The translations under genes were made by a program, and so were the position numbers. 32,834 nucleotides of DNA from Trueperaceae bacterium (GTDB taxonomy: Bacteria; Deinococcota; Deinococci; Deinococcales; Trueperaceae), in assembly GCA_013697735.1 (NCBI GenBank), contig JACCWH010000230.1, forward strand, positions 1 to 32,834, read 5' to 3'. The notes under the pieces are model-generated. The model was not told the origin of the DNA. It saw only the letters and a list, made by a program, of their open reading frames with translations, and did no database searches. Below, piece by piece: positions 1 to 32,834 of the stretch. How positions within the stretch are numbered: position 1 is the first letter of the stretch; each line of letters begins with the position of its first letter.

Positions 1-741
1 CCGCACCACGGCAGCAGCACGGCCGGCATCGTCGGCAGCGTCCGGGGTCCGGGCGAACTCAGCCTCGCGCACCGCGGTCTGCTCTTCCTCGACGAGCTCC
101 CGGAGTTCGACCGGCGGTCGCTCGAGGCGCTGCGGCAACCGCTCGAGGGGGGCGTCGTGATCCTCAGCATGGCGCGTGGCCGTGTCGCGCTCCCCGCACG
201 CTTCCAACTCGTCGCCGCCATGAATCCGTGCCCGTGCGGATTCGACGGCGATCCCGACCGACCATGTGGCTGCCATCCGAGCGACCGGAGGCGCTACCGC
301 GGTCGCCTATCGGGCCCCCTGCTCGATCGCTTCGAGGTGCGCGTCACGATGGGACGACGAGACGGCGCCGACGACGGCCGTGTGGCGGACGCAGATGCGC
401 CACGCTCAGCGCGCGTGGGGGCGGAGCCGAGCGCCGCCGTGGCCACTCGCGTCGCACGTGCCCGCGCGATCGCGCTGCGACGCCAACGGGTCCCCAACGC
501 CGCGCTCGCCGGTCCCGCGCTCGCGTCCCTCGCGCTCGACGCAGACGCGCGCGACCTGCTCGCGGCCGCGCGGCAGCGCACGGCGATCGGGGAGCGCGGC
601 GTCGATCAGGTCGTGCGGGTCGCGCGGACGATCGCCGACCTCGCGGGGGCCGAGGCGGTCATGGGCGATCACCTCGTGGAGGCGCTCGCCTTCCGGGCCC
701 GACCGTGGCACGACGACGACCACGGCGAGAGAGCGTGGTAG
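1..741 (+). CDS. comM: ComM/YifB-family AAA+ protein, 5'-truncated
   Basis: The reading frame is open from base 1, so the N-terminal domain and Walker A lie outside the window. The visible part holds the HHGSSTAG segment, the Walker B region LLFLDELPEF at about residues 28-37, the hallmark MNPCPCG motif followed by further cysteines (PCGC), the GPLLDRF arginine-finger region and the C-terminal Mg-chelatase-like domain. In characterised bacteria ComM is a hexameric helicase that promotes branch migration during natural transformation; older annotations call it magnesium chelatase subunit D/I or YifB. No bch/chl genes are nearby, which fits ComM better than a chelatase. The stop is at 739-741, about 210 bases before the cox block. 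The family call is firm; the recombination role is by homology. Confidence 0.93.
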   Translation, partial: PHHGSSTAGIVGSVRGPGELSLAHRGLLFLDELPEFDRRSLEALRQPLEGGVVILSMARGRVALPARFQLVAAMNPCPCGFDGDPDRPCGCHPSDRRRYRGRLSGPLLDRFEVRVTMGRRDGADDGRVADADAPRSARVGAEPSAAVATRVARARAIALRRQRVPNAALAGPALASLALDADARDLLAAARQRTAIGERGVDQVVRVARTIADLAGAEAVMGDHLVEALAFRARPWHDDDHGERAW

Positions 742-851
742 GGGTCGCCGGGCCATGGCACGGCGAACGGGGCGGATTGTCCCTGTCGAGCCTCCTCGGG
801 ACGGCGGTACAACGCTCTGGGGGACGTGGCCGGCACGGCGTGGGACACGCG

Positions 852-879
852 TTGAGAAGCACGACGCCTGTGCTAGCCT
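852..879 (+). promoter_or_regulatory. Candidate promoter of the cytochrome oxidase block
   Basis: TTGAGA at 852-857 and TAGCCT at 874-879 are separated by 16 bases, and the -10 is preceded by TGC at 871-873, giving an extended -10 (TGCTAGCCT). Transcription would start near 886, about 65 bases before the coxB GTG. The rest of the 742-952 gap shows nothing else I can name. This is prediction by motif only. Confidence 0.5.
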
Positions 880-952
880 GTGGCCAATTCGAACGCTGGA
901 CGCGCGCGTCGCGTGACCGAGACGCCGAGACGCGCGGAGGAGGGACCACACA

Positions 953-2071
953 GTGCAGGTGAGACGACGGCTCCGCCGGAGCTTGGCGTTGGCAGTTCTG
1001 CCGCCCCTCGCGGCGTGCGACTTCGGGGGGCCCCAATCGGTGCTCGACCCGCAGGGGCCCATCGCGCAAGCGCAGCAAGATCTCTTCCTCTGGACGTACT
1101 ATCTCAGTTGGCCCGTCATGATCCTCGTGGTCGCGGTGATCGCCTACTCGATGTGGAAGTTCCGCGCCAAGAGCGTCGAGGACGCCAAAGCGCTGCCGCA
1201 CCAGACGCACGGGCACACCACCCTCGAGATCGCCTGGACGCTCATCCCGGTGGTGCTCGTGATCCTCGTCGCGGTGCCGACGGTGCGGACGCTCTTCGCG
1301 ACCGAGTCCACCATCGCCGCCTCGCAGTACACCGACGACGACGTCGTGATCCGCGCGACGGGGTATCAGTGGTGGTTCAAATTCGACTACGGTGACGGTG
1401 TGGTCACCTCCAGCGAGATGCACATCCCGGTCGGTCGGCGCGTGATCGTGGAGCTCGACGCGGCCGACGTCCTGCACTCCTTCTGGGTCCCGAACCTCGC
1501 CGGGAAGCGCGACATGATCCCGAACCAGGCGAATCAGGTCTGGTTCTCTGCCGACCGTCCCGGCGTCTTCTACGGACAGTGTGCCGAGCTCTGCCTCGGA
1601 GCGCACGCGTACATGCGCTTCCGCGTGATCGCCTCGGAGGAAGAGGACTATCGAGCGTGGCTCGCATCCTTCCGCGACGCCGGAGCGACGGTACAGACCG
1701 TGCAGGCCGACCCGCAGATCGAGCGTGGCCGGCAGCTCGTGGCGCAGAAGGGCTGCATCGCGTGCCACACCATCGACGGCTACTACGCCGACGGCACGCC
1801 GGTGGGCGGCTCGGAGTTCCCGAACCTGACGAACTTCGGCCTGCGGCTCACGGTCGCCACGTCGATGCTCGACGCGACGCCCGAGAACGTCGCTCGCTGG
1901 ATCCGCTACCCGGACGCCGTCAAGCCGGGGAACCGCATGCCCACGCTCTGGACCGGCGACGACCCGAACGCCGAGGAAGAGGTCGCGGCGATCACCGCCT
2001 ACCTCCTCAGCCTCGGACGCGACTCGGGCGCGGCCACGGCGACCCTGGGGGAGACTCATGGCAATCGGTAA
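953..2071 (+). CDS. coxB: Cytochrome c oxidase subunit II with fused cytochrome c domain (caa3 type)
   Basis: 372 residues. Subunit II accepts electrons at the CuA centre and passes them to subunit I. The N-terminus is basic and then hydrophobic, with a lipobox LAAC ending at Cys22, so it is probably a lipoprotein. Two membrane helices follow at about 52-68 and 92-110. The CuA ligands are His175 and the C-x3-C-x3-H-x2-M cluster Cys210, Cys214, His218 and Met221. A C-terminal cytochrome c domain follows, with CIACH (Cys268, Cys271, His272) and Met329 as likely sixth heme ligand. This fusion is the signature of caa3 oxidases. The GTG start is preceded by a purine-rich GGAGGAGGG Shine-Dalgarno. 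The 3' end overlaps coxA by 14 bases, suggesting translational coupling. Confidence 0.96.
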   Translation: MQVRRRLRRSLALAVLPPLAACDFGGPQSVLDPQGPIAQAQQDLFLWTYYLSWPVMILVVAVIAYSMWKFRAKSVEDAKALPHQTHGHTTLEIAWTLIPVVLVILVAVPTVRTLFATESTIAASQYTDDDVVIRATGYQWWFKFDYGDGVVTSSEMHIPVGRRVIVELDAADVLHSFWVPNLAGKRDMIPNQANQVWFSADRPGVFYGQCAELCLGAHAYMRFRVIASEEEDYRAWLASFRDAGATVQTVQADPQIERGRQLVAQKGCIACHTIDGYYADGTPVGGSEFPNLTNFGLRLTVATSMLDATPENVARWIRYPDAVKPGNRMPTLWTGDDPNAEEEVAAITAYLLSLGRDSGAATATLGETHGNR

Positions 2072-3995
2072 GGTCGGCGGTGCCGACTACGAACCGCACG
2101 GTGCGGGCGGCGATGCGCTGCTTCAGCGGCCGGCGGGGTACGCCGGCATCGCCAGCTGGCTGACCACCGTCGACCACAAGCGCCTCGGCATCCTCTACAT
2201 CCTGACGAGCTTCATGTTCATGGGCTTCGCCAGCATCGAGGCGTTCCTCATCCGGCTGCAACTGCTCTCGCCGAACAACACGCTCCTCAGCCCCGACGTC
2301 TACAACCAGATGTTCACGATGCACGGCGTCACGATGGTCTTCCTCGCCATCATGCCGCTCGGCATCGGTTTCGCAAACTACATGGTCCCGCTGCAGATCG
2401 GCGCGCGCGACCTGGCGTTCCCGCGCCTCAACGCGTTTGGGTACTGGGCGTATCTGGCGGGCGGACTCTTCCTCTACACGAGCTTCTTCCTCGGCGGCGC
2501 GCCCGACGTCGGCTGGTTCGCCTACGCGCCGCTCACGTCGCTCTCGAACAATCCCGGCCTCGGTACTGATTTCTACATGATCGGCCTCTTCGTCGGCGGG
2601 ATCGGCACGCTCGTGACCGCCATGAACCTGATCGTGACCATCGTCAACATGCGCGCGCCGGGCATGACGATGATGCGCGTACCGGTCTTCACGTGGCTGA
2701 TGCTCGTCACGAGCTTCCTGATCATCTTCGCCTTCCCGCCCCTCACGATCGCGCTCTTCCAGGTGATCATGGACCGCTCCTTCGGCACGCTCTTCTACGT
2801 ACCGGAAGCGGGCGCGATGCCGATCCTCTGGCAGCACCTCTTCTGGATCTTCGGGCACCCGGAGGTCTACATCATCATCCTGCCGGCCTTCGGCGTGATC
2901 TCCGAGATCATCCCGACGTTCTCGCGCAAGCCGCTCTTCGGCTACCCGGTCATCATCCTCTCGGGGATCTTCATCGGCTTCATGGGCTTCGCGGTCTGGA
3001 CGCACCACATGTTCACCACCGGCCTCGGACCGGTCGTGAACACCGCCTTCGCGCTCACGAGCTTCGTGATCGGCATCCCCACGGGCGTGAAGGTCTTCAA
3101 CTGGCTCGGGACGATGTGGGGCGGCAAGATCGTCTTCACCACGTCGATGCTCTACGCCGTCGCCTTCCTGGTCACGTTCACGCTCGGGGGCGTCACCGGG
3201 ATCATGCTCGCCGTACCCCCCTTCGACGCGCAGGCGCAGGACTCGTACTTCGTGGTCGCGCACTTCCACTTCGTGATGGGGGGCGGAGCGCTCCTGTCGT
3301 TCTTCGCGGCGCTCTTCTACTGGTTCCCGAAGATGACGGGCCGCATGATCTCGGAGCGACTCGGCAAGATCTCGTTCTGGCTGCTCGTGCCCGGCTTCTA
3401 CGTGATCTTCTTCCCACAGCACTTCCTCGGACTCATGGGGATGCCACGCCGGACGCAGACCTACGTCGAAGGGATCGGGCTCGAGATCTGGAATCAGGTC
3501 TCGACGTTCGGGACCTTCATCATGGGCGCCGGCATGCTGCTCCTCGCTTTCGCGGTCCTTTCGGCGTTCCGAAACGGTCGACCCGCCGGCAACGATCCTT
3601 GGGACGGCCGCACGCTCGAGTGGTCGACCACCTCGCCGCCGCCGTACTACGACTTCGACCGCCAGCCCGTCGTGAACGACCGCGACGCGCACTGGGTGCA
3701 GAAGTACCCGGAGAGCGTGCACGGCGAGCGCGTGCCCGAATCGGCGTCGCTCCCGTACGACGCCGGCGGCATCCACATCCCGGGAGCGAGTTGGTACCCC
3801 TTCCTCGCAGCGGTCGCCATGCTGCCCATGAGCTACGGTCTGCTCTACAACAACTGGTGGGTGCTCGGGATCTCGCTCCTCGGAATCGTGCTGGCGACGT
3901 ACGGCTGGGCGCTCGAGGGCGTCGGCGGGAAGCACATCCACATCGACCACGGTGGCGCCGACCACGGCCGACACCGCGAGGAGACGGACGCGTGA
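2058..3995 (+). CDS. coxA: Cytochrome c oxidase subunit I
   Basis: 645 residues, a polytopic heme-copper oxidase catalytic subunit that reduces O2 and pumps protons. Visible ligands are His89 (TMHG) and His404 for low-spin heme a, His402 for heme a3, and His267, His316 and His317 for CuB. Tyr271 is the tyrosine that crosslinks to the CuB histidine in this family. GHPEVY carries Glu269, which marks the A1 subtype with the D-channel glutamate; Lys345 in PTGVKVFNW is the K-channel lysine. The C-terminus has two extra helices at about 590-630, as in other long subunit I proteins, before a histidine-rich tail. It overlaps coxB by 14 bases and coxC by 4 (GTGA). All key residues are present. Confidence 0.98.
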   Translation: MAIGKVGGADYEPHGAGGDALLQRPAGYAGIASWLTTVDHKRLGILYILTSFMFMGFASIEAFLIRLQLLSPNNTLLSPDVYNQMFTMHGVTMVFLAIMPLGIGFANYMVPLQIGARDLAFPRLNAFGYWAYLAGGLFLYTSFFLGGAPDVGWFAYAPLTSLSNNPGLGTDFYMIGLFVGGIGTLVTAMNLIVTIVNMRAPGMTMMRVPVFTWLMLVTSFLIIFAFPPLTIALFQVIMDRSFGTLFYVPEAGAMPILWQHLFWIFGHPEVYIIILPAFGVISEIIPTFSRKPLFGYPVIILSGIFIGFMGFAVWTHHMFTTGLGPVVNTAFALTSFVIGIPTGVKVFNWLGTMWGGKIVFTTSMLYAVAFLVTFTLGGVTGIMLAVPPFDAQAQDSYFVVAHFHFVMGGGALLSFFAALFYWFPKMTGRMISERLGKISFWLLVPGFYVIFFPQHFLGLMGMPRRTQTYVEGIGLEIWNQVSTFGTFIMGAGMLLLAFAVLSAFRNGRPAGNDPWDGRTLEWSTTSPPPYYDFDRQPVVNDRDAHWVQKYPESVHGERVPESASLPYDAGGIHIPGASWYPFLAAVAMLPMSYGLLYNNWWVLGISLLGIVLATYGWALEGVGGKHIHIDHGGADHGRHREETDA

Positions 3996-4609
3996 GCGAG
4001 ACCATCGCACCGACCGCGACGCACGGTGCCGCCGTGCTCTCAGCCCGGAGCACGAAGCTCCCCGACGTGAAGCTCATGATGTGGGTCTTCCTGGCGTCGG
4101 ACTGCATGTTCTTCGGCACCCTCATCGGGACCTACCTCGTCTATAACGGCCGGAGCCTCGTCGGTCCCGGCCCGCTCGACGTGCTCGACATCCCGCTCAC
4201 TACCGTGAGCACGTTCGTGCTGCTGATGTCGTCGTTCCTGATGGTGCTGGCGCTGCACTCACTCCGCCAGAACGACATCTCGAAGTTCCGCCTCTGGACC
4301 TTCGGCGTGGCGTTCTTCGGCGCCATCTTCCTGGGCTTCCAGATCTACGAGTTCCGGCACTTCGTCGAGCTCGGGATGACGTTGCAGGGCAACCTCTTCG
4401 GCACCACCTTCTACGTCCTCACGGGCACCCACGGCGTTCACGTCACCATCGGGGTTCTGTGGCTGCTCTCGATCCTGGTGCACTCCTACATCCACCCCTG
4501 GACCAGCAAGGACGAGGTCTACCTCGAGGTCGCCGGTCTCTATTGGCACTTCGTCGACATCGTCTGGATCGTGATCTTCACGGTCGTCTACCTGGTCGAG
4601 TTCGTGTGA
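3992..4609 (+). CDS. coxC: Cytochrome c oxidase subunit III
   Basis: 205 residues with about five membrane helices, the short form of subunit III. It starts MSETIAPTAT and ends with the family-typical stretch YWHFVDIVWIVIFTVVYLVEF. Subunit III stabilises the oxidase and supports sustained proton uptake. I chose the GTG at 3992 because it overlaps the coxA stop as GTGA and gives the normal family length; the frame is open much further upstream, but that stretch is antisense-quality sequence inside coxA. The next gene begins 10 bases after the stop. Confidence 0.96.
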   Translation: MSETIAPTATHGAAVLSARSTKLPDVKLMMWVFLASDCMFFGTLIGTYLVYNGRSLVGPGPLDVLDIPLTTVSTFVLLMSSFLMVLALHSLRQNDISKFRLWTFGVAFFGAIFLGFQIYEFRHFVELGMTLQGNLFGTTFYVLTGTHGVHVTIGVLWLLSILVHSYIHPWTSKDEVYLEVAGLYWHFVDIVWIVIFTVVYLVEFV

Positions 4610-4619
4610 GGCGAAACTG

Positions 4620-5711
4620 ATGGCAGACGGCACGCACAAAGGCCCCGGCCTCTACATCGTGATCGCCCTCATCCTGGGCGTCATCACCTACATCGAGTAC
4701 TACATCGTGGAGTTCCCCCCCGTCTGGCTCAGTGCGTCCTGGGTCCTCTTCTGGCTGGTCACACTCTCCCTCGCGAAGTTCTGGATGGTCATCTGGTTCT
4801 TCATGCACCTCCGCGACGACGACAAGCTCTACACCGGCTTCTTCGCATCCGGAATGGTGATCGCAATGGGCACGTTCGTGGCGCTCGCGGCCATGTTCCT
4901 GCTGCCGCGCGCCGTCGCTCCGGTCGTCGCCGCGCAGGAGTCGCCGGCGATCGTCACGGACCACGGCGACCCGTATGCCGACCACCCCGACCCGGTGCCA
5001 CAGGAGCTGCGAGACCTCATCGCCAGCGACGGGATGTCTCGTTCCCTCGCCCGCCGCTCCGACGCGCCGCGCCCCAAGGACCAGACGCTTCGCATCACGC
5101 CGCCCCAGGCGCCCGACGACACCTTCACCCTCCGCCTCGACGACGAGGAGCTCGACGAGCTCGACCTCGGCGACGCCGAGGTGGCGAGCGATCCCGAGGC
5201 CGACGCCGGTGCGGCAGCGGTGCCGTCCCCCGAGGAGACCGAGGCAGAGGCGCCCACGCTGGCGGCAGCGCCCGACGAGTCGGACGACGCCGACGCACGC
5301 GATCCGACGTTCGATCGCGAACTCGGTGCGCAGGTCTACGCTGCGAACTGCAGCGGCTGCCACCAGGCGAACGGCCGCGGCATCCCGGGCGCATTCCCGC
5401 CGGTCGCCGGTCACGGCGCCGAGCTGTACGCCCTGGACGGGGGCCGCGCCTACCTCGTGGACGTATTGCTCTACGGCCTCCAGGGCGCCATCGAGGTCAA
5501 CGACCAGGCCTACAACGGCATGATGCCTGCGTGGCCCCACCTCTCCGACGATCAGATCGCCGCCGTGCTGAACCACATCGTCGCCGGCTGGGCCGACGAG
5601 GACGAACCCGCCGACTTCGACGCCTACCGCGCCGACGAGATCGCCGCCGAACGCGGTAGGGGGCTCTCCCCAGCAGACGTCCACGCGCTTCGCGCGACGC
5701 TGCGCGACTAG
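4620..5711 (+). CDS. Cytochrome oxidase subunit IV-like membrane domain fused to cytochrome c
   Basis: 363 residues in three parts. Residues 1-98 form three membrane helices (about 11-29, 38-62, 73-96), typical of the small prokaryotic subunit IV (CoxD/CtaF-like). Residues about 100-228 are a disordered, strongly acidic Asp/Glu/Ala linker. Residues about 229-340 are a class I cytochrome c with CSGCH (Cys244, Cys247, His248) and Met302 in MMPAW as probable axial ligand. With the N-terminus inside, three helices put the heme domain outside the membrane, where it belongs. Subunit IV proteins are normally about 100 residues, so the cytochrome extension is unusual, and subunit II of the same operon already carries one. 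It probably supplies a second heme c docking or relay site; this is inference. Confidence 0.9.
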   Translation: MADGTHKGPGLYIVIALILGVITYIEYYIVEFPPVWLSASWVLFWLVTLSLAKFWMVIWFFMHLRDDDKLYTGFFASGMVIAMGTFVALAAMFLLPRAVAPVVAAQESPAIVTDHGDPYADHPDPVPQELRDLIASDGMSRSLARRSDAPRPKDQTLRITPPQAPDDTFTLRLDDEELDELDLGDAEVASDPEADAGAAAVPSPEETEAEAPTLAAAPDESDDADARDPTFDRELGAQVYAANCSGCHQANGRGIPGAFPPVAGHGAELYALDGGRAYLVDVLLYGLQGAIEVNDQAYNGMMPAWPHLSDDQIAAVLNHIVAGWADEDEPADFDAYRADEIAAERGRGLSPADVHALRATLRD

Positions 5712-5726
5712 GCGAGGAGACACCCC

Positions 5727-6605
5727 GTGCCCCCAGCCGAGATCTACGTGAACTGGCAGCTCGATCCGATCTTGATCGGCGGGCTGCTGGCGCTCGGCGT
5801 CGCCTACGCGCTGGCGACCGGTCCCCTGCGCGAACGGATCGCTCCCGGTCGCGCCTTCGAGCCGGGGCGGGCGAGCATGTTCTACGTCGCGCTCGTGACC
5901 TTCTTCCTGGTCGAGGGGTCGCCGCTGCACGATCTCGCCGAGCGCTACCTGCTCTCGGCCCACATGCTCCAGCACCTGCTGCTGTCGTACGTGGTGGCGC
6001 GCTTGATGCTCGTGGGCGTTCCGGCCTGGCTCTGGCGCGCGCTGCTGCTGAACCGGGCCGTCGCGCCGATCGCGAAGGTGATGCTCCGCCCGACGATGGC
6101 GTTCATCACCTTCGGCCTCTTCTTCGCCGTCTGGCACGTTCCCGCGGTCTACGAAGGGGCACTCGCGAACCCGACGCTGCACCACATCGAGCACGTCCTC
6201 TTCCTGGTTGCAGCTCTGATCCTGTGGTGGCCGATCCTGAGCCCCCTCGCCGAGCTGCCGAAGGCGCCGCCACTCGTGCAGCTCGTCTACCTCTTCACCA
6301 TCCCGATCGCGCAGTTGCCGGTCTTCGCCGCCATCACCTTCTCCCCCGACGTCGTCTACGCCACCTACGCGAACGCACCGCAGATCGTGGGCTGGCTCAC
6401 GCCGCTCTCGGATCAGGCCCTCGCCGGCGCGATCATGAAGGTGTTCGGGCTCGTCTTCTTCGGAGTCCCGTTCGCACGGATCTTCTTCGAGTGGTATGCG
6501 CGTGAGACGCGGCGGAACATCACGCAGCGCGACATGCGTCGTCGAAGCGGACCGCCCGATGGGCACGACGGCGTTACGACGCCGGTCGCGGTGGAGGCGC
6601 GATGA
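5727..6605 (+). CDS. ctaG: Cytochrome c oxidase assembly factor, CtaG (caa3_CtaG) family
   Basis: 292 residues with about seven membrane helices. Conserved histidines of the family are visible in SAHMLQH (His78, His82), in FAVWHVP and in LHHIEHVLF. Proteins of this type are needed for assembly of caa3 oxidase in Bacillus and are thought to take part in CuB delivery, although they are unrelated to the Cox11 protein that shares the CtaG name. The GTG start has GAGGAGA upstream and lies 15 bases after the previous stop. The end overlaps the next gene by 4 bases (ATGA). Its place directly after the structural cox genes supports the call. Confidence 0.92.
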   Translation: MPPAEIYVNWQLDPILIGGLLALGVAYALATGPLRERIAPGRAFEPGRASMFYVALVTFFLVEGSPLHDLAERYLLSAHMLQHLLLSYVVARLMLVGVPAWLWRALLLNRAVAPIAKVMLRPTMAFITFGLFFAVWHVPAVYEGALANPTLHHIEHVLFLVAALILWWPILSPLAELPKAPPLVQLVYLFTIPIAQLPVFAAITFSPDVVYATYANAPQIVGWLTPLSDQALAGAIMKVFGLVFFGVPFARIFFEWYARETRRNITQRDMRRRSGPPDGHDGVTTPVAVEAR

Positions 6606-7270
6606 GCGATTGGGAGGCAGACGCCCCGCCCGTGCGCGCGATCGCCTTCGACTGGGGTGGTGTGTTCACCGAAGGTACCTTCGACGCTCGCGCCGTGGTC
6701 GCGCTCGCCGACCTCCTCGGTTTCGCCGAGCCGACGATCGCGGCGAGCTACTACCCGTTGATGGAGCGCTTCGAGGTCGGCGAACTCGACCTGTCGACCT
6801 TCGCACGGCAGCTACAGGACGAGGTCGGAGGCGACGGCGCGCGCGCCGTCGACGACGCCGTCTTCCGCGCTGCCTTCCTCCACGCCGCTCGTGAGCGAGC
6901 GGCGATGTACGACGTGCTCGCCGGCATTCCCCCTCGCTACACGGTGGGGATGCTCTCCAACAACGTCCCCGAACTGTGCGACCGCGTGCGCGACGATCCG
7001 CGCATGGCGCGAATCGAGCGCTTCGTGTTCAGCAACGAGATCGCCGTCCGAAAGCCCCACGCCGACGCGTTCGCCGCGCTCACCGAGGCGCTCGACGTAC
7101 CGGCCGCCCAAACCCTCTTCATCGACGACAACGAGGCAAACGTGGCGGCCTGCCGCGAGCTCGGGTTCCGCGGCCTCCTGCTCGACTCGGCCTCCGGCTT
7201 CGCGACGCGTTGGGAGCGCGCACTCCCGGATCTCGGCCACCTGGTCACTGGACCGTCCTGGGAACGATGA
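6602..7270 (+). CDS. HAD-superfamily hydrolase (subfamily IA type)
   Basis: 222 residues. Motif I is FDWGGV with nucleophile Asp17; the usual second Asp is replaced by Gly19, as in the YihX-like branch. Motif II is Ser119 in LSNN, motif III is Lys151 in RKPHADAF, and motif IV is the acidic pair Asp175-Asp176 in FIDDNEANV. A helical cap lies between motifs I and II. The protein is likely a cytoplasmic phosphatase of small phosphorylated metabolites; the substrate cannot be read from sequence. It overlaps ctaG and the next gene by 4 bases each, so it is probably co-translated with the oxidase block. No direct role in respiration is apparent. Confidence 0.88.
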   Translation: MSDWEADAPPVRAIAFDWGGVFTEGTFDARAVVALADLLGFAEPTIAASYYPLMERFEVGELDLSTFARQLQDEVGGDGARAVDDAVFRAAFLHAARERAAMYDVLAGIPPRYTVGMLSNNVPELCDRVRDDPRMARIERFVFSNEIAVRKPHADAFAALTEALDVPAAQTLFIDDNEANVAACRELGFRGLLLDSASGFATRWERALPDLGHLVTGPSWER

Positions 7271-7656
7271 CCGGCGACGGCGACGGGGAGCGTCCCGAAT
7301 CGATCGGCGATGATCGCACTCCCCGCACGGTCCGGCCGATCAAGCTCCTCCAAGGCTACGTCTGGCACCCGCGGGAGCTCGATATCGACCTCGGCGACTT
7401 CCTACCGTCGCGGCTCGATCCCGACGTTCACGTACTGTGGGACGTCATGCCTTCCGCGCCGTTCACCTTCTTCGACGACGGCACCCTCGCCGCGACGCAG
7501 CGCGTCTACCAGTTCACGGTGATGCGCTTCGTCCCGCCCGAGGAGGAGCCTGGGGCGTTGCTCCCGTGGCTCGCGGAGACGCTCCAGGCGTCGCTGGAGA
7601 CCACACCCGAGGGCGTCGGTTGGCAAGTGATGGACGACCTGCGCGAAGTCGGGTGA
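7267..7656 (+). CDS. Hypothetical protein, 129 residues
   Basis: I do not recognise a family. The start at 7267 is set by the ATGA overlap with the HAD gene, and the stop overlaps the next GTG by 4 bases. The first 25 residues are polar (MTGDGDGERP) and likely disordered. The rest looks like a compact alpha/beta domain with several aromatic residues (YVWHPREL, VLWDVMPSAPF) and a C-terminal helix (LPWLAETLQASLE). There is no signal peptide, membrane segment, cysteine or obvious catalytic motif. Codon use and the tight spacing argue that it is a real expressed gene. A cytoplasmic role is likely. Confidence 0.75.
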   Translation: MTGDGDGERPESIGDDRTPRTVRPIKLLQGYVWHPRELDIDLGDFLPSRLDPDVHVLWDVMPSAPFTFFDDGTLAATQRVYQFTVMRFVPPEEEPGALLPWLAETLQASLETTPEGVGWQVMDDLREVG

Positions 7657-8873
7657 AGCACGGCAGCGCTCGCGGGCGTCGTAGCGCCATCGTGGTCGTG
7701 TTCGTGGGCACCTACTTCGTGTCGTACTTCTTCCGCTCCACGAACGCCGTGATCGCCGACGACCTCGTGCGCGACGTCGGGCTCACTGCCGGGGCACTCG
7801 GCCTGATGACGAGCCTCTTCTTCATCACGTTCGCTCTCGTGCAGCTCCCGCTCGGCAGCGCGCTCGACCGCTTCGGCTCGCGCTGGGTCACGTCGGTGTT
7901 ACTCCTCGCCGCCGTACTCGGGAGCGCGATCTTCGCCGCATCGACCACCCTGACGGGCCTGGTGATCGGTCGCGGCTTGATCGGCGTCGGCATGGCGGGC
8001 GTACTCATGGGAGCGCTCAAGGCGTTCTCGTCGTGGTTCGACCCGAGGTCGTTCGCCACCGTATCGGGACTGCTGGTGGGGATCGGCTCTCTCGGAGCAC
8101 TCGCCGCCGCGACGCCGCTCGCACTCCTGAACGAGGCGGTCGGCTGGCGGGTCGTGTTCGTGGGTGCAGCGCTGGTGACGCTGGTGGCGGCGGCCGCAGT
8201 GGCACTCGTCGTGCGCGAACCCGAGGGCGGCGGCTTCGCGACGCCGGCGGCGGGTACGAGTCTGGCGGACGTCTTCCGGAGTGGGCGTTTCTGGCGCCTC
8301 GCCGGCCTCACCTTCGCGATGGCCGGCACCCTCTTCGCCTACCAGGGGCTGTGGGCCGGCCCCTACCTCACGCAGCGACTCGGCCTCGGCGCCGTGGAGA
8401 CCGGCAACGTGCTCGTGGCGATGGCGCTCGCGACGAGCGCCGGGTTCCTCGGCGCGGGCCCGATCGCGAATCGGATTGGGCTCGCCCGCGGTTTGGGCGT
8501 GAGCGCAGTCCTCCTCGTCGCCAGCCTGGTGGCCTTGCTCCTGCTCGACCCGTCCTCGCCGCGATGGCTCGTCGTGGTGGCGTTCGCGGCACTCGGCCTC
8601 GGCGGCAGCGGCAACGTGCTCTGCTTCGCGCTCGCGCGCGCCAGCTTCCCTCACATGCCCGGGCGCGCGGTCACGGCGGTCAACCTCTTCGGCATCGGCG
8701 GCGGCGCGCTCATGCAGTGGGGGCTCGGCGCCGTGATCGGGCGCTACCCGGCGAACGCGAGCGGCCACGCGCCACCGGAAGCGTTCACGGCCGCTGTCGT
8801 GGTGAGTATCGCCGTCGCGACGGCGGCGCTCTTCGCCTACGCACCGCTGGTTCGAACCCACACGAAGCCGTAA
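7653..8873 (+). CDS. Major facilitator superfamily transporter
   Basis: 406 residues with about 12 hydrophobic helices, a short basic N-terminus (MKHGSARGRR) and the MFS motif A-like loop ALDRFGSRWV between helices 2 and 3. This is a secondary transporter in the cytoplasmic membrane. The substrate is not evident; the sequence does not show the drug-antiporter motif C clearly. The GTG at 7653 is chosen because it overlaps the preceding stop as GTGA and puts the basic tail directly before helix 1. It is the last gene of the oxidase block; the following gene is convergent. Confidence 0.9.
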   Translation: MKHGSARGRRSAIVVVFVGTYFVSYFFRSTNAVIADDLVRDVGLTAGALGLMTSLFFITFALVQLPLGSALDRFGSRWVTSVLLLAAVLGSAIFAASTTLTGLVIGRGLIGVGMAGVLMGALKAFSSWFDPRSFATVSGLLVGIGSLGALAAATPLALLNEAVGWRVVFVGAALVTLVAAAAVALVVREPEGGGFATPAAGTSLADVFRSGRFWRLAGLTFAMAGTLFAYQGLWAGPYLTQRLGLGAVETGNVLVAMALATSAGFLGAGPIANRIGLARGLGVSAVLLVASLVALLLLDPSSPRWLVVVAFAALGLGGSGNVLCFALARASFPHMPGRAVTAVNLFGIGGGALMQWGLGAVIGRYPANASGHAPPEAFTAAVVVSIAVATAALFAYAPLVRTHTKP

Positions 8874-8912
8874 GGTCCATGCGTTCGCGGCCGACCTCGA
8901 GACGCTGGAGCG

Positions 8913-10466
8913 CTACAGCGGCATGTTGCCGTGGCGCTTGAACGGCCGCTCCACGACCTTGCCTTCGAGCATCCGTAGGTGGGAGACCAGCATTCTGCGC
9001 GTCTCCTTCGGGTCGATCACGTCGTCGATGTAGCCCCGCCCGGCGGCGAGGTACGGGGTGTCGAATGCCTTGCGGTAGGCCGCGATCTTCTCTGCGCGCA
9101 TCGCCTCGGGGTCGGCGGCTTCGGCGATCTCGCGCCGGAAGACCACGTTGGCGGCCCCCTCCGCCCCCATCACCGCCACCGCGGCCGTCGGCCACGCCAA
9201 CACCACGTCGGCCCCCATGTCCTTGGAGTTCATCGCCAGGTAGGCGCCGCCGTAGCTCTTGCGGGTGATCACGGTGATCTTCGGAACGGTCGCCTCGGCG
9301 TAGGCGTAGAGCATCTTGGCGCCGTGACGGATGATGCCGGCGTGCTCCTGGTCGACGCCCGGCAGGAAACCCGTCACGTCGACGAAGGTGAGGAGCGGCA
9401 CATTGAACGCGTCGCACGTTCGGATGAAGCGTGCGGCCTTGTCGGAGGCGTCGATGGTCAGCGTCCCGGCGAGGTGGCGCGGGTTGTTGGCGACGATGCC
9501 GACCGCGCGTCCACCCACGTGCGCGAACCCGGTCACGATGTTGCGGGCGAACTCGGCTTGGATCTCGAGGAAGCGCTTGTCGTCGACGATCGCGTTGATC
9601 ACGTCGTGCATCGCGTACGGGCGGCGCTGATCGGGGTGCACGATGCCGGCGAGCTCCGGCGTCTCACGCCCCTCGGGATCGCGCGTCGCTCGCGCGGGCG
9701 GCCGCTCCTTGGCGCTCTGCGGCAAGAAGGCGAGCAACGAACGAACGGCGGCGAGTACGGCGGTATCGTCGTCGGCGACGATGTGCGCCACGCCCGAGCG
9801 GCGTGCATGCACCTCCGCGCCGCCGAGTTCGGCGAACGTGACCGCCTCCTTCGTCACGGAGCGGATCACGTCGGGACCCGTGATGAACATGTAGGCGGTG
9901 TCGCGCGCCATCAGCACGAAGTCGGTCAGGGCCGGGCTGTAGACGGCGCCTCCCGCGCAGGGCCCCAGCACCGCCGAGAGCTGCGGCACCACGCCCGAGT
10001 AGACGGCGTTGCGGTAGAAGACCTCGCCGTAGCCCGAGAGGGCGTCGACACCCTCCTGGATGCGCGCCCCGGCGGAATCGTTGAGACCGATGATCGGGCA
10101 GCCGTTCTGCGCCGCGAGATCCATGACGCGGCAAATCTTCTGCGCGTGCCGCTTTCCGAGGCTCCCCCCCTGCACCGTGAAGTCCTGGCTGAACACGAAG
10201 ACCGTGCGGCCGTCGACGGCGCCGTAGCCCGTGACGACACCCTCCCCGGGAGCGTCGAGGTCGTCGCGCAGCGGTTCGACGAAGGCGCCGATCTCGACGA
10301 ACGAGTCGTCGTCGAGGAGGACGTCGAGGCGCTCGCGGGCAGTCAGCTTGCCGGCGTCGTGCTGCTTGGCGATGCGCGCGTCGCCTCCACCCTTCGCGAT
10401 GCGCTTGCGACGCTCCTCCATCTCGGCGGTGAGCTCGTTCATCCAGGTGAGCGTGTCGTCAGGCAT
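8913..10466 (-). CDS. pccB: Acyl-CoA carboxylase carboxyltransferase subunit (PccB/AccD5 type)
   Basis: 517 residues, the usual length for the biotin-dependent carboxyltransferase beta subunit of propionyl-CoA or acetyl-CoA carboxylases. The N-terminal half holds GGSLGKRHAQKI, the SAGARIQEG segment and GPCAGGAVYSPALTDF. The C-terminal half holds FVDVTGFLPG and RKSYGGAYLAMNSK, which form the acyl-CoA and carboxybiotin sites with their oxyanion glycines. It transfers CO2 from carboxybiotin to the acyl-CoA. No biotin carboxylase or carrier gene is adjacent, so the alpha subunit must be encoded elsewhere. The ATG has GGAGGGG upstream. The gene lies about 87 bases downstream of the FtsB-like gene. 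Propionyl- versus acetyl-CoA specificity is not resolved. Confidence 0.93.
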   Translation of the reverse strand: MPDDTLTWMNELTAEMEERRKRIAKGGGDARIAKQHDAGKLTARERLDVLLDDDSFVEIGAFVEPLRDDLDAPGEGVVTGYGAVDGRTVFVFSQDFTVQGGSLGKRHAQKICRVMDLAAQNGCPIIGLNDSAGARIQEGVDALSGYGEVFYRNAVYSGVVPQLSAVLGPCAGGAVYSPALTDFVLMARDTAYMFITGPDVIRSVTKEAVTFAELGGAEVHARRSGVAHIVADDDTAVLAAVRSLLAFLPQSAKERPPARATRDPEGRETPELAGIVHPDQRRPYAMHDVINAIVDDKRFLEIQAEFARNIVTGFAHVGGRAVGIVANNPRHLAGTLTIDASDKAARFIRTCDAFNVPLLTFVDVTGFLPGVDQEHAGIIRHGAKMLYAYAEATVPKITVITRKSYGGAYLAMNSKDMGADVVLAWPTAAVAVMGAEGAANVVFRREIAEAADPEAMRAEKIAAYRKAFDTPYLAAGRGYIDDVIDPKETRRMLVSHLRMLEGKVVERPFKRHGNMPL

Positions 10467-10553
10467 GGGCGCCCCTCCGAAGGGCGGGATCGTGCGGTGC
10501 GAACGCGACGATACCGCGGCGCCGGCGGCGACGCCGATGGGCGCCCGGAGCGC

Positions 10554-11000
10554 TCAGCGCCCGGGCTCGGGATCGGGATTGGTATCGGGATTGGTATCGA
10601 CCGGAACGCGCTCCGAGCGAGGTCCGACGAACCGCGTCTCGAACGCGAAGACGTACCCCTGCCGTCGCGCCAACTGCTCGCGATAGCCGGCGTCGGCCGC
10701 ACGACCGGCGATCTCGAGGAGGTCGTGACTCGCGTGGTCGAGCGCGATGATCTCGGACTCCAGCCGAGCGACCTCGCGTTCCGTGTGGCGGAGCCGCTGC
10801 ACCTCGACGCCGATCAACACCAACATCTGCACGCTGCCCACGAGGCAGAGCACCACGATCGCGGCGTTGGCGAAGCGCGCCACACGAACGGGGCGCGTGC
10901 GCTCGCCCGCCCGAGCGGCGGGTTCCGGGGGCACGACCCGCGTGGCGCCACGTGGCCGAGGCGCCGCTGGCAGCTCGTGTGGGTCGCCGCGCGTGCTCAC
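10554..11000 (-). CDS. FtsB/DivIC-like membrane protein with coiled coil
   Basis: 148 residues from a GTG at 11000 that overlaps the galT stop as GTGA. A basic, proline-rich cytoplasmic tail of about 45 residues (PRPRGATRVVPPEP) is followed by a single membrane helix (ANAAIVVLCLVGSVQMLVLIG) and a heptad-like segment (EVQRLRHTEREVARLESEI). A region of about 60 residues then ends in the repeat DTNPDTNPDPEPGR. This layout is that of septum-formation initiators (FtsB, DivIC), bitopic proteins that link FtsL and FtsQ at the divisome. Sequence identity in this family is low, so the assignment rests on topology. No fts genes are adjacent. Confidence 0.6.
   Translation of the reverse strand: MSTRGDPHELPAAPRPRGATRVVPPEPAARAGERTRPVRVARFANAAIVVLCLVGSVQMLVLIGVEVQRLRHTEREVARLESEIIALDHASHDLLEIAGRAADAGYREQLARRQGYVFAFETRFVGPRSERVPVDTNPDTNPDPEPGR
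10575..10598 (-). repeat. Perfect 12-bp tandem repeat inside the FtsB-like gene
   Basis: GGGATTGGTATC occurs twice back to back (10575-10586 and 10587-10598), preceded by a related half copy. On the coding strand it encodes the repeated tetrapeptide DTNP near the C-terminus. Copy-number changes would stay in frame. Confidence 0.9.
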
Positions 11001-11998
11001 GCTTCGACCTCGAAGAGCGACGAGGCTTGGCGCAGCATGCGAGCGGCGTCTTCGGGTGGGGTCGGATTGACGAAGTACCCGCTCCCCCAGTCGAACCCTG
11101 CCTGACGAGTGAGACGGGGTAGGACCTCGACGTGCCAGTGGTAGCTGGCGTCGTCGGCACGGGGCCGAGTGTGCAGGATGAGGTTGTACGGGGGGCGATC
11201 GAGCGCCGCACCGAACGTCCGCAGGACGTTCTGGAGTACCTCCGCCAAGGCGTCGAGGCGATTCGAGGGGGTGGCGGTAAAGGCGCTGGCGTGCTCCCGC
11301 GGCACGATCCACGTCTCGAAGGGCGTCTTGGACGCCCAGGGCGCGATGGCCACGAAATGATCGTTGCCCGTGACCATACGCTCGCGCCGCTCGACCTCGT
11401 ACGCCACCACGTCGCAGAAGAGGCAACGCCCGTGCAGATCGTGATGCGCCCGCGCTGCCGCGGCCTCCTCCTCCACCCAGCGGTTCGGCACCGGCAGGGC
11501 GAGCACCAGAGCGTGCGGATGATCGTACTGGGCGCCTGCCGCACGGCCGACGTTGCGCGTGAGCTGCACGTGGGCGACGTCGGGGCGCTCGGCCAGGAAC
11601 GCGAGGCGATCGCGGTAGAGGCGAAGCACGTCCACGAGGTGCTCGCGCGGCATCGCCTCGAGCGTCATGGCCGGATCAGGGTGCTCGACGATGAGTTCCT
11701 GGTAGCCGCTCGCCGGCCCGGAGACGTACGTCCCCTCGCTCGAGATCACGAAGGGGCGGGCGCCGAACGGGCTCCCGACAACGGGTAGGACACGAGCGCG
11801 CCAATCGGACGCGTTCGAGCGAGAGTGGCTCGATCGCAGCGCCTGGATCTCCCCGGGGAGCTCGCCTTCGCGTCCGGGTACGAGGGGCGAATCGGCCGCG
11901 GGCGTGTCGGTACTCCCGAAGTCGGACGGCTGCAGACCCCGATCGGGAGACATGAGGACCCACGCCTCGCCGAACGGGTCTTTGCGGAAGCTCGACAC
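10997..11998 (-). CDS. galT: Galactose-1-phosphate uridylyltransferase
   Basis: 333 residues. GalT exchanges UMP between UDP-glucose and galactose-1-phosphate in the Leloir pathway. The catalytic HPH motif is at 160-162 (AGAQYDHPHA), where the second histidine is the uridylylated residue of the family. Cys192-x2-Cys195 (CLFC) may bind metal. The C-terminal signature HWHVEVLPRLTRQAGFDWG followed by NPTPPEDAA is typical of the bacterial family. The start is GTG at 11998. The gene overlaps the FtsB-like gene by 4 bases. No galK or galE is visible in the window. A related nucleotidyl transferase with a different sugar substrate (for example an ADP-glucose phosphorylase-like enzyme) is possible. 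Confidence 0.9.
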   Translation of the reverse strand: MSSFRKDPFGEAWVLMSPDRGLQPSDFGSTDTPAADSPLVPGREGELPGEIQALRSSHSRSNASDWRARVLPVVGSPFGARPFVISSEGTYVSGPASGYQELIVEHPDPAMTLEAMPREHLVDVLRLYRDRLAFLAERPDVAHVQLTRNVGRAAGAQYDHPHALVLALPVPNRWVEEEAAAARAHHDLHGRCLFCDVVAYEVERRERMVTGNDHFVAIAPWASKTPFETWIVPREHASAFTATPSNRLDALAEVLQNVLRTFGAALDRPPYNLILHTRPRADDASYHWHVEVLPRLTRQAGFDWGSGYFVNPTPPEDAARMLRQASSLFEVEA

Positions 11999-12007
11999 GT
12001 GGCTCGC

Positions 12008-12016
12008 ATCGTAGCA
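12008..12016 (-). promoter_or_regulatory. Extended -10 box upstream of galT
   Basis: On the minus strand TGCTACGAT ends nine bases before the galT GTG. It fits an extended -10 (TGN-TANNNT), with transcription starting about two bases before the start codon, so the transcript would be nearly leaderless. No clear -35 is visible. The same TGCTANNNT form precedes the cox block and aguA. Confidence 0.5.
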
Positions 12017-12173
12017 GCGATGCTTCGCGCTGGAACGTGATCAACCTCAAACCTCGTGTGGCCCCTCCGACGCTGACCATGTGAAACGCTCCACCGGTGC
12101 GGAGGCGGTGCTTCGCTACAGTGCTGTGGTATCGAGACCAAGGGTCGCCGCGCGGCGACGAGGAGTGCGAGGA

Positions 12174-13304
12174 GTGTACGTGGAGGCCGACCACAGCGGC
12201 GCGCGCATTCTGATCATCGACGACGAGCCGGTCAACACCATTCTCCTCGGGCGAATCCTAGCCGTCGCCGGCTACGCGAACGTCACCTCCAGCAACGACC
12301 CGCTCGAGGCCGTCGACCTCTTCCGCGCGGCGCACGGGGGGCGCGATCCGTACGATCTCGTCTGCACCGACCTCCACATGCCCGGCCTGTCGGGCGTGCA
12401 GGTGATCGACATCGTCGCCCACCATGCCGAGCGCGACGAATTCCTGCCGATCGTCGTCCTCACCGCCGACCTCAAACCCGAAGCGGAGGAGGAGGCGCTG
12501 GAGCACGGCGCGAAAGACTTCATCACGAAGCCCTTCAAGTCGAGCCAGATCCGCCTCCGCATCGCGACCCTGCTCCGGACGCGATTGCTCCAGCGGCAGC
12601 TGCGAGACCACGCCCACAACCTCGAGGAGCAGATCAGGGAGCGCACCATCGAGCTCGAGGCTGCCCGCCTCGACGTGCTCGACCGGCTCGCGGCGGCCGC
12701 CGAGTACCGCGACTACACGACGGGCCAGCACACGCAGCGCGTCGGGCTGCTCTCCAGCCTCCTCGCGGCGCGCCTCGGGTACGACCGGGCGACCGTCGAG
12801 CTGGTGCGGAGGGCGGCACCGCTCCACGACGTGGGCAAGATCGGCGTTCCGGACAACATCCTGCTGAAGCCCGGGAGGCTCTCGCCGTCGGAGTTCGAGG
12901 TGATGCAGGAGCACGTCGACGTGGGCGCGCGCCTCCTCGCGCGGGGGCGCTCGAAGCTGATCGCGATGGCCGAGACCATCGCCTGGACCCACCACGAGCG
13001 CTGGGACGGAAGCGGCTATCCGGAGGGGCTCGTCGGGGACGCGATCCCGCTCGTCGGGCAGATCGTGGCGGTAGCGGACGTCTTCGACACGCTCATCAAC
13101 GAACGCCCCTACAAGGTGGCGTGGCCGCTCGAGGACGCGGTGGCGGAGATGCGCCGTCAACGTGGCCGCTGGTTCTCGCCGCGCCTCATCGACGCCTTCC
13201 TCGAGATCCTCGCCGAACGAGACGACCTCGTGGCCGATCTCCGGCGCGTCGGGGTCGGCCACGAAGCCGGGATGATCGAGGACGCGTCCACGTTGCGTGG
13301 GTAG
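12174..13304 (+). CDS. Response regulator with HD-GYP output domain
   Basis: About 376 residues. The receiver domain has acidic residues Asp16-Asp17, phospho-acceptor Asp66 (CTDLHMPG) and Lys119 (TKPFKS). A helical linker at about 135-175 (RQLRDHAHNLEEQIRERTIEL) probably forms a coiled coil. The HD-GYP domain has HD at 218-219 (LHDVGK) and GYP at 281-283 (DGSGYPEGL). Proteins of this RpfG type degrade cyclic di-GMP when their receiver is phosphorylated. The GTG at 12174 has AGGAG 8 bases upstream; a second GTG at 12180 also has AGGAG and cannot be excluded. The frame is open to 12081, but that stretch lacks family similarity. No partner kinase is adjacent. All catalytic motifs are intact. Confidence 0.93.
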   Translation: MYVEADHSGARILIIDDEPVNTILLGRILAVAGYANVTSSNDPLEAVDLFRAAHGGRDPYDLVCTDLHMPGLSGVQVIDIVAHHAERDEFLPIVVLTADLKPEAEEEALEHGAKDFITKPFKSSQIRLRIATLLRTRLLQRQLRDHAHNLEEQIRERTIELEAARLDVLDRLAAAAEYRDYTTGQHTQRVGLLSSLLAARLGYDRATVELVRRAAPLHDVGKIGVPDNILLKPGRLSPSEFEVMQEHVDVGARLLARGRSKLIAMAETIAWTHHERWDGSGYPEGLVGDAIPLVGQIVAVADVFDTLINERPYKVAWPLEDAVAEMRRQRGRWFSPRLIDAFLEILAERDDLVADLRRVGVGHEAGMIEDASTLRG

Positions 13305-13322
13305 CCGGGTCATGCTGGGCGC

Positions 13323-14402
13323 ATGCCGCGACTCTTCGATCCGATCACGCTTCGCGACCTGACGCTCCGCAACCGTGTCGCCATGGCGCCCATGTGTCAG
13401 TACTCGGCCGGCCCCGACGGTCGCGCGACGCCCTGGCACCTCATGCACCTCGGGGCGCGGGCAGCGGGAGGCGTCGGTCTCGTGATCACGGAAGCGACGG
13501 CAGTGGAGGCGCGCGGTCGCATCAGCCCGAACGACCTCGGGCTCTGGGACGACGCGCAGATCGAGCCGCTCCAGCGCGTGACGGAGCTGGTGCGCGCTCA
13601 GGGTGCGGCGCTCGCCGTCCAACTCGCGCACGCGGGCCGCAAGGCGTCGACGCACCGCCCGTGGGCGAGCGCTCGGGGCGCCGTAGGCCCCGAGGGTGGA
13701 GGCTGGACGGACGTCGTCGGCCCGACGGACGCCCCTTTCTCGAGTGCCCTGCACGCGCCACGACCGCTCGACGAGGCGGGCATCGGCGAAGTGGTGCGCG
13801 CATTCGCCGAGGCGGCGAGGCGCGCCGATGCGGCGACGGCCGACGCAGTGGAGATCCACGCCGCGCACGGCTACCTGCTGCACTCGTTCCTCTCACCGCT
13901 CGTCAACACGCGCAGTGACGCCTACGGCGGCACCTTCGACGGCCGCACGCGCCTCCTGCACGACGTCGTGCGGGCGGTGCGCGACGTGTGGCCCGCACAC
14001 AAGCCGCTGCTGGTGCGAGTGTCGGCGACCGACTGGGTCCCCGGTGGCTGGTCCGACGACGACACCGTCCGCCTTGCGGGCGAACTCGCCGGACTCGGCG
14101 TCGACCTCGTCGACTGCTCGTCGGGGGGCGCCGTTCCGGACGTGCGCGTTCCGGTGGAGCCCGGGTACCAGGTCCGGTTCGCGGAGCGCGTGCATCGCGA
14201 GGCGGGCGTTGCGAGCGGCGCGGTCGGACGGATCGACGCCGCCTCGCACGCCGATGCGATCGTGCGGGACGGTCGCGCCGACGTGGTGCTGCTCGGGAAG
14301 GCCCTGCTGCGCGACCCGCACTGGGCGCTGCACGCCGCCGAATCGCTCGGCGTGGCGAACGCGCAGCGCTGGCCCGTCGCCTACGGCTGGGCGGTGGGCT
14401 GA
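13323..14402 (+). CDS. namA: Old yellow enzyme / YqjM-type NADPH-dependent flavin oxidoreductase
   Basis: 359 residues forming an FMN-binding TIM barrel. Cys25 in APMCQYS is the redox-tuning cysteine of the YqjM (thermophilic-like) class, next to Tyr27. The substrate-binding histidines are His179 and His182 in EIHAAHGYLLHSFLSP, followed by NTRSDAYGG. LAHAGRKAS at 101-109 is also class-typical. These enzymes reduce activated C=C bonds of enones and nitro compounds and are often linked to detoxification. The gene starts 18 bases after the HD-GYP stop with no Shine-Dalgarno; a weak -10-like CATGCT lies 6 bases before the ATG. The physiological substrate is unknown. Confidence 0.95.
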   Translation: MPRLFDPITLRDLTLRNRVAMAPMCQYSAGPDGRATPWHLMHLGARAAGGVGLVITEATAVEARGRISPNDLGLWDDAQIEPLQRVTELVRAQGAALAVQLAHAGRKASTHRPWASARGAVGPEGGGWTDVVGPTDAPFSSALHAPRPLDEAGIGEVVRAFAEAARRADAATADAVEIHAAHGYLLHSFLSPLVNTRSDAYGGTFDGRTRLLHDVVRAVRDVWPAHKPLLVRVSATDWVPGGWSDDDTVRLAGELAGLGVDLVDCSSGGAVPDVRVPVEPGYQVRFAERVHREAGVASGAVGRIDAASHADAIVRDGRADVVLLGKALLRDPHWALHAAESLGVANAQRWPVAYGWAVG

Positions 14403-14419
14403 GGAGCGAGGGGACGGCC

Positions 14420-15181
14420 TCAGGCGAGCGAGAAGAGGCCGGGCTGAAGCGTCGCGCTCGCCACGTCGGGCAGCGCCGTCACCTCCGCGAACTCGAGCCC
14501 GCGGCGCGCGAGCACGGCGAGCGCCGGCTTCGTGATCGCGGGCGCCGCGAGCACACCCCGCACGCGCTCCCCCGTGATCTCGCGTACGCGCTCGACGTAC
14601 CGAGCGAGCTGGTGCACCGCCTCCTGCGTCGCCTTCCCGCGCTTGAGCTCGACCACCAACAGCACGCCCTCGCGATCGCGCGCGAACAGGTCGATGCCGC
14701 CGACGTCGGTCGGGAGCTCGACGTCGAGGACACGCAGGCCCGGCTCGATCAACTCAGGCGCGCTCGTCAGCGCGCGCTGCATCTCTGCCTCGCTCCCCAT
14801 GAGCACGAAGCCCGATCCCTCGCGCAGGTGGAGTGCTTGCGCCAGGGCGGTCTCGAGGAAGACGATCCGGACCATCTCCTCCGGCGAGCGGCGCTCCACC
14901 GTGAGCACGGCCATCTCGTCCTCGATCGCGACCCGCACGTGATCGGCCCGCGGTTGCCAGTTGACGGGCTTCACACCGCGGTAGTCATGGACCTGGAGGC
15001 TGCCGTCGGCCTTGAGCATCACCACGAAGTCGCCGGCGTCGGCGACGCTCGCTGCCCGACCGACGTACATCACCTCACACTCCGCGATCACCTGCACGAG
15101 GCAGCGCCCACCGCCGAGGTGTTCGTCGAGGAACTCGACGAGCTCGGCCGCGTCGGGGGTGATGCGTTGGTCCTCGACCAT
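14420..15181 (-). CDS. nucS: Endonuclease NucS/EndoMS (mismatch-specific)
   Basis: 253 residues, the usual family length. The N-terminal DNA-binding domain includes the WQPRADHVRV segment. The C-terminal RecB-like nuclease domain has Asp164 (GGIDLFARD), Glu178 and Lys180 (VVELKRGKA) and Gln191 (QLARY), which correspond to the catalytic residues of archaeal and actinobacterial NucS. The enzyme makes double-strand cuts at mismatches and underlies non-canonical mismatch repair in lineages lacking MutS/MutL. The C-terminus carries QPGLF (246-250), resembling a beta-clamp-binding motif. The gene is divergent from nfo and appears leaderless. The end is convergent with the OYE gene, 17 bases apart. 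Confidence 0.94.
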   Translation of the reverse strand: MVEDQRITPDAAELVEFLDEHLGGGRCLVQVIAECEVMYVGRAASVADAGDFVVMLKADGSLQVHDYRGVKPVNWQPRADHVRVAIEDEMAVLTVERRSPEEMVRIVFLETALAQALHLREGSGFVLMGSEAEMQRALTSAPELIEPGLRVLDVELPTDVGGIDLFARDREGVLLVVELKRGKATQEAVHQLARYVERVREITGERVRGVLAAPAITKPALAVLARRGLEFAEVTALPDVASATLQPGLFSLA

Positions 15182-15187
15182 CCGACG

Positions 15188-15193
15188 AGTCTA
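15188..15193 (-). promoter_or_regulatory. -10 box for a leaderless nucS transcript
   Basis: On the minus strand TAGACT lies six bases before the nucS ATG, within GGTAGACTC. The spacing puts the transcription start at or next to the A of ATG. There is no Shine-Dalgarno. The same nine bases occur before nfo on the other strand. Confidence 0.6.
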
Positions 15194-15244
15194 CCGCCCG
15201 ACCGCGCGACACCGGACCGCACGCCCGCGCCGCTGACCCGTTGG

Positions 15245-15250
15245 TAGACT
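15245..15250 (+). promoter_or_regulatory. -10 box for a leaderless nfo transcript
   Basis: TAGACT, within GGTAGACTC, lies seven bases before the nfo ATG. No Shine-Dalgarno is present and no -35 consensus is seen 16-18 bases upstream. It matches the TANNNT leaderless promoter pattern described in Deinococcus. Confidence 0.6.
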
Positions 15251-15257
15251 CCCGCTC

Positions 15258-16136
15258 ATGGGTCTGTTGGGAGCACACGTCTCGAGCGCCGGCGGCGTCT
15301 CGAAAGCCTGGCCGCGCGCTGCGGAGATCGGCTGCGACGCACTGCAGCTGTTCGTCAAGAACGCCAGCACCTGGAAGGCAAAACCGCTCGCCGACGCCGA
15401 GGTCGGCGCGTTCCACGCCGCTCGCGCGGCGACCACCGGGCCAGGCGCGAGCGCGCCGCTGCCGGTCGTGGCGCACGCCTCGTACCTCATCAACCTCGCC
15501 TCCCCGGCGGAGGAGAACCTCGAGCGGTCGCGCGCGGCGCTCGCCGACGAGCTCCTGCGCTGCAGCGCGCTCGGCGTCGACGGCCTGGTGGTGCACCCCG
15601 GCGCGCACATGGGCGAGGGAGCGGCGAACGGCCTCGCCACGATCGCTCGCTCGCTCGACGCCGTGTTCGCGCGTCATCCGGAGATCACCACGCGCCTCCT
15701 GCTCGAGAACACGGCCGGGCAGGGGACGGTGCTCGGCGCCAGCGTCGCCGAGCTCGCGACGATCGTCGCTGCCCTCGACGAACCAGGGCGCGTCGGCCTC
15801 TGCCTCGACACCTGCCACGCCTTCGCCGCGGGTATCGACCTGCGCGACCCTGATGCCTACGAGGGTTTCCTCGCCGAGATCGCCGGCGCGCTCACGCTCC
15901 CTCGCATAGAGGCCTGGCATCTGAACGACTCGAAGGGGGCACTCGGCACGCACAAGGATCGACACGAGTCGATCGGACAGGGTGCGCTCGGAACGGAGCC
16001 GTTCGCCCGACTGCTCGCCGACGAGCGCTTCGCCGCCACACCGATGATCCTCGAGACCCCCCTCGGTGACGATGGCGACGGGCACGCGCGCGATCTGGTC
16101 GTGCTCCGAGGCCTGCACGCCGGAGGCAAAGGATGA
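15258..16136 (+). CDS. nfo: Deoxyribonuclease IV (AP endonuclease Nfo)
   Basis: 292 residues, a TIM-barrel apurinic/apyrimidinic endonuclease that cuts 5' of abasic sites in base excision repair. All nine zinc ligands known from the E. coli enzyme can be matched: His73, His113, Glu150, Asp184, His187, His221, Asp234, His236 and Glu266. The three signatures are LLLENTAGQG, LCLDTCHAFAAG and HLNDSKGALGTHKDRH. The 3' end overlaps the DinB-like gene by 4 bases (ATGA). It is divergent from nucS, which makes a compact DNA-repair pair. Confidence 0.97.
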   Translation: MGLLGAHVSSAGGVSKAWPRAAEIGCDALQLFVKNASTWKAKPLADAEVGAFHAARAATTGPGASAPLPVVAHASYLINLASPAEENLERSRAALADELLRCSALGVDGLVVHPGAHMGEGAANGLATIARSLDAVFARHPEITTRLLLENTAGQGTVLGASVAELATIVAALDEPGRVGLCLDTCHAFAAGIDLRDPDAYEGFLAEIAGALTLPRIEAWHLNDSKGALGTHKDRHESIGQGALGTEPFARLLADERFAATPMILETPLGDDGDGHARDLVVLRGLHAGGKG

Positions 16137-16618
16137 CGACGCCGGCCGAGTTCCGAAGCCGCCTCTCCCTCCACCGCGTCACGCTGCGGAGGAACCTCGA
16201 GCTCCTCCATCGCTTCGCGAAGGACTTCGACGACGCCGCCTCCCGCACACCGATCGTCCCCGGCGGGTCGCACTTCGCCTGGCTGCTCGCGCACCTCGCC
16301 GTCGCGCGCGACGCGATGCTCGAGCGATTGGGCGCCGAGCGCGTTTGGGACGCGGCAGCAGCCGAGCGCTACAAGCGCGGGTCCGACGCCGCCGCACACG
16401 ACCCTCCGCCGATCGAGGAGATCCTGCGCACGCTCGATCGTCAGGGGGAGCGGCTCGCGAGCGCGATGCAAGCGGTGGACGACGCCGCCCTCGCCGCCCC
16501 GGAGGGGAGTGGCAGCGTCTCCGATCGGCTCGAGTTCCTCATCTGGCACGAGACCTACCACCTCGGGCAGGGCGCGCTCTATCGGCGCGCGGCGGGGTTG
16601 GAGAGTCCGATCGGCTGA
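16133..16618 (+). CDS. DinB/DfsB-fold protein
   Basis: 161 residues, predicted as a four-helix bundle of the DinB superfamily. The metal-binding histidine triad is visible as His54 (LLAHLAVARD) with His139 and His143 (WHETYHLGQ). Members include thiol transferases (bacillithiol- or mycothiol-dependent) and damage-induced proteins of unknown function. The start overlaps nfo by 4 bases, so translation is probably coupled to this repair gene. The biochemical role cannot be read from sequence. Confidence 0.88.
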   Translation: MTTPAEFRSRLSLHRVTLRRNLELLHRFAKDFDDAASRTPIVPGGSHFAWLLAHLAVARDAMLERLGAERVWDAAAAERYKRGSDAAAHDPPPIEEILRTLDRQGERLASAMQAVDDAALAAPEGSGSVSDRLEFLIWHETYHLGQGALYRRAAGLESPIG

Positions 16619-16652
16619 CCCCGCCCCGGTGCGCATCCCGGTCGCAAGGAGC

Positions 16653-17117
16653 TCACGCGAGCCGTTGGTACGCACCGCGAAAGTAGACGAGCGGCCGTTC
16701 GTCGCCGAGCGCGAGTGCCTCGATCTCCCCCACCACCAGCGTGTGGTCGCCTGTCGCCACGCGATCGACGATGCGGCAGACCAGTTGCGCCAGGGCCCCG
16801 CGGATCACCCGTTCGCTCGCGAGCCCTTCGAAGGGATCGCCGAAGCCCTCGACGGGTCGGCCGGCGAAGCGCTCCGAGAGCGTCTCCTGCCCCGCAGCGA
16901 GCACGCTCACGCCGAACCGCTCGACGCTCGCGAGGAGCGCATGGGCGGTGGCTCGCTCGTCGATCGCGACGCCGATCAGGGGCGGCGCGAGCGAGAGTGA
17001 CAGGAACGCACTCACGGTGATGCCGTGCACGTCGTCGCCGTGGCGCATGGTGACCACCGTGACGCCGCTCGCAAAGCGGCCGAGGGCGTGGCGGAAGGCG
17101 AGGGCGTCGATGCTCAT
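16653..17117 (-). CDS. Flavin reductase-like FMN-binding split-barrel protein
   Basis: 154 residues. It begins MSIDALAFRHALGRFASGV and has the family segments GITVSAFLSLSLAPPLIGVAI, FGVSVLAAGQ and the C-terminal GDHTLVVGEIEALALGDERPLVYF, which are typical of NAD(P)H:flavin oxidoreductases of two-component monooxygenases. It would supply reduced FMN or FAD. No partner monooxygenase is adjacent. The ATG at 17117 gives the normal family length, although its Shine-Dalgarno is poor; the frame stays open upstream without family similarity. It is divergent from the MBL-fold gene across a 200-base gap. Confidence 0.92.
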   Translation of the reverse strand: MSIDALAFRHALGRFASGVTVVTMRHGDDVHGITVSAFLSLSLAPPLIGVAIDERATAHALLASVERFGVSVLAAGQETLSERFAGRPVEGFGDPFEGLASERVIRGALAQLVCRIVDRVATGDHTLVVGEIEALALGDERPLVYFRGAYQRLA

Positions 17118-17317
17118 GAGAGGGGGCGGTACGCCCGGAAACGGCGTGCTGCACCCACAGCCTGACACGAAGCGGCCGCTCGTGGTGTACCCCGGCACGG
17201 TGCGGGAGGCCGTCTCCTCTACGCGGCCAGACGCTCGCCGGCGCCGAGCCTCGCTGTGCGCACCGTCCGGCGCGAAGCGTATGGCACGCGTATGCTCCCC
17301 CACGACGGGGGACCTCG

Positions 17318-18070
17318 ATGGCGACAATCCACCTCCTCGGGACGGGCGCGGCCCTGAGCGACGCCCACCGGACCACCACGATGCTGGCGTTCGAAGCGAA
17401 CGGCGAGGTGCTCCTGGTCGATTGCGGTGGCGACGTCGTCCAGCGCCTCTTGGCACACGGCATCGAGCTAGAGGCGCTGCGCGCGCTGATCGTGACGCAC
17501 GAGCACGCCGATCACGTGAGTGGCTTTCCGCTCCTGATGGAGCGCCTCTGGCTCGCGGGACGGCGTGAGCCGCTCCAGGTGATCGGTATCGCGCCGGCGA
17601 TCGCGCAGGCGCGGCGCTCACACGACGCGTTCGACACGTCGTCGTGGCCCGACTACCCCGGTGCCGAATACGTGGAGGTGGAGCACGCGCCGGGGGCGAC
17701 GGTCTACGAGCAGGGGCCGTGGCGCGTGCTCGGGACCCCGGGCGTCCACTCCGTTCCCTGCATCGGCCTCCGCGTCGAGCACCGCGACGGTAGCGGTGTG
17801 GTCGCCTATTCGGGCGACACGGCGTTCACCGAATCGATGGTCGAGCTCGCTCGTGGCGCCGACCTGCTCGTGCACGAGGCAGGCGAGGATGACGCCATGC
17901 ATACGCTCCCGCACGAGGCAGCGCGGGTCGCCGCGCTGGCGGGTGTGCGCCGGCTGGTCCTCGTGCACCTCCCGCCGAGCCTCACGAAGGACGAGGCGCG
18001 CCTCGAGCGAGCGCGCGCCGTCTTCCCGAGCGTGATCCTGGGAGAGGATGGCGCGACCTTCGAGGTGTGA
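17318..18070 (+). CDS. Metallo-beta-lactamase-fold hydrolase (RNase Z-like)
   Basis: 250 residues. The metal-binding motif HEHADH is at 61-66 (IVTHEHADHVSG), preceded by the fold-typical LLGTGAALSD and VDCGGDV. Later ligands are in GTPGVHSVPCIG, YSGDT and the final LVLVHLPP. The pattern resembles the ElaC/RNase Z branch and related phosphodiesterases. The protein is shorter than canonical tRNase Z (about 300 residues) and I do not see a clear exosite arm, so an RNase Z assignment is unsafe. A TATGCT box at 17291-17296 could be its -10. Substrate unknown. Confidence 0.9.
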   Translation: MATIHLLGTGAALSDAHRTTTMLAFEANGEVLLVDCGGDVVQRLLAHGIELEALRALIVTHEHADHVSGFPLLMERLWLAGRREPLQVIGIAPAIAQARRSHDAFDTSSWPDYPGAEYVEVEHAPGATVYEQGPWRVLGTPGVHSVPCIGLRVEHRDGSGVVAYSGDTAFTESMVELARGADLLVHEAGEDDAMHTLPHEAARVAALAGVRRLVLVHLPPSLTKDEARLERARAVFPSVILGEDGATFEV

Positions 18071-18220
18071 GGGGAAGGGCGAGAGCCGTTCGACGGAACG
18101 TATCGCCTTCTCCGACGTCGCCTGTTGGTATCGTGCTGGACGAGCGCACCCCCGACACGATCGAGGGCCACCCAGCGCGAGGTCCGCAGCGGCGTCCGCT
18201 GCACGTCCTTCGGAGGCCGC

Positions 18221-20914
18221 ATGCATCGACGAGGCAGCACCGGGCGCCGCGCACGCTTCGCGTTGGGGCTCGCTTGGCTGGCGCTCGCCGCCATCGCGCT
18301 GGCCGACGTCCGAACGCCGCTCGGCTTCTCGCACGGAACCTTCTACCTGCTGGCGCTCGTGATCGCTGCGGCGAGCGGACACCGTCGCGCCCTGTTCCCC
18401 ATCACCCTAGCGGCGAGCGGCCTCACGCTCATGGGACTCGTGACGTCCCCCGCGGCGCCCGACGCCTTCCCGATCGGCTACGTGCTCGGCAACCGCTTGG
18501 TGTCGATCGTGATGATCCTGGTCGCGGGCGTGCTCCTGCACCGCCAGATCGGGGCGCTCGACGCCGTGCGTACGGGCCGAGACGAACTCGAGCAAGCGAA
18601 CGAGGCGCTCGCGCGGAGTACCCGGCTCGTCGCCATCGCCGGAGCGACGGCCCGCATCGACGGCTGGTCGGTCGATCTGCTGCGGCAGGAGGTGACGTGG
18701 TCGGACGTGGTCGCCGAGATCCACGGCACCCCGCACGGGCACCGCCCGACGATCGAGGAAGCGATCGGCTTCTACCACCCCGACGATCAGCCCACGATCT
18801 CGGCTGCGTTCAGCGCCTGCGCGGAGGCGGGGGCACCCTTCGACGTCGAGCTCCGGTTGCGACCGGAGTCGCACGAGGGTGACGTCTGGGTGCGCGCTAC
18901 GGGTCGCGCCGTTCGCGACGCCGACGGGTCGGTGGTTACCGTCGAGGGGGCCTTCCAGGACGTCAGCGACCGGAAGGCCATCGAGGCCGCCGCCAGGGAG
19001 CGAGACCGGCACGCGCACGAGCTCGCCAATCGGCTCGCCCAGACGCTCGAGAGCATCAGCGATGCGTTCTTCACCCTGGATCGCTCGTGGCGCTTCACGT
19101 ACATCAATCCCCAGGGCGAGCGCCTGGTCCAGCGCTCGAAAGAGGAGTTGATCGGCGTCAGCGTCTGGGAGGCGTTTCCCGACGTCGTTGGGTCGCCGTT
19201 CGAGGCGAACTACCGCGGCGCCGTCGACACGGGCCGCGCGACGTCGTTCGAAGCGTACTTCGCGCCGCTCGAGACGTGGTTCGAGGTGCGCGCCTTTCCG
19301 AACCGGGACGGGCTCGCCGTCTACTTCCAGGACGTCACCCTGCGTCGTGCGGATCAGGAGCACCTCCGGCTCCTCGGCGTGGCCGTCGAGCGCCTGAACG
19401 ACATCGTCGTCATCACCGAAGGTGAGGCGCTCGGCCCCGACGGGAGGCCGCGCGTGGTCTACGTGAACGAGGCGTTCGAGCGGATCACCGGCTACGCACC
19501 CGAGGAGCTCCTCGAACACCCGCGACTCCTGCACGGTCCCGATACGGACCAGGCCGAAATCGACCGGATCAGCGCAGCCCTCGAGGCGTGGCAGCCGGTG
19601 CGGGCCGAGCTCGTCAAGTACGGCAAGGATGGACGCGCGATACGGCTGGAGATCGACGTCGTTCCCATCGCGAACGCCGAGGGCCGCTACACGCATGTCG
19701 TGGCCGTCGAGCGGGACGTGAGCGAGCGACACGCGCTCGAGGAGCAGGTGCGGCGCGCCCAGCGCCTCGACAGCGTCGGGCAGCTCACGGGCGGCGTCGC
19801 CCACGACTTCAACAACCTGCTCACCGTGATCGGCGGCAACGCGGAGGTACTCGTGGAGCAACTCGACGAGGCACCCGGACAGCTGCGCCTCGCAACGATG
19901 ATCTCCGAGGCGGCTGCGCGCGGCGCAGAACTCACTCGTGCCCTTCTCGCCTTCGCTCGGCAGCAGCCACTAGAGCCGCACGCGACCGACGTAGCGGGGC
20001 TCGTCGAGGGACTCCAGACGCTCTTCGAGCGCACCCTCGGCGAAGACGTCGAGATCCGGATCGACACGGGCGAGGCCGACGTCTGGCCCACGTTCATCGA
20101 TCCGCATCAGCTCGAGAACAGTCTGCTCAACCTCGTGCTCAACGCGCGCGATGCGATGCCGACCGGAGGGCGGCTCACGATCGAGCTCGACAACGTCGTC
20201 CTCGACGAGGTGTACGCAGCCCGGAACGACGACGTCGCAGCCGGGGAGTACGTCATGGTCGCAGTCTCGGACACCGGCACCGGGATCGCGCCAGTCGCGC
20301 TCGGCCGCGTATTCGAGCCGTTCTACACGACCAAGGCCTTCGGTTCCGGGACGGGGCTCGGACTCCCCATGGTCCACGGCTTCATCAAGCAGTCGCGCGG
20401 GCACGTATCCGTCTATTCGGAGGTAGGTGAAGGGACCACCGTCCGCCTCTACCTCCCTCGCTACGACGGGAGCACGACGTCACGCGACGACGCCGCCGGT
20501 CCCGCCGACGGACGCGTCGCGACGATCGGTGGACGCGAAACGATCCTCGTCGTCGAGGACGACCCTGCCGTGCGCTCCTTCGCGGTGGACCAACTCCGCG
20601 CACTCGGGTACGACGTCATCGAGGCGACGGGCGGCGCGGCGGCGCTCGCGCTCCTCGAGGACCGCCCCGACGTCGACCTGCTCTTCACCGACGTGGTCAT
20701 GCCCGGGGGCATGAGCGGCAAGCAGCTCGCCGACGAGGCCGTGGCGTCGCGCCCGGCGCTGCGCGTGCTCTTCACGAGCGGCTATACGGAAGACGCGATC
20801 GTCCATCATGGGCGACTCGATCCGGGCGTCGACCTGCTCACCAAGCCCTACCGGCGAGACGACCTCGCGCGACGCGTGCGCGAGGTCCTCGATACCGACG
20901 CGTCACCTCCGTGA
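18221..20914 (+). CDS. Hybrid sensor histidine kinase with membrane region, three PAS domains and receiver
   Basis: 897 residues. The N-terminus has about four membrane helices (10-108). PAS domains follow at about 135-250, 270-378 and 385-500; the third resembles a LOV domain. The HisKA domain has phospho-acceptor His528 (GGVAHDFNNLL). The HATPase domain has LVLNARDAM, DTGTGI and GSGTGLGL. A C-terminal receiver at about 775-890 has Asp824 (FTDVVMPGG) and Lys875 (TKPY). It probably senses a redox, light or small-molecule signal and feeds a phosphorelay; no response regulator or Hpt gene is adjacent. The ATG at 18221 has CGGAGG just upstream; upstream in-frame starts are less likely. It ends 4 bases before the convergent DHS-like gene. 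Confidence 0.93.
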   Translation: MHRRGSTGRRARFALGLAWLALAAIALADVRTPLGFSHGTFYLLALVIAAASGHRRALFPITLAASGLTLMGLVTSPAAPDAFPIGYVLGNRLVSIVMILVAGVLLHRQIGALDAVRTGRDELEQANEALARSTRLVAIAGATARIDGWSVDLLRQEVTWSDVVAEIHGTPHGHRPTIEEAIGFYHPDDQPTISAAFSACAEAGAPFDVELRLRPESHEGDVWVRATGRAVRDADGSVVTVEGAFQDVSDRKAIEAAARERDRHAHELANRLAQTLESISDAFFTLDRSWRFTYINPQGERLVQRSKEELIGVSVWEAFPDVVGSPFEANYRGAVDTGRATSFEAYFAPLETWFEVRAFPNRDGLAVYFQDVTLRRADQEHLRLLGVAVERLNDIVVITEGEALGPDGRPRVVYVNEAFERITGYAPEELLEHPRLLHGPDTDQAEIDRISAALEAWQPVRAELVKYGKDGRAIRLEIDVVPIANAEGRYTHVVAVERDVSERHALEEQVRRAQRLDSVGQLTGGVAHDFNNLLTVIGGNAEVLVEQLDEAPGQLRLATMISEAAARGAELTRALLAFARQQPLEPHATDVAGLVEGLQTLFERTLGEDVEIRIDTGEADVWPTFIDPHQLENSLLNLVLNARDAMPTGGRLTIELDNVVLDEVYAARNDDVAAGEYVMVAVSDTGTGIAPVALGRVFEPFYTTKAFGSGTGLGLPMVHGFIKQSRGHVSVYSEVGEGTTVRLYLPRYDGSTTSRDDAAGPADGRVATIGGRETILVVEDDPAVRSFAVDQLRALGYDVIEATGGAAALALLEDRPDVDLLFTDVVMPGGMSGKQLADEAVASRPALRVLFTSGYTEDAIVHHGRLDPGVDLLTKPYRRDDLARRVREVLDTDASPP

Positions 20915-20918
20915 CCGA

Positions 20919-21983
20919 TCAGTCGCTCGCGACGGCCTCGGCGCGGCTGCGCGCGCGCGTGAAGAGCGCATTGTAGTCGCGCGGGGCACGCGCTTCCCAG
21001 CCCCGCTTGTGCCAGGCGTATCCGGCCACGAGCGGGAACGTGACGGTCAACTCGCCGTAGACCATCTGCTCCCAGGCGGTGTCGACCTTCCCCCAACTCG
21101 ACGCCTCCTTGAGGGTCGAGCCGGAGAGGGCGCCGTCGCGCTCGTCGGCGACCGTGAGCTGCACTGCGTACATGTGCATCTCGGCCTCGTGGCCGAGGAA
21201 TTCGGCCGACACGACGATGTCTTGCACGAAGTTCTTCGGCACGCCGCCGCCGAGCATCAGAATGCCGGTGCGACCCTGGTGGACCTTGATCTCGGTGAGC
21301 TCGCGGAAGTCCTTGACGGAGTCGATGGCCACGTGCGCGTCGGGGTGGTGGACCTGGTGGTGCACGAGTCCGAACCCGGCGGAGCAGTCGCTGAAGGCCG
21401 GCACGAAGATCGGGACGCCCTTGTCGTAGGCGCGCCGCACGATGCTCTCGGCGCCGAGATCCTTCGCCTCGAGGTACTTCGCCATCTCGATGATGAACTC
21501 GCGGCTCGAGTAGGCGCCCGGTTCGAGGCCCTCGGCAATCTCGCGGATGGTGTCGTCGCAGGCGCGGAGCGACTCCTCGTCGATGTAGGTGTCGTAGATG
21601 CGGTCGATCATGAGCTCACGCAGGGCGTTGTCGTCCATGAACTTGTCGCCCTGAAAGTGCCGGTAGCCGAGTGCCTCGAAGAAGTCCTGGTCGACGATGT
21701 TCGCGCCGGTCGAGACGATGGCGTCGATCATGTTCGCGTCGATGAGATCGAGGATGATCTGCTTCTGCCCGGCGGAGACAACCGAACCGGCAAGCGTGAG
21801 GATCACGCCCGCGCTCTCGTCGCGCACCATCATGTCGACGATGCGGCCCGCGCGCGCGAGGTCCCGCGCGGAGAACGCGGTCTTGCCCATCATGTCGACG
21901 AGCGCGACCACATCGACGCGCTTGATGTCGAGATGCTCGACGGGGGTCTGGAGATGCTGCTGCTTCTGCTGGCGATCGATCAT
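20919..21983 (-). CDS. Deoxyhypusine synthase-family protein (possible homospermidine synthase-like enzyme)
   Basis: 354 residues with the full DHS fold signature. LTLAGSVVSAGQKQIILDL and STGANIVDQD match the NAD-binding part; GGGVPKNF is at 245-252; SSWGK carries Lys299, which corresponds to the lysine that forms the covalent aminobutyl intermediate in the human enzyme. In eukaryotes and archaea DHS transfers an aminobutyl group from spermidine to eIF5A. Bacteria lack eIF5A, so this protein probably works on a small amine, such as putrescine to homospermidine. The neighbouring speA-aguA-aguB genes supply putrescine and support this. The ATG has TTGGAGG upstream. The exact substrate is inference. 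Confidence 0.9.
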   Translation of the reverse strand: MIDRQQKQQHLQTPVEHLDIKRVDVVALVDMMGKTAFSARDLARAGRIVDMMVRDESAGVILTLAGSVVSAGQKQIILDLIDANMIDAIVSTGANIVDQDFFEALGYRHFQGDKFMDDNALRELMIDRIYDTYIDEESLRACDDTIREIAEGLEPGAYSSREFIIEMAKYLEAKDLGAESIVRRAYDKGVPIFVPAFSDCSAGFGLVHHQVHHPDAHVAIDSVKDFRELTEIKVHQGRTGILMLGGGVPKNFVQDIVVSAEFLGHEAEMHMYAVQLTVADERDGALSGSTLKEASSWGKVDTAWEQMVYGELTVTFPLVAGYAWHKRGWEARAPRDYNALFTRARSRAEAVASD

Positions 21984-22056
21984 GGTGGTGCCTCCAACGT
22001 GGCGTCACGTCGGACGGCGTGGCGGGAAGAGTCCGCACCACGGCGCCCCGGTTGCT

Positions 22057-22072
22057 GCCGGACTCGTCCGGC
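22057..22072 (-). other. GC-rich palindrome in the leader of the DHS-like gene
   Basis: GCCGGAC-TC-GTCCGGC is a near-perfect 16-base palindrome about 75 bases upstream of the DHS-like start. On the minus strand it lies inside the predicted 145-base leader. It could be a regulatory hairpin, or a terminator for the upstream kinase gene, but no U-tract follows. Confidence 0.4.
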
Positions 22073-22134
22073 GGTGGCTGGAGCCCTACGACCCGACGCG
22101 AGGGGTCGCCATCGGAGCTCCCCGTGGCATCCTC

Positions 22135-22163
22135 AGGATGGGGGTTCGCGGGCGGCTTGTCAA
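22135..22163 (-). promoter_or_regulatory. Candidate promoter of the DHS-like gene
   Basis: On the minus strand TTGACA (22163-22158) is followed after exactly 17 bases by CATCCT (22140-22135). The -35 is perfect and the -10 is weak. The start would be near 22128, leaving a leader of about 145 bases, which is long for this window. The promoter lies just after the stop of the upstream kinase gene. Confidence 0.5.
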
Positions 22164-22189
22164 CGGGCGGCGCGACGCTCCGAGCGCGA

Positions 22190-23506
22190 TCACACCCGCA
22201 CGCGGACCCCAGCGGACGCCGACACGTCCGGCAATCGCACCGTGGCGGTGGCGCCGGCGCCGGCTGTCGACGCGAGGGTGATCGTGCCGTCGAGACCCTC
22301 GACCACGTGGCGCACGATCGCCAGCCCCAACCCGGTGCCCTCGCCCACGGGCCGGGTGGTGAAGTACGGTTCGAAGACGCGCTCGAGGTGCTCCGGGGTG
22401 ATGCCGGGTCCGTCGTCGCGTACCTCGATCACCACCTCGTGCCGGTCACGATCGCGAGCGACACGCACTGAGATGGTGCCGGCGGTCCCTTGGAGCGCAC
22501 GCGCCGCGTTGGTGCAGAGGTTCATCACCACCTGGTGGAGCTCGGTCGGTTCGGCGATCACGGGTGCCGCATCGGTCTCGAGCTCGAGCCGCACGCGGAT
22601 CCGCGACGACAGACCGCTGTCGAGCAGACCGATCACCTCGTGTACGATCGGCACGACGTCGAGCGCCCCCCGCTCGATCGGGGCGTCGTTCGCGAACGAG
22701 AGTATGCGACCCGCCAACCCCTGCGCGCGCTCGGCAGCGGCGAGCACCAGGTCGAGCTGGGCACGCTGACGGCTCCCTGCGACGGCGCCGTCGCGCGCGC
22801 CCTCGCCCGCTGCGAGCATCGGGACCAGCAGGTTGTTGAGGTCGTGGGCGACGCCGCTGGCGAGCGCGCCGAGGGTACGCGCCTTGGCGGTGCGCACCAG
22901 CTCGCGTTCGAGCGCCTCGCGCGAACGGAGCGCCTCCTCGAGGCGTCCGTTCGACGACCGCAGGTCGACGATGCTCCGCGACATGCCGTCGAGCACGTGC
23001 GCCACCGCCACTGCCAGGAGGACGCTCAAGAAGATCACGCTACCGGCGGACGCCGACCACGACGCGATGTCGTAGCCGGGACCGGGGACGGCCGGGTTCC
23101 ACGCCACGCCGGGCGCCAGCAGCACACCCGCAAACACGACACCGACGACCGTAACGGCGCCGACGCCGGCGATCGCCCCGCGGCGACCGAAGAAGACGGC
23201 GGAGAGTACCGGTAGCGCCAGCAGCCAGGCGACGCCCGCGCCGCTCGGCCCGACGATCCACAGCAGCGCGACGGTGAAAACGAACCACATCGACGCGAAC
23301 GCCAGCGCCCGAACCTCGAAGGAGAGCCCCTTCGCCAGCGCGAGTACCACCACCACGCCCCACATGAGGGTGTTGAAGGCGATGAGCGTGACGAGCCCCT
23401 CGCCCGCGGCGGCGAGCGTGCCGGGGATGTAGGCGACCGCGGCAGCCACCGCCGTCGTGTTCAGGACGCTCTGAAGCACGCGTATGCGCCAGCTGGCGAG
23501 GTTCAT
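22190..23506 (-). CDS. Membrane-bound sensor histidine kinase (NtrB-like catalytic core)
   Basis: 438 residues. The first 180 residues hold about five to six membrane helices without a recognisable periplasmic sensor domain. A short coiled coil at about 178-208 leads to HisKA with phospho-acceptor His221 (GVAHDLNNLL), then the HATPase domain with MNLCTNAARAL, DDGPGI and GEGTGLGLAI. No receiver is attached and no response regulator is adjacent. It sits between speA and the DHS-like gene on the same strand, so it may be co-transcribed with polyamine genes, but the gaps of about 225 and 206 bases leave room for separate promoters. No convincing Shine-Dalgarno precedes the ATG. Confidence 0.9.
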   Translation of the reverse strand: MNLASWRIRVLQSVLNTTAVAAAVAYIPGTLAAAGEGLVTLIAFNTLMWGVVVVLALAKGLSFEVRALAFASMWFVFTVALLWIVGPSGAGVAWLLALPVLSAVFFGRRGAIAGVGAVTVVGVVFAGVLLAPGVAWNPAVPGPGYDIASWSASAGSVIFLSVLLAVAVAHVLDGMSRSIVDLRSSNGRLEEALRSREALERELVRTAKARTLGALASGVAHDLNNLLVPMLAAGEGARDGAVAGSRQRAQLDLVLAAAERAQGLAGRILSFANDAPIERGALDVVPIVHEVIGLLDSGLSSRIRVRLELETDAAPVIAEPTELHQVVMNLCTNAARALQGTAGTISVRVARDRDRHEVVIEVRDDGPGITPEHLERVFEPYFTTRPVGEGTGLGLAIVRHVVEGLDGTITLASTAGAGATATVRLPDVSASAGVRVRV

Positions 23507-23620
23507 GGTGATCGCAACGGCCCGGCCCCAAGAAGCGTTCGCACCTGCGGGCGTTCGCGGGAGTGATCACAGACGTGGTCGTGCACTACGACGGTCACGT
23601 CGGGCATGTGTGGTTCCCCT

Positions 23621-23636
23621 CCGGCCGCGCGGCCGG
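23621..23636. other. Perfect 16-base palindrome between the kinase gene and speA
   Basis: CCGGCCGCGCGGCCGG reads the same on both strands. It lies about 95 bases downstream of the speA stop. It may form a hairpin that ends speA transcription, or be a protein-binding site; there is no U-tract on either strand. The rest of the 23507-23731 gap shows no gene. Confidence 0.45.
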
Positions 23637-23731
23637 CGATCGGTCGCGTACCACACGGTATGCGAAGCGGACCCACGGCGCAATGAATGTGCCCATGGCC
23701 GGGATGAGCCGCTGCGACTCCAGAGGAGCCC

Positions 23732-25648
23732 CTACTCCAGGTACGTGTACCCGACCAGCTCCGCGTCGTAGAGCTCGGCGAGTTCGCGCTTCTCGTCGGC
23801 CGAGAGGACGATGCCCGCCGCCTCGCTCTCGCGGATCTCCTCCTGGAGCCAGCCGTGAAGGGTCTCGAACTCGTAGCCCATGTTCTGGATCACCCGGCGC
23901 GCCTTCTGCCCGTTCACGAGCAGCTCCACGCGCCACGAGGACCCGTCGAGCCGTACGTGCGCCTCGTTCACGCGCCCGAAGAGGTTGTGGGTGTTCGCGA
24001 GCACGTCCTGGTAGGCGCCGGTGAGAAAGGCGCCGAGGTAGTACGGTTGCCCCCGCACGAGGTCGTGCACGGGGAGCGTGTTGCGCACGTCGCGCAGGTC
24101 GATGAACTTCTCGATCTTCCCGTCGGAGTCGCAGCTGATGTCGACGAGCGTGGCGAGGCGTCCGGGACGCTCACCGAGGCGCGTGAGCGGCACGATCGGA
24201 AAGAGCTGCTGGATCGCCCAGTGATCGGGCATACCCTGGAAGAGGCTGAAGTTGCAGACGTACTTGTCGGCGAGCCGTCGCGGCAGCGCCTCGAGCTCCT
24301 CGGGAACGTAGTCGACGTGCTCGATCACACGCGCGATCTTGATGAGCACGCGTTGGAAGAGCTGTTCCACGTGCGCGCGCTCGAGCAGCGTGAGGTAGCC
24401 GAGGTCGAAGAGACTGTGCATCGTCTCCTTGTTGGAGACCGCCTCGTTGTAGACCTCGCGGTAGGTCTTGATCGATACGTCGCGGAGCAGCTGCTCCATG
24501 TCGCGTACGAGGGCGTGCACTTCGCCCTCGAGCGACGGGAGCTCGAGCGGCGTGCGCGTGGGGCCGATGGCGTCGATGACGCTCAGGACGAGCACCGCGT
24601 GGTGGGCGGTGAGCGCCCGGCCCGACTCCGTCACGATCACCGGGTGCTGGGCGTCGCCGTCGTCGCAGACCTCCTTCACGGTGTACACGACCGTGTCGGC
24701 GTATTCGGAGATGCCGTAGTTGGCCGACGCCTCGAACGTCGTCTTGGAGCCGTCGTAGTCGACTGCGAGGCCCCCGCCCACGTTGAGGAACCGGACCTCG
24801 GCGCCCATGGCACGGACGTCGACGTAGACCTGCGCGGCCTCGCGCACCGCCACCTTGATCTTGCGCACGTCGGTGAGCTGCGAACCGACGTGACAGTGGA
24901 TCATCTGCAGCGAGCCGAGCATCCCCTCCTCGCGCAGACGGGCGACGGCGTCGATGAGCTCGGTCGAGGTGAGGCCGAACTTGGCGTCGTCGCCGCCGGA
25001 CGCCTCCCACTGCCCCGCTCCCTTGGCGTGGAGCTTGTAGCGGATGCCGATCGTGGGCACCACGCCCATCTCTCGGCTCACGCGCAGGACGCGCTCGAGC
25101 TCACTGTGCTTCTCGAGCGTGATCACCACCTGCTTGCCGAGCTTCCGACCCCAGAGCGCGAGGCGCACGAAGTCGTCGTCCTTGAAGCCGTTGCAGCAGA
25201 TGAGCGCTTCGGGGTGGGTGTCCTGCACCAGGATGAGGGCGAGCTCCGCCTTCGAGCCGGCTTCGAGTCCGGTCTTGTAGCGGGCGCCGTACTCAGCGAT
25301 GGTCTCGATGACCATGCGACGCTGGTTGACCTTCACCGGGTAGACGCCCTGGTAGTGCGCGCCGTACCCCGCCTCCTCCATGCTCGCTGCGAAGGCGCCG
25401 TTGATGCGGTCGAGCCGGTCCTCGATGATCTGCGGGAACCTGACGATCATCGGCACCTGGTGACCACGCTCGCGCAACGCACCCACGATCTCGGCGATCG
25501 ACGCACCGTGCTCGGGGGCGGATCGGAGCGTGACCTCCATGTCGCCGCGCGCGCCGACGCGGAAGTAGCCACTCGCCCATGCCGGGATGCTGTAGAGCTC
25601 CTCGGCGTCGGTGATGGAGAAGTGCGTATCGAGTGCGGCCTGGGCCAC
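23732..25648 (-). CDS. speA: Biosynthetic arginine decarboxylase
   Basis: 638 residues, the normal SpeA length. It decarboxylates arginine to agmatine with pyridoxal phosphate. The N-terminal segment EELYSIPAWASGYFRV is typical of SpeA; the PLP lysine is Lys106 in GVYPVKVNQ. HCHVGSQLTD, LNVGGGLAVDYDGS and VTESGRALTAHHAVL form the barrel and cofactor region, and the C-terminus continues through NLFGRVNEAHV to the end. I chose the GTG at 25648 because GGAGG lies about 9 bases upstream; the frame is open to 25891, but the extra 81 residues are basic and unlike SpeA. It is divergent from aguA, with which it forms one pathway. Confidence 0.96.
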   Translation of the reverse strand: MAQAALDTHFSITDAEELYSIPAWASGYFRVGARGDMEVTLRSAPEHGASIAEIVGALRERGHQVPMIVRFPQIIEDRLDRINGAFAASMEEAGYGAHYQGVYPVKVNQRRMVIETIAEYGARYKTGLEAGSKAELALILVQDTHPEALICCNGFKDDDFVRLALWGRKLGKQVVITLEKHSELERVLRVSREMGVVPTIGIRYKLHAKGAGQWEASGGDDAKFGLTSTELIDAVARLREEGMLGSLQMIHCHVGSQLTDVRKIKVAVREAAQVYVDVRAMGAEVRFLNVGGGLAVDYDGSKTTFEASANYGISEYADTVVYTVKEVCDDGDAQHPVIVTESGRALTAHHAVLVLSVIDAIGPTRTPLELPSLEGEVHALVRDMEQLLRDVSIKTYREVYNEAVSNKETMHSLFDLGYLTLLERAHVEQLFQRVLIKIARVIEHVDYVPEELEALPRRLADKYVCNFSLFQGMPDHWAIQQLFPIVPLTRLGERPGRLATLVDISCDSDGKIEKFIDLRDVRNTLPVHDLVRGQPYYLGAFLTGAYQDVLANTHNLFGRVNEAHVRLDGSSWRVELLVNGQKARRVIQNMGYEFETLHGWLQEEIRESEAAGIVLSADEKRELAELYDAELVGYTYLE

Positions 25649-25764
25649 CTGGTGGACCTCCGGAGGTGCGTCCGCTCGCTCGAGGCGGCGGGCGATTCGC
25701 GACGAACACGGTATCAGGTACGGCGGTGCGCGTCGGTACGGAACCTCGTCGCGAGCACCGCGAG

Positions 25765-25773
25765 TGCTACCAT
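25765..25773 (+). promoter_or_regulatory. Extended -10 box upstream of aguA
   Basis: TGCTACCAT fits an extended -10 (TGN-TANNNT) with no clear -35. Transcription would start near 25780, about 65 bases before the aguA ATG. It lies in the 196-base divergent gap shared with speA. Confidence 0.45.
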
Positions 25774-25844
25774 CGATCCGCCCCGACGACCGGGCGTTCT
25801 GGGCCCCCGCCCGGCGCGATCCCGGCCGCGGCCAGGAGCCGCCC

Positions 25845-26895
25845 ATGCTCGACCTCGACCATCCCACGCCCCTCGACCTCGGTTTCCGCATGCCGGCCGA
25901 ATGGAACCCTCACGCCGCCACCTGGACGAGCTGGCCGAGCGACGACGGTCTCTGGGAGGGTGAACTCGAGCGCGTGCGCGAGGAGTTCGCCGGGCTCGTG
26001 ACGCTGCTCTGCACCGCCGAAGACGTTGTGGTGAACGTGCAAGACGACGAAGCCGAACGCGACGCCCGCGCGCGCCTCGCCGGCGCCCTCAGGCACCGCA
26101 TCCGCTACCACCGCGTGGCGCTCGACGACGCGTGGTTCCGCGACAACGGCCCGATCTTCGTGGTCAACGGCTACGGCCGCGTGGCGCTCACCGATTGGCG
26201 CTTCAACGCCTGGGGCGGCAAGTACGAGTACGCTCAAGACACGCTCGCGCCCGAGGCGGTGGCGAGCACGCTCGACATGCGGCGATTCGCGTTCCCGTAC
26301 GTGATGGAGGGGGGCGCGATCGAGGTGAACGACGAGGGCGTACTCATCACCACGCGCTCGTGTCTGCTGACCCCCACGCGCAATCCCGATCTCGCCCAGG
26401 AGGAGGTCGAGGCGCTCCTGCGTGCCGGTCTCGGTGTCCGGAACGTCGTTTGGCTCGAGGGCGGCCTCGCAGGCGACCACACCGACGGTCACGTCGACAC
26501 GATCGTGCGCTTCAGCGACGACCGCACCATCGTCTGCGCCGTGGAGGACGACCCCGACGACGTGAACCACGCCGCCACGCAGCGCAACCTCGCCGACCTG
26601 CGCGCGCTGCGCACCGTCGATGAGGAGCCCTTCAGCGTGATCGAGCTGCCGCTCCCGCAGCGTCGCCTCGAACTCGACGGCCGGCGCCTGCCGGCGACGT
26701 ACGCCAATTTCTACGTCGCCAACGACCTCGTGGTCGTACCGACCTACGGCGACCCGAACGATGAGGTCGCGCTCGAGATCCTGCGCCCACTCTTCCCAGG
26801 GCGTCGCGTGGTCGGTTCTCCGGCGAGCGCGCTCATCACCGGCGGCGGCGCCTTCCACTGCGTCACGCAGCAGCAACCCGAGGGGGAGATCGAGC

Positions 26896-26903
<8 letters not shown>
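25845..26903 (+). CDS. aguA: Agmatine deiminase
   Basis: 352 residues of the guanidino-modifying (peptidylarginine deiminase-like) fold. It hydrolyses agmatine to N-carbamoylputrescine and ammonia. Active-site elements are Asp100 in FRDNGP, Glu155 in MEGGAIEVN, His216 in DHTDGHVD and the nucleophile Cys339 in GGGAFHCVTQQQP. The ATG follows CCAGGAGCC. The 3' end overlaps aguB by 8 bases, so the two consecutive steps are translationally coupled. All catalytic residues are intact. Confidence 0.97.
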
Positions 26904-27792
<889 letters not shown>

Positions 27793-27810
27793 GCCGCCGA
27801 AGGGACGCCA

Positions 27811-27835
27811 GCCGGGAGGGACCAGCCTCCCCCGG
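27811..27835. terminator. Possible hairpin terminator between convergent aguB and the propeller gene
   Basis: GCCGGGAGG and CCTCCCCCGGC can pair across a short loop with a two-base bulge. The position, 19 bases after the aguB stop and before a convergent gene, is right for a terminator serving aguB, but no U-tract follows. Confidence 0.35.
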
Positions 27836-27877
27836 CACGCTCCAACACTGCCGCGAGCGCTCGTCATGCCGAGAATG

Positions 27878-29188
27878 CTAGCGCACGTTATACGAAGGCA
27901 TCTCCCCCTGGGAGAGCGGCGTGACGCTGCCGTCGAGACCGAACCGGGTGACCGTACCGACGCCGTCGGGACCGAGGACCGAGAAGACGAGCGCGTCGCT
28001 CGCCGGCGACCAGACCCTGTGCGACCGCGCGTATTGGTCGAAGAACGGGAGGAACTGCTCAACGAAGGACCGCGTCGGCTCGAAGATCGCGATCTCCTCC
28101 GACAGGCCGGTGAAGACGTCGACCACCTTGAGCGCCAGGCGCGGGAGGTCGCGCTCCTGCACGAGCGAGAGCACGCGCCTCTCGGGCCCGAGTCCGGGAC
28201 CACCCCAATCGAGCGTCAGGTAGGCGATCGACCCACCATCAGGCGCCCAGAAGTAGGCGAGCGAACCCCCCTCGACCAACACGACGAGGTCGCCGCTGTC
28301 GGCGTAGAGCAGCGCAAGGGAGCCGAAGCCGTTCGGCTCCCCACGTTGGATCGCGAGGACGTCGAGGTGCGGGTGCCACGCGATCGCGGCCTGCCCGGCG
28401 TGCGGGAGCTCCCGTTTGATCACGTCGGGACCCGGCTCCGGCGCGAAGGCGCGCGCTTCCGTCATCACCACGCGCCGAGTGTCGCCCATCGTCCGCGTGG
28501 CGTAGGCCACGAAGCGCTCCCCCGCGGAGAGCGCCGGGGTCTGGAAGACGCCGGGGTCGGGGAACGGGTACGTCACGTCGAAGCCGGCCAGGGCCGTGAA
28601 GCCCACCAGTGGCGCCACGCCGAGCACGTCGCGATGGACGAGCAGGCGCTCGCCGGCGCCGTCCCACGACCAGAAGAAGGGGTTCCCGCGCGAGAAGAGC
28701 GTGCTTCCGCCCCCGTCGGCGTCGGCGAGGTACAACGCGAGTCCGTCGACGTCGACCGCGAGGATGGCGAGTCGATCCCCTGCCGGCGACCACGAGACGT
28801 AGATGGGGGCGTCGCTTCGGCTGCCGTAGACGCTGACGGCTGGCGCCGCGAGAACGCGACCGCTCGGCGAGCCTGCCGACGCGTGGGCGGGACGGAGGGC
28901 GACGACGTCGACGCTGGCTCGGCCGCTCGTGAGCGACGTGTAGGCAACACGGTCGCCGTCGGGCGACCAGGAGGGGAATGACGCCTGCATCGCCCCCTGG
29001 GCCAGGGGCGTGACGAGACCCGAGGCGCCGTCGACGATCGCGGGCATGCCATCGGGAAGAACGAAGGCGATCTCAGCGGCCATCGACGGCGCGAGCACGC
29101 CCGCGCGCGGTAGCGGCTGCCCCACCGCCGAGGCCACGAGGAGCGCGGCGATCGGGAGCGCGATCGGGAGGAGCGCGAGGCGCAGCAT
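27878..29188 (-). CDS. Secreted TolB/WD40-like beta-propeller protein
   Basis: 436 residues. An N-terminal signal peptide (LRLALLPIALPIAALLVASAVG) without a lipobox cysteine suggests export by Sec. The rest holds PD40-type repeats with recurring SWSPDGDRVAY, SWSPAGDRLAIL, FWSWDGAGERLLV, FWAPDGGSIAYL and VWSPASDALVF blades, about six in total. Such propellers bind proteins or peptides; in TolB they support envelope integrity, but the N-terminal TolB domain and the other tol genes are missing here. The ATG is preceded after 5 bases by a TACGCT box. I cannot assign a specific function. Confidence 0.82.
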   Translation of the reverse strand: MLRLALLPIALPIAALLVASAVGQPLPRAGVLAPSMAAEIAFVLPDGMPAIVDGASGLVTPLAQGAMQASFPSWSPDGDRVAYTSLTSGRASVDVVALRPAHASAGSPSGRVLAAPAVSVYGSRSDAPIYVSWSPAGDRLAILAVDVDGLALYLADADGGGSTLFSRGNPFFWSWDGAGERLLVHRDVLGVAPLVGFTALAGFDVTYPFPDPGVFQTPALSAGERFVAYATRTMGDTRRVVMTEARAFAPEPGPDVIKRELPHAGQAAIAWHPHLDVLAIQRGEPNGFGSLALLYADSGDLVVLVEGGSLAYFWAPDGGSIAYLTLDWGGPGLGPERRVLSLVQERDLPRLALKVVDVFTGLSEEIAIFEPTRSFVEQFLPFFDQYARSHRVWSPASDALVFSVLGPDGVGTVTRFGLDGSVTPLSQGEMPSYNVR

Positions 29189-29193
29189 GGTGC

Positions 29194-29199
29194 AGCGTA
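29194..29199 (-). promoter_or_regulatory. -10 box for a possibly leaderless propeller-gene transcript
   Basis: On the minus strand TACGCT lies five bases before the ATG at 29188, with no Shine-Dalgarno between. The same hexamer is the -10 of the amtB promoter candidate. Confidence 0.45.
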
Positions 29200-29263
29200 G
29201 TCCCGCCCCGGTCGGGCGAGGAGGTGCGGCGTCACGTTCGCGGGCCGTGCGGCTCAGCTCGGG

Positions 29264-29623
29264 CTAGCGGCCGCCGTGCGAGCGCCGCTCGGCCGCGGCG
29301 GCCTTCTCGGCGAACTCGCGCGCGAAGATCTTGATGTCGGCCATGAGGCCGTCGTTCTTGGTCGCCGAGCGGTAGGTGTCGGCGAGTGAGAGGAGCGTTT
29401 GGTAGACGAAGTCGTTCATGTCGTCGACGGACATCTCACGCGTCCAGAGGTCGATTCGCAAGGCGTTTCGGTGTTCAGGATCCCAGAGCGCGAGGAGCAT
29501 CGCGTCGGCCCGCTGTCGGCCCGGCTCGGGAGCGTCGTCTGCCTCCCACTCGATCGCCGTGACGCCGTCGTCGCCGGTGGTCACGTCGACTCGGATCTGC
29601 GAGGTCTGTGTGCCGTCTGCCAT
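29264..29623 (-). CDS. GldC-like protein
   Basis: 119 residues. The core IRVDVTTGDDGVTAIEWEA, then AMLLALWDPEHRNALRIDLW, TREMSVDDMNDFVYQTL and LADTYRSAT, matches the GldC family first described as a gliding motility lipoprotein-complex accessory in Bacteroidetes. The family is found beyond gliding bacteria and its molecular function is not known; in Flavobacterium GldC is not essential. No other gld genes are visible. The ATG at 29623 is preceded after 5 bases by TAGGAT, so the transcript may be leaderless. The protein is cytoplasmic with an alanine-rich helical tail (EFAEKAAAAERR). Confidence 0.8.
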   Translation of the reverse strand: MADGTQTSQIRVDVTTGDDGVTAIEWEADDAPEPGRQRADAMLLALWDPEHRNALRIDLWTREMSVDDMNDFVYQTLLSLADTYRSATKNDGLMADIKIFAREFAEKAAAAERRSHGGR

Positions 29624-29628
29624 GCCGC

Positions 29629-29634
29629 ATCCTA
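29629..29634 (-). promoter_or_regulatory. -10 box for a possibly leaderless gldC-like transcript
   Basis: TAGGAT on the minus strand lies five bases before the ATG. It could alternatively be read as a weak AGGA Shine-Dalgarno, so the assignment is uncertain. Confidence 0.4.
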
Positions 29635-29747
29635 TCCCCGCTCCCGCGTGCGGGGATCGCTCACGACTCGCGATCCGCTCACCGGGGTCGCGCACGTGCT
29701 GCACGACGAGCTGTGCATGTGCCGTGGTGCGCGTCACAGAGCCGAGT

Positions 29748-29753
29748 TAGACT
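29748..29753 (+). promoter_or_regulatory. -10 box of the small membrane protein gene
   Basis: TAGACT identical to the nucS and nfo boxes, here followed by a leader of about 20 bases that carries a strong Shine-Dalgarno (AAAGGAGA at 29766-29773). No clear -35 is present. Confidence 0.4.
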
Positions 29754-29779
29754 CCTCTTGGCTCGAAAGGAGAACTTCC

Positions 29780-29998
29780 ATGCGTCCTATCGTGACCCTC
29801 GGGCTCGTACTCGTGATTGCCGGTGCCTTGGCGATGATCCTGCAGCTCGCCGGCGTCTTCAACGAATCGGCAGGCATCGATCTGGGAGTTGCCGCGATCG
29901 AGATCGAGCGCGAACGCAATCTCCCCTGGCTGCCGTGGGTGGCGGGCACCGCGATCCTCGTGGGCGCCGTGCTGATGATCTCCGGCCGCCGCGCCTGA
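29780..29998 (+). CDS. Small two-helix membrane protein, 72 residues
   Basis: The ATG has the strong Shine-Dalgarno AAAGGAGA six bases upstream, which fixes the start. Helix 1 spans about residues 4-26 (IVTLGLVLVIAGALAMILQLAG) and helix 2 about 52-68 (WVAGTAILVGAVLMISG), joined by a loop with IEIERERNLPW. It resembles small DUF3185-like inner-membrane proteins, but it is too short for a firm family call. It is divergent from the GldC-like gene. Function unknown. Confidence 0.8.
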   Translation: MRPIVTLGLVLVIAGALAMILQLAGVFNESAGIDLGVAAIEIERERNLPWLPWVAGTAILVGAVLMISGRRA

Positions 29999-30079
29999 GT
30001 GCCCACGACGCACCACGAGAGGTGATCTCCGTCATGCACCACGCCCACACACCGACCCTCCCGTCGTGAACGGCCCGAC

Positions 30080-31144
30080 GTGAAGGGCCTGATCCTCGCC
30101 GCTGGTCTCGGCACGCGCCTGCGACCGATCACGAGCTTGCGTCCGAAGCCGACGATCAGCGTCGCCAACAGACCCCTGATCCACTACGCGCTCGACGACC
30201 TCATCGACGCCGGCGTGACCGACATAGGCATCGTGGTCTCGTACGACACCATCGACCATCTCAAGGAGGCGGTGGAGGGGTACCGCGGGGCGAACTACAC
30301 GTTCGTGCTGCAGGCCCCCCCGAAGGGGCTCGCGCACGCGGTGGAGGTCTCGCGCGATTTCCTCGCCGACGATTCCTTCGTGATGTACCTCGGCGACAAC
30401 CTCTTCGAACAGGGCATCGGCGCGTTCATCGACGCCTTCGATCCCGCCGCGGGGGTGAACGCCGTGATGGCGCTCATCCGCGTCGACGATCCGCGCGCAT
30501 TCGGCGTCGCGGTCGTCGAGGACGGGCGCATCACGCGCCTCGTCGAGAAGCCGCCCGATCCACCCTCGGACTTGGCGGTGGCGGGCGTGTACGTTTTCGA
30601 CAAGACCGTCCACGACGCCATCGACGGCTTGGAGCCCGGCGCGAAGGGCGAGTACCAGATCACCGATGCGATCGCGCGCATGATCGAGCGCGGCCTCGTG
30701 GTCGCACCCGTCGAGGTGACGGGCTGGTGGAAGGACACCGGCACCGCGGACGACATCCTCGACGCCAACCGGCTCGAACTCCTCTCGATGGCCCGCAACG
30801 TGGAGGGGACGGTCGAGGAGAGTCGCATCGTGGGTGACGTGGTGGTCCAAGCGGGGGCCACGGTGCGCCGCTCGACCGTATTCGGGCCCGCGATCATCGG
30901 TAGAGGTGCCGTGGTGGAGGACTCCTACGTAGGCCCGTTCACGAGCCTCGGCGCCGGGTCGCGGCTTTCGAACGCCGAGATCGAGTACGCGGTGGTGGGG
31001 GCGGACTCGGTCATTCGTGACGTTCGCGCCCGGATCCACGCCAGCCTCATCGGCGAGAACGTGGTGATCGAGGGCGCCTCGGGCCGCCCCGACGCCCACC
31101 GCCTCGTGGTCGGCGACCAGAGCCAGATCGACCTGCACCAGTAG
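30080..31144 (+). CDS. Glucose-1-phosphate thymidylyltransferase, long type with left-handed beta-helix tail
   Basis: 354 residues. The N-terminal nucleotidyltransferase domain (about 1-235) starts MKGLILAAGLGTRLRPIT, the nucleotide-binding G-x-GTRLRP motif, with KPTISVANRPL, YLGDNLF, VEKPPDPPSDLAVAGVYVF and GWWKDTGTADDIL. The C-terminal part (about 245-354) has hexapeptide-type repeats (IVGDVVVQAGATV, AIIGRGAVVEDSYVG, SLIGENVVIEG) that form a left-handed beta helix. This is the architecture of long RmlA proteins, which activate glucose-1-phosphate with dTTP. No rmlB, rmlC or rmlD is nearby, so another nucleotide or sugar is possible. The GTG start has no good Shine-Dalgarno. Confidence 0.88.
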   Translation: MKGLILAAGLGTRLRPITSLRPKPTISVANRPLIHYALDDLIDAGVTDIGIVVSYDTIDHLKEAVEGYRGANYTFVLQAPPKGLAHAVEVSRDFLADDSFVMYLGDNLFEQGIGAFIDAFDPAAGVNAVMALIRVDDPRAFGVAVVEDGRITRLVEKPPDPPSDLAVAGVYVFDKTVHDAIDGLEPGAKGEYQITDAIARMIERGLVVAPVEVTGWWKDTGTADDILDANRLELLSMARNVEGTVEESRIVGDVVVQAGATVRRSTVFGPAIIGRGAVVEDSYVGPFTSLGAGSRLSNAEIEYAVVGADSVIRDVRARIHASLIGENVVIEGASGRPDAHRLVVGDQSQIDLHQ

Positions 31145-31160
31145 CGCCTCGCGAGAGGCG
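31145..31160. other. Short hairpin immediately after the rmlA-type stop
   Basis: CGCCTC-GCGA-GAGGCG is a six-base-pair stem with a GCGA tetraloop directly after the stop codon. It may protect the mRNA end or add to termination. Confidence 0.45.
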
Positions 31161-31189
31161 AGCCGCGAGCCGCGAGCCGAGCCGCGAGC
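31160..31189. repeat. GAGCCGC heptamer repeats
   Basis: Three full GAGCCGC units (31160, 31167, 31179) and two partial ones (GAGCC at 31174, GAGC at 31186) stand head to tail. The run is too short and has no spacers, so it is a simple tandem repeat. Confidence 0.85.
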
Positions 31190-31207
31190 ACCATGCCTGC
31201 TTCGATC

Positions 31208-31235
31208 AGCGCGCCGACCTCCGGGTCGGCGCGCT
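31208..31235 (+). terminator. Strong hairpin terminator after the rmlA-type gene
   Basis: AGCGCGCCGACC (31208-31219) pairs perfectly with GGTCGGCGCGCT (31224-31235) around a TCCG loop, a 12-base-pair GC stem. Only two U follow on the + strand, so it is a weak classical terminator but a very stable structure. It separates the rmlA-type gene from amtB. Confidence 0.65.
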
Positions 31236-31397
31236 TCGCGTCGAGCATCGCGTCGGCCCGTTCAGGTTCTTTCACAGCGTGCTCTCGTGTACACGGAAGT
31301 TTGGACGTATGGCACGTTTCAGGAGAACGTGATGCATGTTCTTGCGTCTAATCGGTTCGTTAGGCGGTTAACACGTGCACGTTCGGCCACCTAAGGC

Positions 31398-31426
31398 TTG
31401 ACAGCGCGCATCGCCATGCATACGCT
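31398..31426 (+). promoter_or_regulatory. Promoter of amtB
   Basis: TTGACA (31398-31403), a spacer of exactly 17 bases and TACGCT (31421-31426) form the best housekeeping promoter in the window. Transcription would start near 31433, about 40 bases before the ATG, leaving room for the AGGAGG ribosome binding site at 31460-31465. Confidence 0.7.
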
Positions 31427-31473
31427 GTGCGCCTGCCGCTCGTCGAGCGGTCACCCCTTAGGAGGTCGATCGA

Positions 31474-32748
31474 ATGCGTTCCCCCAAGGTCATCCCGACC
31501 CTGCTGCTCACGCTCATGAGTGGTCTTGCGGTTGCCCAGGGTGAGAGCGTGGCCGAACTGGCGTACGCGCTCGACACCTTCGCGTTGCTCATGTGCGCCG
31601 TGCTCGTGATCCACATGAAGCCGGGCTTCGCCCTCCTCGAGGCCGGCCTGCACGGCTCGAAGAACGTCATCAACATCTTCATGAAGAACTACGCGACGTT
31701 CGCGATCGCCGGCATCGCCTTCTGGGCGGTCGGGTTCTCGATCATGTACGGGAGCAGCCTCTTCATCAGCGGCTACGAAGCCGACCTCTACCCCGGCGCG
31801 GCCGACTTCTTCTTCCAGATGGTCTTCGCCGCCACCGCCGCCACCATCGTCTCCGGTGCCATCGGTGGTCGCATGAAGTTCGGTGCCTATCTCGTGTTCG
31901 CCGTCGTCATGACCGCCGTCATCTATCCCTTCCTCGGCTCCTGGCACTGGGGCGGCGGCTGGCTCGAAGCCTTGGGTTTCTACGACTTTGCGGGCTCATC
32001 GGTGGTACATGCCGTCGGCGGTTTCGCCGCGCTCGGCGGCGTCCTCGCCGTGGGGCCGCGACTCGGCCGCTACATCGGCGGCAGGGTCAAGGCGATGCCT
32101 GGACACAACATGCCGCTCGCAGGCCTCGGCGTCTTCCTCCTCTGGATCGGCTGGTTCGGCTTCAACGGGGGCTCGCAGCTCGCGTTCAGCTCCGTGGCCG
32201 ACGCTCAGGCGATCGCCACCGTGTTCCTCAACACCAATTTCGCCGCCGCCGCCGGGGCCGCAGCCGCACTCTTGCTCTCGTGGGGTGTCTATCGTAAGCC
32301 CGACTTCTCTATGACCCTCAACGGTGTGATCGCCGGCCTCGTATCGATCACCGCCGGCCCCGACGTGATCAACGGCATTTGGGCCATCGTCGCCGGCGCC
32401 ATCGGCGGTGTCCTCGTCTTCGGCTCGATCCTGCTGCTCGATCGGCTGAAGATCGACGATCCCGTCGGCGCGATCTCGGCGCACGGCACGGCCGGCATCT
32501 GGGGGACGATCGCGGTCGGTGTCTTCGGCGGCGCCAACATCGGCGTCCAGGTGATCGGCACCCTCGCCTACTCCCTCGCCGCATTCGCCGGCTCGTACGC
32601 CCTCTTCATGGCCCTCAAGGCCACGATCGGCCTCCGGGTCGACGCGAAGGAAGAGGTCACGGGGCTCGACGTCGCCGAGCACGGCGCGGCGGGCTACCTG
32701 AACGCCGATTCGCTCAACGACCCCGTCCTCGTGGGCGCGGGCGACTGA
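31474..32748 (+). CDS. amtB: Ammonium transporter
   Basis: 424 residues with a cleavable signal peptide (about 1-22, ending AVAQ) and 11 expected membrane helices. The pore histidines are His179 (GSSVVHAVGG) and His337 (ISAHGTAGIWG), and the conserved Asp171 begins DFAGSSVVH. The family signature GFALLEAGLHGSKNVINIFMK is clear near residues 51-71. It takes up ammonium as a homotrimer and is gated by PII. The start is fixed by AGGAGG 8 bases upstream. The next gene, 12 bases downstream, encodes PII, so this is the classic amtB-glnK operon. Confidence 0.97.
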   Translation: MRSPKVIPTLLLTLMSGLAVAQGESVAELAYALDTFALLMCAVLVIHMKPGFALLEAGLHGSKNVINIFMKNYATFAIAGIAFWAVGFSIMYGSSLFISGYEADLYPGAADFFFQMVFAATAATIVSGAIGGRMKFGAYLVFAVVMTAVIYPFLGSWHWGGGWLEALGFYDFAGSSVVHAVGGFAALGGVLAVGPRLGRYIGGRVKAMPGHNMPLAGLGVFLLWIGWFGFNGGSQLAFSSVADAQAIATVFLNTNFAAAAGAAAALLLSWGVYRKPDFSMTLNGVIAGLVSITAGPDVINGIWAIVAGAIGGVLVFGSILLLDRLKIDDPVGAISAHGTAGIWGTIAVGVFGGANIGVQVIGTLAYSLAAFAGSYALFMALKATIGLRVDAKEEVTGLDVAEHGAAGYLNADSLNDPVLVGAGD

Positions 32749-32760
32749 GGCAGGAGCCCC

Positions 32761-32834
32761 ATGAAGCTGATCACCGCCATCATCCGACCAGAACGTCTCC
32801 CCGCCGTGAAGGAGAGCCTCTTCAAGGCCGGCGT
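32761..32834 (+). CDS. glnK: Nitrogen regulatory protein PII, 3'-truncated
   Basis: The ATG lies 12 bases after the amtB stop and is preceded by CAGGAGC. The 24 full codons in the window read MKLITAIIRPERLPAVKESLFKAG, the typical N-terminus of PII proteins. The T-loop with its modifiable tyrosine lies beyond the window end. PII senses 2-oxoglutarate, ATP/ADP and, through GlnD, glutamine, and blocks AmtB when nitrogen is plentiful. The amtB neighbour makes the GlnK subtype likely. Confidence 0.92.
   Translation, partial: MKLITAIIRPERLPAVKESLFKAG

Follow-up and report, generated by a model that had tools for sequence, protein, structure and literature searches.

The window, by which we mean the whole 32,834-nucleotide stretch of Trueperaceae DNA analyzed here, carries a cytochrome oxidase operon with the gene order coxB-coxA-coxC-[fusion gene]-ctaG. 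The genes of this operon and the segments of the fusion gene are as follows:

953..2071, + strand: CoxB, with a lipoprotein-like N-terminus, a CuA site and its own cytochrome c domain of the Thermus caa3 subunit II type
2058..3995, + strand: CoxA, oxidase subunit I, with a GHPEVY motif (read as A1 type)
3995..4609, + strand: CoxC, subunit III (putative start codon)
4620..5711, + strand: COX4_pro::cytochrome c552 fusion gene, subunit IV with tethered c552, 363 aa
4644..4901, + strand: subunit IV membrane domain, three helices, aa 9-94 (Pfam COX4_pro aa 14-83 and model helices)
5010..5114, + strand: conserved net-positive linker motif, aa 131-165, consensus LIE.DG.SR..A..aD.PRPkD.sl.i.pP.A
5115..5309, + strand: variable acidic linker, aa 166-230, 24 D/E, net charge -22
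5310..5708, + strand: cytochrome c552 domain, aa 231-363, with CSGCH at aa 244-248, distal Met302 and a Thermus-type C-terminal extension
5727..6605, + strand: CtaG, caa3 assembly factor

CoxB contains the CuA motif CAELCLGAHAYM, the heme motif CIACH and a Cytochrom_C domain. With these two motifs on subunit II and GHPEVY, which we take to be the A1-type motif, on subunit I, the operon has the features of a caa3-type A1 oxidase; the Thermus caa3 enzyme is, in contrast, of the A2 type. The heme domain of CoxB is closest to 2yev, the Thermus caa3 subunit II, and is unlike the fused c552. Operon order is kept across the Trueperaceae, and CuA and a single heme c motif were present in each CoxB for which the full sequence was read. 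Sequence, gene order and family-wide conservation thus bear out what an earlier note on this DNA had proposed, namely, that subunit II carries its own cytochrome c and that one oxidase operon, here of the A1 type, encodes two subunits with a heme c domain each. The genome of the window (G000) encodes a second A-type oxidase (L178, G000:C62, 1649-5869), whose CoxB has CuA and heme c. Its coxB and coxA are separated by a frame (2833-3309) for a small, separate cytochrome c with a hydrophobic N-terminal helix, and the locus showed no subunit IV fusion.

The fusion gene is a single open reading frame with an ATG start. On the same chain, Pfam detects COX4_pro at aa 14-83 (E = 4.4e-8, 33.8 bits versus a cut-off of 28.9) and Cytochrom_C at aa 235-321 (E = 8.6e-13, over the cut-off), and the fusion proteins of four further genomes (G014, G008, G017 and G001) also exceed the cut-off for COX4_pro (PF03626). 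With the NCBIfam model TIGR02229 (caa3_sub_IV), the protein scores 14.7 bits, below the cut-off of 37.25. The COX4_pro part follows coxC in the operon and has three transmembrane helices, placed by hydropathy and AlphaFold at residues 9-31, 39-64 and 68-94; the AlphaFold model is of modest confidence (mean pLDDT of 57). We ruled out an assembly chimera, since the fusion recurs across the family, including the closed, single-contig genomes G008, G014 and G017.

The cytochrome part could be assigned more narrowly than as a generic heme c domain, a label that we dropped on the strength of a structure-database sequence match and a fold match. A phmmer search against solved structures gave E values of about 1e-39 to 1c52, 1dt1, 1foc and 2fwl over 124 residues (about 236-359), a match that spans nearly all of Thermus thermophilus c552, including its C-terminal extension. 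Foldseek of the model returned 1c52 with an E value of 1.5e-8, a TM score of 0.80 by target length and 53% identity. The domain thus shows the CxxCH motif, the distal Met, the Thermus C-terminal extension and the same fold. Judged by sequence and model, the fused domain is a homologue of Thermus-type cytochrome c552, normally a soluble donor. Its identification with the usual soluble oxidase donor of Thermus is, in our view, what is new here. For Thermus, c552 is described as the physiological substrate of the ba3 and caa3 oxidases (PMC3561395).

An alignment of the fusion protein with 13 homologues (34 to 60% identity) shows no variation at Cys244, Cys247, His248 or Met302. Pfam, hydropathy and AlphaFold agree with the earlier note on a three-helix subunit IV and a complete cytochrome c domain, with CSGCH and distal Met302, in one protein; the latter is, moreover, a c552. 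The invariance of the four residues in 14 diverse sequences also bears on the idea that the cytochrome domain is an appendage for structure or assembly that contributes little to electron transfer. Oxidase subunit IV is itself usually noncatalytic, which would suit such a role. We nevertheless regard an appendage as very improbable, given the invariant ligands and the tandem duplication of the domain, which probably occurred more than once (see below).

Between helix 3 and the c552 domain lies a linker of 132 residues (99-230), and AlphaFold assigns a pLDDT below 50 to most of residues 95-229. The linker had been described as acidic and roughly 130 residues long; the length holds, but the acidity is not uniform. 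Residues 131-165 carry a net charge of +3, and only residues 166-230 are acidic. In the homologue alignment, the mean top-residue frequency of the 131-165 segment is 0.55, compared to 0.33 to 0.34 in the flanking linker. The sequence is compatible with a possible docking segment (aa 131-165) followed by a flexible tether. By generic scaling, a disordered chain of 132 residues has a contour length of about 47 nm and a typical end-to-end distance of about 9 nm, and the tethered c552 could therefore reach a neighboring complex.

All relatives of the fusion protein retrieved from named genomes belong to the Trueperaceae. We surveyed the phylum by a PF03626 search over 111 Deinococcota genomes, which detected the domain in 31 Trueperaceae and 11 other genomes. 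The frame runs on into c552 in 29 of the 31 Trueperaceae genomes, and the remaining two are consistent with this arrangement: in G023, the contig ends inside the linker and another contig begins with two c552 domains followed by ctaG, and in G018, a frame break separates the subunit IV and c552 halves, which are intact in its congener G002. G009 encodes the fusion and, in addition, a short COX4_pro frame that lacks a cytochrome. Where no subunit IV match was obtained, this CoxC was absent (G016, G031, G035 and G110), only a divergent CoxC of 31 to 34% identity or less was present (G010 and G015), or the contig stopped about 15 bases or less past coxC (G109 and G032).

Outside the Trueperaceae, COX4_pro frames are mostly 115 to 166 aa long. 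c552 was absent from the COX4_pro frame in all five non-Trueperaceae loci read with flanks, and a longer open frame of 273 aa in G097 gave no cytochrome match. Subunit IV thus looks unfused elsewhere in the Deinococcota, judging from these frames, and we rejected the fusion as a phylum-wide trait, as COX4_pro in the other families lies mostly in short frames. A tblastn search of plasmids with the fusion yielded c552-like matches, none of which covered 80% of it. The earlier note had called the architecture unusual and had suggested searching genomes for COX4_pro joined to cytochrome c. Across the 111 Deinococcota genomes, this search confined the fusion to the Trueperaceae, and no paper describing a subunit IV-cytochrome c fusion was found in a literature search that left out most subscription journals; "unusual" therefore stands with that phylum as its scope.

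Four genomes (G001, G023, G026 and G034) have two c552 domains in tandem. A quick domain tree built from few columns pairs the two G001 copies as sisters but places the copies of G026 apart from each other, and likewise those of G034; tandem duplication has therefore probably happened more than once. The tree gave no clear support for a single origin of the fused domain: fused c552 domains do not form one clade, and some group with other c552 domains of their own genome. The tree needs 10 label changes to accommodate the fused domains, of which 4 or more are forced by starred branches; c552 copies may thus have been exchanged or have undergone gene conversion. Since the fused domains form no single clade, the c552 domain may be interchangeable rather than tuned to the A1 oxidase. 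Differently fused c552 domains of one genome or genus cluster together in G009, G010, G013 and G014/G022, a pattern also suggestive of gene conversion or exchange between copies.

Further c552 modules occur beside complex III and on another oxidase. In the genome of the window, actF is the last gene of an alternative complex III (ACIII) operon, and next to it is encoded a protein of 249 aa that has a hydrophobic stretch at its N-terminus and a c552 domain; we presume the act names from the order and domain content of the genes and from general knowledge. A transmembrane-anchored c552 protein directly follows actF in about 20 Trueperaceae genomes, and at one locus (L107, G009:C11, 5574-7310), the post-actF protein contains three c552 domains in tandem. 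No bc1 cytochrome b (PF00033) was detected in the genome of the window, which has ACIII, or in most Trueperaceae genomes, the exceptions being G013, G015 and G017. Of the 23 Trueperaceae genomes in that search, 20 have ActF; the genomes without it are G001 and G011, both incomplete, and G015, in which cytochrome b is present and the fusion absent. Subunit II of a ba3-type oxidase ends in a c552 domain at ten of the loci read, including those of G014 and G017 (L112, L115, L134, L137, L143, L154, L158, L159, L161 and L162).

The genome of the window also encodes a c552 that looks soluble (G000:C77), with a signal-like N-terminus and no long linker, and soluble c552-like and c550-like proteins are present in Trueperaceae genomes. 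At three loci (L117, L135 and L142), diheme proteins end in a c552-like domain; by resemblance, we assign them to the type of the Thermus c550 of the sulfite pathway.

We consider it probable that the fused c552 serves as a built-in shuttle, passing electrons from ACIII through c552 to the CoxB heme c, CuA and O2. The domain identity, the heme ligands, the operon, the conservation, the ACIII genes and the lack of detectable PF00033 are the observations behind this proposal. The protein would be the subunit IV of an A1-type caa3 oxidase with c552 fused at its periplasmic C-terminus: its membrane domain would bind the oxidase core, and the linker of about 130 residues would keep c552 mobile yet captive. 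The donor to c552 would be ACIII, by way of ActE, ActA or the anchored c552 whose gene directly follows actF, and the acceptor would be the CoxB heme c, from where electrons would pass to CuA, heme a and the O2 site. We infer the incorporation into the complex, the direction of electron flow, the identity of the partners and docking by the linker motif. Such a tethered shuttle would work irrespective of how much soluble carrier is present; the soluble-looking c552 in the same genome indicates, however, that the tether would not be the sole route.

The earlier note had offered two roles for a second heme domain. An electron relay between the two domains is plausible, and acceptance of electrons from two donors is conceivable. 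Its homology to the c552 that normally serves the Thermus oxidases as a soluble donor makes the second domain resemble a captive substrate more than one further generic heme. Alternatively, c552 could act as an entry port through which ACIII, soluble c552 and c550 all deliver electrons, serving mainly donor specificity. Soluble c552-like and c550-like candidates exist in the family, as noted above, and both Thermus c550 domains pass electrons to c552 (PMC3561395). We consider this quite unlikely as the main function, since CoxB has an entry domain with its own heme c, although sequence does not by itself tell a port from a shuttle.

In the manner of the additional heme in Neisseria gonorrhoeae CcoP, or as has been proposed for ActE, c552 could also be an electron buffer or branch point, which would exchange electrons with CoxB and mainly store them or feed other periplasmic acceptors. 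The extra CcoP heme is described as a branch point to nitrite reductase, and ActE as nonessential for electron transfer to aa3 (PMC8552683); tandem c552 copies, as in the four genomes above, would raise storage capacity. Yet no acceptor gene is linked in the operon, Thermus c552 donates to oxidases (PMC3561395), and ba3 subunit II likewise bears a fused c552 module, so that buffering or branching appears unlikely as the main role.

The proposed shuttle has partial parallels in known systems. The domain shares with Thermus thermophilus c552 (PDB 1C52) its entire length, including the C-terminal extension, at about 53% identity, but the Thermus protein is soluble and free whereas that of the Trueperaceae is tethered to oxidase subunit IV. 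The caa3 oxidases of Thermus (2YEV), Bacillus and Rhodothermus likewise have a CoxB with CuA and cytochrome c and a nearby CtaG. To our knowledge, however, the caa3 complexes described so far each have a single tethered heme c, while the Trueperaceae operon encodes two, and three in four relatives.

Cytochrome cy of Rhodobacter is likewise a cytochrome c on a long linker that operates between complex III and oxidase (PMC8361435). It is a separate protein with its own anchor, whereas in the Trueperaceae an oxidase subunit provides the anchor for a Thermus-type c552 module. The CcoP-cy fusion (PDB 6XKX) and the extra heme of N. gonorrhoeae CcoP also place a carrier-like cytochrome c on an oxidase subunit (PMC8552683), but these are cbb3 oxidases, in which the subunit already has hemes; 6XKX comes from an engineered supercomplex (PMC7876108). 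In the actinobacterial QcrC diheme and the mobile heme domain of Flavobacterium ActA, a tethered heme c likewise replaces the diffusing carrier between complexes III and IV, with the difference that those tethers sit on complex III.

It has long been debated whether cytochrome c diffuses freely or is channelled between complexes III and IV, and the Trueperaceae represent a natural experiment in this respect, with the donor tied to the oxidase, sometimes in two copies, and found also beside complex III and on a second oxidase. A cultured member of the family is apparently available, so that heme count, linker length and soluble-carrier dependence are directly measurable. We tentatively suggest, at less than even likelihood, that the Trueperaceae chain is largely leashed, with c552 tethered to complex III, to subunit IV of the A1 oxidase and, in several genomes, to subunit II of the ba3 oxidase. 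If so, electrons would move hand to hand between tethered c552 domains, and no soluble carrier would be needed.
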